Assembly: GCA_039704465.1 (NCBI GenBank)
Contig: JASFAU010000009.1
Coordinates: forward strand, 186,001 to 250,000
Direction of reading: 5' to 3'
Length of the DNA stretch: 64,000 nucleotides
Source of the DNA: Plasmodiophora brassicae
Taxonomy: Eukaryota > Endomyxa > Phytomyxea > Plasmodiophorida > Plasmodiophoridae
The notes beneath the pieces were generated by a model that was given only the letters and a program-made list of their open reading frames with translations, made no database searches and was not told the DNA's origin. The translations under genes and the position numbers were made by a program. Positions 1 to 64,000 of this stretch are shown in pieces (the first letter of the stretch is position 1; each line of letters opens with the position of its first letter).

Positions 1-591
1 ACGCCTTGTTGTCAAGCATTTCAGGGGTCCCGGCGGTACACCAGCTCGCAGCACTGTCTAATGGCAGACCGCCGTTTTCTTGAAGTCCACGTGCGTCTTG
101 CTGGCTTTTCGCCATTCGAAGAGGGTCGCTGTTGAGAAAGTATTCGAGTACGTCGTTAGAGAAAGCGATCGAGGCTTTTCGAGAACCCAGCGGATGTACT
201 CCACATTTCCCTGTGCTCCTCGCGGTGTGTTCAGAATCCGAAACGGCAATGCAGTGCACGTTGGCCCTGCGAAGAGCGCTGCCAACTGCTTTGAAGTCTG
301 TCGATATTTTGTCATCATACCGTTGTGGCCACTGAGTAGGGGGAAATAGAGTACCTGATCGCTGGAACTCAAGCCGAACGTCTTGCGGCCCATGGAAACA
401 TGACTCTTCAAGTAGGTCTGTAGCGGAGCGCACATTGAGACAAACCGTTGATGCGCTTCCTTTGCCTAAACGGTGTCATGTGTAAGTAGAAGAACTTCAA
501 AGAGTGCTCTTATCCATCTACATGCCTTGAGCTTGCACGATATCGTTGTACTCGATTGCGATGCACAATGTGTCTGACTACCACCAGCTGT
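1..591. other. No gene recognised
   Basis: Short overlapping frames occur on both strands, the longest 125 codons on the minus strand at 58-435. None shows a domain, a convincing splice pattern or a recognisable motif. I see nothing I can assign. Confidence 0.4.
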
Positions 592-1038
592 TTAGAGTAT
601 CAGCCAACCCTTTTCGGGTTGCCATCTTACGCCGTTGATAACTATGCAGGTCCGGTTAAAGTCGACCCAACTTGGACAGTCTTTGTCGTCGTTCCCAATT
701 AGCACTTTCTTGGCGCGAAAAGATACGACACTGCATATCAATATCGTGAGGAACGGATATCCACAATGACATCGAATGTGTAACCCTTCGTGGCCTTGGT
801 TAACCCTGTCTCCATTGACAGTGTTCATCCACTGGCGAATTCGGAAGACTACCGACGAAGAGCAGCTGTCGACAGAGGATTCCACATCATTCCCAAGTGA
901 TAACGAGACGAGCATGTCGGCATGGGGTGCGACAACTTCTGGTTTGCTGATGAGACCTCGGCAGAACGATCTACTGAATCGTAAAGCAGCATCACGTTTC
1001 CCGATACCGTTTAGACCACGTATCGCGATGGAAGCCAT
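592..1038 (-). CDS. Hypothetical protein, possibly spliced
   Basis: An ATG-initiated open frame of 148 codons with no family I recognise. The central peptide VFRIRQWMNTVNGD is repeated, on the opposite strand, near 2600-2690, so this is a member of a small duplicated family or a fragment of one. A possible intron lies after the NGD sequence: a donor beginning gttaacc and an acceptor ending tatgcag would join it to the C-terminal part that includes IGNDDKDCPSWVDFNRT. The flanking sequence looks degenerate. It could be a pseudogene or one exon of a larger gene. Confidence 0.35.
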   Translation of the reverse strand: MASIAIRGLNGIGKRDAALRFSRSFCRGLISKPEVVAPHADMLVSLSLGNDVESSVDSCSSSVVFRIRQWMNTVNGDRVNQGHEGLHIRCHCGYPFLTILICSVVSFRAKKVLIGNDDKDCPSWVDFNRTCIVINGVRWQPEKGWLIL

Positions 1039-1335
1039 CTGGCAGAAGCCTTAGCCTCCACCTGCAGGGGAAATGTCCTCTCATGCCTACCTCAACTATA
1101 TTCCCCTGAATTAACCCATTACCGCAGCACCCTACCAATTCGCCAAGGGCGTACCTGCAACAATCCCGTCATCGAGAGCCACCAGAGATGATACAAGAGG
1201 AGCCAAGGTACGCTTTCTTCTCGTCAATGGCCGGTGCCAGAAGAGTTTCAAGCTGGGAGTCGTTTCCATAGTGCAGGCAAACACGATCCACCTGATCGTC
1301 ATTGTGAGTTCATACAACGTACGTATATAAACGGA

Positions 1336-1909
1336 CTATCGTACCAGCGCTGATGCCGTTTCAGCAATTCTGCAAAACAGCCGCCATGGTGTAATACGTG
1401 CATGCAGCAAGCGCAGCAGCAGGCCGATGTACTTGTTTGCAAGCAATTCGATAGCGGAACCTGAAAGAAATCGGCATCCGTAAAGGGCAAACGCCACGTG
1501 ACGCGCGCACCTACGGTCGATGAGGTTGCTGGGGGAAACACAGCACACGTCAATGGCTTGAAGACAGATTTCTATTGTTTTCCCAACGTCAACGGTCGCA
1601 TTCCCTTGATTGGTCAATATCCGTAGAACCTTGGCCTTCAACATCAGACGAAGCCGGTCAAGGTTCCAATACCGCACTTACAAGTGCTAGCTTCCCCAGC
1701 CCTGAGCTCCTCGTTATTCGCAGGCTGGAAGTTTCATCGTTACCGTCAAACGCGTGGACGAACGCCGCGATGTCTTGGTGGATGGCGTCGTCGACGGCCT
1801 TCATCCGACGCAGGGACGCGTACGTAAACCCTCTGAGCAGGCATAAGCCGGTGCTGCCATTCACCTTGCGTCCGCGACAACGACCACCGCCGTTCGCCTT
1901 CTTCCCCAT
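1336..1909 (-). CDS. Hypothetical helical protein, two or more exons
   Basis: The first exon starts at an ATG (1909) with a basic Lys/Gly/Arg-rich N-terminus, then a helical segment with AVDDAIHQDIAAFVHAF. A 46-nt intron at 1636-1681 has a perfect GTAAGT donor and an AG acceptor. It joins ...GLGKLAL to AKVLRILTNQGNATVDVG, followed by a leucine-rich helical tail to a stop at 1336. The splice is in phase and the joined sequence reads as one amphipathic helical domain, which supports a real gene. The family is unknown. A further exon may lie at 1132-1317. Confidence 0.35.
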
Positions 1910-2760
1910 CGCCAACCCCGACACACCCCAATTAATTTCTGACGGCTCCGCCCCAAGTCGGAACTGCACACGCTTTTGGCAACAGGTTCCTGTTGGCGCC
2001 GCCTCCCCGTCGCCGTCATTGGGCGGTAGGCACAGTTCGGGAACACCATCAGTGTATGTCTGTTGATTGCTGTGCCTGATCCGACACTGCCCCGAAACAT
2101 GGTGCCGGATTGCCTGGGAGGTGGCCGGACGAGGTTCGCACGGCTGTTCGCCATTCAGCTTCGCCAGTGGGCCAGGCACGGCACAAGGTGGCCTTTGGCG
2201 TCAACCGTCACACTGTTATTGAGTCTTCCTTGAGACACTGCTGATGAGGATTGGTGTCTAGCAATAGCGTTAGGCGATCGTTAAATCACGTTCACCCGTG
2301 CCCCGTGTGCTATATTGTCCTTATTGCAGAAGCATGCAACATGGTGGGAGAAGGGACGAGGTGAAGGGGTAACCTACGTTACAAGCAGAAGTTACCGTGG
2401 GTAGTTACAGCGCCCATAGCAGGTCTCAGTGAGCTAAATGGCGACAATCTGCCGAACATAGTCACCCGCCGCAGGTAGTTAACGGGGACGACAGCAGAAT
2501 TCGGTTTTGGAACAGGGACATCTAGGACTGCCCACGGGTGGCAACGCATCGCGACAAGACGCCTTCTGACACGAGCACGACGACGCGCGTTGAAAACGAA
2601 AAGTCTTCCGAATTCGCCAGTGGATGAACACTGTCAATGGAGACATGGTTAACCAGGGCAATGAAGGTCGCCATGGAACGCAAGGATATCTGTTTGTGTG
2701 TCGAATACGAGTAGGTATCGACGATGACTTACCTCTCCTGTTGCGCCAGCGTCCGGAACT
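1910..2760. other. Mostly non-coding, with an inverted copy of a gene fragment
   Basis: No intact gene is visible. At about 2605-2690 the plus strand encodes VFRIRQWMNTVNGDMVNQG, nearly identical to part of the minus-strand frame at 592-1038. In this copy a stop codon (TGA) lies just upstream in the same frame. The rest, about 2200-2590, has no recognisable content. Confidence 0.4.
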
Positions 2761-3021
2761 GTGATATCATGTTGGAAAGGGGCAAAGGGCAAGCCCTGTC
2801 CATCGCTGGAGCGCCGTTCCATGCTCCAGGCTGGCAACCGAAACCGCCGGCCCATCGCAGCTGAACTTCTCCAAATGGTAGCCTGCTTGCTGAAAGCAAA
2901 GCGGGACACCCCTGCCAAGATGTTCGAGAAGGCGGCGCTACGCCAACCTGTGCGCATCGAGAACATGGCTGACGTTGTCGCGGTGTCGGAATGCACTTCT
3001 CGGACGCGAGCAATGTCTTGA
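2761..3021 (+). pseudogene. Fragment of an unknown gene family (N-terminal side)
   Basis: An 86-codon frame ending in PAKMFEKAALRQPVRIENM before losing similarity. The peptide FEKAALRQPV with its DNA recurs at 5060-5115, in the same reading frame, fused to a membrane-protein fragment. Two partial copies in a degenerate region suggest remnants of one parent gene located elsewhere. An overlapping minus-strand frame (2649-3479, 276 codons) is rich in Arg/Ser/Pro and I regard it as a shadow. Confidence 0.35.
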
Positions 3022-3536
3022 GCAAACGGCGGGCGCAATTTAAAGTTAGTATTGCTGGTGATGACATCCTTTCCTTCACTCAGGCTACATAGGTAGTCTC
3101 GCAGTAGAAATTTCGAATAAAACCTGTACTCTTGATACGGGCGGGTGCCTTCCGGTATACCACGTGATGGGCGAATACGGGTGACGTTTAACAAACAGGT
3201 GGGTTGCGTGCGTGTGGATATCCACCCAGGCCAACGGGTGCTGGACGGGCGCGGTGGCTCAATAGGCCTGTGGGCTATTACGACACGCAGTTCGCGAACG
3301 TTCTGCGGACTGCACCGTGGAGATCGGTCGAGGGTGAATGCCATGTCGTGTGGTGATCGAGGTGAAGGACGTGCATCTCCAGGCTCCCTGACCTTCTTAT
3401 CGGATCTGTTCCCGGATCTGCAAGCAGAACTCAAGGCTGACATCGAATCGCAGCCTGCAGTCCCGTCGGCGATGGTCACTGCGTTCAGAACTTACATGGT
3501 CGATCGGCGCCCTGACGTACTGCGAGATCACATGGG

Positions 3537-3914
3537 TCCTACAATGGCTGAAACAACCTTTCCAGGTTCCAGATGACGTATACGCAAAACGGTACCTGCT
3601 TTCTAAAGGCATTCCCCTGTCCGAATCGCCATTCTGGCCTGGTTTCATTGGCTTGTCGTACCTGCTTCAGACGGACTTGTCGTACTCGAAAGTGACTGAC
3701 CAATTCTCTATTAGGAGAAAATAGAGAATTGACCAGTCACTTGCGAGTTGACCAGTCGCTTTCGAGTACGAGAAGTCCGTCTGAAGCAGGTACGATAAGC
3801 CAATGAAACCAGGCCAGAATGGCGATTCGGACAGGGGAATGCCTTTAGAAAGCAGGTACCGTTTTGCGTATACGTCATCTGGAACCTGGAAAGGTTGTTT
3901 CAGCCATTGTAGGA
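3537..3914. repeat. Large near-perfect inverted repeat (hairpin)
   Basis: Left arm 3537-3712 and right arm 3720-3914 are reverse complements, separated by a 7-nt spacer (AGGAGAA). The arms differ by a handful of substitutions and a 19-bp extra segment in the right arm that duplicates the ACTGGTCAA sequence. Both arms encode the same peptide on opposite strands, including QWLKQPFQVPDDVYAKRY and LSESPFWPGFIGLSYLLQ. The minus-strand frame 3667-4062 reads straight through the spacer. Flanking sequences outside 3537 and 3914 are unrelated. It could be a palindromic duplication of an exon, a foldback element, or an assembly artefact. Confidence 0.85.
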
Positions 3915-4118
3915 GCGGTTGATACGCCGGACCGTGTGTGTCGACCACGCCAAAGAATTGCAAAACTTCACATCGAACATTTTGGAATGCCGGGATGCCT
4001 ACGTACTGGATCCAGAAGAGAACGGAATAGATTCCAGGACAACCGCAAGTCGAATGGCACAACGATACGCGATACCTTCACGAAAGGCAGTCCAGCCACT
4101 GCTACCTCCGGCTACTGA

Positions 4119-4480
4119 TCACAGAAATACACGGAAACAAGGCATTTGACGCTCCGGTCTCGCAGGTGAACGCGACGGGGAAGCGCGGCCAAACGACTTT
4201 GAGAAAACCTCTGTAGTCGGTAATGACGACCTGATCGATTGCGCTTTGCCGACGTAGACACATTCGACCGGAAAGGCCTCGTCCTGCACATTGGGCGGCG
4301 ATCCCATCATTTTCGAGCCAAACGTCGGCAGCAGCGCTCTCACCTCCTCAGAGAAGAGCTCTGACAGCATGTCGCTAATGCGTAGACTGTGGGTCCACAG
4401 CACAACCTACCACTGCATAGAAACTGTGACTTGCGATGTAGTGTTTAAACGTCTTCTCTTTGTCAAATGTCCCGCCCAGG
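4119..4480 (-). pseudogene. Copy A of a duplicated unknown coding segment
   Basis: The minus strand encodes SEEVRALLPTFG, then QDEAFPVECVYVG, and upstream ACRFSFVDRIG and TPFCFLGGTF. The same elements recur at 5473-5800 in copy B. Copy A carries about 95 bp more between TPFCFLGGT and SELFSEEVRALL, which may be an intron lost or gained. It lies downstream (in minus-strand order) of the truncated DHPS copy, so the whole block was duplicated together. Its function is not recognisable. Confidence 0.45.
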
Positions 4481-4519
4481 AAACAAAACGGGGTGCACGT
4501 AATCATCGGCCCTATACGG

Positions 4520-5058
4520 TCAACGAACGAGAACCTGCAGGCCAAGGTCTTGAGCAGGTGCGCTTTCTCGTTGCATCTGCGAATACGCCGAGACGGCACG
4601 ACCGTGATCGTCCCACCTGACCGAGTCGGATACTCTGCAGACATCGGAGGCAGCGGCGACGTTATGGATCCGTACAACGTCGAATCCGCTTGCAATGGCC
4701 GCTGTCAAGGTCGCCGCCGTTGCCCAGTCTCGGTCGGGAGCAGATCGGCCCGTAATCTCGCCAATCAGGAATCACTTACGAGAAGTCCCAATTACCGAGG
4801 GCGCGCGCAGCAACTCGACGTCCTGCACTTAGCGAATCCGACTCCAGGATCGGCAATGGCGTTACGGTATACTGAAACGCGCCGGTGTCGAGTGCTGCCC
4901 GAATTCGGGAATCCATCTCGTTATGGACATCAGCAACAACATCAGACATCCTTGGTGAACCCTCATGACTATGCATGCACACGTAGGGTACGGCAAGCTC
5001 AGCAACCGTCATGAACATGTGGGGGTCGACGCGACCACCGCTGTCGTCATTGATGATA
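4520..5058 (-). pseudogene. Truncated, frameshifted copy of the DHPS C-terminal half
   Basis: This is a second copy of the 3' half of the neighbouring HPPK-DHPS gene. It retains recognisable pieces, including HIINDDSGGRVDPHMF, VAELAVPYVCMHSHEG, RIRAALDTGAFQ, and further down IASGFDVVRIHNVAAASD and VCRVSDSV. Relative to the intact copy it lacks about 30 bp in the TRQNVELLRA region and several bases near VCMHS, and its reading frame is broken. It has no HPPK part and no N-terminal DHPS motif. Similarity stops abruptly near 5058, where an unrelated fragment is joined. It cannot encode a working enzyme. Confidence 0.75.
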
Positions 5059-5059
5059 T

Positions 5060-5422
5060 GAGTTCGAGAAGGCGGCACTGCGCCAACCTGTGTGCTTCGA
5101 GAACGTGCTGGCATTGTCGTACATTAAAGTGGTGGTGATGCTGGAGGATCATCCGCTGCCGATACGGCTGCCAATCCAGATCCTGTTCCTGGTCGCCAGC
5201 GTCATCCAGTCCACAGTCATCGTCGCCGGCACGCTCAGCATCGTCTACCGGCCGTTCCGGTACCAGACGTGGCTGTTGTCCACAATGCTGCTCTTCTCGG
5301 CGGCCGCCTACCCGATCACGCTGTCGACACTGGATACGAACTGGCGCCTCCTGGCCACTGTCATCGACGCGGTCCTCGCCACCTGGGTCGCCCAGGTCAT
5401 GCATGACATGCTAACCGAATAA
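5060..5422 (+). pseudogene. Membrane-protein gene fragment (C-terminal side)
   Basis: The frame begins FEKAALRQPVCFENVLALSY and continues through three or four hydrophobic segments (for example IQILFLVASVIQSTVIVAG and STMLLFSAAAYPITL) to a stop at 5422. The first 20 or so codons match the fragment at 2761-3021. There is no credible ATG start. It is inserted between copy A and copy B of the DHPS duplication. It is probably a remnant of a multi-pass membrane protein gene; the parent family is not recognised. Confidence 0.4.
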
Positions 5423-5472
5423 ACACGAAGGATCGGAGGATGGCCCATCTACGTTTCGGTACAGTGCATTGG

Positions 5473-5820
5473 TTACTGTTTCAGGCAGGTGAGGAAGGCG
5501 CAGAAATTGCTCGATGGATTGCCATTGCCAACGTAGACGCAATCGACTGGGAAAGTCTCATCTTGCATGCCAACAATAGTAACGACCAACTTACACACAC
5601 ACACACACACACGTGCTGGGCGACATACAATCATCCTCAAGCCAAACGTCGGCAACAGCGCCCTCACCTCCTCAGAGGAGAGCTCCGACACCTCTTCGTC
5701 AACCAATGTCCCGCACAGGAGGCAAAACGGGGTGGACATCATTATCGACCCTATAAGGTCAACGAACGAGAACCTGCAGGCCAGAAGGGTGAAGGCGTTA
5801 GAATGACACGGGCGGGCCAT
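5473..5820 (-). CDS. Copy B of the duplicated unknown coding segment
   Basis: The minus strand encodes ACRFSFVDLIGSIMM, STPFCLLCGTLVDEE and SELSSEEVRALLPTFG, then a CA/GT microsatellite, then QDETFPVDCVYVGNG. It begins close to the stop of HPPK-DHPS on the same strand. It may be an exon of an unrecognised gene that was duplicated with DHPS as copy A at 4119-4480. No domain is recognised. A pseudogene is equally possible. Confidence 0.3.
   Translation of the reverse strand: MARPCHSNAFTLLACRFSFVDLIGSIMMSTPFCLLCGTLVDEEVSELSSEEVRALLPTFGLRMIVCRPARVCVCVCKLVVTIVGMQDETFPVDCVYVGNGNPSSNFCAFLTCLKQ
5594..5612. repeat. CA dinucleotide microsatellite
   Basis: About nine to ten CA units in tandem. Copy A of the duplicated block lacks it, so it expanded, or was lost, after the duplication. 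Confidence 0.9.
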
Positions 5821-5825
5821 TTATA

Positions 5826-7437
<1,612 letters not shown>

Positions 7438-7537
7438 CGATCGACGCACGCGCCCAACGGCGTATCGCGCAGCCGCGCCAAAGTCGTCACGCGGCGCTTC
7501 GAATTGCGTCCCTGTATTCGCCACGTCGCCCGACTCG

Positions 7538-8134
7538 CTACACGGACGCGGGCTGAGGCTTGACGATCACGATCGGGCACGGCATGTGCTGGGCGAGCTG
7601 GTTCGAGACGCTGCCCTTGCCGACCAGGGCCATGAGCGTGCGTTTGAACCCGGACAGGTTGCGCGTGCCGACGACGCCTTCGTCGGCGTGGTGTTTCGTG
7701 CTCCAGGCGACGATGGTCTCTGGGATGCTCAAATCGGCCTGCTCGATGGCGCGCGTCTCCAGGCGCCATCCGCGCGGAGTGACGCTTTCCGCGTACCGGG
7801 CCAGCGTCTTACGAGCGTCCGCCAGCTGGATGCGGCGCTGCTCTTGCAAGGCGTCCAGCTCGAACGCCAGCGACGCCGCTCCGAGCATACCCACGGCCGG
7901 GACGACGGTGCTGCCGGGCGGCCGTGGCACCACCGTCACCACCGCGACAAGGTCGCCGTCGCGGATCACGTTCGCCTGTGCCCATTCCCACGCCAACAGC
8001 GATGGCTCGTGGTCGTAGTCCGGCGACACGAACACGAACACACGGCGGTGATGAGGGCGCCCTTTATCGGGCGGCGACGCCGCCATGTCGTCAACCTGCA
8101 GGCCCGCTTCCTCCTGACGCTCCACGTCACTCAT
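7538..8134 (-). CDS. Universal stress protein (UspA family)
   Basis: A single exon of about 198 aa starting MSDVERQEEAG. It opens with RVFVFVSPDYDHEPSLLAW, a Usp beta strand 1 region, and ends with the family's nucleotide-binding motif: GTRNLSGFKRTLMALVGKGSVSN (G-x-R-x(7)-L-x-G-S-V-S form), then CPIVIVKP. This G-2x-G-9x-G(S/T) pattern marks ATP-binding Usp proteins. Cytosolic; role in stress response is inferred from the family. It is upstream of HPPK-DHPS on the same strand, about 100 bp from that gene's start. Confidence 0.85.
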   Translation of the reverse strand: MSDVERQEEAGLQVDDMAASPPDKGRPHHRRVFVFVSPDYDHEPSLLAWEWAQANVIRDGDLVAVVTVVPRPPGSTVVPAVGMLGAASLAFELDALQEQRRIQLADARKTLARYAESVTPRGWRLETRAIEQADLSIPETIVAWSTKHHADEGVVGTRNLSGFKRTLMALVGKGSVSNQLAQHMPCPIVIVKPQPASV

Positions 8135-8411
8135 CGGTGGCCGACTCGACGCACTTTTGAAAGCTGCATAGCACCCCAGTCGTGGAGAGGGGCGAACATT
8201 CTCCGCACGCGTAGTCGGGGTAATCCGGTTGGCAATAAAAGATTGCGAGGTCGACTGACCTGATGTCAATCGGCATCTCGTTTGGGAACGTAACGGTGAT
8301 GTGTGGTGACCGCAGCGAGCCGTGGTTACCGGAACGCGGTGGTGGAGGACGGGGCATATTCTAATTCGATATCGAACCCAGAAGCAGTTCTACATCCAAG
8401 CCCACCCTGCA

Positions 8412-9101
8412 ATGTATGCCGAAGCGAGCCCGCCGAGTGCCAGGCGCGGAATGCCCCAGGATCACCATCAGGTCGATATGAACAGGTTCGATTCGGCGCT
8501 GGTGGATCGGCTGGCTCCACGGCGGCCCACGGTGCTGGAGGTCCTGGTTACCCTTGGGGTCGTTGTCCTCAACGTGATCTTGTGGGACCGGTTGCTGCTG
8601 GCGATCACGGTAGCGCTGGCGGTCGCCGCTGCGCTGGCCGCCTGGTCATCACACGCGAGGCGCACTTGGGCATCGGATCTGCACGCGTTCTGTCATCACT
8701 TTGCAGGCATTGTGGTCACCGGGTTAGCCTGCTTTATTTTCATTGCGTGCATCACCGCCACTATCTACGTCGTGGCAGTCACCGCTGTCCAATACGATTT
8801 CGTCCGGCAACGGGCCGAAAAGGTCACCGTGCACGATGACATCGATGATCGGGTCCGCAGCAACGAACGCGCCCCTCCAGAGGACTTCGCCCAGATGAGC
8901 ACCATCCCAGAGGACGACGAAGAATTTGGCAGCGAACGCATCGAGTCCGCGCCATCCGAAGTTGACGGCGACATGAACGACGCCCAGGCCACGTCACGCA
9001 GCGCCCCCGAGCAGGGACCTTCCACAGCGGAGGTGGCGGAGCCCGAACTGGGCACAGCCCCCGATGGCAATGCCGAGCAACTCACTGCCGATGCCGAATA
9101 A
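8412..9101 (+). CDS. Integral membrane protein with acidic tail
   Basis: A single exon of about 229 aa from the ATG of MYAEASPPSARRG (an ATG at 8478 is also possible). It has two or three hydrophobic segments: VLEVLVTLGVVVLNVILW, LLAITVALAVAAALAAW and GIVVTGLACFIFIACITA with adjoining residues. These are followed by a long hydrophilic tail rich in Asp, Glu, Ser and Pro that is probably disordered. No family is recognised. It is divergent from the Usp gene, with 277 bp between the starts. Confidence 0.6.
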   Translation: MYAEASPPSARRGMPQDHHQVDMNRFDSALVDRLAPRRPTVLEVLVTLGVVVLNVILWDRLLLAITVALAVAAALAAWSSHARRTWASDLHAFCHHFAGIVVTGLACFIFIACITATIYVVAVTAVQYDFVRQRAEKVTVHDDIDDRVRSNERAPPEDFAQMSTIPEDDEEFGSERIESAPSEVDGDMNDAQATSRSAPEQGPSTAEVAEPELGTAPDGNAEQLTADAE

Positions 9102-9376
9102 AGCAGCGTGATGGAGACCGCCGTTGTGGACCGCAAAACTGCCCGCCCGCCAGTGGCCAGCCACCGCGCAGTGGCAAAAAACGACGCGCTCCAGTTGCCG
9201 CCCCGCCCCGCCCGCTTGCTCTGCGCTCATCATGATGACGATGATGGCCTCCTGGTCTATTTCGGGCTCACTGACTGCGGGGGGACGATGATGGAGAGGG
9301 AGCGGCTGTAACATAACGCCCAGACCGGTGTCGATATCGACCGCCCCAGGGTGCGTTCGTTGTGTCGCGGATCGTC

Positions 9377-11492
9377 ATGTCCCGCGATTGGCGGGCAGTC
9401 GGCACGCGCGCCCACCAGGATGGCGACCTAGTGGCCGCCGAGGCGGCGTTCACCAGCGCCATTGACGATGCCGAAACGCGGGCGGGCGCGATGCGCTACG
9501 AGTTGTATGCGGCGCGTAGTGCCGTTCGGCATGATTCGCGACAGTTCGGCCCCGCATTGGACGACGCTGACCGGTGCGTCTTCCTGAAGCCGTCGTATGG
9601 TATCGGGCATTTTCGCATGGGCCAGGCCCTGGAGGGCCTGGGCCGATTGTCGGATGCGCTGGACGCGTACAAGGCCGGCTTGATTCACGAACCGGACAAC
9701 GGTCACTTGGCAGATGCCAGCGCTGATCTGGCCAAGCATCTGCAGGCGCGCAGCCCTGGAGCGCAACGGGATCGCTCCGAATCGGACCGATATGCGAAGT
9801 TTCTCGACTGGCTCCGCGCCGGGGGAGCGGAGGTAACAGGGATGGCCCGATGTCGAGCGCGTACTCTAATAACTAAGGCTGAGGCACAGATTTCGAAGGT
9901 TGTTCTTCGAGAGTACGACGACGAGCACCGAGGAGTGCACACAGCCTGTGATGTGGCCCCTGACGAAGTCTTCATGTCTATACCGAGGCACCTGATGATC
10001 ACGTCGGAGATGGCGATCCAGTCAGCCATCGGCAAGGCGATTATCCGATCTGTACGGTCACCCGTGCTTGAAGCGTTTTCTTGCCCATGACGCTGGTGCG
10101 TCTGCTTCGATAGGGCGTTGAGATTCGCAGCCGGCACTCGTTCCTAGCAGCGTATTTGCTACAGGAACGAGATCGGCCTCCGGCGAGCCCGTCGCGCTGG
10201 GCGCCCTACCTGGCGGTCCTTCCTCGTCGGTTCGACAACATCCCGATAAATTTCTCCCGAGAAGAACTATCGTACCTGAAAGGGTCGATGGCGGTGGACA
10301 AGATCGAGAACCGAATCGAAACGTTGCAGTCCGAGTACGCTAGAATCGCGAAGGTGTGATGGTTGGACTAGGCATGACGACGTCCTGCTAACTCGGCCAA
10401 TGCGTACGTGCAGAATGTGGCTCAGTTTGCCCAGTTCTCGTACAAGGATTTCGTTTGGGCGCGCTGCGTGGTCATAACCCGAATCTTTGGCGTGACAATT
10501 GACGGGCGTAAGACCGAGGCGCTGGTGCCGTTGGCTGACTTCCTGAATCACAGACGTCCACGAGAGGTCGGTGCCGTGCGTCTCCAATGCAATGGCGTTG
10601 TCTTACTTGCAGAATCGATAAGCAGACTGTCTGGATGTTTGATCCGCAGACGTCTGCGTTCACCATTACCGCCGTAGACGCCATCAACGCCGGGTTCCCG
10701 GTGTCGGATTCCTACGGTCGCAAGTGCAACTCCAGGTATCACGGCGTGATGGCGTACCAGTGTTTGCTGCGGGACTAAACCGTTTGTTTTAGGTTCTTTA
10801 CAAACTACGGGTTCAGTTTGGAGGATAACGAAGACAATGAGGCCATTGTCCGGTTGGCCTGCGACATGGCAGACCCGGCCTTGACGCGTAAGCTCGAGGT
10901 TTTGGGGGAAGGTTCCGATGCAGAGTATGTCCGCTCTCGAAGCCGTGTTGAGCGGTGTGCCTTACAAGCGTATGTGTTCAGGGTTGAACGTAGTTTCAGC
11001 GTCCCAGCGATGATCTGCAGCTGTCCCCAAACCGATGAGCTGGTGTCGTTTCTTCGGCTGTCCTGTGCCACGGATGAAGAACTAGATGAGTTTGCTATTC
11101 ACACAGCGGCGAACGTGAAACGAATCGGACCGATAAGTTGTCGTAACGAAATCGCTGCGTTGCGCATGCTGAAAGAAGCCTGCCTTAAATCTTTGGCTGC
11201 GTTTGAAACGTCTCTGGAGGAGGACGACGAGGAGCTTGCGTCCTCTGACCTGACGAACAACATTCGGAACGCAATCGTGATGAGGCGAGGTGAAAAACGC
11301 GTTCTTCACTTCTTCATCGAGTTCGTCGACGATATGGTCCCGCTTCTGTCTCTCCCCAAATCAGATATGCGATGGATCTTCAAGAGCTGCCAGCGCAGGG
11401 AGTACGCGGGAACCTTCGACCTGTATATTACCAGCGTGGTCGAGCCACTCGTCGAGAAACGCGACGAGAGTAATGCTGACGGACCTTGCTAA
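9377..11492 (+). CDS. TPR-SET domain lysine methyltransferase (SETD3/LSMT type)
   Basis: Residues 1 to about 120 form a TPR module (AHQDGDLVAAEAAFTSAI, CVFLKPSYGIGHFRMGQA, LEGLGRLSDALDAYKAGL). A split SET domain follows: HSFLAAYLLQERD, WAPYLAVLP, WARCVVITRIFG, VPLADFLNH, and the SAM/Tyr block GRKCNSRFFTNYGFSLEDN. The last block is created by an intron with donor gtatca and acceptor tttag, which joins in phase. The C-terminal 150 aa resemble the helical substrate-binding domain of RubisCO LSMT/SETD3 enzymes. At least four introns of about 50-100 nt. Predicted protein N-methyltransferase; the substrate is unknown. A TPR fused to this SET class is unusual. Confidence 0.8.
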
Positions 11493-12197
11493 GACGATCG
11501 ACCCAGCCGACCTACCATATTTAACCCATCATTCCCAGCTTCAATGTTCGAGTCCTGCAGTTTTGTTCAGGGCCAACCTGCCCATAAACGATAATCGGTC
11601 GACAACGTCGTATGTCGGCTCTTCTAACATTGCGTCACCCGTTGTAGCGATTCCGGCGGTGGTGACGTACCAGCTGTGCCGGTACCGTCCGAGCAAGCCC
11701 AGCTTCTTGCGCCTGCATGAACCTTGCTGTTTACGGGTTCGGCCTGCTAGGCCAAGCGCTCTCTTGATGGTCACCTGTCCAGGTGCACCCTCTCTTGGTA
11801 TCCTCGTCACGATACTCGATAACGTCGCCGATTTGCTTCTATTCTATGGAAAGTCCCGTAGGTTGTCCTGTTGATTCTTTTCGGCGGGAACGGCGCCAGC
11901 TGGTCGAACAACATCGGGACGAACGCCATACAGGCACGAGGCTAAGGAGAACAATCTATTTATGTAAAACTCATTGCCGATCGACGCTTGTGAAGCTCGC
12001 TGACCGCACAATTTGCGGTTTCGAGAACTCACCCTGCGACTATAAGCCATTAGTGGACTGAATCACACGATGCACGGCGCCCATACTCTAGCGGATGCAA
12101 CTGGAATGATGTTCTGCAGGTTCGTTTCGCTGTACTGACGCTCCACGCTGCTGACGGTACGGCCACGGACGTCGGAAACAAGACTGGAGAACAGACA
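11493..12197. other. Intergenic, no gene recognised
   Basis: This lies between the convergent ends of the SET and NTE genes. Frames of up to about 90 codons exist on both strands but show no domain, no consistent splice signals and mixed composition. I see nothing I can assign. Confidence 0.4.
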
Positions 12198-15100
12198 CTA
12201 TGAGCAGCTGTAATTTGGCATCGGGTGGGCCACCAACCGTCTGTTCTCCATGACCCATCTCCCCATGATATGCCGGGCCTGCTTGAAGCCCAACGTTCGG
12301 ATTTCGTCATACTTGTGGTAGTCAAGAAGAAGGACGGACCCGAGTTCGGGGCGAATGTAAACGTCCATCAGCTGAAACGATAGATCGTCACCAGCAGGCG
12401 GGAGCATAACTGTACGGCGGCGCCTACCTTTTCGTTCAAGAACGAGCGTACGTTGCGGGAATTGTTGATGTAACTCAGAGCCGAGACGATATCGGAAAAC
12501 TTGGGGACCTTCGGATGGGGTCCCCACGGGAGTACTAGTCGGCGCACCTTCAGCCACAGGAGCCACCATCCCGACAGCGAACTGCCAAAGTCGTGCACGC
12601 CTCGGAATGCAGCAGCCTTGTTCTCAACGTCAACGCCGATCAGGATGTCGGGCCCGAAGCGGTCGCGCATGATATCAACGGGAAGGTTATCAACATAACC
12701 ACCACTGCAACAGAAACGGGTCAGACATCGCGTCGTACCGGAACGGCGCCTGTGAATCGTACTCAATTAGCACGGATCCGTTCATCCACATTGGTGGGAG
12801 GTACTCGACGACAGTCATTGATGATCGGACTGCAGCCCAAAGCAAACCTAGGGAACACGGTCAGAGACTTAGTATACCAGGCGCACGGGTGTCGATAAAT
12901 TACCAGTTGTATGGACCTCAATATCAGACTCCGTTAAATTTGTGGTAACGCAGAAGTAGGGGATCTGTTGAAATCACGTTAGCTGGACCCAGCACAATTC
13001 ACTGTACACGGGACCCATAGATCCTAAATGGCAAACTGTCAGGTTATTCCATGATAATTCATTGGCAGTGGCGGCCCAGTACTTCAATGCGAACGTCTTT
13101 GAAGAAAAAGCGGATGGCCTCGCTGAACTGAGACGACGTCATGACACAGCTTGTGAAACAGCAGCAGTAGACGTACGTTTTGCCCGGAGAAGTACGACAT
13201 GATTGGGAACGTGGCGTCTTTCAGAAGCTCGACGACACTTCCCATACGCGCAGCAAACATTTTAACCTATGTAGGTAGGCCAAAGGTCAGCTAACGGTAG
13301 GGTGTAACACGCTTAGCGAATATTGACTGATTCTTCCATAGCCAGCTGACCGTGCATGGCGAAGAGCCCGGCCATGAAAGCCCCTTGGGAAGTGCCACCG
13401 ATCATGTCAATTGGAACGTGAAGCTCATGGAGAGCCTAACGTAAAAAAAAGTTGGAGTGCTGTCAGAGGTGGTCGCATTGTCAACTTCAACCTGCATTGT
13501 GCCCATGTGCGCTAACCCTCGAGCGCCTCCGCCGCCCAGTACAAGTCCAACGGCACGCCGACAAATACGCCGAGCGAGCCGACCGTAGTCGCTGTGGGAA
13601 GATCGACGAATATGATGGTGGGCGTTAAGGTGCCTTCCTTGAAACCAATGCCGGGTTCCGTTAGGCCTGGGAAGACAGATAAGAAATTAACCGCATGGAA
13701 CACAGGAATGGCTTACAGTGCGACATGATCGTCGTGGAGCAGGACAAGGTCCTTGTTGGATACCGGTGCGTCCACTTCAGGCCAAATTAGCTGAGACTCC
13801 CGCTCCGAGACGACTGGAGATGACGATGCATCTCCAACAATGATAATCTGGTCAGCTTGCCGGATGAAACACTTACACCATGACGCCGAGAGCTGGTGCG
13901 TCAACGAGAAAATTAAAACATCGTGGGCCTCTTCCAGGTCATTCAAAACATGGGTTATCATCGATCGCCGCATTCCTTGCAATCAAATTAGTCCACAGAT
14001 TATTGCCAGGCACAGACAATGAGAACGGACTTTCATCAAGGTCCAAATCAGATGGCCCTTCGACATGTCCGTCCTCAGACACTTTGGTAAACAGCAACTC
14101 GCGGCTAACGTGTAGTGACGACCTGATTTTGTCTGTCAGTGAAATGTCGACCGCAGCACTTGCTAATTCGAACCCGTAGAACTGTAAAGCGTCGGCCAGG
14201 TTCTCGACGAATGATGTAACGTCGACAGAGCTACTCGTGGGGACGACGGCGATCGTGGATATTTTCGCCATTGGCGATCGGTGCGATGCAGATGACTTGC
14301 TGCTCAGCTCACGAAGACGACGAGCTAACTGACATATTAAACCCACAGGGTAAGCAACCATGATCGTGATATTCTACCGATGATTGTCGAGAAACGTCGT
14401 AAGCATGTAGGGTGCCGCGCCTGCAGTTCAAGAAATGCCTGCTTAGGAATGCGGACAGTCTCACAATCGCGAACAGATATGCAGCTGTAGCTGTGGTGCT
14501 CATCGCCAGCAAGCAGAGACAGCTCACCGACAGATTCACCACGTGCCGCCTCCAGAAGAGTCTTTGTTGTTCCATCCGCACGACGTGAAAATATTCTTAG
14601 CCGCCCACTGACAACTATATAGGCCTCATCAGCCGTGTCACCGGATTTGAACAGGAGCTTTCCAGCTGGAATCCTACAAAAACGTGTCAAACGCAACCAT
14701 GCATGGAAGCATGCCAGAGATACCAGTGCCGCTCGAACATTAGTCCCTCGAACTGCCGAAGAACGGGACAAATCAATTCTTCACAGATTGTCATCAGTAG
14801 TTGGACGAGAACCGAATCAGAACGCTTGGAGAAATCGTCGCTGGTTACAATGGCTACGACGCATGCGGTCATGCACCGAGCAGAGTCAGTGTGCCCGCAA
14901 GACGCGATGAACGAAACGCCGCCGAATACGGCGCCTGGTCCAACTTCCACAGACTGATACAGAGCTGACTCCACTACATGAACGGGAAACAAATAAATCG
15001 AAGTCAGCGAAGATCGGACACAATCGCTGAAGGTATCACCTGCTGAACTTGCAGCCCCAATTTGCAGTTGCTCCATTGGCGGTTTTGGTGTAAGGCACAC

Positions 15101-16483
15101 GCGACCTTTCTTGAGGATGTACATGTGACGATGCCTTGTCGTCGAGTGCTCATAGATCACCTGACCGCTGGACAGATGCATTTCCTGAAGGTCCGGCTCG
15201 AATGACGCAAGCGCATCGCCATTGGGAGTGCCTTCTGCGAAGTAGTTTGTCAAGGCGCACTACAGGTGCACATGAGTTAGGTAAGGACGAGCGAATGGCA
15301 TACGCGCCATCGAACCTGATGATGATTCAGCTGGTCGTCGTCGGAGGATATTTGCAGAAATCCTCGAAGAAAGAAATGAGCAGTGTACCAGTTGCGGGAT
15401 AGCGAAGTGCGCATGAACGACAGAACCCAGGCCGGATATTTGGCCGCCAATTCCTTGAACATGTTTGTCGAAACGCGCACGAGTTCGACTAAATGGCAGA
15501 GTTCAAACTTATTCAGTATCGGACCAGGTCACCAGGACGTCCCCTTACCATCGGTATCGGCGCGCAGGGTGAAAAACCGCTTGCATCTGGCAAGCATCGA
15601 TATGTCACCGGCAAAGTCGCCAGCGTGGTAGCGTTGGAAAGGGGCCGTGAGCGACGTTGAGCTCCGATACGCCGACAAAGATCCTGGCCGCTCATCTAAT
15701 CAGCAATACGCATGCGTGCAGTGACCTCGGCGAACCTTCAACAACTATGTACATGCCAATGTCACCCAGTTCGTCGCCGCGGCTGAACAACTGCCCCAAA
15801 GCACATGAGATATCGAATTATTCGGTTCGTAGGCGAATGCCCCATACCGTGTCCCCATCGTCGAGATGATGCCAGACGATGCATCGACTGTAGAACTCGG
15901 TAAACGCCTCGCGTGGGAGTCTCGAGGAAATCTTCGAGAATGCTCGATACACGCGGTCCTCCGTTGACAACGGCTCGGCAGCAGCTGACGTATCAGCCGC
16001 TGCATCCTTCCGCTCGTGTGGCACCTTATCCGACGTGCGTTCCATTCGTTCAAAGTGCTCATCAGGATCGCGAACCTGGACAGAAATCGGTTGGTCATTT
16101 CAAACAGTGCAACGGAACCGATTGCAACGACTTCCGCGGCATCGATCTTGTTGAAGATGTCGGCAGTGGCCGTGCTGATTTCGGCATTGCCGGGCGTTCG
16201 TCGCGGTTTCAGCGCTTTCTGCACCCAGACATGCGCGCCCGCGTATCCAACGACGGCGATGTTCACCAGGACGACAAGTAGCACATGTCCCCATTGCAGT
16301 TCCACCTGCAACTGGATATCGAACGTATTCTTCAACCATCCCGTTCTCCTACTGCACTCGACGTGTCACTGACGTCGCGTCTGCGTCCAGCACCCCCCCT
16401 GCGTACCTCAGCGACGCCAGCACGGCTGACGCGACAATCGCGACAGCAATCGCGATCCATCGCCGGCTGCGCGATTTCTCCAT
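12198..16483 (-). CDS. Patatin-like phospholipase of the NTE (neuropathy target esterase) type
   Basis: It deacylates phosphatidylcholine and lysophosphatidylcholine at the ER in other eukaryotes. The start is [14 protein letters not shown], a signal-anchor; a 55-nt intron then joins it to [20 protein letters not shown] and a second hydrophobic helix. Three cyclic-nucleotide-binding-like domains follow, around 16.0-15.5 kb, 15.25-14.8 kb and 14.7-14.35 kb (for example [13 protein letters not shown] and [18 protein letters not shown]). The catalytic patatin domain has the oxyanion loop [16 protein letters not shown], the nucleophile elbow GGTSQGAF, and the Asp of [11 protein letters not shown], whose codon is split by the 58-nt intron 12705-12762. 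The C-terminus ends with [16 protein letters not shown]. About ten or more introns. All catalytic residues are intact. Confidence 0.93.
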
Positions 16484-16688
16484 TTGCCGCGACCCCTTTT
16501 CCAGACCCGACGATTGACAAATGAGCGCCGCCGGCAGCGTGCAGTTCGTACTGACGCTCAGCGGCACGGGGGCGCGGCAACAAACAAAATCGCAGCGGGG
16601 CAACGTAACTGTACACCGATTGAAATTATTTGGGGAAAGATTCGGCGGCGTTCGGCGGCAAATAGCGGAACGGGGAGGTTGGGTGCCG

Positions 16689-17486
16689 ATGGCGAAGCGG
16701 CTGGTCGATCTGAGCGCCGACGTCCTGTCGCTGGCGTTGTCGTTCCTGGCGGTCGACGGCGACCTGGCGTCGATGTTCGACGTGTGTCGGCGCATGCGGA
16801 CGGCGGCCGTCGATGCGCTTCGACGCCTGCACGTCAGCGCGCTGGCCATCGCGTGTGATGTCGGGCACGTCGCCGTCGCCAGAACGCTGCTGAGCGACAG
16901 CAGGGTCGACCCGGGCGCGGAGCGAAACCTGTCCCTGGGTATCGCGACTCGACGCGGCCATGTCGGCATCGTACGTCTGCTGGTCGGCGATCCTCGCGTC
17001 GTGCCCGCGCTGGATCGTCCCCTCCTTCTGGCCTGCATGTTCGGCCACACGAATATCGTTGAAATCATCCTGGCCAGTGCTCGTCGCGATTGCGGGGCAA
17101 CGTTGCCTGGTGGGCCGGCCCTAATGGTCGCTGTCCGGAACGGCGACCTGAACGTCATCAGCGCCCTACTCGCCGATGCCCAACTGGATTTGCGTGGTCA
17201 CGTCGATGACGCTCTGCTATCCGCCGTTCGTTCCAATCGCGAGGATATCGTCGGCGTTCTGCTCGCCGACAATCGCTGCAATCCGACGCGGCACCAGAGC
17301 GCTGCCCTGATGCAGGCGTCGCTCAGCGGTCATGCTGGCATCGTCCGGCTACTGACCGACAGGACGCGCGTTCGCGACCGAACGCTACTCAGCGCCATCA
17401 CGGTCGCCAACGCGCATCGTCATACCGGTGTCGCTGACCTGCTCGTCGGGAAGTGGCGGGATCAACATTCCACCTATCACACCTAG
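16689..17486 (+). CDS. Ankyrin repeat protein
   Basis: A single exon of 265 aa. The start chosen, MAKRLVDLSADVLSLALSFL, reads like an F-box-type helix. At least six ankyrin-type units follow, for example ALAIACDVGHVAVARTLLSD, ATRRGHVGIVRLLV, LACMFGHTNIVEIILA, AVRNGDLNVISALLAD and ASLSGHAGIVRLLTD. Probably a protein-interaction adaptor, possibly a ubiquitin ligase substrate receptor if the F-box-like start is real. An upstream in-frame ATG at 16521 would add 56 poorly conserved residues. It is divergent from NTE, about 200 bp away. Confidence 0.8.
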   Translation: MAKRLVDLSADVLSLALSFLAVDGDLASMFDVCRRMRTAAVDALRRLHVSALAIACDVGHVAVARTLLSDSRVDPGAERNLSLGIATRRGHVGIVRLLVGDPRVVPALDRPLLLACMFGHTNIVEIILASARRDCGATLPGGPALMVAVRNGDLNVISALLADAQLDLRGHVDDALLSAVRSNREDIVGVLLADNRCNPTRHQSAALMQASLSGHAGIVRLLTDRTRVRDRTLLSAITVANAHRHTGVADLLVGKWRDQHSTYHT

Positions 17487-17528
17487 CAGCGCTCTGGGGA
17501 GGCTGGCTCGCGTCCAGTCGTGCACCCC

Positions 17529-18215
17529 ATGGACGGCATAAAGCATGGTGGCGCGTGTCTCAACGTGACGTCCGCGTGCCATTTCGATCGGCGGCTCGAA
17601 CACATCATGATGGCCAGGCGGGACTTCTTCCTGCGTCGCGTGTGGTTCTCTGTGAACCCACAACTGACCGCGGTGGCCGGCATGATCATCGCCATCGCGC
17701 CACTCGTCCTGTGTTACGTCATCTCCGCCTGGGCGCTCGCGTCCGACCTGTACGTCGGCAGTTATTTCAGCCGCATCGAGCACAACCAGCAGTTCGTCAT
17801 CGTCTGGAACACGTTCATGTTCATCTCTCTGTTGGGCGGGTACGCCATGGTGTTCATGCAGAAGGCGAACCCGTCGGCGGTCGCTCTTGTGTCCCTTTCG
17901 TGGGTCACCCTCTTCATGAGCCAGTTTGCGTTGATCTCCGCTGTCCAGTTCGCGCATGTCGGGTTCCCATCGTCAACGGCAACGTCGGTCTTCGCCGCTC
18001 TGCTCGCCATCGACCTGACGGCGGTCGCGGTCCTGCTGCTCCGCGAGCACGGGGCCCTCGAGACACTGGATGCCCCCGTGACCGTCGCGGCGCCGCCCGG
18101 GAACCCTAACGAGCCGCCACAGTACGATTCGCAATGCCAGCCCGCCTCTGAAGTGCAACCAAAAGCAGGACCCCAAGTCGATGCACCTGCTAACGATGGA
18201 AACATTCCTGCCTAA
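17529..18215 (+). CDS. Four-TM membrane protein, unknown
   Basis: A single exon. ATG choices are 17529, 17607 and 17610. The MMARRDFFLRRVWF start is the most natural. Four hydrophobic segments are visible: LTAVAGMIIAIAPLVLCYVI, FVIVWNTFMFISLLGGYAMV, ALVSLSWVTLFMSQFALISA and ATSVFAALLAIDLTAVAVLL. A Pro/Gln-rich hydrophilic tail follows. No family is recognised. It begins 43-121 bp after the ankyrin stop, on the same strand. Confidence 0.6.
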   Translation: MDGIKHGGACLNVTSACHFDRRLEHIMMARRDFFLRRVWFSVNPQLTAVAGMIIAIAPLVLCYVISAWALASDLYVGSYFSRIEHNQQFVIVWNTFMFISLLGGYAMVFMQKANPSAVALVSLSWVTLFMSQFALISAVQFAHVGFPSSTATSVFAALLAIDLTAVAVLLLREHGALETLDAPVTVAAPPGNPNEPPQYDSQCQPASEVQPKAGPQVDAPANDGNIPA

Positions 18216-18464
18216 ACACGCGTCACCTTGCAGCCATTGTCGTGAACGCCTGCAATTCGTCGTGTACGTGTACTGTATGGCGAGGAATAGTGGTACAGCA
18301 GTAGTAGACACGAGTCGGTGGTCGTGGTACGCTTGCGCGATCGCTTTGTCGTATACTTTGCAACTCCAGCAATGTATGGCGGCGACGTGGTCGGCGCCGG
18401 CACGCTCCCGCCTGTCGACCTAGCCATCGCTGGCCATACGGATCAGCCGGACGATCGGCAACAC

Positions 18465-20033
18465 ATGGAAAGGTCGCCGAGCATGGACAGCCATTCGAAA
18501 CGGTGCCTGGTGCTTGGCAAGGGTGTCACGTTGGTGAAGGAGGCGCTTAGTGACCTTGGCATGACGTGCACGCCGGGACGGTTCAGCTGGCGCGTGCTGT
18601 GGAGCCCGAGGGGTCTGCCGTTAGACTCCTACAAGCAGCTCGCATCGTACCAGGTCGTCAACCGTCTGCCCGGATCGCAAACGCTGACTCGGAAGGACGC
18701 CCTCGTCGTCAACATTCGCCGCATGATCAAACGGCACGGTCGCCAGCACTTTGGCATGATCATCCCGCAGACGTTCCTGCTGCCCGGCGAGGCCGACCGC
18801 CTGGCCTGCGCCATGCGCACCAGACCGCACGCCCTCTGGATCACGAAACCGACGACCGGGTCCCAGGGCAAAGACATCAGCATCATTAAATCCAGGAAGA
18901 CCGTCGTCGCCAAGATGGACACCATCGTGTCCCGTTACGTCCAGCCGTACCTTATCGACGGGTAAGCGTCGACGCCGACGCGTACCTGCGCATGCTGAAT
19001 GCCAGTTGTGGACAGGAGAAAGTTCGACCTTCGCCTGTATGTCGCAGTGACGTCTGTGGATCCCCTTCGGGTGTATCTGTTCAAGGATGGAATTGTGCGC
19101 CTGGCAACGGAACCGTACACGAAGGACCCGACGCAGCTGGCGAACCAGTTCATCCACCTGACGAACGTCGCCATTAACAGGAACCACCCGGAATACGATG
19201 ACGTCAACGAGATCGGGCATAAGCGGCGCCTGTCGACGCTCTGGGACCTTCTCGGCAAGGAGCACGCCGGCCAAGTACAGGTCGCCATCAAGGCGCTGGT
19301 TGCCAAGACGATGATTTGCGTCCATTCGGTGCTCAGCGCGTCCATCCAGCATCACGTGCCATTGCGTCGCAGCAACCAGATGTTCGAACTGTTCGGATTC
19401 GATGGTACGACGTCGCCTTGTCAGTCTGGGTTTGGATGCTGGTCTTGATTTACGTGGCCAGTGCTGCTGGACCACAAATTGCACCCGTGGTTGCTCGAGG
19501 TCAACCGATGCCCGACGTTGGCCGGGTCATCGCCGATCGACACCGACATCAAGAAGGCGATGCTGTCAGACCTGTTCTCGCTGATTGGTATTGGCGAGCC
19601 CACGTCAGGTCTGGGAGCGTCGACCGGAAGACGTTCGGCACCACCGTCCGAGAGTCGAAGTGCAATCTTTAGCGAGACCGACGCCGAGTACGCGAGACGG
19701 AGGAACTGGGAGCGCGTCTACCCGAGGTTTGAACCGCACCCGCGACTGAGCTTGGCACAATTCTTCGATGAGCGCGACGCTCGTGCGTTATCGTTTGCGT
19801 TGTGCAACCGGATCCCGCCGCCAATCCCACATAGTAGAACACTGACACGGGACGTCCAGTCTAGGATACACGGTACGGTATTGGTAACAGTGCCTCTGCC
19901 CATGTTGGGTCATTCACAGCTGGGGCATCCAGGGTTACGTAACGGCGGATTCGTGTCCAACGTTAATGACCAGGCGCTGCTTCGCACCGTCAGAAGGCAG
20001 TTCGGTATGCAATACAAGCAGCAGTGTCTATAG
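18465..20033 (+). CDS. Tubulin tyrosine ligase-like (TTLL) enzyme
   Basis: ATP-dependent ligase adding glutamate, glycine or tyrosine to tubulin. Three exons. The ATP-grasp core shows MIIPQTFLLPGEAD, ALWITKPTTGSQGKDISII and VSRYVQPYLIDG. Intron 18962-19015 joins this to RKFDLRLYVAVTSVDPLRVY. Then come ANQFIHLTNVAINRN, and an intron after FELFGFD that joins it in phase to VLLDHKLHPWLLEVNRCPTL, the diagnostic metal/ATP motif. The C-terminal tail of about 150 aa is variable. The start could be 18465 or 18483. Which TTLL subfamily, and so which modification, cannot be told. With IFT25 it supports a microtubule-based flagellum. Confidence 0.9.
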
Positions 20034-20240
20034 TGGTACGCGAAACTGGCAAGAAAGGCGCTGTATACTGTACGACGCGTTGTTGAGAGCGAGGGACAGG
20101 ATCACGTTGAACGTGCGGTGCCTTCCTGCGCCTTGTTACCTGTATGGGGCTTTTGAGACTTGCGAAGTTCCCGGTCAAGGTACCTGGAAACATATGCGAA
20201 CCATTAACAGGCGTCGGTCGACCAATGCAATTGGGGGCGT

Positions 20241-21363
20241 TTACATCTTGGGCAGCATATCAAACGGCGACCATTTCTGTTTCAACGCCTCGAGCGTATC
20301 AGCGGTCTGATACTTGCCGTTGTTGCTATACGACCGCCCGTTCAGCGTGCCCTGGGTGTCGAAGAACACGATCTGGGCAATGCGTCGCCCGACGACAAGA
20401 GGGATGGAATAGTGCCGGGAGTTGTTGGTGATCTCCATCGTCCAGCGATTAACGTATCCGATATCGCCCCAGCCGGCACCTGATCGCAACAGCGCCAATC
20501 AGACTCCAAACACGACGTCCTCGTAGCACGGCCTACATTTGCAAACTTCAATGAAGTTCCGCCCGAGCGATGAACGCGCCTTCATCATCGTCGTCACCGT
20601 CCGACGGCCGCCAATGAACTCATTCGTGTGGCCGAGGATGGTCTCTCCGGGGCGGATCCAGATCAGCTGGTCGTCACGATGCACGTTCTCGAGCTTCAGG
20701 TTTGTCCTGTCCATCCACAACCCTGTAGGCGGGACAGTGAGCGAACCCGTCCTCGTGATCATATGACCCAACCGACCAGCCCGCTCGGCCCTCTGCAGAT
20801 CGTTTGCACCCCAGACCCGACGAACCATTGCCTCCGAGTACTGTCGAGTCGCATGCTGTCAGTGTGAAACCACGCTAGTCGTCAAACGGGCGTACCGGAT
20901 TGAAGATACCGTCTCCAGGCTCGGGCGTCGCTTCCCGGAAGTAGTATTCGCCTGCAAAGCGCACCGATTGAACCCAGCCCCGTTCAGGCTACATCACCCA
21001 CATCGGGTACCCAGAGTGACATCATAGGAGCTGGTCGACAGGTTCTCGGGAATGAAGGGTTCAATGACGACGGTCCCACGCGCCATGTGCTCCATGAGGG
21101 CCTGCCGCGAATCACGTCAGGGGGTTCGACGATCGCACTGGGCCCTGTCGCGGTCCCCCGACCGCATCGGACAGCAATGACTGCGGCGCGACGACGTCCT
21201 TGTCCACGTCGACCCGATCGTCGCCGTTGGCCTGGATCATGGCCCCCGTGTCGCAGTCGACGACGACACCCGACATTGTCCGACGTATTGTCCACCGGGG
21301 CGACGATACGAATAATCGCCGACGAAGAGCGGCGGCCCGCGCCGTCACGGACGCCGCCAGCAT
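20241..21363 (-). CDS. dCTP deaminase (dUTPase fold)
   Basis: It converts dCTP to dUTP and ammonia, feeding dTTP synthesis. About five short exons. The first Met considered (21363) gives MLAASVTARAAALRRRLFVS, which looks like a mitochondrial presequence; a second is at 21276. Exon 2 has MARGTVVIEPFIPENLSTSS then YDVTLGTRCG. Next GEYYFREATPEPGDGIFNP, then IWIRPGETILGHTNEFIGG. The catalytic block is TVTTMMKARSSLGRNFIEVC (Ser and Arg of the S-x3-R motif). After an intron come GWGDIGYVNRWTMEITN, with the catalytic Glu, and IPLVVGRRIAQIVFF. All three catalytic residues are present. The enzyme is mainly bacterial and archaeal, so its presence as an intron-bearing nuclear gene is unusual. Confidence 0.85.
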
Positions 21364-21480
21364 TGTTCGAGGGGACCGCAGCCGCCGGGCTCCCCTTCGG
21401 CAACGTGCACCCTTGCAACAACAGCAACAACAGCGCATACATGGCGATTCGCGATCGTTATGGTGCATATTGCATTTGTA

Positions 21481-22974
21481 TCAGAGAACGCGGGATCGGT
21501 TCTCATCATTGGCCAAGGTGATGGATTTCAGCGTGTCGAGGAAGACGGCCTCGACGCGGGGCAGGCGCAATGCAACGTAGACGGTCAGCAGTCGTCGGGG
21601 CGAGGGGTGCTGAACAACCTGACGCGACACGGTTCGTCGCAGGGGACGTCCACGCGGGGAACGCTTCAGGGCTGCTGGCCACGCCGGACCGCAGAGTGAT
21701 CGTTCCTGGCTACCTGGGGCAGGATACGGGGTTGTTTCCAGTCGGTACCCGGCCGACTGAGGGCGACTGGACCCGCCGTACTCGTCCAGGCTGTTCTCGT
21801 CATCGGAACGCCACGAGCACGCCGTCTGCGACCGAAGCGCGGGGCGCTTGGGCAGCAGTGTCGTCCTTTCAATGAACAGACTCGGTTTGTCACGTGAGGG
21901 TGACCTTGGCATGGGCTCCCGCTGCTCTTCCTGGACGTCTGCTCGGCCGGCCACAGACATGGTCTTCATTCTGATCGTCGATAACGTTCGATGTAGACGC
22001 CGACCGAAATTCGGCAATGGCGAAACGGGTGGCGGTGGAGGGACAGGGGTCTGGGGACGTCGTCGCAGTGACTGGGTAAGGAGCTCCAACGGCAGCAGCA
22101 TGGCTTCGCTGATCAGCGCCGGTTCGAACACGTCTGTCAGGATTAAGGGCATATCCTGCACCTTGGCGCTTTCGCGAATATCTTTCGACAATCGTTGCAC
22201 CATCGACGTCATGCGCACCTTCTCCCGTTCTACCAGGCTTGTCACGCTCAGATCCGCGTCAATAGGAACCGCAGTCGGCATTGCGCCTTCTTCCAGAACA
22301 TCGCCCTCCTCCTCATACTGCCCTTCGCAGATATCGTCGTCGGCGTTGCTGCCCTCGGGTTCATCTTGCGTTTCAATGCCTAAGGCTGCTCTAATTGTAC
22401 AGGTGTCGGGAAGCAATTGGATGAAGTCGAATGGCGTGCCCTGATTTGGGGTTGCGTTGTCGAAGGCATCTAGCATATCCTCACCATCGTCGTCCAGGCG
22501 AGCGATACAGAAGTCAATGACAGAGGTGCGCGTGTCGAGATCGGTCATGGGTGGAATTTGTGCCAGGACGGGGATTCGCAGATCGGGCGGGGACCCACAG
22601 AACAGGTGTCGAGAGGCCATCCGGAACAGACCTTGGAACTCTGTCATCATGTTGTACTCGTCCACGTGTTGCTGTCGTTCGAACAGACGTGTACTACTGA
22701 TCGTTGCCCATTCGCCGTCGGTCATCAGCGCCATGCGCGCCCGTTGCATAAACTCCTCCTTATCATCGGCGGCGATGACGGGTGGCAGATCGGGTACGAT
22801 GCTGCTACTGCTGGGCACGGGAGCCGAATGTGGGCGAACCTGGCGCCGGTGTCGCCGAGGCGTCACCTTCGGTACGTCATCACCGTGTTCCAGGGCGTGC
22901 AGTACAGCAGCGTTGACGCGATGCAGGCTGTCCAAGCACGCCGCTGAACGTATCCTGGGACGCGATGCGGGCAT
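21481..22974 (-). CDS. Hypothetical 497-aa protein, disordered C-terminus
   Basis: A single exon with an ATG at 22974. The N-terminal half contains ordered helical segments (DKEEFMQRARMALMTDGEW, ERQQHVDEYNMMTEFQGLF, FDFIQLLPDTCTIRAALGI) and an acidic stretch. A central region LVEREKVRMTSMVQRLSKDI could form a coiled coil. Past about residue 300 the protein is rich in Arg, Ser and Pro, with a polyproline run PVPPPPPVSP, and is probably disordered. No family is recognised. The high GC bias and length support it as coding. Confidence 0.6.
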   Translation of the reverse strand: MPASRPRIRSAACLDSLHRVNAAVLHALEHGDDVPKVTPRRHRRQVRPHSAPVPSSSSIVPDLPPVIAADDKEEFMQRARMALMTDGEWATISSTRLFERQQHVDEYNMMTEFQGLFRMASRHLFCGSPPDLRIPVLAQIPPMTDLDTRTSVIDFCIARLDDDGEDMLDAFDNATPNQGTPFDFIQLLPDTCTIRAALGIETQDEPEGSNADDDICEGQYEEEGDVLEEGAMPTAVPIDADLSVTSLVEREKVRMTSMVQRLSKDIRESAKVQDMPLILTDVFEPALISEAMLLPLELLTQSLRRRPQTPVPPPPPVSPLPNFGRRLHRTLSTIRMKTMSVAGRADVQEEQREPMPRSPSRDKPSLFIERTTLLPKRPALRSQTACSWRSDDENSLDEYGGSSRPQSAGYRLETTPYPAPGSQERSLCGPAWPAALKRSPRGRPLRRTVSRQVVQHPSPRRLLTVYVALRLPRVEAVFLDTLKSITLANDENRSRVL

Positions 22975-23132
22975 GCCCCCACGGTGGATCGCCGACTGTA
23001 CTTAACAGCGCAGTCGGCAGTCCAGTGCAGTCTGCAGTCTGCTGCCCGCCTGCCCCCCCACTCACAGGGCTGTTACTGCGCCCTATTCCCGGCACGCTAA
23101 TTTCGAGCGCCACTGCCCACTGGACAACGGCC

Positions 23133-23612
23133 ATGTCGTTGGCGAGACTGGTTGTGCTCGTCGTGGCCGTCGCGATCCTATGCGGTGTGACGTTGGGCGC
23201 GGGCACGGGCGTTCGAGTTACAGCGTTTGACCAGGTCGTTGCAGCGGTCGACAAGCCCTGGGTCCGACGTTTGCGGAAGGCGTACTCCGACCGTGGGTCC
23301 ACTTGTGCTGCCAGGCCGCCTCTGGACGTCTGACTGTGCTGCGGTGTAGATGTCGGCAAGCAACTTGCGAATGGTCGGGGCATCTGGAAACCCCTGCTGA
23401 TCACGATGCTGCTGAAGGCCGGCGTTGACATGGTCGATCGGTATATCAAAGGCCCCGTGCGCCCTGATGGCAGTCCCATCCGTCGTCAGCACGCCAAGCG
23501 CAGCGTGGTCCGGTTCGCCCTCAACACGATCATTTTTGCATGGGCTCCGCTCGAGTTCCTGTTCCTGACCGCCCTGCCTGTCGTCGACCGCATTATAGCA
23601 TCCCTTCAATGA
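23133..23612 (+). CDS. Small membrane/secretory protein, two exons
   Basis: It starts MSLARLVVLVVAVAILCGVT, a signal peptide or anchor, then GVRVTAFDQVVAAVDKPWVR. An intron of about 60 nt ends in ggtgtag. The second exon reads DVGKQLANGRGIWKPLLITM, then VDRYIKGPVRPDGSP and a final hydrophobic segment FALNTIIFAWAPLEFLFLTA. The exact donor is uncertain. Probably under 140 aa. No family is recognised. It is divergent from the 497-aa protein. Confidence 0.45.
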
Positions 23613-24687
23613 TACAGTCAGTTGTTTATCGTCGTGTATGCCATGGTGGCAGTCAAGTGGCAACGCATTCGACGCCGTGCCCCCGTTCACGAACCATTGG
23701 TCCACCCATGGTGAAAACGCGGGCGCCGCATGCCTTCTCTGGTCAGGACCGCAATCTGCATTATGACTGGTAAACTAACAGGGTTGGATCGAGATTGACC
23801 TGATCCACGAAGACGTCTTGATGACCTTGCCATTCGTCACATCCGTGCCGATGGCGTTGAAGGAACGTCCAACAAACGGACAGTTATGGTTTGTACAGGC
23901 TGCTCTGCTGGCGTTACCTGGCAGCCGTCACGATTTCGTGTTCAGGTCGCCTGGCACTTTTGACTGGACGGTCGTGCCCTGTGCCCTTGTCCGTGCGATC
24001 GTCAAACGGGGCAGACGACGCTCGTTGATCAACTCTCTCTGGAAGTGCACCTAGCCGTGACGACGACATTTAAACAGTTTCCGACACCGGCGTACCGATC
24101 GTTCCCCATTCGTGGATATATGATTTTGCTTGGTGATGACCAGGGAAACAGTGGTCAGAAATCTGTAGCGGCCACGTCAATGCCAGGCACGAGTCGGTGA
24201 CCACCCACAGGAGCCTCGATATCTAGATATTTGACGCGTAGTGAACGTGCTCGGCCGCCAGGTCAAATATCTTCACGATATGTGAGCCGCGGGTGCTTGG
24301 TGTCCCACTCCCACCTATTGGCATTAATTGTTCAGCGAGATATGCACTCTTGGAATGACCTGAGATCATCAGCAGGCAGGCAGTCAGAACACGGTGGCCT
24401 TTGAATGCACGTCTCGACGTTATAATTCATCCACTTCAATCAATACTTGGCGTGTAGTAGATACGCCAAGCGGCGTCCGACAAGAATCATCCACTAGGAT
24501 ATTCCAGACATATCGCCTAGATATGTCTGGCGGGGCAATGGTGTCTCGCGGTGTCAGATATTTCACAGATATGTCCCAATTGGCGCGAAGCGCGGGTGGA
24601 TGGCCGACCCCACCAGGCTAGGTATCTGAGATGCACGAGGCGCTAACGGTCATTTCGTATCTTGCCGGTTTTCGAAAGGTTGACGTT
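23613..24687. other. Intergenic region with short palindromes
   Basis: No convincing gene. A 78-codon frame at 23818-24054 has no features. From 24210 to 24580 the sequence is richer in AT and contains several GATAT/ATATC motifs and a 27-bp hairpin at about 24504-24530 (CCAGACATAT, 7-nt loop, ATATGTCTGG). These could be regulatory sites for the downstream GH114 gene or remnants of a small element. Confidence 0.35.
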
Positions 24688-25693
24688 ATGGGCATCACGA
24701 GCACATTGGCATTCGCAGTCACAACGGCGGTCCTGTATGGGGTCGTTGACGTTCATGCAGCCTGGCCTCGGCCTGCGATCGGCATGGGCTGGCAGGTACG
24801 TTCCTCGTGTGTGTGCCACAAGTAACGCGGTGCTGATGTTCGAATATGGTTCTTTAGTGGGAGCTGACGTTGGACGCGGTCCCGGATGTGACGACTCCGA
24901 ACGTTCCCGTGTGGGACGTCGACCCTGAACAGCTCGATTCGACTGACATTACGACGTTGATGAACGACCTTCACGCCAACGACCGCTACATCATCTGCTA
25001 CGTCAACGGTGTGATTTCGTCATCCATCGACGGCACTGCCACAGCGTTCTGATTTGGGCAACAGTGGGTTCGCTAGACACGACTGCATCCGACGCGGCAC
25101 GTTTCAAGGCCGTCAAGCCCACAATCATTGGCAACGCGTATCCTGGTTGGCCCGGAGAGTACTTCCTGGACACCCGCCGGAACGAGACGAGGTCGCTGAT
25201 CAAGGCCCGGTTCCAGCGCATGGCCTCGTACGGGTGCCATGCCATCGAGCCCGACAACCTGGACGCGTACACGTACGACACGTTCCCCGCGGGCAAGACA
25301 GATCTGACGCTTAACGACGCGTTGGACTACCTGAACTGGATCTCGACAACGGTGCATGGTCTGGGCATGGCTGTTGGTCTGAAGAACTCGGCGGACCTGA
25401 TCACGCCGTACAACCTGGTCCCCAAGTTCGACTTCGCCATCGTCGAGTCCTGTGCCGAATTCCCGGGCGACTGCGCGAAGTACGGCCCGTTCATCCAGGC
25501 GGGCAAGCCTGTGTTCGCCGCCGAGTACACCGACATCGGGTCGGGTGGCTGCTCGCTCGCCTCATCGGTAGCGTCAGCGTGCTCTGTCACGAACGCCGCG
25601 AATTTCGAAGGCATCATCAAGTCGTGTGACCTGGGGTCGGAATATCAAGCCTGTCAGACGTACGACAACAACGGGTACCGTACGGCACCCTGA
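24688..25693 (+). CDS. Secreted GH114-type glycosidase (alpha-1,4-polygalactosaminidase family)
   Basis: Three exons. Exon 1 encodes a signal peptide beginning MGITSTLAFAVTTAVLYGVV, then IGMGWQ. Introns with donors gtacgt and gtgtga are in phase. The mature TIM-barrel domain shows WELTLDAVPDVTTPNVPVWD, DLHANDRYIICYVNVGSLD, GWPGEYFLDTR, RFQRMASYGCHAIEPDNLDA, then GLGMAVGLKNSADLI and FDFAIVESCAEF, the family's conserved acidic and strand motifs. Family members hydrolyse alpha-1,4-galactosaminogalactan-type polymers. Members occur in bacteria and fungi. About 300 aa, close to family length. Likely extracellular. Confidence 0.85.
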
Positions 25694-26492
25694 GCGAATC
25701 TGCCCATCAGGGCTGAAAGTGACCGACGTCCCTTGTTCCTATTGCTCTGTATTTGTATTGTTGAATGAACTGATATTGTGCTGGTTTGGTCACTCGACGC
25801 CGATGGGGCCTGGTCCTTTGACGCTTGCTGATAACGGCTCACTGCACGCCTTGGCCCGTGTGTCACCCAACGTCACCGCGCTTCGTCTGCACGAAATGGC
25901 ACGTAGGCCTCGGCTCCCTTGAGCTAAGGCTAGTCGAATCCGCATTGAGTGAGCGGGGCAAGCTAACGATGCCTAGTTGCACATTGGAACTCGCCCCACG
26001 TGAACCCGGAGATCGTAAATGAGGGAGACGTGCCGTTCGGCTGGATTGCGAACGAACTTCCCTCGACGGCGCTCCCTCAGCAAGCACGGTCTATGGGACT
26101 CCTCTCCCCCCAGCCCCCAGCAGTTGCTGAGAGATCGTTGGCCCACAACGGACAGTGCTGGAAGTGCCCTTTACTGGGCACAGCCCGATCACATCTGGGT
26201 CAGGAACCGCATTCCATGTTGCCTTCCGCTCCTGTATGGCCAGCCCACGCAACCGTGACTGGTAATCAGGGGTGATCCCAACGTCCGTGGAACCGCCAGG
26301 AACACGGTGCCCAACACGCGGCACGCTCAGTCAGTGTGCGCTGCTGAAGAGCAACCCCGAGCGCGCACATGTGCGTGTGCGTGCGTGCGGATCCGCAGGG
26401 CACGCAGTCACGCTCGGGTACGGCGCAGTTTCTGGAGGGGTACGGCACCGGGCCGACACTGGGTGGCTCGCGGTGGTAGACATTGAGTCACG
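25694..26492. other. Intergenic, no gene recognised
   Basis: Upstream of the PDR transporter. Overlapping short frames on both strands lack domains. A GTGCGTGTGCGTGCGTGCG run near 26370 is simple sequence. I see no other structure. Confidence 0.4.
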
Positions 26493-29400
26493 ATGGCTGC
26501 CGACGTGGACGGAACGTCGTCGATCCGGCGCGTACACTCGGATCCGTCGTTATTGGAGATGTCGATGGTGACGGATGCTGATGCCGACATGGTGCGCTCG
26601 TCGAGCTTCGTGTCCGTCGACGGTGGCGGTCGTCGCCCGATAGGCGAGGCCGTCGCCGACGATGCCGAATCGCAGCTGGTGAACGCCATTGGGACGAACA
26701 GCCTGGCGGCGTTCGACCTGTCGAAAATGACGACCGACGCGTACAAACGCCTGACACTATTGCAACTGGATGCCGGGCTGATCGAGCAGCCATCGACGCT
26801 GACCTATCGTAGCATCTCGTATTACCGTGAGAATCGTCGCGTGTTCGAAGGCGTTTCCGGATTCCTCAAACCAGGCATGTTGGCTGGAAGGTATGGCCAT
26901 CAGGAGTCTCATGCTCCTGTCCCACAGGAATGCTGGTCCTCGGCCTTGGGGCGAGCGACGCCGGGATTTCGAGCTTGCTGAAGGTTCTGGCGAGACGGCA
27001 ACAGGGCGGTAGCGTCAGAGGCGACCTCCGACTGAATGGCGTTGCGAACCCTCCTGACTATCGCAAGGTCGTTTCGTATGTCCCGTTCGAAGGTTCCGAA
27101 CCTCGTCGTTGCTGCCCGGCCATCATACTGACGAGCTCCGTGCGGTGGCAGATCTTCACATCGGGCATATGAAAGTCAGCGAGGCGATCCGGTTCTCACT
27201 TGTCCTAAGAGCGTCGCCTTTGCTGCCCGATCGATTCATCGACTTCCAGGTGCGCGTCATCCTGCACCTGCTGAAGCTGACGCACCGCGCCAATTCGCTA
27301 ATCGGAAGCGCCACCGTTCGGGGCATCAGTACGTCTACGGTGTGCTGCCCACGAAAAGTCATTGATGTCGGTTGGGTTTGCCTGTCAACAGGTGGAGGCG
27401 AACGTCGTCGGTTGACAATAGCCCTTGAGGTCGCTGCCGGCCATGCGGGTATGTTTATCGAACATAGCATCGTTCGGTCGACTGTGACGTCATTCGCTTT
27501 TGTGGCTCAGTCTTCCTTATGGACGGCCCTACGAACGGTCTCGATTCCAATAGCGCGATGGAGCTGGTTTCGATTGCAAGGAGTCTTACCGATTGCGGTC
27601 GCGCCGTCATGATGTCGCTGGTTCAGGTAACGATTGATTGCTCTGCGTTTCGGCATCTGCTGACCTGTGTGCCCTGCCAGGTGTCGCCTGAGCTGTTCTC
27701 GAAGTTCGACTTTATTCACATGCAGTCGCGAGGACAGATGGTGTACTTTGGCCCAACTGGCCAGGCCGCTACCTATATGGAGCACCTGGGGTAAAGCGTC
27801 GTGGAAATCGGGATCATGCATGTATCAACCCTTCAGTGCAGATACGTGAGGCCAAAGGGAAAGACAGTTCCCGACTTCCTTTCGGATATCAGTGCTGATC
27901 CATCTCGTCACTACCATGGCGTTTCATCATTGTCCGATTCCATAATTTCGTTCGACGCGCATCTCGAGAACGTCTTTCGCGACGGGACATGCCATGCGCT
28001 GGTACCGCACCGGCAAGGGGGCACATCGTTGCTTCTTGCTCGATCGTATCGAAATTCCCGATTCTTTGAAGACCTGGGCAGAGTCCTGTGGGCCGAAGAA
28101 AACGTTGAGTCGTGTGAACGACAGGCAACGCGCATATCGGCGTACAACGTGCTCGACGAGATTGCGCAGAACGCTTGCACCCGGAAACTCTTGCGATCCG
28201 AGCTTGCCAAGGAGCTCGTGGGCTTTGGCCTGAAAACAAAGTTCAACTCCACTTTGACCTCGCAGTTCCTGGCGTGCCTGCGACGGTACGTACCGTTGTC
28301 GTTGTTCAGACGAGCCATCTCAGCTGAACCGTCAGAGAAATTGTCATGAACGTTCGTGAGACGTCCAAGGTTATTTCACGCGTAACGAGGGCTCTGATCA
28401 TTGCCCTCGTTTGTGGAACTGTCTTCTGGCAGCTCGACACATCTCAGGTGCCACTCCGCAATGGATGTTTTACCAAGGCACTGATCCTCACAGGCTGGGG
28501 CACGTTCCCGCTTAGGCGCGATTATCGTAGTAGCTGGCTTCATTGGCTACGATGGGCTTGATGAAATTTCTCAGACGTTTCAGTCTCGGTACGATTCGTA
28601 GTCATCTGGTATTGGCGTATCGACCAGGTACTGACCAATCTCAGGGCATTGTTTTATTCGCAAAGGAATGCCGGTTACTACAGAGTCCTGGCATATTTCC
28701 TGGCCAACATAATCGCTGATCTTCCCATTCTGGCTCTTCAGACCATGATCTTGACAACGATCACCTACCCTATGATTGGTTTAGTTGGTCAAGGGACCCC
28801 CGCGTATCGTATCTCATGTGTTTTCAGGGATGCGTGATGGACTGTTCAGTGGCCGGTTCGTGATATTCTGTATGATTACGTTCCAGCTGGCAATAGTCAG
28901 TCGATCGTGGACATCCTTCATAGCGAACCTGATTCCAAACGAGGTCAGCGATCGTCTGTTGAAGTACAACGATCGTTGACATAATCCGGGGACCATACAC
29001 AGGCTATGGCAGCGACGGTCGCCGTTATTACAAATGACCTTTTCTGGTCATGTCAGGGGTTTACTGTACCTGTTCGCCTTATTCCTGGGTTCCTGAGATG
29101 GGTCAACTTCGTATCGTACTTCACCAGGGTGTTCCAGGTGCGCCGAGCCGCCTGTGTCTCGCCTTCACACTTACCCTATGTGTGCAGGCGTACGCCATCA
29201 ACGAGCTTGACGGGCTTCAACTCTACTGTGCTCCAACGGATTCCTGTCGCTGGTTAACAGGTACAGACCTGTTAACCGAGCATTCCCTGAATTCGTCTGG
29301 ATTGTCGCCGTTGAGTCTGTGGGGCGTTACGTGGGTCTTCGTCGCGCTGTTTCAACTGCTGTCGATTCTGTGCATGACGTTCCTGAACTTTGAAGCTCGA

Positions 29401-31510
29401 AGCGGCAGCGATTCCGCTATTGGCAAAGAACCCTCCGTTGAGCTGGCGAATCTCGCACCTAGTGATCATGTTCATGTGGAAACACGTTCGGAAACTAGGG
29501 GTAGGGTTCACTTCAGAATGCTGTACGCTCCTCATAACGGGTTCTGCAGGTTCGCTGGAGGCACCGAGCAAGGACGGCTCGCGGCTTGCATTCACGCATC
29601 TGACGTACACGGTCGGAAATCGCGTTCTTCTGCACGATATCTCGGGATTCGCACAACCAGGAATGATGATCGCCATTCTCGGGCAAGCACCAATCCGTCA
29701 TGATTCGTGTGGTTGACGTCTAAGTTGTTGGTGCAGGCCGAGTGGTGCAGGAAAGACAACGTTGCTGGATATACTTGCGATGCGAAAGAACACGGGCACG
29801 GTAGACGGCGATATTCTCATCAATGGACAGCCTCGTAACGAGCGCTTTCGCCGATACGTTGCGTACGTCGAGCAGTTTGACCTTCTGCCGTCGTTCGCAA
29901 CGGTAATTGCATACGACTGTCTGTTAAATATCGGTGGAGGACTCAAGCGACCTGCCCAGGTTCGTGAAGTAATCGAATGCAGTGCCCGGCTTCGCCTATC
30001 AAAGCGTGTGTCGCCCCGGAATCTAAGTTGGCATGTTGATTGTATTCTGGAAAGCTTGCAACTGCATTCGGTCGCCAACGAGATTGCTGTGGACCTGAAC
30101 CCGTATGCGGCTGCGTTCCTCGGTACCGCCCATCCGTTCCCGATTTAACCCGTTCATAGGGAACTTCGCAAGAGGACCAGTATCGGGGCCGAGCTGGCCG
30201 CCTTGAGTCACGGCAGCGGGATCCTGTTCCTGGACGAAGCGACAACGGCGTTAGACGCCCCGAGCGCCGTTCGTGTCGTGCAAGCCGTCCGTGCCATTTC
30301 CAAAGATCTGCCCGTTCTCTGCACGATCCACCAGCCGTCGTCCGAGCTGTTCGACCTGTTCAATTTCGTTTGCCTGTTGACGTCCGGTGGCCGACTTGCG
30401 TACTTCGGCCCGTCTGCTCTGCTGCCCACCTTCTGTGCCGACCATGGTTATCCGGAGTGCCTACCGGGTGAGAACCTGGCCGAATATGCACTGCGAACGA
30501 TCTGCTCGACGGCAGAGGTCCCTCCGCTCCCGCTGAACATCTCTGGTGCCGTCGACGACCTGCCATTGCCGATCTTTGTGGACAGCCCTGCCGAAGACGA
30601 CAAACCTGCATGCTCCTATTCGCCATCCTGGTGCGCTGTTCTTCTTGTGCTGCTTCGGCGTCGGTTTATGGCTGAGGTTCGGAACGCGTCCACTATGACG
30701 GTGCGACTGTCGATGATGTTTGTCTTCTCCATCATCATCGGCTGTCTGTTCTTCCAACTGCCGCCGAACTATGATGGCGTCATGAGCCGCCTCGCGTTCG
30801 CATTCAGCATGACCGGTCTGACGACCTGGTCGCAGTGTTCGAAGATCTCGAGCATCATCAACGAACGCCCGTGCTATTATCGAGAGCTGTCCGTCGGCAT
30901 GTACTCGGAGGCCCAGTATTTCATTGCCTCCTGCCTGGCGGAGACGCCGATTATCATGGCACAGGTGCTGATCACCGTCATCCCTGCCTACATGCTGGCG
31001 GGCCTCTCCCTTCGGCCCCGGGCCATTCTACAGTTCGTCATCTGCATCTGGATATGTGCCGAGGCGGCCGCAGGTTGCGTCAGGTTCATCGTGAGTCTGT
31101 CGCCATCCGTTGGGGTCGCCAGCGGCGCCGCCGTTACATTCTTCACGGTGCTGACCTGTTTCGGCGGATTCCTGCTCGTGTATTCGGTAGGGCGGCACCT
31201 GGTCGGCTACTGCTTGATCCGTACGTTGACGGTGACGGGTTTGTAGGCGATGCCCAAGTTCTCGGTGGTGTTCTTCAACATCTCGTTCTTCCGGTTCGCG
31301 ATCTTCTACAACTTCTCTGGCGCCGTTGCAGGCCTGAACGTTCACTGCACTGGCCGCGACGGTGCAGATTGCGTCAAGTCTGTCCTGATGCAGTACGCCG
31401 TCGATCCCGCCCAGCGGCACGTGTACCTGGCGTGCTTGGTCGCTCTTGCCGTTGGATACCGCATCCTTGCGATCATTGCGTTGAAGTTCGTCAAGCACAT
31501 CAAACGGTAG
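26493..31510 (+). CDS. Full-length PDR-type ABCG transporter
   Basis: (NBD-TMD)x2 exporter at the plasma membrane, for lipids or drugs in relatives. The start is [16 protein letters not shown]1 has a degenerate Walker A ([16 protein letters not shown], lacking the P-loop Lys), a canonical signature [12 protein letters not shown] rebuilt across an intron, and Walker [10 protein letters not shown], in which the catalytic Glu is Gly. TMD1 spans about 28.3-29.4 kb. NBD2 has an intact Walker [13 protein letters not shown], assembled across a GC-AG intron (29683-29736), a non-canonical signature [15 protein letters not shown], Walker [14 protein letters not shown] and the H-loop [13 protein letters not shown]2 follows to [19 protein letters not shown]. 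The paired defects match the asymmetric fungal Pdr5 pattern. More than a dozen introns; some in TMD1 are not resolved. Confidence 0.9.
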
Positions 31511-31957
31511 GCGATGGTTGATGACTAAAGGTCAGGACACCAGGTTCGATGTCAACACGATCGCTGGCGCTAGGTCACCGTTTGAATTCCAGTAGCTATC
31601 AAATCCCAGCATTTGCAGCGAATCCGTCATCCTGGGCACGACCACGCAGAGAGTGGGCGCTGCACCAGGGCAGTCGGGTACCTGAGCTTGACCGCGCTCC
31701 AACTGCTGGGCATAGTCTTTGCAACCCGGTTCGTCCCCACGTGCGCTGCTGGCAGCGTGTGGCGAACACGCGCCGTCGTCCACGTTAATGCACGTGGTGC
31801 CCAGCAACGCCCGGCCAGCTGTGGCAGCAACGGAGGCCACCTAGCCGCTTCCGCCGTCAACAACAACGCTGGGCCCGGCACCCATCATCTCTTGCCTCGA
31901 ATAGGAACCGTACCGCCTTTATGCCGACAGGTGAGGGCACGACCTGCGCGCGATGCC
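31511..31957. other. Intergenic between convergent genes
   Basis: It separates the stops of the PDR transporter and the 7-TM gene. The long plus-strand frame starting at 31613 is antisense to the 7-TM gene and is not a gene. Nothing else is seen. Confidence 0.5.
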
Positions 31958-33501
31958 CTACTTCTTGGAGGTGACCCGCACGGCCAGCGCCGGCGCGACG
32001 GTGGACAGGCGGGCGCTTGTCGGTCGCGGCTTGAACATCGCGACCCGGAACGCGCTGTCCAGCGCACGCCCGTTGTACACCAGCGTCCAGCATATCGTCC
32101 ACTGCGATGGACGGTACAGGTGCGCCGACGACGCCACCACCAGCGCGGCGCCCACACAGATCAGGATCATCGACAGGGACATGCCCAGGACGCATCGGCT
32201 CAACCGCGTCAGAACGGGACCCATGCCGTCGTCCTGGTTACCGGCCGCCCGCGTCGCCTGCAGGCGAACCCGGCGGGCGGTCCTATAGTAGTGCATCACG
32301 CTGACGAGGACGTGCAGGCTGAACGTCAGCTGGAACACGAAGCCCAGTGCCGAGACGACTGTCGGCACGACCTGGTTGCTGTTGTACAGCGCAAACAGGA
32401 CACTGCCGGCCGTGTCGATGGCCACGGGGACGGTCAGCAGCAGCGCGAACGCGACGGGGCGGTCGCCCCGTATCAGGCGTGTCGCCAGAGACGCATCGAC
32501 GACGACGGGCAGATGCCGGATCCAGGCCGATGCCGAGAGCAGGGACGCGGACAGGCTCCAGCCGCCCAGCGAAGTGGTGAAGTACTGCAGAACCGGGTAG
32601 GGCAGGTTCGGCGTGCTGTAGAAACCGCCAATGGCCAGGACGGCACCGGACAGGGTCGAAGTGGCCACCTCGATGGCCAGGACGGCGTGCGGCAACCCGA
32701 GCGCCTTCCAAATGAAGGACGCCCGACGCGGCAATGACCGTTGTCGCACCGTATGAGCATCGCTCATGTGCTCGCCATCGATGATGCGCATGTGGACCAC
32801 CAAGAACACGGCGGCCGTCATGCCCGATACGATCAGGACGACGCTTGGCAGAATCCGGACGAACAGCTGGTAGTACCAGGAGGCAAGCGCGGATCGCCAG
32901 ACGTTGACGTCGGGACGTACGGTGGCGTTTCGTCCAGGGGCATCGCTGACGAGCGCGTCGTACAGCACGCCGCTGGGCCCGATGTTCAGGAACAGCATCG
33001 GAAGGTGGCGCGTGTGGGCGCCTCGCGACCCGTCGTTGCTGTACATGTTTAGGGACGGCAGGTAGTCGACCTCTGGCACTGACGAACGGGGGCTTATCAT
33101 TGGGCCGCGACCCCAGCACAGGCGCGGCACTCACATAGGACAGCGGCCGCCCCCGTGACGTACAACGACAGGTACCATGCTTCGTAGGAGCACGCCGCTC
33201 GCGACACCGCTTCCGTCGTTACCAGGATGATGGCGTCTGCAGCGCGCGTTGTGGCCGGCTCGCACAGGTCGCCGCCGAACAGTACGATGGGGCCGCTCCT
33301 GGTCCTGTTGGGGTCGTCGGGCTGCGGCCCGATGAACGACGTCGTTGGCGGCGCGTACAGGTCCAGCCCGGCAAGTGGGCTGTCTCGTGACGCCAACGAC
33401 GGGAACGACAGCGAACCGTCAACGGCGCCGATGCTGAGTACCACCAGCGCACGTGCTATCACGCCGGGCGTCGACATCGAATCTAGCATGATGAGCATCA
33501 T
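31958..33501 (-). CDS. Seven-TM receptor-like protein with PA-like ectodomain
   Basis: Two exons joined by a 55-60-nt intron with a perfect GTGAGT donor and a cgtcag acceptor (TGAAVL...LPEVDYL). The N-terminus is a signal peptide (STPGVIARALVVLSIGAVDG). The ectodomain GPIVLFGGDLCEPATTRAAD then AIILVTTEA resembles the protease-associated (PA) fold. Seven hydrophobic helices follow: LPSVVLIVSGMTAAVFLVV, ASFIWKALGLPHAVLAIEVA, LGGWSLSASLLSASAW, VAFALLLTVPVAIDTAGSVL, TVVSALGFVFQLTFSLHVLV, CVLGMSLSMILICVGAALVV and WTICWTLVYNGRALDSAF. The architecture suggests a surface receptor or sorting receptor; no ligand can be inferred. About 500 aa. Confidence 0.65.
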
Positions 33502-33681
33502 CGGCTATGTATATGTCTAGAGTACGGTTGGGTGGCACACAACCGAAGCGATCGACCTGTACGGCTGGCTGCACGTAATCTGGGCGACCTGGTGGATTCC
33601 GGTTCTTAGCCAGGGGCGGGTCGATCGCGCAACGCTCCTGGGACGGATTGCCGTGTGCCGCGTGCGGTGGAGGGCCCGCGC

Positions 33682-34414
33682 ATGATCGTCGCGCGGCGGC
33701 TGTCCCCATGGCGTTGGCCGGCAGTGCCGATGCGGCGGTTGGCGAGCGTCGCCGACGACCCCGTCGTCCTTCTGATCGATAAGGCCGGGAAGAACCTTGG
33801 CCACAAGGTTCGTCCGGCGTTCCATGCGGTTCGGCGCACATTGGAGGATGCTGACCCGGATGGATGGCGGCCGTAGACAATGTCGGAAGCGGTACGCCTG
33901 GCAGCGCACTCGCACGGTGACCTGTTCCCTGTGAATACCTCGAAACAACCTGCCGTCTACAAGATCGGGTTGGCATCGGCGAAGCCGGCGGAGCAGCCGT
34001 TGGCACCCGCGGGCGCCGCCGAAGCGAAGACGTCCAAGACGTGCAAGAAGGTCAAGGAGAAGTGCGTTCAGTTCACGACGAGGACAGAGGTCACAGGCAA
34101 TGCATATAGGCTGTGTCTGCGTCGGCTGATGGGGGGCGGCCTGATTTCAGAAACACGATTTCGACCATAAGGTTGCTTCGGCAAGAAAGTTCCTTCTCGA
34201 AGGGCACCGCGTGTCTATCGTCGTTACGCTCATCAACAAGGGTGCCAGAGTCGACAAAGGCAACCGGGTCCTGACGTCCATGACGCTGCAGGACGCCCGG
34301 GACCGCATCTGCAACGACCTCGCCGACGTGGGTAAACTGCACGGTTCGGTTCGGGACATCGGCTGGCGACATACGTTCGCGCTGAACCCTTTACACCCGC
34401 CACCACCCAAATAA
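33682..34414 (+). CDS. Mitochondrial translation initiation factor IF-3
   Basis: It keeps mitoribosome subunits apart and proofreads start codon choice. Three exons. The first begins MIVARRLSPWRWPAVPMRRL, a typical mitochondrial presequence (an ATG 27 nt upstream is also open), and carries VLLIDKAGKNLGHK. The second has EAVRLAAHSHGDLFPVNT and PAVYKIG, the classic IF-3 N-domain signature, then a Lys-rich linker KTSKTCKKVKEK. The third has KHDFDHKVASARKFLLEGHR, the IF-3 C-domain start, and LINKGARVDKGNRVL. Both splices are in phase. Length fits the family. It is upstream of AAMP on the same strand. Confidence 0.85.
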
Positions 34415-34525
34415 ATGGGATAGTTTCTCATTTACGTTCGTACAGCATGTTTATCTGGGACGACGGACGAGAGCAGGCCCAAGCCATGATGCAGATCCGG
34501 CTTCCGGACTTCTGCGAGCAGGGCA

Positions 34526-34546
34526 CGGAGTCCGTGACGGAGTCCG
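34526..34546 (+). promoter_or_regulatory. Double CGGAGTCCG element upstream of AAMP
   Basis: Two exact CGGAGTCCG copies separated by three bases (TGA), 13 nt before the AAMP start codon. The same arrangement occurs before three other genes in this window (40393, 41955 inverted, 42383). It may be a promoter element or a 5' UTR motif. Confidence 0.6.
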
Positions 34547-34559
34547 CAGCACACGGTCG

Positions 34560-35870
34560 ATGTCCGGCAGCGAGGTCATGATGGGTGACGATGATGGTGA
34601 CCAGCACCAGGAGGCGACTGAGATGTCGTCCAACGTGCTGCGGCAAGGCGAGGTCTGCGAGATTGTAAATGAGGAGAGTGACGGGCGACCCGTTGCAGAC
34701 GACATGGAGGACGGTAATGAGGAGAACAACGACGTTCAGATTCTTGAGGACGACTCCGTCCAAGGGTTCTTTCAGCACAGTGCCCCGGTCTACGTCGTTG
34801 CAACGCACCCAACGGACGTTGACCGCGTTTGCACGGGCGGAGGGGACGATAAAGCCTTCCAGTGGTCGATTTCCAGTGGCGATGAACAGTGCCAACAACT
34901 GGACCCGGCCCATTCCGATTCGGTCATTGCCGTTCGATATTCGTCGGATGGCACCTTGCTCTGCACTGCCGGAATGGACGGCGTTGTACGCGTGTTCGAC
35001 ATATCTGGAACCCCGTTACATACTCTGGACGGGCCTTCCTCCGAAATCGAGTGGATCCATTGGCACCCGCGAGGACCTGCTCTGGCTGTAGGCAGCGCCG
35101 ATGGCACCGTGTGGCTGTGGCATGTCACACAAAAGTCGGCAGCCGTCATCCACATCATGTCGCAGGATGTCGGCCCTGTCACATGCGGCACGTTTGCCGG
35201 CGAAAGCGGGAAGGTGCTGTGCACCGGCGCGGAAGATGGATCGGTGCGCGTCTGGTCCTGCAAGACCGGGCAAATCGTCTCCATGATCAAATCAGGGCCC
35301 ATGTTCCACGAAGCGCCCATCTGCTGTAAGCGGCCCGTCACCCCGTCGAGCGTCTCTGCCCAGTTCTGACTCGTGCCATGCATAGCCATTGATAGCCACC
35401 CGACGCAGCCGATTGTCCTGACTGGCTCGATGGATGAGACAGCGAGGTGGTCCCACATCGACAGCGGCAAGGTGCTCGGGACCGTCGCTGATCACGGTGC
35501 CGCTGTCGAGGCGGTGGCGTTCGCACCAGCCAGCCTGGGGATGAACTGGGCGGCCACGGGGGCAATGAACGGGTCCATCTTCATCACCGACATTGACCGA
35601 GGATCGGTCCGGGCCAGGTTCTCCCACGACGACGGCGTCGTCAAGCTGCTCTGGCTGCAGAAGCACGCGTTCACGTTGGCGTCGTGTTCGCTGGACGGCA
35701 GCGTGTCCTTATGGGACTCCCGATCAGGATCATGTCTGCACCGGTACAGAGGGCATAACGGCCCCGTCTTCGATATCGCCGTCACTGCCGACGAGCGATA
35801 CCTCGCGTCCGCCGGTGACGATCAGACCGCCCTCGTCTTCGCGTTGGACGACGCGGCACCTGTACAATAA
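34560..35870 (+). CDS. AAMP/Sqt1-type WD40 protein
   Basis: In other eukaryotes this protein chaperones ribosomal protein uL16 for large-subunit assembly. Two exons joined by an intron with a GTAAGC donor near 35326. An acidic N-terminus (residues 1-70) precedes about seven WD repeats, including THPTDVDRVCTGGGDDKAFQ, SDGTLLCTAGMDGVVRVFD, IEWIHWHPRGPALAVGSADG, AGESGKVLCTGAEDGSVRVW, SHPTQPIVLTGSMDETAR, LASCSLDGSVSLWDSRSG and YRGHNGPVFDIAVTADERYL. The order and the phrase IEWIHWHPRGP match AAMP (human EWMEWHPRAP). Length of about 410 aa fits. Convergent with the RING-H2 gene, only 21 bp between the stops. Confidence 0.85.
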
Positions 35871-35891
35871 TAGAGGGCACGTGTGATGTAT

Positions 35892-36755
35892 TTATACGGC
35901 GTCCCATGCGACCTGGTTGACGGTCGTCCTGCAGACTGGGCACGACGGGTGCGCCGGCAACCACCTATCGACGCAGGCGGCATGGAAGCAATGGCCGCAG
36001 TTGGGCATGTCCTTGCACAGGTCGCCGGCAACGAAATCGTCCAGGCAGATGGCGCAGCAGTCGCTGTCGTCGGTCTTGGTGGTGTCGTCGCCGAACGTGA
36101 ACGTCGGCATCTGCTGCGGGTCGAATCGAGGCGCCGGGTGACTGCGCAGGACAAGGTCGAACCCGTCGTCGACGTCGTCGTCCATGACGCGACACTCCCT
36201 GTACACGTCGTAGAACTTGACGAGCAGGTAGACGTACGAGAACAGCACCCATATCATTCTGCAACGCTACGGGGTCAGCGCGTCCCGGCGTTCCACGAAC
36301 ACGGCTTCGTTACATGACAGAGTTCGACGTGGAATGCGCCAGGCACGCATAGTAATGGATCACCCTGAAGCGCGTTCAGACAAGGGGCCCGGCAGTGTGG
36401 GGTGGAAACGATGGACCCACCAGATGGTGCCGGAGATGGTCCAGGCCGCGAAGACGGGCAGGATGACGAACGTGTGGATGATCTCGCAGACCTGGGCGGT
36501 GCAGTCGGTCTCGACGTCGTCGTTATCGTATCGTGCCGATAGCAATCGGGACACCATGACGATCACGTACGAGACGCACAGGTAGACCTGCATGTAGACC
36601 GCGCATGATTCGGTCCGGTTCCAGCTGAGCATTGTCACCAGGACCAGGTACAGCAGCAGGCCGAGGAACACGCGGTCATTGCTGAACAAGGCGGCCTCAG
36701 CATCGCCCCGATCGGCGCAATCGTTCGACACCGACCAGGACAACGTAAACGGCAT
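35892..36755 (-). CDS. Transmembrane RING-H2 E3 ubiquitin ligase
   Basis: Two exons. Exon 1 (from 36755) encodes membrane helices: FLGLLLYLVLVTMLSW, YMQVYLCVSYVIVMVSRLL and HTFVILPVFAAWTISGTIW. An intron of about 100 nt ending gttgcag joins in phase to MIWVLFSYVYLLVKFYDVY, a fourth helix. The C-terminus is a RING-H2: CCAICLDDFVAGD, then MPNCGHCFHAACVDRWLP and SCPVCRTT, giving C3H2C3 zinc ligands. Topology suggests a membrane-anchored ligase with a cytosolic RING. The substrate is unknown. Confidence 0.85.
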
Positions 36756-37356
36756 GGGGACCGGTGAACGCGACTACGACACCGTGTTGGTGGATTGAGG
36801 CGATCGTCATTTACCGGTACTGTTCGCGCCCACCTTCATGCGCAAGCAGTCACACAGTGCACTGAGGCTCTCTCTCTCTCTCTCTGTCCCTCGGCCAGTT
36901 GGGCGCCATTTCCATTTCAGGGACGTTCGCGGACGGGACGGAACGCGGTAAATCAAAGAACGTGTTAAAATGTTTACGGTACCGACGTCGGCGGTCTCTT
37001 GGCGGGAGAAACGCTCCATTCCACTTCGGAACTGGTCCCAAGTGACAACCGACCTGCCGGCGAGTGCAGGATCTGGGACCGCTTGGCAAGCTCTGCCCGA
37101 AGCAGACTGAACGCATCATCCGGGTCGGATCTGAGCAGCAGCGGATCAGCCATTGGCTATGCGATAAACGTAGGCAAAAGCCGACTCGTATTGGAGAGGC
37201 CGTTGTCGTTGTTCGCGCCCGGGGATTGGCTTCAGCTTGACTGCCAGCAGGTCGTCGGGCTTGATCTCCATATTCCATATGACCGATTTCGTCTCGGAAA
37301 CGCAAACATTCGCTGCTGATCCCTGTCGCGAAGGGCTGTCAACGATGACACGTCAC
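36756..37356. other. Unassigned stretch with CT microsatellite
   Basis: It contains (CT)9 near 36868-36886. Minus-strand sequence here reads well in parts (KSVIWNMEIKPDDLLAVKLK) and follows a possible GTATGT donor/ttgacag acceptor intron (about 37322-37368). The coiled-coil gene to the right may therefore extend into this region. I could not fix a consistent model. Confidence 0.3.
36868..36886. repeat. CT dinucleotide microsatellite
   Basis: About nine CT units in tandem in the gene-poor stretch between the RING-H2 and coiled-coil genes. Confidence 0.85.
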
Positions 37357-38052
37357 TCATATTCGGAGGACACATACCTCTTCAGGACGGTTCTCTTGAT
37401 CAGCTAGGGAGTCGGTCTTATCGTTAGGCGCATCTGCAGATGATCCTTCAGGCCGTCGTCGTAGTCGAACCGCGCGCAAATCAGCAGATCCGAATGGCAA
37501 CCGATGCGGCCCTGAATCCTTGCTAGGCGTCGCCTCGGGCCCCTTTATTCCGGGCAGAGGAGGGGCGGGAGGAGCGGGGGGCGCAGCCGGAACGGCACCG
37601 TGTCCTTCTTCGAGACGCGGAACAGGCGGTGCAGCAGGGACCGCATCGTCTCCATTGTCGGCATCCAATGTTTGCGTTTCGCAGGAGATGGCCCGCTTCT
37701 CAATATGGTCCTTCTGTTGCATTAGGCGTAGATCGTCCTCCAGCTCGCGGATCCGCTCCTGCAGGGAATCCCGGGACGGCCTCCTGAACTAATCCGACCA
37801 TCAGGATCGCCACCCAGAAGAACGAGCGTTCCCGCATACAAATTTCTTGACCGAGTTGATTGCACGACGGACGGCGCCAGCCACGACGCCGTCGACGGAC
37901 GCGTCGTGCGCGACCCGGTGCCGCCGGTGATACCCGCCGATGCGTCGCGCCGGCAGCGCGGGCGTCAGACCCGGCGCCTGGCGACGCACAACGGGCGCGC
38001 CATGCACGCGGAACAGCGGCCCGCGACGACTGGACCCTCCTGGGCGAGTCAT
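37357..38052 (-). CDS. Coiled-coil, proline-rich protein (possibly incomplete)
   Basis: The start is MTRPGGSSRRGPLFRV, a basic N-terminus ending AVRRAINSVKKF. An intron (donor gtatgcgg, acceptor gattag, about 52 nt) joins in phase to FRRPSRDSLQERIRELEDD then LRLMQQKDHIEKRA, a short coiled coil. A proline-rich block VPAAPPAPPAPPLPGIKG resembles an actin-regulatory FH1-type or SH3-binding segment. The frame stops at 37357, but a GTATGT donor just before the stop suggests another exon to the left. No FH2 domain is seen. Function unknown. Confidence 0.5.
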
Positions 38053-38189
38053 TGACGAGCAAATGGCACCCTCACTCCCCCACTTCACTAACGCAATGCG
38101 CTGCCAGTCCCAGGGCGCAACAACAACAGCCCCGTTTTTTTTGGCGCTTCATTTGACCGGGCCTGTCCTATTCTGGAGCAGAGCGAGAG

Positions 38190-38245
38190 ACTGGCGAGCT
38201 GCAAGCGGCCACTGGCGAGCTGCAAGCGGCCACTGGCGAGCTGCA
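38190..38245. repeat. 21-bp minisatellite, about 2.7 units
   Basis: The 21-bp unit beginning actggcgagctgcaagcgg is repeated twice exactly, followed by a partial third copy. It lies between the coiled-coil gene start and the MscS stop. It has no obvious coding role. Confidence 0.9.
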
Positions 38246-38285
38246 GGGTCGGCCCAGGCAGCTGTCGTTCGGGAACGGCGGTTTA

Positions 38286-40289
38286 TTATTTTGCGGTTGT
38301 ACGGGGCAACAAGGCCACTGACGGCAGTGAGGATGAGTGGTCGGTGATGTCAATCGTGACCGGTTGTGGCGGTTGCCGATAGGTGATCTTCAGCTGGACC
38401 ATCTTCAGGGTGACGAATCGTTTCAGGTCCCAGTTGGCGGCGTGGAATGACCCGCCTTGCTTCCAGGTGTAGCAGGACTCGACCTTGATCTCGAGGCGGA
38501 TCGACGTGGCCTGCGAGATGTCGTTCCAGCCGAACGTGACCCGGGGCTTCCAATGGGCGGCATTCCCTGTCACGTAATTCAGGATCGCCTTGCGCAACTT
38601 CTCGATGGAGTCGATCGAGGTGCTCATCGCGACATCAGTTGCAATGACGGACACGGCGCGGTCGTTGCTGAACGACTGATTGATGATGCTCATGTCGCAG
38701 AGCACCTGGTTCGAGAACCGGACGATCTTGTTGGACGAGTCGCGCATGCGCGTCTCTAGCAACCCGATCTGATGCACCGTGTACGACTTGCCGTCGACAA
38801 TGACGACGTCGTTCACCGTGAACGGCTGGCTACCGAACACGAATATGATGGATTCCACGCAACGCGATATGGATTTGCTCGTGGCGAACGACAACGAGAT
38901 GAAGATGGTGGACATGGTCACCATCAGACCCGTGTAGTTGTACTCGAACACGTACGCAACAGCCAGACATGATACCAGCACGAGCAGGACGCCGGCAAAG
39001 GTCCCGATCAAGGTCGTCAGGTTCCTGAAGCCAGACAGCCGTCCTGCCAGTGCGGAACGCTTTTCGCCAAAGGCGCAGATCGCCGACACGAAGTCGGTCT
39101 CGGTAAGGTGCAATTCATTCATCGGGAACATCAGCTTGTACGTCGTCACCGCAAGATGGTGGTTGCCCTGTGAACGGTAATCAGTCGACATCCAGAACAC
39201 AGAGCGACTGGCCCTTACCATGAACAGCGCCTCCCAGTCGCTGAAGGCGATCGTTCCCGAACTGGACAGGCTGTTGAACAGGGCAGTCGCAACAAGCTCA
39301 AACTGTGGCAATCAGCAACACATAGGAAGGCTGAGGCGATGACAAGTTACCTCCTTCTTGGTAGAGACCTCGACCCGTGACGTCTCCGAGTACCGCCAAG
39401 GTCCGGAAAGGGATTGCTTCAGTGGAAGCGTCAGGGATTCATCGCGGATCTTGGCCAGGCGATCCATCAGGTGGGTGCGCTTGAAGGCAAGGTACCGCGA
39501 TGATAACGACTTCGGGCATTGGTCGGAGCGCCCAATTTGGCGGCAGAGGTGCTCCAAGGTGAACGCCCCCAACGCACAGTTGTGTATACGATGACCGAAC
39601 GATTTCTCGGCGAACAGTCGCTCGAGGACGCGCAGGCCGACGTTCTTCAGAACAACGATGATAAGGATGATGTAGGCAGACTTGATCCATTTTCCGGCTA
39701 GTTGGACTTCGCGCGGAACGTTCACGTTCAGAGACGCCATCCACTCGTCGAGCAGTACTTCAGACATGACGATGCAGAAGACGACGATGCGCAGCCATCC
39801 GTGCAGTTCCTGAACGATGACACGAAGTCCCCATCCAGCATTTGAACTACATGCCGCGATGGCTTGCATGGCCCAGGACACGAGTTTCTCCGCCAGGCCG
39901 CACAGAAAGTACACAACGACCGCAAGGAAAGGCGTCAGGTACCATCGATAGTGCGATTTCATCTCGGGAGGTCCAAGCAGGAGGGCCCCAATTGTGAACA
40001 GCAGCGAGCAGGTCGCCACCAGGATCGGAATCTGCCGGTTGCGCATGAATTCAGAGCAGTTTGCGAGGGATCGAAGCACCACGTTGCGGTTATCGCGCTC
40101 CTCAAGGCTGAACATTTTCGCCTGGTTTGCGGGCAACGTCGACGCTCCACCCGCCCCGCCATTATCGTTGTCCACAACGATAAGTCGAGGGGTGCGATCC
40201 CACATCTCGATCGTGTCCGCATCCGATTCCGCCTTGTCCGCCGTCGCATTGTCGACGCGGACGTCATGCATGCACGGTTTGTCCCCCAT
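38286..40289 (-). CDS. MscS-like mechanosensitive channel
   Basis: It opens on membrane tension to release ions. Two exons, joined by a 50-nt intron at about 39302-39351 (donor gtaact, acceptor ccacag). About 650 aa. The acidic N-terminal 60 aa are hydrophilic. Helices include IPILVATCSLLFTIGALLLG, WYLTPFLAVVVYFLCGLAE, IVVFCIVMSEVLLDEW and AYIILIIVVLKNVGLRVLE, then LIGTFAGVLLVLVSCLAVAY and a pore-region helix TGLMVTMSTIFISLSFATS. The beta domain follows: ESIIFVFGSQPFTVNDVVIV, then YTVHQIGLLETRMRD and IVRFSNQVLCDMSIINQS, a signature of eukaryotic MSL channels. The start is MGDKPCMHDVRVD. Confidence 0.88.
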
Positions 40290-40392
40290 GGCACACTTTC
40301 GTGCACGAGCGAGGACTGACAGAGAGCTGAGTCTGGCGCGATCCTATTTCTGGACCCATGTTTCACGAGGGGACCCTCGCTCGACCCGACTG

Positions 40393-40413
40393 CGGAGTCC
40401 GTGACGGAGTCCG
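40393..40413 (+). promoter_or_regulatory. Double CGGAGTCCG element upstream of RPABC4
   Basis: Identical core to the element at 34526: two CGGAGTCCG copies separated by TGA. It lies 12 nt before the RPABC4 start codon and about 100 bp upstream of the divergent MscS start. Confidence 0.6.
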
Positions 40414-40425
40414 CGGACAGATTGC

Positions 40426-40717
40426 ATGATGGAGGTCGACAGTGGCAATGTCGATGAACCTGCTCCAGTTGTGATCAGCGGCGGCCTGCCACCCTGCAAC
40501 CCGAGCGCGACCGCGTCCGGCTTCCTATGCGGTGACTGCGGGTACGTCCGCTGCTATGAGGCACTGCGTCCTGTGCAAACTAACACTGGGGTTCAGGGTG
40601 GAAAACGTCATCCGCGCGAGAGATGCCATCCGGTGCCGTGAGTGTGGATACCGAATCCTGTACAAGAAGCGGGAGAGAAAGTGTTCGTACGCGGTTAACA
40701 CATTGGCATTGTCGTGA
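40426..40717 (+). CDS. RNA polymerase subunit RPABC4 (Rpb12/Rpc10)
   Basis: A small zinc-binding subunit shared by RNA polymerases I, II and III. The intron (donor gtacgtcc near 40545, acceptor ggttcag) rebuilds the zinc ribbon: [20 protein letters not shown], then [15 protein letters not shown]. The four Cys ligands (CGDC and CRECG) and the [13 protein letters not shown] block are diagnostic. The N-terminus ([16 protein letters not shown]...) is longer than in yeast. The C-terminus is uncertain: the frame reads to a stop at 40717, but canonical members end with a V-x-F-x-A-R tail, and a further splice to VVSFWP near 40741 is possible. Confidence 0.85.
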
Positions 40718-41398
40718 TGGACTAAATCGTTCGCCTGTTAGGTCGTCAGCTTCTGGCCCGGTGACCCTGTCATGGTGTCCCCTGTTCTCGATCAATAACT
40801 AAATTAATACCACTCCGTTACGTATCGTTCATGATGGATTCTGCCGGCGCGCTGTCACATGTGCGTGCCATTAATCGATGGATCCGAATGACGGGTCGAG
40901 CAGTACTGGTACCACCGTGCAGTCGTTTGTCCTTCGTGCTGCATCACGCGTTGTAAGTCCTACGTCGTGTAAGTGTTTAGTGTGTACAAGGGCCAGCGAT
41001 GCGTATTCCTGTGGGCAGTCTTCTGAAGAATGTTGCCCCGCGCTCGATTTCGGAGCTCATCAATGATCAGCGCTAAACATAGCGCTTGAGGTCTTTGCGG
41101 CTTGCTTTAGTTGCGTGCGGCACTGCGAGCGGACCGGGTGGTCACGCGTCGGCGTCTCGGCGAGCCCTCGCCCCTCGTCTCGTCGTCGCTCCTTCCGGTG
41201 TTAACGCGCGCCGTCACAGGATGGTGTACGCACGGTGCTCCAATGCTGTACCAGACGATAACGGGCAGTCGAGCGAATAGCATGAGCGAGGCCAATGTTG
41301 TATTCTGACTAGATCATTTGTGGTATATTTTACTGGAGCTGACAATGCGTGTGTGGCCGAGATACGGTTGTGATGCGTAGAGGAAGAGACGCCCGTGT
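40718..41398. other. Unassigned, possible small spliced gene
   Basis: Around 40831-41082 a short plus-strand coding possibility exists: MDPNDGSSSTGTTVQSFVLR, a GTAAGT site, then MRIPVGSLLKNVAPRSISE. The implied intron would be only about 28 nt if phases are kept, so the model is doubtful. From 41083 to 41398 I see nothing. Confidence 0.2.
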
Positions 41399-41875
41399 CT
41401 AGTAGGTGACGGATTGCACGGGAACTCCACCATCTACGGATGTTGGTGCGGCCGAATTGCACTGGCGCGTCTGTCGGTAGGCGGCGCAGACCGCTGCTAG
41501 CTGCGCCAGCGCCACCGAGTTACAGTACATGTTGTCGCGACTGACGTCGCCCTCTTCGATGCAGTTGTCCTGGCTGGCCGAGTCGGTCGTGTCGTCGGCG
41601 TCCTCGGTGGTCATGCTGATCGTGCGAGCAACGATAGCGCGTTGTGGGCTGGGCGTCGAGTTCAGTCGTGGGCCAATTTGCACTTCTTGAGCGGTGTGAA
41701 CAGGCGCTGCCTGCTCGGCGCCCAGCAGCGACAATGACTTGGTGCGCCTGCGAACACGGGCCTTGAGCGCGCGAACCGCCAATCTGCATTCGACGGAACA
41801 GTAGTGGGCGCGGTTCGACCGATCCGACCCGACCGTATTCGGGCATTCGGGCCTGCGACACGGTTTCCAGGACAT
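41399..41875 (-). CDS. Small Cys-rich putative zinc-binding protein
   Basis: A single exon of 158 aa with an ATG at 41875. The N-terminal 40 residues have four spaced cysteines and flanking basic residues: CRRPECPNTVGSDR, then AHYCSVECRLAVRALKARVR. This C-x4-C...C-x3-C arrangement resembles treble-clef or FCS-like fingers. The rest is low-complexity and acidic/Thr-rich with no motif. An inverted CGGAGTCCG pair lies 80-100 bp upstream. Function unknown; a nucleic-acid role is only a guess. Confidence 0.55.
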   Translation of the reverse strand: MSWKPCRRPECPNTVGSDRSNRAHYCSVECRLAVRALKARVRRRTKSLSLLGAEQAAPVHTAQEVQIGPRLNSTPSPQRAIVARTISMTTEDADDTTDSASQDNCIEEGDVSRDNMYCNSVALAQLAAVCAAYRQTRQCNSAAPTSVDGGVPVQSVTY

Positions 41876-41954
41876 TGCGTCTTGACACGTAACTGCTGTT
41901 GTGGGGTGTTTCCAGCTGCTGGTCGCGGTGCGTGTGACGTCTTGGGATGTGACG

Positions 41955-41975
41955 CGGACTCCGTCACGGCGTCCG
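41955..41975 (-). promoter_or_regulatory. Double CGGAGTCCG element, minus orientation, one mismatch
   Basis: The plus strand reads CGGACTCCG, three bases TCA, then CGGCGTCCG, the reverse complement of the elements at 34526 and 40393 with one substitution. It sits about 80 bp upstream of the Cys-rich gene start on the minus strand. Confidence 0.5.
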
Positions 41976-42382
41976 CCCCGTGGGGTCGCTATTTCTGTTT
42001 AGACCCACAAACGCTTAACGGGGACACCGTCGTCAACGCGACGCGGTTACGGATCCCGCGCCTACCGATGAACGCCCCCGCTCACTCGTCGGTCCAAATA
42101 GTTGCGCTACACCAGACCCCTGCAACTTGCATCGCACTCTTAAACAACGCATCATCAATCTACTGCCAATCAACTCGTTCATGCTGCCCTTGTTACCGCA
42201 TCTGAATCGGGTTTCGTTGTGACACTAAGGATTACAAGAATATATTACGCGGCTATTATATCAACCCGAACAGAAACGTGCGCGTGGTTCGAGGCGAATC
42301 GCTTGAATGCCAGCAGCAGGGCAGAGGAGGGTTCTGGAGACTGGAGGTGGCTGGTCTGGCTTCAGAGACAACCTGCTGATCA

Positions 42383-42403
42383 CGGAGTCCGTAGCGGAGT
42401 CCG
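42383..42403 (+). promoter_or_regulatory. Double CGGAGTCCG element upstream of DDX24/MAK5
   Basis: Two CGGAGTCCG copies separated by TAG, 28 nt before the helicase start codon. This is the fourth copy in the window. Confidence 0.6.
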
Positions 42404-42431
42404 TGGCGGTTCCGTGCTGGTGGGCTCAGTG

Positions 42432-44569
42432 ATGGGGATGGGGAAGCCGGCATCATCGGACGCAGCTTGGACGTCACTATCTTGGAAGCCTGTCGAGTGC
42501 GACCTTCGCGTTGCGTCGTTAGGCGATGACGAAGGATTTTCTGGGATGCTTTCCCTCGAAGAGGTGTCTGGGACTGAATTTAGCGCGGCAATCATTGAGA
42601 CGGAGGACGTGACGTCCGAGCCAACTCAGCAGAAAGCGTCCAGGAAGAAGACAAAGAAGAAGACGTCGGGCTCACCGGTTAAGCCTACCGTTGCTATCGA
42701 AATGACAGAGGAAGCCGAAGATATTGACATGTCCGCCTGGGAATGCCTCGAACTCGATGACGCGCTCCTCAGAAGTCTGAAGGCTCTACGGTTCACATCA
42801 CCCACTGAAATCCAAACCCGAGCATTCAACCCAGTGTTCCGGGATCGCAAAGACATCCTTGCGGCATCACAAACGGTGTGTAACTTGCAGCTGTGCAACG
42901 TCAACGTTTAACACTGCGTTCTAGGGATCGGGGAAGACTCTTGCCTTCGGATTGCCGATCCTGAACCGGCTGCTGAAGTTTCCGCCGCGTCAGGATAACG
43001 AAGCAACCCCGCTTTCTGTACTGATCGTCACTCCGACCAGAGAACTCGCTATGCAAATATGCCAGCACCTCAGACGGGTTGCCGATGGCACATCGATCAA
43101 GGCCTGATTGCGGTCATTCGTCTCTCGTAAGCACGCTGCTGACGTTTTCTCTTGCAGATTGCCGAGTGCGTTGGAGGCATGGCCATTGCAAAGCAGCAGC
43201 GAGTGTTACGCTCGCATCCCGACATCGTCGTTGCGACGCCAGGTCGACTGTGGGACATAATCCAAGAAGGCGAGCCACACGTCTGCGACCTGTCTTCGTT
43301 GCAGTTTGTCGTCCTGGATGAAGCCGATCGGATGATCTCTCGTGGTCACTTTAAAGAGCTCGACATGATCCTTGGGTTCATTGGCAAGTCTGCACCGGCG
43401 TCGCGTTATCAGACGCTGCTCTTCTCGGCGACGATGACGTCCATGGCAACGCCAAAGGCGCGACCGGGACAGCGGTCATCGTCAACCCTGCAAGATCTCA
43501 TCAGCCGGATCACGTTTCGTTCCCGTCCTGCGTTCATCGACCTCACGCCTGAAACACGTGTTGCCGATGGCCTGTCTGAATCGCGTATCCAGTGTCTCCC
43601 CGAGGAGAAGGACGCGTATGTGTACTACTTCCTGGCCAAACACGCTGGGCGAACCATTGTGTTCATGAATTCGATCGCCAGCGTGCGCCGATTCCATGCT
43701 CTATTCACGTTGCTGCAATTCCCCGTTCGTTGAAGGCAATGCCGACTCGCCTTCGCATTCTGATTTGGTGTGTCAGGTCTTCCCATTGCACGCGTCCATG
43801 CAGCAGAGGCAGCGTCTGAAGAACCTGGACAGGTTCAAAGCTAGTGACAACTGTGTCCTCGTCTGCACCGATGTCGCCGCTCGAGGACTTGACATTCCTA
43901 ACGTGGACAATGTCGTTCACTACCAGGTAGGAGCACATGTCCTAACTGGGGGGTATGGCTGGCTAACCGATTCTGCATCAGGCTGCGCCTACCAGCGATA
44001 TCTACGTGCACCGATCAGGACGGACGGCACGGATCGGGGGGAACGGGCTGAGCCTGATGCTGATCGCACCGGCAGAACAGGAGGCGTACCGTCGTCTGAC
44101 CCGTGACCTGTCGCATTCGGTTGCCGAGTTCCCAGTCGACACGGCTCTGCTGGTCCCGATCCGCAAGCGGATCAATGTCGCCACCAAACTAGATCGGTTG
44201 CTGTCGGAAGACAAGAAGGCCAGCGCCGAATCGAACTGGTTCGCCAAGCACGCCAAGGAAATGGACATCCTCCTGGATGACGATATCGTCCCGAAAACTG
44301 CCTCGGCAACCGACGACGATCGCGCGCGTCGCAACCAGCAGTTCGCGTCCATGCGTGCCCATCTGGCCCAACTGCTTGCCGAGCCCCTGATCCCGCGTGG
44401 TGTATCACGTTCGTTTGTGACGACGAACAGCATCCTACACGGCACGATGGATTTCGGCGATGGTTCGGTGGCACCGAACATTCCCCAGACCCGTGCTAAA
44501 CGCAAACGTCCCGTCGCCGCCGCTGATCTCGTACGAAAGTTACGACGCTTGAACGGGGCTACGAAGTAA
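42432..44569 (+). CDS. DEAD-box RNA helicase, DDX24/MAK5 type
   Basis: A nucleolar helicase for 60S ribosome assembly in yeast and mammals. The start is [13 protein letters not shown] (second ATG at 42438). A Lys-rich segment [11 protein letters not shown] precedes the Q motif [12 protein letters not shown]. Motif [14 protein letters not shown] is rebuilt across an intron. Then [68 protein letters not shown] and [11 protein letters not shown] follow. The intron 43102-43157 appears to be GC-AG. The long insert between motifs and the [13 protein letters not shown] phrase favour MAK5/DDX24. Five introns. The C-terminus ends with basic [10 protein letters not shown]. About 630 aa. Confidence 0.88.
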
Positions 44570-44664
44570 ACAACCGGTCAGATAACGGAGCGGTATCGTG
44601 CTCTTCGTACATACGCCCAGCCGCTATCATGCCATTCAGCCACGTGGTGACGTTGATGGTTTCA

Positions 44665-46881
44665 TTATGCGGACCGTATGCAGCGCTCAGCGAACGGCTT
44701 CCAGACGGTCGCCACACGTAACTTAATGTTAAACGCATTGCCCAGCCCTCGAAGTAAGAGGGAAACGCGTGATGCCATGACGAGCTCGTCGTCCTGTTCA
44801 GTGATAGGATCCACTCGTTCCGTCTCCTCCATGAACATTTGCAAGTTCAAGCCGCCCAGTACTGCACGTGAATTGAGTAGACCGAACAAGTCGACACACG
44901 AATCGCCTAACCGTCGGCGCTATCACGATCGAAGAAGAACAGAGCGCGTCTAAACAGACCCCCATTCAGAACAATGCGAGCACGGCCCGCTCAGCTAGCC
45001 GTCAAGCTACCTGTACGTGATGTCATCAATATTGTTCTTCGCTTGGTACCCGCCCTCATGCATCGCTCGCAGCACAGCGGGCCTGTCCTCGTCAGCAATG
45101 GCCTTAATGAGCCGTGCAAGGCTGAGCCTGGTCTCTTTGGAGATGTGCTTGACCTGCCCGAAATCTATCAGGCCCACCTTGCCGTTCTTCAGCAGCATAA
45201 TGTTTCCCGGGTGGGGGTCGCCATTGAAGGCCCCTAAATGCCAGTGAATAGGAAACCGGCGCAGCCAGCGGAAAGGGGTTGCTGACCATCGATAAATATT
45301 TGGTGCGCATGCACTGTTAACAGCAGGTTCAGGATTGCTGATAAGTTAATTTGCTTCTCCGACCACCTCAACACATGATCGCTATGAGACAAAACATATA
45401 ACGGAGCTGACATCCAGGCAAACCTGTATTCTCGCGGGCGCGCCAAACCGATTCGAACAGCGGTTTGGTTCATCGTGAATGCAAAGGTATTATGGATTAC
45501 ATCCATTATAGTCAGGAAGCAGTTAGCGACGGTCACGCGAAACCAGCTCTCCCATAACGATTGAGGCTTAACAACCCCTGTACATCATCCGGGTTCAGAG
45601 AAACCGGAAACAGAAACTACATGGCGCTGACCAAGGCTGATCTTCTGCCTCTGTTCGTCCTCAAGCTCGTGAAGAGTCTTGCCCATCTGCTTTGCGATTT
45701 TCTTGTACTGATCACGGATCCCATCGATCAGTTTCCGCCCATGCATTAACTCCATCACGAGCATATGCGTTCTGATCATAGACCCAGGTTAGTATTTCGT
45801 TGCCTCCAGTGACCATACGCCGCAACTTACGTGCACAGGTCCAGGTAAGGCTCGGGGATGTCCACTTTATGGCCCCAAACGGGCAAGATATTCTTCCTGA
45901 TCAGCGCCATATTTTCGGCTTCGCGACGATAATCGAACTCGGTCAAGAACTGTTTCTCGATTTCATTCATGTAGCCGAGATGTGCCGGCTGCGCAATCTC
46001 ACAGAACCTGTCGTCACGAATGTTCAAGAGCGAACGACACGTGATGAAGTACAAGGACAGACCGCTTCGCTGTCGCGATGTCATTGCGGAACTTGGCTTC
46101 GATACCCGGTATCTGAACCTTGATTGCAACCGGGCGGCCGTCTTTCAGTTTCGCTTTGTGCACCTGGCCGATGCTTGCGCACCCGATCGGCGCGAAATCG
46201 AAATCGTCAAACACGCTCTCGATGGGGGCCTGAAGTTCTCGTTCAATGATATGCCGAACGTCCTCGTCGGTCATGGGTGACGGCGCTTCATCTTGCATTC
46301 GTTTCGCCCAGTCCATATACCTATCGCATTGTAAGACGCCCTGGCGCCTGGGCAAAGCAAATGGTTCGCTAACTGCTTCGGCAGGAATTCGTCTCTTGTA
46401 GATCCGATCTACGAATAGGCAATCGAACGTGAACCCCCTGATAGTACTACAAACAAGTGAGGAACAGCAACCTGGGCCAGTTTCATGTAGAACCCTCTAA
46501 TTGGATGTCCTAAGACGCTGACACCGAAATGGGGATCGACCGCGCGCGTACCTCAAATCATAAACGAGTTTCTCCATGACGTGGGCGTACCGGTCGTGCA
46601 ACGCATTGAATGCCTCGTCCTGCTCCGCATCGGGCTTATCCTTGACCCACCACTGCACGGCTCGATAGTGGCCATATACCGGCATCGCCCGGGTCCTGGC
46701 GGCGATTATTCATCCGAGGGGACCGCTCTCCGCATACGCGCTCGCCCGCTTACCAGAAAATCGTCGAGCGCACCAGCCCCTCGTCATTCGCGACGACATA
46801 CGCCGCCGCTCCACCAATCGCCGCCCCTGCCAGCCCGAGCACGGGCAGCAACGCGCGCTGCCTGACGACGCCGGCCATCAT
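44665..46881 (-). CDS. ADCK/ABC1 (UbiB-family) atypical kinase
   Basis: The family supports mitochondrial or plastid lipid (coenzyme Q) metabolism. Many short exons. The start MMAGVVRQRALLPVLGLAGA contains an N-terminal TM or targeting helix. The KxGQ-type motif reads FYMKLAQ. Next come MTDEDVRHIIERELQ, FAPIGCASIGQVHKAKLKDG (Ala-rich loop), RPVAIKVQIPG (catalytic Lys), EKQFLTEFDYRREAENMALI, LVMELMHGRKL, NGDPHPGNIMLL (catalytic loop) and VGLIDFGQVKHIS (DFG). The last exon ends KPFAERCIRSA. The order matches ADCK1/ADCK5-like proteins. The intron from about 45240 to 45300 and the region 45310-45580 are AT-rich. Exact exon borders were not all resolved. Confidence 0.85.
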
Positions 46882-47216
46882 CACCGACCGAACGACGTTC
46901 GCGGTTTGCCCTTCAGTGCCAAAAATACGTGCCGAAACCGAGCCGACGACATGGCCGTTGCCCTGCCGCCCTCCTCCCAACCCGCCAAACGTTAATTTCT
47001 GGAAACCTCGACGTGCGGGCCGCAGTTCGGCGGTCAGCTGACTGCGAGCTGCACACAGCGCCGGGAGTCACGGCCGCACTGAACTTTCGGGAGGGCATTG
47101 TTGTGGCCGTGGGGGCGCGGCTGCGCGAAGTTTTCATTGGCGCAGTCGCGTTCGGTGGGATGGGCCTGGGACTGCTGTCGCGGCCGCCAACGAGAGCGCC
47201 GTCGAGCCCGCGCGCC

Positions 47217-48481
47217 ATGCGCCTGCGCCGTCTGAGTTCCGGGCGATGCGTCGAGCTGCAGGAACCGGTGGCGCGGTCCCGGGGCATCGTTCTGGGCCGG
47301 TCGGAAGCGAGGACCGACGTCGTCGTCGGCGATTCGACAAAGATATCGAGGACGCATGCCGTGATCACACTGACCGAGCGCCACGAGTGGGTCATCGGGG
47401 ACCTGTCGTCAACCAATGGTCTTTACGTGAACGGCGTCCTGCGCAAACGCCATATCCTGAAACCGAATGACGTCATATCGTTCGTCGAACGGTGCCGTTT
47501 CGGATTCGTGTTCGAGGAGTCCCCTGCAGAGTGCCCCCCTGACAACGCCACTTCGGATCGGGTCGGCACCAAGCGGAAACGAAGCTCCAATGATGAACCC
47601 GACGCCGACGATGTTCGGGTTAGCAAACGGCAAGACATCATGTATGAACTGACGTGCAGGTATCGGGTGCACCCGTCTTGTTCTGTTGGTCTTCTGAGTG
47701 TACCTGCTTGACGGCCACAGCATTTGCTTGGAGCCCTATCTCGACCCGCTCACGTTCCAGTGCTCACATTCGTTCTGTCAGTCATGTATCGAGTTATGGC
47801 TGAGACAGAATTGCGAGTGTATGTAGAAGGCCTCCATGTAACTCTCGAGAGTACTCTTGGATTGGTAACGACCTACATAGGTCCCGTCTGCAGGACGCCT
47901 GTTACCAGGGATCCTGTGCCGTCTCTCAGCCTAAAGAACCAAGTTGAGCGCTGCCTATCGCCGCGAGACCTGACCGCGTACATGACGAGGAAAGCGGATG
48001 TCTGCACTGAGCGTGTTCGGGGTGCTTGTATGACTATACCCACTAAGGCAAGTGCGCCGTTTCAGGTCGAAAAGGAGTCGCTCCGAATGAAGCGTCGCGA
48101 GGTGAAAGTCACATCAACGCTGGCCGTTCTACATGTGGAGAAGCGTCGCATTGCCTGCGTCTTCGGTGCCTGGACTGATGCAAACGTGCGACTGCTTAAC
48201 AAGGGTGCGTTCCACTCGGCCCATCCTCTCCGTCCGTCGCCCCGTGTCTGATTTGAAACTTTCGTCCAACAGTGAACCGTAAACTATACGGCCGATCCAG
48301 ATCGCTGTTCATGGCCGCCATTGGCCTCACCGAGCAATCCATCCAGCAGCGGCCCGCATCTGAACTCCTTCAGGCGTACAGGAACCTGGGGGGCGTCCCA
48401 CCGGACAGCTCATCCGATGCGGACGTCGAATCCGTGCGTCAGTCCCTATGGCGATATATACGCTTCGGGTCCCCGCTCTAA
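47217..48481 (+). CDS. FHA-RING E3 ubiquitin ligase (RNF8/CHFR/Dma type)
   Basis: It would bind phosphothreonine and ubiquitinate partners, as in DNA-damage or mitotic checkpoint ligases. The start is MRLRRLSSGRCVELQEPV. FHA core: GIVLGRS, ISRTHAVITLTE and WVIGDLSSTNGLYVNG. A basic/acidic linker with KRKRSSNDEPDADD follows. The RING is split by two introns: 47660-47720 restores ELTCSICLEPYLDPLTFQ, and 47813-47880 (a GC-AG intron) restores RQNCPVCRT. The central part is CSHSFCQSCIELWL, so all eight C3HC4 ligands are present. A further intron near 48213-48271 leads to the C-terminal exon NRKLYGRSRSLFMAAIGLTE. About 380 aa. Confidence 0.85.
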
Positions 48482-48684
48482 TTCTAAACGTATCGATTGT
48501 TCATTCCATGCGGCGCTTCCCGATGGCCGATTGTTCCGCTCTGCTACCAACGCAGGCCGTCTTCTGGGTACCTATTGTATTGCGATGGGCACCATAAAGC
48601 GCGGACAGCGAAAGCGACGGGGTTGTCGTGGTGTGGTGCCCAGTTAGGCCGCGACTCGCGGGGCGTCATCACTGTTAGCGGACC

Positions 48685-49339
48685 ATGTCGTCGTACATGC
48701 TGCAGCGGATCAACGTGTCGCGCCTTCGCAAGGAGACGATGGCGGAATGGGTCCGGGACGTCGCCGAGACGTCCCGCATCCTGATGCTCGTGCATTTCAA
48801 CTCGGTGGCCGGGCTGGACGCCGCGCGGAAGGCCTGGAAGGTGGATGGCGCCTTCGCCAAACTCGTCAAGGTCACTGCTAGTTTCGTGTCGTGTACTTCA
48901 GGCAGTCGTGGTTCACTATGGGCGTTAGGTTCGTGTGGCTCGGATCGGTCTACAGCCAACGCGAGCGTCGTTCCTGGGACCAAGTCTTCGCGGTCCAACG
49001 GCCCTGGTGTACACGACGAAGCCGTCCCTGTTCGACGGCGATCGCTATGGCCAGAAAGCGATGGTGAAAGTCGCGAAACCTGCCGCCGATACAGGCGACG
49101 TCCTGTTCGTGGCCGCGTCCCTCGATGGCGTCCTCATCACTCGCGACGACCTGAAAGCGATGAAGACATCGCCGACGCCCGATCAGCAGCTGGCAACCGC
49201 TTTGTCATCGTTTCCGTTCTACAGTATCCCACGTTACGCCGAATCGCATGCCCACGATATGGTACGCGCTCTTCAGTTCCACGTTGAACGGCTCGAGAAG
49301 GCGGAGGACGCCCCTCCTGCTCAAGGGCTGCCTGCATGA
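48685..49339 (+). CDS. Mitochondrial ribosomal protein uL10 (L10)
   Basis: Base of the L7/L12 stalk on the mitochondrial large subunit. The first exon reads MSSYMLQRINVSRLRKETMA then SRILMLVHFNSVAGLDAARK and AFAKLVK. An intron of about 105 nt ends gtctacag. The second exon has GPTALVYTTKPSLFDGD, MVKVAKPAA, LFVAASLDGVLITRDDL and KAMKTSPTPDQQ, the characteristic L10 order. No strong presequence is seen before the conserved part. Convergent with the MFS gene, 35 bp apart. Confidence 0.75.
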
Positions 49340-49374
49340 ACGCGATAAAATATCGTTCCTTAGTTTAGTCCTGG

Positions 49375-51047
49375 TTAACTGGCTGCACATATGTCTACCA
49401 AACCCACTTCTTTCGAAGTCAGGCAACCTGGTTCGGGTTTGGGATATCTGAGGGACCCTGGTAGAGCGAACGAGGCCGCGACAAGGACGACAAGAAAGGT
49501 GCCCGCCACGACAAAGGGCAGGTACATGCACGCATTCACCTTCCCGAAGGACCAGAGCGCGCCGATTGTGACGATCCCGAACGCACGCGATAAGCTTGAG
49601 AATGAATGTGCCACGCCAGCAACTGTACCTTTCGTCGCACACGTGGTGCTGTGCACGCGCGCCGAGTCAGATTTCCACTCGAACGCAACTCAATTGAATG
49701 CGCCTTACGAATTGTTGATGAGGACAACGACACTGGTGAAGATGATGCCTTGGCCGAACCCGCGAACAATGACAATCACAAGGAGCATGGCCTGTGCATC
49801 GGGAAGCAACGACGGCAGGAAAACCGCAGGAATCGATACAGCCAGCATGAGGCATCCAAGTTGGAACGCCCGAACGTTTCCGAACCGGTCAGCAATCGGA
49901 GGGTAGATGACTAGTTGGCAAGCGCACCAAGCTATGCCTTGCGCCATCAAGAACAAGGCGATTCGCTCTCTCGCCAATGACAGCCCATGGCCCTTCGTCT
50001 CCTGTGTAAACAATGGGAACGCATGATCGGTTCCATAAAGGAAGAACGAAAACCATCCGTAAAACAGGATTGTCGTCGCTTCCAGGCGGTAAACCTTGAC
50101 GAACTCAATGACGCTCCAGCGCGATTGACGATTACCCGATGCATGTTCAATGGGTGCTTGGACAACTTCGTCGCGAAGCGACTGGAAGGAAGGCGTCTCA
50201 GGAAGAAACCACTGCAAGCACATAATGTCAGTCGCACACTACAACTGCAAAGACGAGGAAGGTGTACCAGACACGCGACCGCAATCGTCAACGACATAAT
50301 CGCAGATGTCAGAGACGGGAAGAAGCACGGTGCATATCCTAGCCCTGGCAAGGAAGCGCCAGACATCATGCCGCCGACCAGCGGTGACACGACAACCGCC
50401 AGGGCGAACATCAACATCGCGTTCGATGTGACACGAGACTGGTTGGCCGCAGTCGTGACATCGCCAATGTACGCTACAGAGCTCAACTCAACGAAGAGCG
50501 AACACCCGGTTGCCACAATAACACCGACCCTTCAACATTGCCAAGTTGCAATCGAGCAACCCGGTCAGGATTCTTGCCGTCAATGCGAGCGTATACGACG
50601 TGCTGATAGCAAATAGCAGCGAAGCGCCCACACTACAGCGTTTTCAGCGTCGGCGTCAATATTGATGTCTTCAGTGAGTGTTTACCTGCCGAACAGGCCG
50701 CTCAAGATCGCTTTCCGCCGTCCGAACCGGTCAGCAATGCGACCGTAGACGACTCCAGCGAGAGCACTGGCGAAGTAGTAGCTGGACGTCAGCCAAAACG
50801 AGTAGACCGGCGCGTGCTCTTCGGCGTATTCGACGCCCTGCTCAGCGGTCAAGAACGACTCCACGCTGCTCTTCAACTGAGCGGCACGACGTTAGCGTAG
50901 ACGGGACCAAACGCGCACAGTCAGCCGTACCATTGGGTAGATGAGCTGGATCTGTACGCCCTCGTTGAACATGACCAGGCAGATGAGCAGCTCGGATATC
51001 ACTGAGAGCCCCTGTGCGGATGCTTTCGGCGACGACGGAGACGCCAT
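49375..51047 (-). CDS. MFS transporter (ZIFL/Spinster-like)
   Basis: A 12-TM secondary transporter. The start is MASPSSPKASAQGLSVISEL, a helix with LLICLVMFNEGVQIQLIYPM. The intron (donor gtacgg, acceptor gctcag) joins to LKSSVESFLTAEQ, then YSFWLTSSYYFASALAG and the MFS A-motif GVVYGRIADRFGRRKAILSG. The next exons read VAAGTLAI... (about 50.5-50.2 kb, partly unresolved), ATTILFYGWFSFFLYGTDHA, LADRFG-like IADRFGNVRAFQLG, and the last exon PFVVAGTFLVVLVAASFALP. The substrate is unknown; the extended loop and motif A fit ZIFL1-type proton-coupled transporters. Several exon borders were not resolved. Confidence 0.75.
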
Positions 51048-52253
51048 CGTTACTCACCGCCAAACGTCGTGGTGGACGACTTTGACCCACGCAGTTTCGG
51101 TGCAGCAGTCTGCAGTTCACGTTTCGCACTTGTGCGGATGCCGAAAAGGGGGCCCGACTAACCTGCCGCGAACGACCAGCGGCCAGTCGGCCACTCCCAA
51201 CCCGGCAGCCGAGCAGCAATTCGTGTGGGCATCCAGCCTGGAAACGCCCGATTTACAATATTGACGTTATCGTTATTGAATCGTGCTGCGCAATCGTGGT
51301 ACATGACGTTTAGCACGCACGGACGCAGTGTGTGAGTGAGCGCATGGACGGGCACACGAGGTCCACGCGGCGGGTCCCCCGCCGAGGACCCCGCCAGAAC
51401 GGTCTTCTGCTAGGATGGTGCACCTGCTATCGAGCACTGTGCGTATCCTGTCAAATGGTGCAGTACATGGCGGCTGTTTCAAGTCGTGTTATTCTAGACA
51501 AATCGAGGATCCCGCTCTAGACGCTGCCCGGTCTGTCGATTCTAAGGGGTGGGGTCAACGTTCAAGCAAGCCATTTTCAGCATCGAACGGAGCCATCGGC
51601 CATTCCCAGATGCTGCGAGCCGCTATTTTTGACAGCTCCCCAGCACTTATCGGGACGCACGTCATCGAACAGTACCGCTGCATTGTCATTCGGCAGGAGC
51701 AGGAGCGCTCAGCATGAGCTGATCAGCCCGCGACAGGTGCTAGGCGTCTGATTTGTTCGTTTGGAGTTCCCAGGAGAATTTGAGTTCGCCATCGAAAACA
51801 AGCTACTCAAGAATGGACAGGGCCGACATCGCTTCGTACAGTGTACGCTGTGCACGTGGCAGGAGCGGCATCTGCTCGGGCCTGTTCTTTGCACACGCCG
51901 GATGCCGGATGTCGGCACATCATGTATACGGCCCCTGTTTGCTGTTTTCAAGCTGGAATAGACAGCGTAGTCGAGATTCAAGGGCGTGACGTTACGATTG
52001 ATGCCATACGTGCCACTGACCTCGCCGAGATTCTTCGCTCTTGTTAGGCAAAGAAATCCATGCGCATTTGTGCCGGCTTGGCAGAACCATTGGTGTCGAC
52101 GAGGACGATTGTCATGGTACCGTTGATGTTGGAAGACATCGGTAAGCAGCGTCACACGATCGAACGTGTTCTGCTTTGTAGTACCCAAGTTAATGTATAT
52201 TGTGTAGCCCATACAAATTCAGAACCCACCACCGGCCTGCCCTCGTCCAACCA
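51048..52253. other. Unassigned, possible small plus-strand gene
   Basis: At 51611-52047 a plus-strand series reads MLRAAIFDSSPALIGTHVIE, then (after a putative intron ending tttggag) FPGEFEFAIENKLLKNGQ, then GIDSVVEIQGRDVTIDAIRA and DLAEILRSC to a stop. The pieces look coding, but I do not recognise a family and one splice is unclear. A perfect 20-bp palindrome CCAACCATCATGATGGTTGG lies at 52248-52267 next to the HAUS4-like stop. Confidence 0.25.
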
Positions 52254-53176
52254 TCATGATGGTTGGGCGTTTGACCCCGGAGACAGTTGTTTGAGGAGGT
52301 CGCGATGTACGGCAATGGCTCTCGTAACTTCCGAGTACTCGCTGACGACGTGGTCGAAATCAGCGATGCCCTCGTACTGCTCTACTCGGCGACGTGCTGC
52401 ATTCAACGCCGATCTCTGCGCTTCGATGCTTGCTTGCAGAATCTACGCATGGACGAAATTCAGACGTATATCAACAATGTCGCCATCACCGTATTTACCC
52501 GGCGAATACAGTCGAGCGCTTTGCATGCTGCAGAAGAATATGTGTCCCTTAGCAGGATAGCATTCATCGATTGTAACTTTAGCTGAAACGCCACTGTGCG
52601 CTGCATAAGGACATCGACGGTCGTCTCATCTAAAGAGCGCTGCCGGCCGAGTTTATGGGACTTGACGAGATCTAAGGACAGGTCGATAGCCGTCCGCAGC
52701 AACTCATCGAGGGACGCCAGTCGAGCACGAACCGAGGCTCGCTGGTCTATAAGTTCGTTGCGAATCGACGTGATATCCGACTGCAGAGACGCGACACCAC
52801 CGTCTGCATCATCCATTTCCGAGGCGCCCAGCGACGCGCGAATACTCTCGATGATCACACTGAAATACCGCCGCGCGTCGGCAGCCGCCGATGCCGAGTG
52901 GATCGGCGCGCCCGGGTCGGAATCCCCAACGTATTCGTCGTGCAGGGCCCGCATTGCAACGTCCGCATGCGACGACGACGCAACAGCGTCGACGATCAGC
53001 GAGGCGCGCCAGGCGGCCGTCTGCGCGACCCGATGCGCTGCACGACGATCCTCCAGGGCGGCATCCGAATCCGCCACCGCCGTCGCGATCCGCCTGAGCA
53101 GGTTCGCCAGGTCCGGACGGCCAACCCCGTCGCACGCCGCTCTCAACGATTCCACGCCCAACGCCGAGGCAGACAT
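52254..53176 (-). CDS. Coiled-coil protein, HAUS4-like augmin subunit
   Basis: Augmin recruits gamma-tubulin to spindle microtubules. The start is MSASALGVESLRAAC. The body is helical (GRPDLANLLRRIATAVADSD; SDITSIRNELIDQRASVRAR; DELLRTAIDLSLDLVK). The part matching HAUS4 is near the C-terminus: FQLKLQSMNAILLRDTYSSA, CKALDCIRR, a 57-nt intron (donor gtaaat), then ILQASIEAQRSALNAARRR, VEQYEGIADFDHVVSEYSE and AIAVHRDLLKQL. This reproduces the HAUS4 pattern of LL-x-DTYT, AL-x-IR and YE...F...V-EY. Length of about 290 aa is shorter than human (about 360). Other coiled-coil proteins cannot be excluded. Confidence 0.55.
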
Positions 53177-53327
53177 TGGAAAAATGACGCCCCGCTTTTC
53201 GAATTGCACTGACAGGCGACAGCAGCCGCTGCTGCCACCCCATTAACATCGACACGCGCCAACGTCGCCGAATCCAACCATGCAGCACGCATCGATGTTT
53301 ATGAACCCCCTTTGGGACTTGGAATGG

Positions 53328-54099
53328 TCAAGCGCGGCCCAGGACGCGTAGAAGGCGGTCGAACCGGGGCCATCGGCGACGAGGGGGCGAGGGCCGCGTC
53401 ACCATGGCGACAACGGCGGTGAAGCACTGCGCGTGCTGGGCGTTGTCGTCCATGGCGCTAACCTCGAAGAACGGGCAACCCCACGATTTCGCTGGACGAA
53501 CGTTCAACCCACAGGGTCGGCCACCTATACATCGCATGGCTTACCAGTTCGACGACCTTCGCCAGTCAGGACTTCTCGTTGGTGTTCGCGGTCCGCCTTG
53601 TTGGACACTAGCACACTGAAATCTGTTAGGTATGCCTGTCACCCGGGAATCACAGGATCGGCGTTCTCACATCACAGCCTGGGATCCGTGCACAGCAACG
53701 ATTCGACGTCGAAGGTCGCATGCGTATTCCATCGATGCTCGCGACGTGATCGAGTACACGAGCACGAAGCAGCGGCAGCGAGCGATCCATGACTCCCGCA
53801 AGGCAGGATCTAGGTCGGGGCTGCCCCCCGTGTCCAGCAAATGTAATGCCCCGGTCTACCCGTCGATCAGAACGTGCTGGGATGAACGATAACACGGCAG
53901 CGAAGCCAACGCTCACCCTGGAGTTGGGCAGGATCGTGTCGTGACGAAAGTCGTCCTCGATGGTTGGGTCATAACGGGGAACGAACTGGCCGGTCACCGC
54001 TCGCATAATCAGTGCCGTCTTGCCAACGCCGGCAGCGCCCATCACTGCCATGCAGTATGGCGCATCGTCGTACGTCGGCACTTTCTGTGGCACCGGCAT
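53328..54099 (-). CDS. Ras-family small GTPase
   Basis: Molecular switch. Four exons. G1 is MAVMGAAGVGKTALIMRAV, G2 YDPTIEDDFRHDT. An intron of about 90 nt (donor gtgagc, acceptor gggtag) gives LPNSR|TGALHLLDTGGSPD, so G3 is DTGG, with Ser where Ras has Gln61. Then ESWIARCRCFVLVYSITSRA, and across another intron VLVSNKADREHQRE (G4 NKAD), VLTGEGRRTG and finally CPFFEVSAMDD (G5). The C-terminus is basic (RPSPPRRRWPRF) with no clear CaaX box. The Ser at the catalytic Gln position suggests slow or GAP-atypical hydrolysis. Closest to Ras/Rap/Rheb by motif order. Confidence 0.85.
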
Positions 54100-54188
54100 C
54101 TCTTCGCTGTGTGCAGGACAACGCTAACGACTAACGGAAGAGCCTGACGGCGTGAGTCACGGCGGACTGTGTATGTACCTGGCAGCGC

Positions 54189-54714
54189 CTAGGTCTGGCG
54201 ACCTTCGGCAACCACATTGTGCACTGCAACGATATCGTCGTACCCTTCCAGGATGCGAATTTTGATGTACCGGGCCGCTGCCATCACTGGCCGAGACGTC
54301 ACCTGGATCTCGCCGTCGTGGCTCTCCAAGTCTGCGAGACGAGGTCAGCGATACTGTCCGTTGTATGCGATTGCGCAACAGGGACCGATTTCGCAGACGG
54401 GCTGGAACGACAGCGGCTGTGGTGTTTCGCATCGCTCCACGGCCATGCGCTTCACTCGTCGGGATCGGCATTCGAGACGGTCGATCACGGACGGCTTGTC
54501 GAACGCCACGAGCAGGTCCTGCGGGTACAGGCCCGTGCTGACCCAGTACGTGTCCTCGTTCCTGAACACGGCAACACCGCGCTGAGCCATCACCGCCGTA
54601 TCCACAACCGCGAACGCATGCACACGCGTCGATGATGCTCGACGGCGGGTGCTGGTTCTCCATCGACGTCGCCACGAGCACCTCGCCGCCATTGGCACTC
54701 TGCGCCAGGTCCAT
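54189..54714 (-). CDS. Intraflagellar transport protein IFT25 (HSPB11)
   Basis: A subunit of IFT-B, partner of IFT27, in the flagellum. Three exons. The first reads MDLAQSANGGEVLVATSMEN then HPPSSIID. An intron (donor gtgtgc, acceptor gttcag) joins to ANEDTYWVSTGLYPQDLLVA and FDKPSVIDRLECRSRRVKR. A second intron ends tctcgcag and leads to SHDGEIQVTSRPVMAAARY, then IKIRILEGYDDIVAVHNVVA. The galactose-binding-like (DOC1/F5/8C-like) fold and the pairs HPP-x2-IIDxN..T-W-x-STG match human HSPB11. About 145 aa, the family length. Start 54714 (ATG). Divergent from the methyltransferase with 141 bp between starts. Confidence 0.88.
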
Positions 54715-54855
54715 TGCAGGTTGCACACTCTGACAGTGTCACGTCACTGGGAAGGCGGCTGCGCCGGCCGACGCGAACCACATTCGCGCGGGAGGAATGT
54801 GCCCTGCATCATTTAGGCAGGTAAGGTACGGACGGGGCACTTCCAAAATCGACGA

Positions 54856-55500
54856 ATGCGTTTAGTGACATCGTCGACAGCGGCGAATTACGGCGCGCGG
54901 GCGACGTCGTTCGCGTCGTGGGCGGAACAGCAGGGTGCTGCGGCGCGGACGGCACGGGAGCGGCTGAGCGAGTATCGCGAGCGTCCGTTCCAGGCGCTTC
55001 TGGACGTCGGATGCGGGAGTGGGCGCGATGCGATCGCGTTCGCGCGCGCTGGTGCCGGTCGTGTCGTTGGCGTGGACCCGTGCAGGGATCTGGTTGATAT
55101 CGCGATAAGGAACGCGACGTCCTCCCGTACGCCGTGCACGTTCCATGTCGGTGATATCGTGGATCCGCCTGTCACCTGGGACCCTGCGCTTCCGGACGAT
55201 ATCGAGTTCGACGGTGTGTTCGCGCTGGCGTCGTTATTTCACATTCCGAAACGCGACCTGCCTGAAGCGCTAGCGAACATCGCCCGAACGACCTCGCCTG
55301 ACGCCGTCATGCTTACGACATTCCCGGTCGGTGAGGGCGACGGTCCGATGCCCGATGGCCGGTGGCGAACGGCGTTAACGATGGACGAGCATGATCAGCT
55401 GCTGGCAAGTGCAGGGTTCGCACCCGTTAATCGATCGGCAATCTCGATCTACAACGGCGTCTGGGACACGGTCGTCTCACTCAAGAATACAGCGACTTGA
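54856..55500 (+). CDS. Class I SAM-dependent methyltransferase
   Basis: A single exon of 214 aa. Motif I is LLDVGCGSGRDAIAFARAGA, followed by VVGVDPCRDLVDIAI (acidic loop binding the SAM ribose), CTFHVGDIVDPP, DGVFALASLFHIPKRDLPEA (post-motif IV region) and VMLTTFPVGEGDG. No substrate-specific domain is seen. It resembles short bacterial methyltransferases of the UbiE/Methyltransf_11/25 type and lacks introns, unlike most neighbours, so horizontal transfer is possible. No signal peptide. Confidence 0.8.
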   Translation: MRLVTSSTAANYGARATSFASWAEQQGAAARTARERLSEYRERPFQALLDVGCGSGRDAIAFARAGAGRVVGVDPCRDLVDIAIRNATSSRTPCTFHVGDIVDPPVTWDPALPDDIEFDGVFALASLFHIPKRDLPEALANIARTTSPDAVMLTTFPVGEGDGPMPDGRWRTALTMDEHDQLLASAGFAPVNRSAISIYNGVWDTVVSLKNTAT

Positions 55501-56452
55501 TACTGCATTCCATCCTCGCAAGGTACCCGCCGCGAGCCGTGAGGTCGACTCGTTCGGGCGGTCTGACGGGGAGGGTGGTGATTCGGGCGGCCGCGACTGT
55601 GTTGATCCTTTGCCTGACGAATGTCGTACGTCGACTGTCACTGGTACGGTCTCCCCACGACCGAACACCATTCCTACCGGGCTAGCGGAATGCTGGATCG
55701 GAGGCTGGTGATTTCATATGCTTTTCCAGAGCCGTGTCACCAGCAGGCCACGAACGATGCCGCCTCGACGCTACTCGAATGGCGATTCGGGACGCGTTTC
55801 AGGCGAAGGGCGTCGCTGTGCTAGTCTAGAAGTTAAAAAGGCGGGCAGCACTCAAAGGATGGCGGACGAGATCGTGGCAACGATCTGAACGCGGAAGTGT
55901 GCGCGTGAACGAGCTGACCGTTCTGCTCGACTTACACCCGATTGAACTTCGGCCGGTACTGCATCGCTCATCGCATCCAATCTGCGAAGCACAGCTGGGC
56001 TTAACGGCTCATGGGACTTTCTCCTGGACGATGTAAACCGTCAACTACGTTGCCGCTTGTGCGATCTGCGTACGACGTCGTTGATGTATCCCAATGTAAT
56101 CAATACTGTCGGCAACTGTCGCTTCACCGAGCGACGTTATAATTAAGGATGGGTACGTAGGCAGAGTCCTCATTCGAATTTTCTCATCAGTGATGTCGTT
56201 TATCTCTGGTTATTGATTCCATCATGCCATCGCCGTTCGTGTCGCAGGCTCGCGTGTTCGCGGCCAAAAATAAAGTCGTTCGCCGTCGTCAGAAACCAGC
56301 GTTCATGCTCTGAATAAACAAATTTCGGTCACCACCAGACTTGAACGCAAAGGGCGGCGACGCAGACGTCTATGTACATAGCACGCCAGGCATCCCAGTT
56401 CAGGCCAGGCCTCGGACCGCACGCAGAAACTACAAAACAGTGCGAAAAAGGC
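55501..56452. other. Intergenic, no gene recognised
   Basis: Downstream of the methyltransferase and tRNA 3' flank. The first 300 bp contains GC-rich frames without domains. From about 55830 to 56440 the sequence is more AT-rich and has no long frames. I see nothing I can assign other than the pol III terminator at its right edge. Confidence 0.45.
56445..56449 (-). terminator. RNA polymerase III terminator for tRNA-Arg
   Basis: TTTTT on the minus strand, four bases beyond the 3' end of the tRNA, the usual pol III stop signal. Confidence 0.75.
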
Positions 56453-56524
56453 CTCCCGCGATGGGGGTTGAACCCATGCCCTTTTGCTTAGAAGGCAAAT
56501 AGTCTACCACTGACGTACGCGGGA
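56453..56524 (-). tRNA. tRNA-Arg (anticodon UCU)
   Basis: 72 nt, no intron. The acceptor stem is TCCCGCG/CGCGGGA (7 bp). D arm CGTC...GACT has three pairs and one mismatch. The anticodon stem TTTGC/GCAAA closes the loop CTTCTAA, giving anticodon TCT (Arg, AGA codons). The variable region is short. T arm ATGGG/CCCAT with loop TTCAACC provides the B box GGTTCAACC. A box lies in TACGTCAGTGGTAGA. CCA is not encoded, as expected for a eukaryote. Confidence 0.9.
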
Positions 56525-56876
56525 CAGCTGCCGCGCAATGGACGTCATTCCCGGCTCAAGTCGCCGACCTCACAACGACCGACGTCAACGATGCCAACTG
56601 CCCTCGACTTGCAGTATAACGTAGTAAGTACATGCCTGACTACGGTACAGACCTGCTGGCAGGGAATCGCTGCGCACATGTAATGCCCCCGGGCGGGGAA
56701 CCCCAGTGTCACTGCAGGTAGCACTACTACGGCCTACGAAGTCGTATACGTTGTCCATCGGTAATAATATACGACGCCACCTGCCGCACAACGATGCATG
56801 ATGACCGACCGGTGGGACCTGGGGTCAGAAGAAAACGGCGGTCGTCTGTTGCGCGGCCGACAACCAACGTCGCCAA
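56525..56876. other. Intergenic between tRNA and HEAT-like gene
   Basis: No gene is seen. A TAATAATATA stretch near 56762 may serve as a core promoter for the plus-strand gene. Confidence 0.3.
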
Positions 56877-58493
56877 ATGGATGCGGACGCGCTTCGTGCG
56901 CTGCCGTTGCCATGGCCGCCGCACGTCGTCGCCGGCATCGTCGCGTCCCAAGCGCCGGCCGCGCTACTCGACTGCGTCCTGGACCGTCTGCCGGAGGACA
57001 CCCCTGGCCTGATCGATCTCGTCCTGCACCTGGCTGCCGTTGCCGGCGTCCCCATCGCCGATCTGATTCCGCGCGTCCCCATCGCTGATGCCGTCTCTGC
57101 ACGACCTGTCGACCTGCTCGGCGCCGTTATCGACTCCAATGCGCTAACCGACGATGTCGCCAATCGGCATCGTGTCTCCGTCCTCAGCGCTCTGGCCTCG
57201 CGTCCGCCTGATCTTGTCACCGCCGTTCTCCTGCAATGTCCATCGCTCCTCGCGCCCGCGCCGCTTCGAATCATGCCCAGTTTCACAGTCGACCTCCTCC
57301 TGCACTGCATCCGGCATGGTACAGCGTCTCTGATCGGTCGTGCGCCGGATGCAATCGGCGGTGACGCCTGCCGAGCGTACCAATCGGCCCCGTTCGACCT
57401 CCCGCAACCATCCGTCAACGCCCTGATCAACCTTGACTGTCGCTGGGCAACAGGCATCCTTGAATCGGCGCCGTCGCCGCATCCGATCTCTGTCGCTCTG
57501 CTTTGGGCGAAACGGCCACTGCTGGCGGCCTGCCCTGACGCCGTTGTCGACGTCCTGCTGACGCCGTCCGCTCCATGCGACGTCCTGCTTCATTGCGTGT
57601 CAAGCGTCACACGGGATGAGCGCTTCTGGCTGCCGCTGGTCGCGCTCGTCGACTATCGCGACGAGCGTGTGCGCCAGGCAGCGGCACAAGCGCTCGGACG
57701 CCTTCCGCTGCCCCGTTGGCGATTGCAGAATTGGACGCTGTGCCAGGAGATGCTTCGCGTTCGCCAGCACGCGCCGCATGACCATGTCGACAAGGCGATT
57801 GGCAGGTTGGCCCGTGGCGCGCCCGATGCGTTCCTGCTGACACTGGCGACGGTCTTCAGCCAGCTCGTATCGTGCAAGGACGACGATCCAACGCTGTTCC
57901 ATCTGTTGGCGTCCGTCGTAGGGCGCGGCAACGAATACCGGGCGGGCGCGTTACGAACGTTGCTGGCCGACAGGCTTCGATGTTCGAGCGCGCCACCCGC
58001 TGGTGTTCCGTCTGTCCTGTTCAAGGCGCCGCTGCATGCGTTCGACCTGGCAACGATCACTGCATTCGGGGCGGCGCCGTCGCTATTCAAAGTGGTCAGC
58101 CTGGTGGGGCCGGTCGGCCGCGAACAATTCCTGCCCGTGGCTCGCAGCCTGCTGCTGGGTCTGATCCGCTCCTGGTCTCAGCCGGTGTCCAAGGCCACCA
58201 TCGAACGATCGCTATCCGTGTTCCAGATGATGCGGGCGCTGGACATGCTCCCTGACCTAGTGTCGCCCATGTCTGCCAGCGTCCTGGGCGCGCTCGCTCC
58301 CGAAGAAGTCGTCGGCATCCTGTTCGCTCTGCTGGAGCAGGTCAGCGTGAAACCCCAGCATCGCGACACCGTTCCGACTGCCGCGCTTCGCGACCTTCTC
58401 GAGCGCATCTGCCTGAACAACATCGACCGGCGCCCTGTCGCCGAGTTCTTCGCCAGCGTCCTCGCCTGCTGCAGGCAGCCCTCCAGCGCCTAA
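56877..58493 (+). CDS. Helical-repeat (HEAT-like) protein, 538 aa
   Basis: A single exon with an ATG at 56877. The protein is almost wholly alpha-helical and leucine-rich, with repeated helix pairs, and one clear HEAT unit: WLPLVALVDYRDERVRQAAA then QALGRLPLPRW. Other examples are LLDCVLDRLPEDTPGLIDLV, RHRVSVLSALASRPPDLVTA, AFLLTLATVFSQLVSC and LALEEVVG-type LAPEEVVGILFALLEQVSVK. No catalytic motif and no targeting signal. I do not recognise the family. A scaffold role would be typical. Convergent with the inositol phosphatase, 21 bp between the stops. Confidence 0.65.
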   Translation: MDADALRALPLPWPPHVVAGIVASQAPAALLDCVLDRLPEDTPGLIDLVLHLAAVAGVPIADLIPRVPIADAVSARPVDLLGAVIDSNALTDDVANRHRVSVLSALASRPPDLVTAVLLQCPSLLAPAPLRIMPSFTVDLLLHCIRHGTASLIGRAPDAIGGDACRAYQSAPFDLPQPSVNALINLDCRWATGILESAPSPHPISVALLWAKRPLLAACPDAVVDVLLTPSAPCDVLLHCVSSVTRDERFWLPLVALVDYRDERVRQAAAQALGRLPLPRWRLQNWTLCQEMLRVRQHAPHDHVDKAIGRLARGAPDAFLLTLATVFSQLVSCKDDDPTLFHLLASVVGRGNEYRAGALRTLLADRLRCSSAPPAGVPSVLFKAPLHAFDLATITAFGAAPSLFKVVSLVGPVGREQFLPVARSLLLGLIRSWSQPVSKATIERSLSVFQMMRALDMLPDLVSPMSASVLGALAPEEVVGILFALLEQVSVKPQHRDTVPTAALRDLLERICLNNIDRRPVAEFFASVLACCRQPSSA

Positions 58494-58514
58494 CCGTTAT
58501 ATATTATCCACAGG

Positions 58515-59504
58515 CTATTGCACTAGGCAGTATGGTCGTGCTTTGTCGGCAGCGCTGGGCGACAATGCCGGGTCGGGGGCGTCACACTGCACGCGAAACG
58601 TGGCGTAGACGGGGCGATGATCGGAGGTCCTCAGGTTGGCGACGCTGCCGTACTTGACCTGCGTCACGTGTCGGTTGCTCCTCCACAGGATCCGGTCGGT
58701 CCACGATGGGACACGTTGCTTCGGCGAGCTGTCGTAGACGTCGCTGTTCTTGTCGAACTTGTACGACGGGAGGAAATCAATGGGTCCTTCGAGGAACCCG
58801 GCGAAGACGGCGCCTTTGCGCATCTCCCTGGCGAGTTGCTCGTTGGCCATCATCACCTCCAGCATGCCATGACGAAGCAGCGAGTCGATCATGCGGCGGC
58901 CGCCCTCGATCCGGTAGTTCAGGTCGCCGAACCAGAACACGACGTCGAACGCGTCGGAGGTCAGGCGGCCGTTCCGGCCGGCCAGGGCCAACTGCTCGTT
59001 GATGGCGTGGTAGTCGCTGTTGCGTTGCTCCACGGCGCTGTCGTGCGCATGGAAATGGCAGTTGACGAAGGCGATCGTTGTCGCGCCGAACCGTGCGGCG
59101 ATGCCGACCCCGCCCTTGTTGCCGATGACGTTCCCGATGCCCGTCGCCACACTCGCGGACGACAAGTCGGTGACGACGGCGAGCAGGCGTTTCCGAACGA
59201 AGACGACCAGGTGGATGGCGTTCAGCGTGGCGCTCTGCAGCAGGGCCATATCCGGGCCCAAGTGCTCCGATAGTTGCCGCTCCCATTTCGACTTGTCGTC
59301 GTAGACCATGGCGACCTGCATGGACTGCCCGCACTCTTCGGTCCCGATCGCGTACACATCGTACCTGCCAACCGGGATGAAGGTCGACAGGTCGTCGCCG
59401 GGCGTCTGGGCGTGCAGGTTCCAGGTTCCCACGAACACCTCCAGGACACCCGACGTCGACGCGCCCGCATCTGCAGGGACAACCGTCTCGACGTCCACCG
59501 TCAT
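58515..59504 (-). CDS. Inositol polyphosphate 5-phosphatase
   Basis: It removes the 5-phosphate from inositol phosphates or phosphoinositides. A single exon of 329 aa with an ATG at 59504. The endonuclease/exonuclease/phosphatase fold is complete: VGTWNLHAQTPGDDL, YAIGTEECGQSMQ (catalytic Glu), NVIGNKGGVGIAARF, FVNCHFHAHDSAVEQRNSDY, DVVFWFGDLNYRIEG, PSYKFDKNSDVYDSSPKQR, VPSWTDRILWRS and LRTSDHRPVYATFRV. The WFGDLNYRI and P-x-W-x-DRIL signatures are intact. It ends with a short tail, SPSAADKARPYCLVQ; the terminal CLVQ could serve as a CaaX prenylation site. A TATATATA box lies about 25 bp upstream. Confidence 0.93.
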   Translation of the reverse strand: MTVDVETVVPADAGASTSGVLEVFVGTWNLHAQTPGDDLSTFIPVGRYDVYAIGTEECGQSMQVAMVYDDKSKWERQLSEHLGPDMALLQSATLNAIHLVVFVRKRLLAVVTDLSSASVATGIGNVIGNKGGVGIAARFGATTIAFVNCHFHAHDSAVEQRNSDYHAINEQLALAGRNGRLTSDAFDVVFWFGDLNYRIEGGRRMIDSLLRHGMLEVMMANEQLAREMRKGAVFAGFLEGPIDFLPSYKFDKNSDVYDSSPKQRVPSWTDRILWRSNRHVTQVKYGSVANLRTSDHRPVYATFRVQCDAPDPALSPSAADKARPYCLVQ

Positions 59505-59527
59505 GCCCGCACCGCGATCGTCGTACC

Positions 59528-59539
59528 CGTATATATAAA
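59528..59539 (-). promoter_or_regulatory. TATA-like box upstream of the 5-phosphatase
   Basis: Minus strand TTTATATATACG, 24-35 bp before the ATG. Its closeness to the start implies a very short 5' UTR or a different function. Confidence 0.4.
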
Positions 59540-59639
59540 CCGCCGTTTAAACGGGCGATCGGCTGCCCGGAATCGTCATTCTTGCATGGCCCACTGGTAA
59601 AACCAGTCCGGTCCCCGGGACTGGACCCGACGGAACCAC

Positions 59640-59765
59640 GACGGTTCGTTCGTCGACCGAACCGTCGCGGTGCTGCAGTTCCACGGCGGAGTGCCGACTG
59701 CTGCAGAGTGCAGTTCCACGGCGCAGTGCCGACTGCCGCCCTGCTGCAGTGCTGCTGCAGTGTTG
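59640..59765. repeat. Degenerate GCAGTTCCACGG tandem repeat
   Basis: About three imperfect units containing GCAGTTCCACGGCGNAGTGC and CTGCTGCAG, between the divergent phosphatase and lipase genes. It may be a minisatellite in a shared promoter. Confidence 0.6.
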
Positions 59766-59820
59766 TCCACTGGGCTGCCACATTTTTATCGTTGGGCCTG
59801 ACTACCGTAGGCAGCGTGGA

Positions 59821-60829
59821 ATGCGCGCTGCGGCGGGTCTGGCACGACGGCTGGCCAGCAGTGCCGCCGCCGGGGCGCCGACCCCGTGTTCGTCCTGCTG
59901 CCCGAGGCACCCGATCGTCCTGTGCCATGGGCTCATGGACGTCGGCCGGTACCTGCACATACCGTACTTCCTGAAGGTCGGCGAGGCGCTCACCGAGATG
60001 GGGTGCGAAGGTCGGTCGTCAGGGACGATGATGCCATGTTAATCGTTGGGTCATGCCGCCCGTTCAGTGTTCGAGCCGAAGATCCCGACGTTTGCCGGGA
60101 TCGAGCGGCGCGCGGCGGCGCTGCTGCTGTATATTCGCGAGCTGTTCGCAACGAAACGGCTGAAGCCGGACGCCAAGCTGAACCTGGTGGCGCATAGCCT
60201 CGGCGGCCTCGATGCCCGATGGCTGATTACCCATCTGGAAGGTCACCGTTGCGTCGCGTCGCTGACGACCATCGCCACACCGGTTCGGGTCGTCGTGCCT
60301 GCTCCTGTATCGGTCGCTGATTCGGGCAACGTTAGCATCGGGGGACGACCTTAGCGGATTGGGGCATGGAGACCATCGGCGAATGGATGAAACTGGAAGC
60401 GCTGTTCCAGCTGGTCGGCGTTGAGACGAACTCGTTCCGCGACCTGAAAACGTCGTCGCTGGTCAAGTTCAACCAGACGACGCCCGACCACCCGGACGTG
60501 AAGTACTTCTCGTACGGCGCCAGCAAGCCCGTCGACCAGATGCCCTACCTGTTGCGGTTGCCACATTCGTACATCGAGGGCCGCGAGGGCCGCAACGACG
60601 GGCTCGTATCGGTCACCAGCGCCAATTGGGGCGAATACCTTGGCACGATCGCCGCCGACCATTACGAGCAGGTGCGTCGGACGCCTGGGCATATGTGGGG
60701 AGGGATTAGTGCGCCTTCTGACGCTCGTAATAGGTGAACTGGGTCCTGCCTGGGTCCATGTCGACGTTCAAAGCGATACCGTTCTATCGCGACGGGGTCG
60801 CCGGCGTCCTCGCCGAGAGAGGCCTTTGA
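59821..60829 (+). CDS. Triacylglycerol lipase-type alpha/beta hydrolase
   Basis: Serine lipase. Four exons. The start MRAAAGLARRLASSAAAGAP looks like a targeting peptide. HPIVLCHGLMDVGRYL carries the oxyanion HG motif. The intron (donor gtcggt, acceptor cgttcag) gives GCE|VFEPKIPTFAGIERRA. The nucleophile elbow is KLNLVAHSLGGLDARWL. An intron ending caacgttag restores TIATP|HRGTTLADWGM. Then EGREGRNDGLVSVTSANWG holds the probable catalytic Asp and ADHYEQ|VNWVLPGS the catalytic His, the last split by an intron. The order matches bacterial/fungal group I lipases. About 280 aa. Confidence 0.87.
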
Positions 60830-60963
60830 CGTCAACTCCCTGCTATTTATACACGTTCAGCCATATAGTTGTCGTGGCAGGAACGGAACCGGCGAGAGCT
60901 CGTGGCCGGAGCGCTCTGCTCGGAGGTTCATCGGCCCGCTCTATTTGTTCATTCCTGCGAGAC

Positions 60964-61608
60964 ATGCATCGCATCGTGGCTGCCGTCGCCGTCGTCCTGC
61001 TGGTGTGCTGCGCTGCCTGTCGGGAGGCACCACGGGGCCACTATGACGACATGAGAGGCACGGGGACAAGCGCCCCGAAACCGCACTGGTTGATCCGATC
61101 GTTCAGCTTCACGAGGCCGTCGACGATCACGAAAGACGAGGACGGGCACGTTGTTCGTCGATGGTCACGAATCCGTGTGATCATTGCACGTCGATTCGGG
61201 GCGAAATTCACATCTCGCCCGCTCCTGTCCAGCACGTTCCATCGCAAGGTTCCCGTCGACGGGCCGGATCGCCCTGAAGGGCCGGTCGATATTCCCGTTC
61301 AACGCATTCGCCACGTTCCCGTTGAAGGCCCAGACACGTCCACAGATCCCGTCGACGTCCCGGTCACGTTTACCCCGCCATCCCAGGGCACAGACGCAGA
61401 CGACGAGCAGATGGGCATGTCCGTCAGGAAGTCGCCGATCGGCCCGCCACCGCACAATTCAAAGCTCCTCATTCTTCTCGTCGTGTCCGGCGCCTCAATC
61501 CTCGTCGTCGGCCTGGTTGCTGTGTTGGCGCTCATGCGCGCCCACCACGCCCGGTACAAGTTCGCCGACCCGCAGGCGCAGTACACGCTCGTCCCGCCGC
61601 ACGCGTAA
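60964..61608 (+). CDS. Type I membrane protein, unknown
   Basis: A single exon of 214 aa with an ATG at 60964. Signal peptide MHRIVAAVAVVLLVCCAACR (Cys-rich cleavage region). The luminal part has a Pro-rich repeat-like stretch, FHRKVPVDGPDRPEGPVDIP and VPVEGPDTSTDPVDVPV. One TM segment LLILLVVSGASILVVGLVAV is followed by a short basic cytosolic tail ending ADPQAQYTLVPPHA. The YTLV could be a tyrosine sorting motif. No family is recognised. Confidence 0.6.
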   Translation: MHRIVAAVAVVLLVCCAACREAPRGHYDDMRGTGTSAPKPHWLIRSFSFTRPSTITKDEDGHVVRRWSRIRVIIARRFGAKFTSRPLLSSTFHRKVPVDGPDRPEGPVDIPVQRIRHVPVEGPDTSTDPVDVPVTFTPPSQGTDADDEQMGMSVRKSPIGPPPHNSKLLILLVVSGASILVVGLVAVLALMRAHHARYKFADPQAQYTLVPPHA

Positions 61609-61831
61609 CGGCGGCTCGCGATCTCGACGAAATACACGTGTTTCGGCGTTCGTCAACGACATGGGTGCATCGGATGGGTCCACGGAACCGCATAAATGCC
61701 ATGTTGTATTCGCTACCTAAGAATGACGCGAGTGGCGGCACGCCATTGCGAACGGCCCCCAGTCGTCACGTCACCGTCGGAGAGCTGCAGACGGCATCGC
61801 GGAGTTTTGATTGCGGCACACTGCGTGGGCC

Positions 61832-62605
61832 ATGGTGGGCGCGACGACCACGTTGGCGTGCGCCGTCTGCAGCGCGGGCGTGGCGCGGTACCGGTGCCCG
61901 AAGTGCCAGCAGCGCACGTGCAGTGTGGCATGCGTGAAACGACACAAGCTGGACGCGCTGTGCGATGGCGTGCGCAGCCGGACGGGGTTCGTGGCGGTCC
62001 GCGACTTCTCCGATCGGCAGCTGGTTGACGATTTCGCGTTCCTCGAGGAGGTGTCTGTTATCCGCGGTCGTTCCGATCGCGAATTGAGGACCGTATCGTC
62101 GAGGAGGAAACAGCCCGTGTTCTTGAACAAGCTCGCTAGCGCGTGCAAGTCGTCGCCGCGTCAGATCGACCTGCGCCTGATGCCGCCGGGTATGACGCGT
62201 CGTCGTCTGAACCGCTCCATCTTCGACACGGCGGCGTCCAAGATCTTCTGGTCACTCGGACTGGTGTTCGGCACCGCCGACGCCGAATCGATCACCCTGC
62301 ACCGCATCGACGAGGATACGCCGATCGTCGATATCGTCGACAGAGTCATCAATCGCGATGCCGTCACCAGACATCGTCTTTCAAAGTTGAGTGAAGGGAC
62401 GACGCGTGCGTTTCTGCTGGCGCCCGCTGTTGGAACGGCCCCGTTCCGGAGGTTGTCACCGTCGATGACGCTTCGACAGGCGCTCGTCCAGTCTGTCGTC
62501 GTGGAGTATCCCATCATCCACATCATTGAGGAACGTGACTCTGGAACGTTTCGACTTGCTGACCGTAACGCATCCGCTCCTACAACTAACGATATCTCCA
62601 CATAA
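61832..62605 (+). CDS. Box C/D snoRNP assembly factor BCD1 (ZNHIT6)
   Basis: Needed for box C/D snoRNA accumulation, so for rRNA methylation. A single exon starting MVGATTTLACAVC. The HIT zinc finger is complete: CAVCSAGVARYRCPKCQQRT then CSVACVKRHKLDALCDGVRS and RTGFV, with the C-x2-C..C-x2-C..C-x3-C..H-x5-C ligands. The region RRKQPVFLNKLASACKSS and MPPGMTRRRLNRSIFD match the conserved part after the finger in BCD1. About 257 aa, slightly shorter than yeast. Nuclear by homology. Confidence 0.85.
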   Translation: MVGATTTLACAVCSAGVARYRCPKCQQRTCSVACVKRHKLDALCDGVRSRTGFVAVRDFSDRQLVDDFAFLEEVSVIRGRSDRELRTVSSRRKQPVFLNKLASACKSSPRQIDLRLMPPGMTRRRLNRSIFDTAASKIFWSLGLVFGTADAESITLHRIDEDTPIVDIVDRVINRDAVTRHRLSKLSEGTTRAFLLAPAVGTAPFRRLSPSMTLRQALVQSVVVEYPIIHIIEERDSGTFRLADRNASAPTTNDIST

Positions 62606-62841
62606 CGGACTGTTTGTAACCGTCACTGTAGCCGTCAATGCGCGCCATTCGTCGGTTTCCGTCATCACTACATTCCAATGGATTCTGAACCGTTACTTTC
62701 CGTGATAAACACGGGACACGACTTGTTGGCCCGTCAGACCGCGAGGAATGGAGACGACAAACACTGCATTCGTACCGATCGCCGCTGGACGGTCTGTTTA
62801 GACCATCCCTCTGAATGCGATCAGACGGAGGCGCATGAAAT

Positions 62842-63667
62842 TCATTGGTGTTTCGTGGCCTTCGCAGATGGGCGGATGGCTGTTTTCGCGAACGCCAAGA
62901 TTCCCGCGAGCACAATAACGATCATGGTCACGGCCAGCAGGACGTACTTAGCGCGAGTTACAACGGCGCCAACCTGGGCAACTGCGATCCAGGCCTGGCT
63001 CATGCCGCCCTCGACGTATGTGACGTCGGTGTAGATGTTGCAAGCGTTTTCAATGGCGTCCATTGTCCCCATCAGAACTGGCACAACGACTAGCTTGCCG
63101 AATCGTGCCCGTAACCCCGACTTGGTCAAAGCCAGGTCGACGAGACAGGCACCTAGCAGCACATCTGCGAAACGACACGACGGTCAGCTGGGGAGATGGC
63201 GCGGCAGGACGGCGCAGGAATGATCCTAACACGTTACGATATACGGGAAGTAATCGAACAGTTCCACCCAGACGTAGTTGAGCCGGGCGACAGGGCCATA
63301 CTGCTTGTAGAGATGATGCAGGTCCTCAGGCGCGTACCCGAAGCTGTCAGTGACGCATCAGGTCACGGTACGTATTGCCCCCCAGCTCCGTATTGCCATA
63401 TCGTCACCTTCCATCCGGAATCCAAAAGTCGATCGTCCGCGTCACCGTCCGGGCTTCGCGCTCGACAATCGCCGACACTAGGCGCATGATCACGACGTGG
63501 ACAAGGACTTGAAACAGGACCAGCCCGGTCGTCCACAGTTGCGACCGCGAGCATCGATGCACGAACGCGAGGAACATCGCGAATGTGTGGGACCACCGAA
63601 AGCGCGCACTGGCCGACCCACTCGCACAACGGCGCGGGCTCCCGAAACGCGGCCCGGGGCGGCGCAT
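62842..63667 (-). CDS. Multi-pass membrane protein, unknown, spliced
   Basis: Three exon-like blocks: about 63428-63667 (SHTFAMFLAFVHRCSRS, LWTTGLVLFQVLVHVVIM, REARTVTRTIDFWIPDG), about 63256-63375 (FGYAPEDLHHLYKQYGPVAR, LNYVWVELFDYFPYI), and 62842-63162 (LGACLVDLALTKSGLRARFG, VPVLMGTMDAIENACNIYTD, YVLLAVTMIVIVLAGILAFA). The reading frames look coding but one splice phase did not resolve. The 5' end is not certain and may be further right. No family is recognised. Confidence 0.45.
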
Positions 63668-63876
63668 CTCATTGGCGTTCTCGGTCCTTCGCGTTTGAGA
63701 GGAATCCAGTCTAATAAGCAGTAAACGACTGGGGGGAATTGATCGTGTTCTAAGCGAGTCGGGCTGAAGTTAGTCTGCCGACGGTGAACATCGACGAGAC
63801 GGGGACGGCAGAAGACCGAGTCGACAGCGGTTGGCAAAAATCGAAGCCACGTCGTTGCTGTCTCGGCGCTGTCGAC

Positions 63877-64000
63877 ATGATGCTGACGAAGCGGGTTGCG
63901 GTGCGCGTGCCCAGGCGGGTACGATGGGCGGGCTCGATGGTGACGGTGGACAACCCGTATACGGGGGAGACTGTGGCCGAAGTGGACGAGGTCGATGAGC
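63877..64000 (+). CDS. Aldehyde dehydrogenase-like protein, 5' end only
   Basis: The frame opens at ATG 63877 and runs off the window. It reads MMLTKRVAVRVPRRVRWAG then VTVDNPYTGETVAEVDEVDE. The NPYTGE-x-VAEV phrase at the N-terminus is typical of NAD(P)-dependent aldehyde dehydrogenases. The basic N-terminus could be a mitochondrial signal. The catalytic Cys and Glu lie outside the window, so the call is tentative. Confidence 0.5.
   Translation, partial: MMLTKRVAVRVPRRVRWAGSMVTVDNPYTGETVAEVDEVDE

Follow-up and report, generated by a model that had tools for sequence, protein, structure and literature searches.

A double element of about 27 bp that recurs across the genome of Plasmodiophora brassicae is very probably a promoter-proximal DNA binding site, predicted here from sequence, that marks the ribosome biogenesis (Ribi) regulon of a plasmodiophorid (Rhizaria). 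The element keeps a preferred spacing, lies shortly before start codons, has a polarity with respect to the gene beside it and is strongly associated with Ribi genes. We infer that a single factor, which would be dimeric, recognizes it in double-stranded DNA and that the element co-regulates the expression of its genes; this putative sequence-specific factor would bind two near-palindromic 9-mers, directly repeated with a 12-bp period, and would thereby turn the transcription of ribosome-assembly genes, Pol I genes and allied RNA genes up or down jointly with growth. Ribosome production is among the largest growth decisions of a cell. A further Ribi code, in a lineage distant from animals and fungi and with an unusually long and regular site, would bear on the repeated rewiring of this regulon and would offer a handle for finding the regulator of growth in this obligate plant parasite. 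The sequence-only reading of this DNA, which had suggested that the element could be a control site of growth genes, is supported in its placement, repeat and enrichment aspects alike.

The four copies that had been reported in the window, i.e. the whole 64-kb stretch of DNA that was analysed, are listed in the table together with the genes next to them. Three are exact, whereas the inverted one is a near copy, its reported single mismatch being two against the strict word and one if G or C is allowed centrally in each half. The statement that the window holds no other copy agrees with a search at up to 3 mismatches, in which the sole further place was 47515, with 3 mismatches, and the reported distances to the starts (13, 12, about 80 and 28 nt) came out the same, the third as about 79 nt. 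On both strands, the window contains 9 matches to the pattern, as against 1.0 in shuffled sequence, and none of 100 shuffles reached 9. Of the ribosome and polymerase roles that had been proposed for the window genes, that of RPABC4, a subunit common to RNA polymerases I, II, and III, is borne out by a domain match. The presumed AAMP and DDX24 genes show WD40 and DEAD domains in Pfam; PDB gave generic WD40 matches for the former gene and did not settle the subfamily of the latter, and we take the names AAMP and DDX24/MAK5 from the earlier reading and from general knowledge. Sqt1 is a chaperone of uL16/RPL10.

Table. Copies of the double element in the 64-kb window and the genes next to them.
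Feature	Position	Strand	Remarks
Double element, CGGAGTCCG-TGA-CGGAGTCCG	34526..34546	+	exact CGGAGTCC pair; 13 nt 5' of AAMP/Sqt1-like ATG
Double element	40393..40413	+	exact CGGAGTCC pair; 12 nt 5' of RPABC4 ATG
Double element, inexact copy	41955..41975	-	about 79 nt 5' of the ATG of the Cys-rich ORF
Double element, with a third, degenerate half-site after it	42383..42403	+	exact CGGAGTCC pair; 28 nt 5' of DDX24/MAK5-like ATG
AAMP/Sqt1-like WD40 gene (presumed name)	34560..35870	+	two exons predicted; WD40 in Pfam
RPABC4 (Rpb12) gene	40426..40717	+	exon structure predicted; PF03604, E 7.7e-10
Cys-rich ORF	41399..41875	-	without Pfam match at E 0.01
DEAD-box helicase gene, DDX24/MAK5-like (presumed name)	42432..44569	+	exon structure predicted; PF00270 in middle ORF

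A scan of the 25.3-Mb P. brassicae genome found the exact double element at 56 places, where base composition would predict about 0.003, which excludes chance. The relaxed form, CGGASTCCGYSRCGGASTCCG with up to 2 mismatches, is found at 289 sites, compared with 4 for a reversed control. A spacer of 3, giving the 12-bp period, is used in 56 of the 73 strict pairs having a spacer of 0-30. The half-sites are near-palindromic 9-mers in direct repeat, and the conserved unit of about 27 bp reads YBR-CGGAGTCCG-YSR-CGGAGTCCG-YVR or, in triplet form, [CGG-AST-CCG-YSR]2, with no more than 0.24 bits at the bases next to it. The number of copies across the genome would suit a dispersed repeat, or the remnant of a mobile element, that landed in promoters by chance; however, the flanks are almost without similarity outside the unit, and placement and gene class also argue against such an origin. 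Since the conserved stretch reaches no farther than about 27 bp, we reject a dispersed repeat or the end of a transposon as practically out of the question, and the intergenic-repeat behaviour that the sequence-only reading had set against its own proposal was not observed.

The element has a defined place relative to genes. Coding potential, averaged over the 56 exact sites, is at its minimum just upstream of the element and climbs downstream on the same strand, i.e. the element sits in the coding trough before genes and is not placed at random, the outcome that had been named as refuting. If any ATG is accepted, the first one falls within 50 nt at 40 of the 56 sites as against 56.5% of random points, which is barely informative, and therefore only starts that open directly into the matched domain were counted. 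All 28 genes meeting this rule were used, and in 25 of them the element lies 8-59 nt 5' of the ATG. That its orientation follows the gene each time, as had been proposed, holds within the window but is a strong preference and not a rule genome-wide, since it matches the gene in 26 of 31 assigned Ribi genes; the exceptions are the other five and, in addition, the DEAD gene at L063, and where the start can be read they lie at similar distances (UTP10 +40, NLE1 +43, L063 +12).

The genes adjoining the element point to ribosome assembly. Counting as Ribi or allied those genes that act in ribosome assembly, in Pol I, as a shared polymerase subunit or in an allied function, 25 of the 56 exact sites adjoin such a gene by Pfam or PDB match, namely RCL1, RRP12, NMD3, IMP4, BMS1, ESF1, NOL6, NOC1, RPA49, WDR74, ACL4, HAS1, BOP1, TSR1, SBDS, bystin, UTP10, NLE1, eIF6, PRMT3, LSO2, TGS1, RPABC4, and two L1-domain proteins. 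Six more exact sites presumably belong to the class, by gene names that we assign from general knowledge, which brings the total to 31/56. Next to the remaining 25 sites we recognised no Ribi gene; 12 of these sites show other domains (including Ras, RanBP1, NUDIX, ankyrin, Bax1-I, and MYND; two of the 12 sub-threshold only), 10 are unassigned and three are ambiguous. By contrast, no Ribi or allied gene was seen among 30 control ORFs lying over 2.2 kb away from any site. The controls were drawn from 20 loci of 8 kb only and hand-picked by rule, taking to either side the longest of the listed ORFs that had 130 codons or more and lay entirely at least 2.2 kb away; 31 ORFs satisfied this rule, of which L034:7025-7999 was excluded because it may belong to BMS1, and 11 of the 30 could be named by Pfam. 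The difference between 25/56 and 0/30 is significant (Fisher 2.4e-6) in a comparison that sets sites against ORFs and in which PDB naming was applied to site ORFs and not to controls; with Pfam evidence alone it stands at 21/56 versus 0/30 (p 3.4e-5). Counting PRMT3, LSO2, TGS1, and RPABC4 as Ribi or allied is a judgement call, and without these four the Pfam figure becomes 17/56 versus 0/30 (p 3.7e-4). At the level of ORFs, a Ribi-specific family was matched in 22 of 80 site ORFs, all at E <0.001 (Fisher 4.2e-4 against the 30 controls), the site ORFs being hand-picked and taken at E up to 0.01 and the controls at E up to 0.001. The enrichment near growth genes that had been predicted is thus present, more precisely beside ribosome-assembly genes, and a motif shared before many such genes and absent from distant control ORFs has the makings of a Ribi cis-signature.

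Sites with one mismatch add to this list. Ten hand-picked ORFs at such sites included Rio2_N, GN3L_Grn1, G-patch, XRN_N, and nucleoplasmin-like domains and one ThiF, and four of the ten were without a domain match. For L064, a PDB search at E 0.1 gave no match, and PDB did not settle the identity of the L063 DEAD helicase, for which the best match was DDX23, a splicing factor. The L048 ORF resembles VCP-like ATPases and NVL about equally in PDB. Starting from gene families instead, the sites listed placed a paired element within 1.3 kb upstream of three of the five Brix genes and two of the three CBF/Mak21 genes, two such cases being known beforehand. No paired element was found at any of the 3 Nop-family and 3 largest-polymerase-subunit (Rpb1) genes, the site list being incomplete. 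The four families together give 5 of 14 genes, from that same incomplete list and with not all 14 being Ribi genes; the element was already known at IMP4, NOC1, DDX24, HAS1, and the L063 helicase when the families were chosen.

Two other readings deserve consideration beside a DNA binding site. The element might act as an RNA hairpin in the 5' leader that controls the translation or stability of its mRNAs together, in a TOP-like manner. Its distance of less than 60 nt from the start codon in the 25 genes above, its mostly sense orientation and its capacity to fold (-11.5 kcal/mol) would agree with this, but the oppositely oriented copies do not, and the direction of the halves runs the other way: among 65 YSR-spaced sites, same-direction halves outnumber mixed ones 51 to 14, although mixed halves would form the perfect hairpin (-15.1), which is the reverse of what selection for a hairpin would give. 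With no preference for perfectly pairing halves and with these orientation exceptions, the hairpin is disfavoured and we consider it unlikely. The second reading, in which the element belongs to the core promoter or start site of housekeeping genes in general and is enriched at Ribi genes through their constitutive expression only, would explain the tight placement 5' of start codons and the presence of the element at genes outside ribosome assembly (e.g. RanBP1, Ras-like, NUDIX, ThiF). It is improbable given that only about 289 sites exist in a genome that we take to hold around 10,000 genes, and that the 46 exact sites with any assignment divide into 31 Ribi or allied, 12 other and three ambiguous.

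In animals and in fungi, where the transcriptional code of Ribi genes has been worked out, unrelated words mark the same genes (PMC2570694). In that paper, the Holozoan Ribi regulon is characterized by core promoters with E(CG) (CACGTG), to which Myc:Max binds, and its gene class is that of the P. brassicae element, with many of the same genes; by our own cross-species matching of names, Table 1 of the paper shares RCL1, RRP9, BYSL, HEATR1, RRP12, NLE1, IMP4, BMS1, ESF1, NOL6, CEBPZ, POLR1E, DDX18, and PRMT3, whereas word and architecture are unlike. The yeast and fungal RRPE/PAC modules (PMC3612091, PMC2570694) are likewise lineage-specific short motifs upstream of ribosome biogenesis genes, but the P. 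brassicae element is GC-rich, 27 bp long and double, and its period is fixed. None of PAC, RRPE, E(CG), site II, and telo-box is significantly enriched upstream of the 56 sites. CACGTG, the Myc:Max word, occurs at 4/56 as against 9.9% of 2000 random segments, and the PAC core GATGAG at 12/56 as against 12.9% (p 0.07); GCGATGAG is at 0/56, and RRPE (TGAAAAATTT) is at 0/56 and 0/2000, the RRPE and telo-box comparison saying little because both are absent from random segments as well. TATAWA (8/56 versus 3.4%) and CCAAT (26/56 versus 29.8%, p 0.011) are somewhat enriched, though the random segments contain coding DNA, and a co-motif search gave weak leads only, such as TACCTA (13/56 versus 85/2000, p 1e-6 uncorrected for 1460 tests). 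We found no description of the element in the open-licence literature on Ribi motifs, on Rhizaria promoter motifs and on the P. brassicae transcription start or initiator, nor among the matches listed for P. brassicae promoter motifs; the matches listed for the exact 9-letter word were all unrelated.

As to the factor that would bind this predicted site, Zn2Cys6 (Gal4-type) proteins recognize CGG triplets that are inverted or directly repeated, and the element fits the pattern CGG-N3-CCG-N3-CGG-N3-CCG, with CGG half-sites in a fixed arrangement, although the bases between its triplets are constrained too. A tentative and rather doubtful candidate is a Gal4-type zinc-cluster dimer, possibly of tandem-cluster chains, whose four clusters would each read one of the four CGG triplets in the 27 bp, as part of an independently evolved Ribi circuit in Rhizaria; if true, it would play in plasmodiophorids the part that Myc or the PAC/RRPE factors of yeast play elsewhere, and would come from a family usually called fungal. 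The genome contains 31 matches to PF00172, the fungal-type zinc cluster, as candidates only, and two zinc clusters in one chain were matched in seven ORFs.

Our sequence comparisons show that the double element genuinely and specifically marks promoters of the ribosome biogenesis (Ribi) regulon in a rhizarian, where it has a putative regulatory role. In the genome searched (25.34 Mb, 21 contigs, the window lying on contig 9 at 186001-250000), the exact pair CGGAGTCCGNNNCGGAGTCCG occurs 56 times as against 0.003 expected from base composition, in line with the sequence-only reading, which had proposed such a scan. With up to three mismatches it gives 362 matches per strand where the reversed pattern yields 18 and 29, the equal strand counts arising because the word is nearly palindromic; the relaxed form CGGASTCCGYSRCGGASTCCG with up to two mismatches gives 289 versus 4 for the control, and the single 9-mer 804 versus 226. 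When spacers of 0-30 nt were allowed across the genome, 56 of 73 pairs (controls, 0) had a spacer of 3. All four window places at which the paired word had been reported were confirmed, as were its distances to the start codons (see the table) and its near-palindromic halves, each a palindrome apart from the central base. The claim of no further window copy also held, the sole extra place at up to three mismatches (47515) carrying three.

Coordinates of elements, reading frames and domain matches (C, contig; L, locus around a site)
Feature	Location	Strand	Remark
Double element	window:34526-34546	+	13 nt before AAMP/Sqt1-like start
Double element	window:40393-40413	+	12 nt before RPABC4 start
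Double element, near copy	window:41955-41975	-	79 nt before start of Cys-rich ORF
Double element	window:42383-42403	+	28 nt before DDX24/MAK5-like start
Cys-rich ORF	window:41399-41875	-	no Pfam match
Divergent gene pair (L073)	C1:475602-476222		one element between the genes
Wide-spacer pair	C1:1141190-1141219		example
Wide-spacer pair	C1:1214385-1214414		example
Half-site run (L053)	C10:984949-984993		at least three half-sites
Half-site run (L091)	C6:282733		at least three half-sites
Half-site run	C6:287636		at least three half-sites
PF00172 match	C10:659639-659878		example
PF00172 match	C10:661227-661457		example
PF00172 match	C6:625835-626083		example
PF00172 match	C6:1357925-1358185		example
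PF00172 match	C18:233490-233732		example
PF00172 match	C18:616262-616498		example
PF00172 match	C19:63751-64038		example

The suggested enrichment beside growth genes was borne out by a Pfam scan of 80 ORFs flanking either an exact site (56 in all) or the near copy in the window, ten ORFs being also compared with PDB sequences. A Ribi, Pol I, shared polymerase subunit or allied gene was found by domain evidence at 25/56 exact sites versus 0/30 rule-chosen control ORFs lying at least 2.2 kb from any site, a zero that includes one G-patch and one PCI protein classed neither way; 11 of the 30 controls had a Pfam match. These genes are RPABC4, RCL1, bystin (closest named relative in Spongospora subterranea, 77% identity), UTP10 (below Pfam's own cut-off), RRP12, two L1-domain proteins, NMD3, NLE1/RSA4, IMP4 (Brix), BMS1, ESF1, NOL6/UTP22, TGS1, NOC1/Mak21, eIF6, WDR74/NSA1, ACL4, RPA49, HAS1/DDX18, PRMT3, LSO2-like, BOP1, TSR1, and SBDS, the choice within the family being our assumption for some (RCL1, IMP4, NOC1). 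Comparing sites with ORFs, Fisher's test gives 2.4e-6, or 3.4e-5 for Pfam alone (21/56 versus 0/30); at the ORF level (22/80 versus 0/30) it gives 4.2e-4, and if 3% of genes are assumed to be Ribi, 25/56 has p ~2e-23. Six further sites adjoin what we take, from weak or general matches, to be KRR1, RRP9, LSG1, NVL/RIX7, AAMP, and DDX24. Other domains occur at 12/56 sites: TPR (L021) and Elongator Iki1 (L057), both below Pfam's cut-off, ankyrin plus CHAP (L022), RING/TRAF, NUDIX, ankyrin, RanBP1, LRR, Bax1-I, two Ras-like, and MYND. Three sites are ambiguous (DEAD gene, L063; HEAT_PBS protein, L050; weak DNA_pol_phi match, L051), and at ten the Pfam/PDB scan gave no gene assignment, one of them (L066) having a sub-threshold YL1 match. 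By association, the Cys-rich ORF is a candidate ribosome-assembly or RNA factor.

In the reverse direction, using site coordinates alone, a pair lies within 1.3 kb upstream of at least 3/5 Brix genes (one through a pair with a 12-nt spacer) and at least 2/3 CBF genes, and, among the sites listed, of 0/3 Nop and 0/3 largest-subunit genes; the total is at least 5/14 versus 0.09 expected, IMP4 and NOC1 among the five having been known beforehand. A single 9-mer stands ~170 bp before the match of one largest-subunit gene. For DEAD boxes, a pair lies within 1 kb at no fewer than 7 of 36 places (from 37 matches, two of which were treated as a single gene) versus 0.18 expected, three of the seven being known beforehand and one relying on a 14-nt spacer. 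These counts are lower bounds because the site list is incomplete, holding one-mismatch sites only to contig 10. From 20 further one-mismatch loci, ten ORFs at nine, a biased sample chosen by eye recognition, yielded Rio2_N, GN3L_Grn1, G-patch, XRN_N, nucleoplasmin-like, and ThiF matches; the four without a Pfam match resemble UTP4, PNO1, NOP16, and DUS1. At L073, one element separates the divergent nucleoplasmin-like-domain gene (Pfam) and the presumed UTP4-like gene (no Pfam match), a possible bidirectional Ribi promoter.

Alignment of the 56 exact sites revealed conserved triplets before (YBR), between (YSR), and after (YVR) the halves, each column holding between 0.34 and 1.05 bits; the information drops to 0.17 and 0.24 bits at the adjoining bases and to at most 0.1 beyond them, so the unit spans ~27 bp. 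An extra in-register half-site (at least 7/9 matching) is present at -12 in four sites and at +24 in three. Allowing G or C at each central base with a YSR spacer gives 65 exact sites, of which 51 (the 56 minus five lacking that spacer) have same-direction halves and 14 mixed halves (binomial 4e-6); the site therefore has polarity. Mean coding potential over the 56 sites is minimal directly upstream of the element and climbs downstream on its strand, with the other strand favored farther upstream, the differences being modest. Among the 28 genes with a match at E <= 0.001 and a frame open within 100 nt of the element, the first in-frame ATG lies 8 to 133 nt past it (median 32.5), and within 60 nt in 25. 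The claim that orientation follows the gene every time holds in the window and survives genome-wide as a tendency: 26/31 assigned genes are on the element's strand and 5/31 (bystin, UTP10, NLE1, TGS1, eIF6) on the opposite one (binomial 2e-4), a figure for assigned genes only, since the Ribi neighbor was chosen where both neighbors start at the element. The opposite-strand starts of UTP10 (+40) and NLE1 (+43) are as near as those of sense genes. The polarity is a preference and not a requirement.

We favor a reading in which a multimeric protein would recognize the element in its double-stranded DNA form, close to where transcription starts, because of its 12-bp period, polarity, occurrence on either strand, and preference for hairpin-spoiling halves. 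The site can be read as CGG-N3-CCG-N3-CGG-N3-CCG, and CGG triplets are read by fungal zinc-cluster proteins. The genome holds 31 PF00172 matches at E <= 0.001 (best 9.5e-7) in about 24 ORFs, seven of which have two zinc clusters about 45-65 residues apart, making such proteins candidate binders and a lead suggested by motif content. One zinc-cluster motif is also readable at L029, in an ORF without a Pfam match at 0.001. Such factors are called exclusive, or almost exclusive, to fungi in the abstracts of two papers (PMC10746196, PMC11288014).

As far as our literature searches show, this rhizarian Ribi promoter signature is new. Published work describes RRPE and PAC across fungi (PMC3612091) and, for P. 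brassicae, intergenic distances mostly below 800 bp with overlapping UTRs (PMC4815078, whose main text has "promoter" once and "transcription factor" nowhere) and a search in which no spliced leader was found (PMC6053224). None of the known Ribi motifs PAC, RRPE, E(CG), site II, and telo-box was significantly enriched upstream of the 56 exact sites; for RRPE and telo-box the comparison carries little weight, both being missing from the random segments as well.

The 17 pairs with other spacers fall at 0 (two), 2 (three), 4 (one), and 10-15 (eleven), two being one repeated sequence and one overlapping a longer run. The CGGASTCCG pairs with 10-15 spacers, roughly two turns of the helix, form a minor class, one member of which is upstream of a Brix-domain gene. 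L053 and L091 share, close to their half-site runs, the short reading frame MAVHGLLKSFCYCPA, which may represent a small family that arose by duplication. Within 300 bp upstream of the exact sites, TACCTA/TAGGTA (13/56 versus 85/2000 random segments), TATAWA (8/56 versus 67/2000), and CCAAT (26/56 versus 596/2000) are possibly further promoter words.
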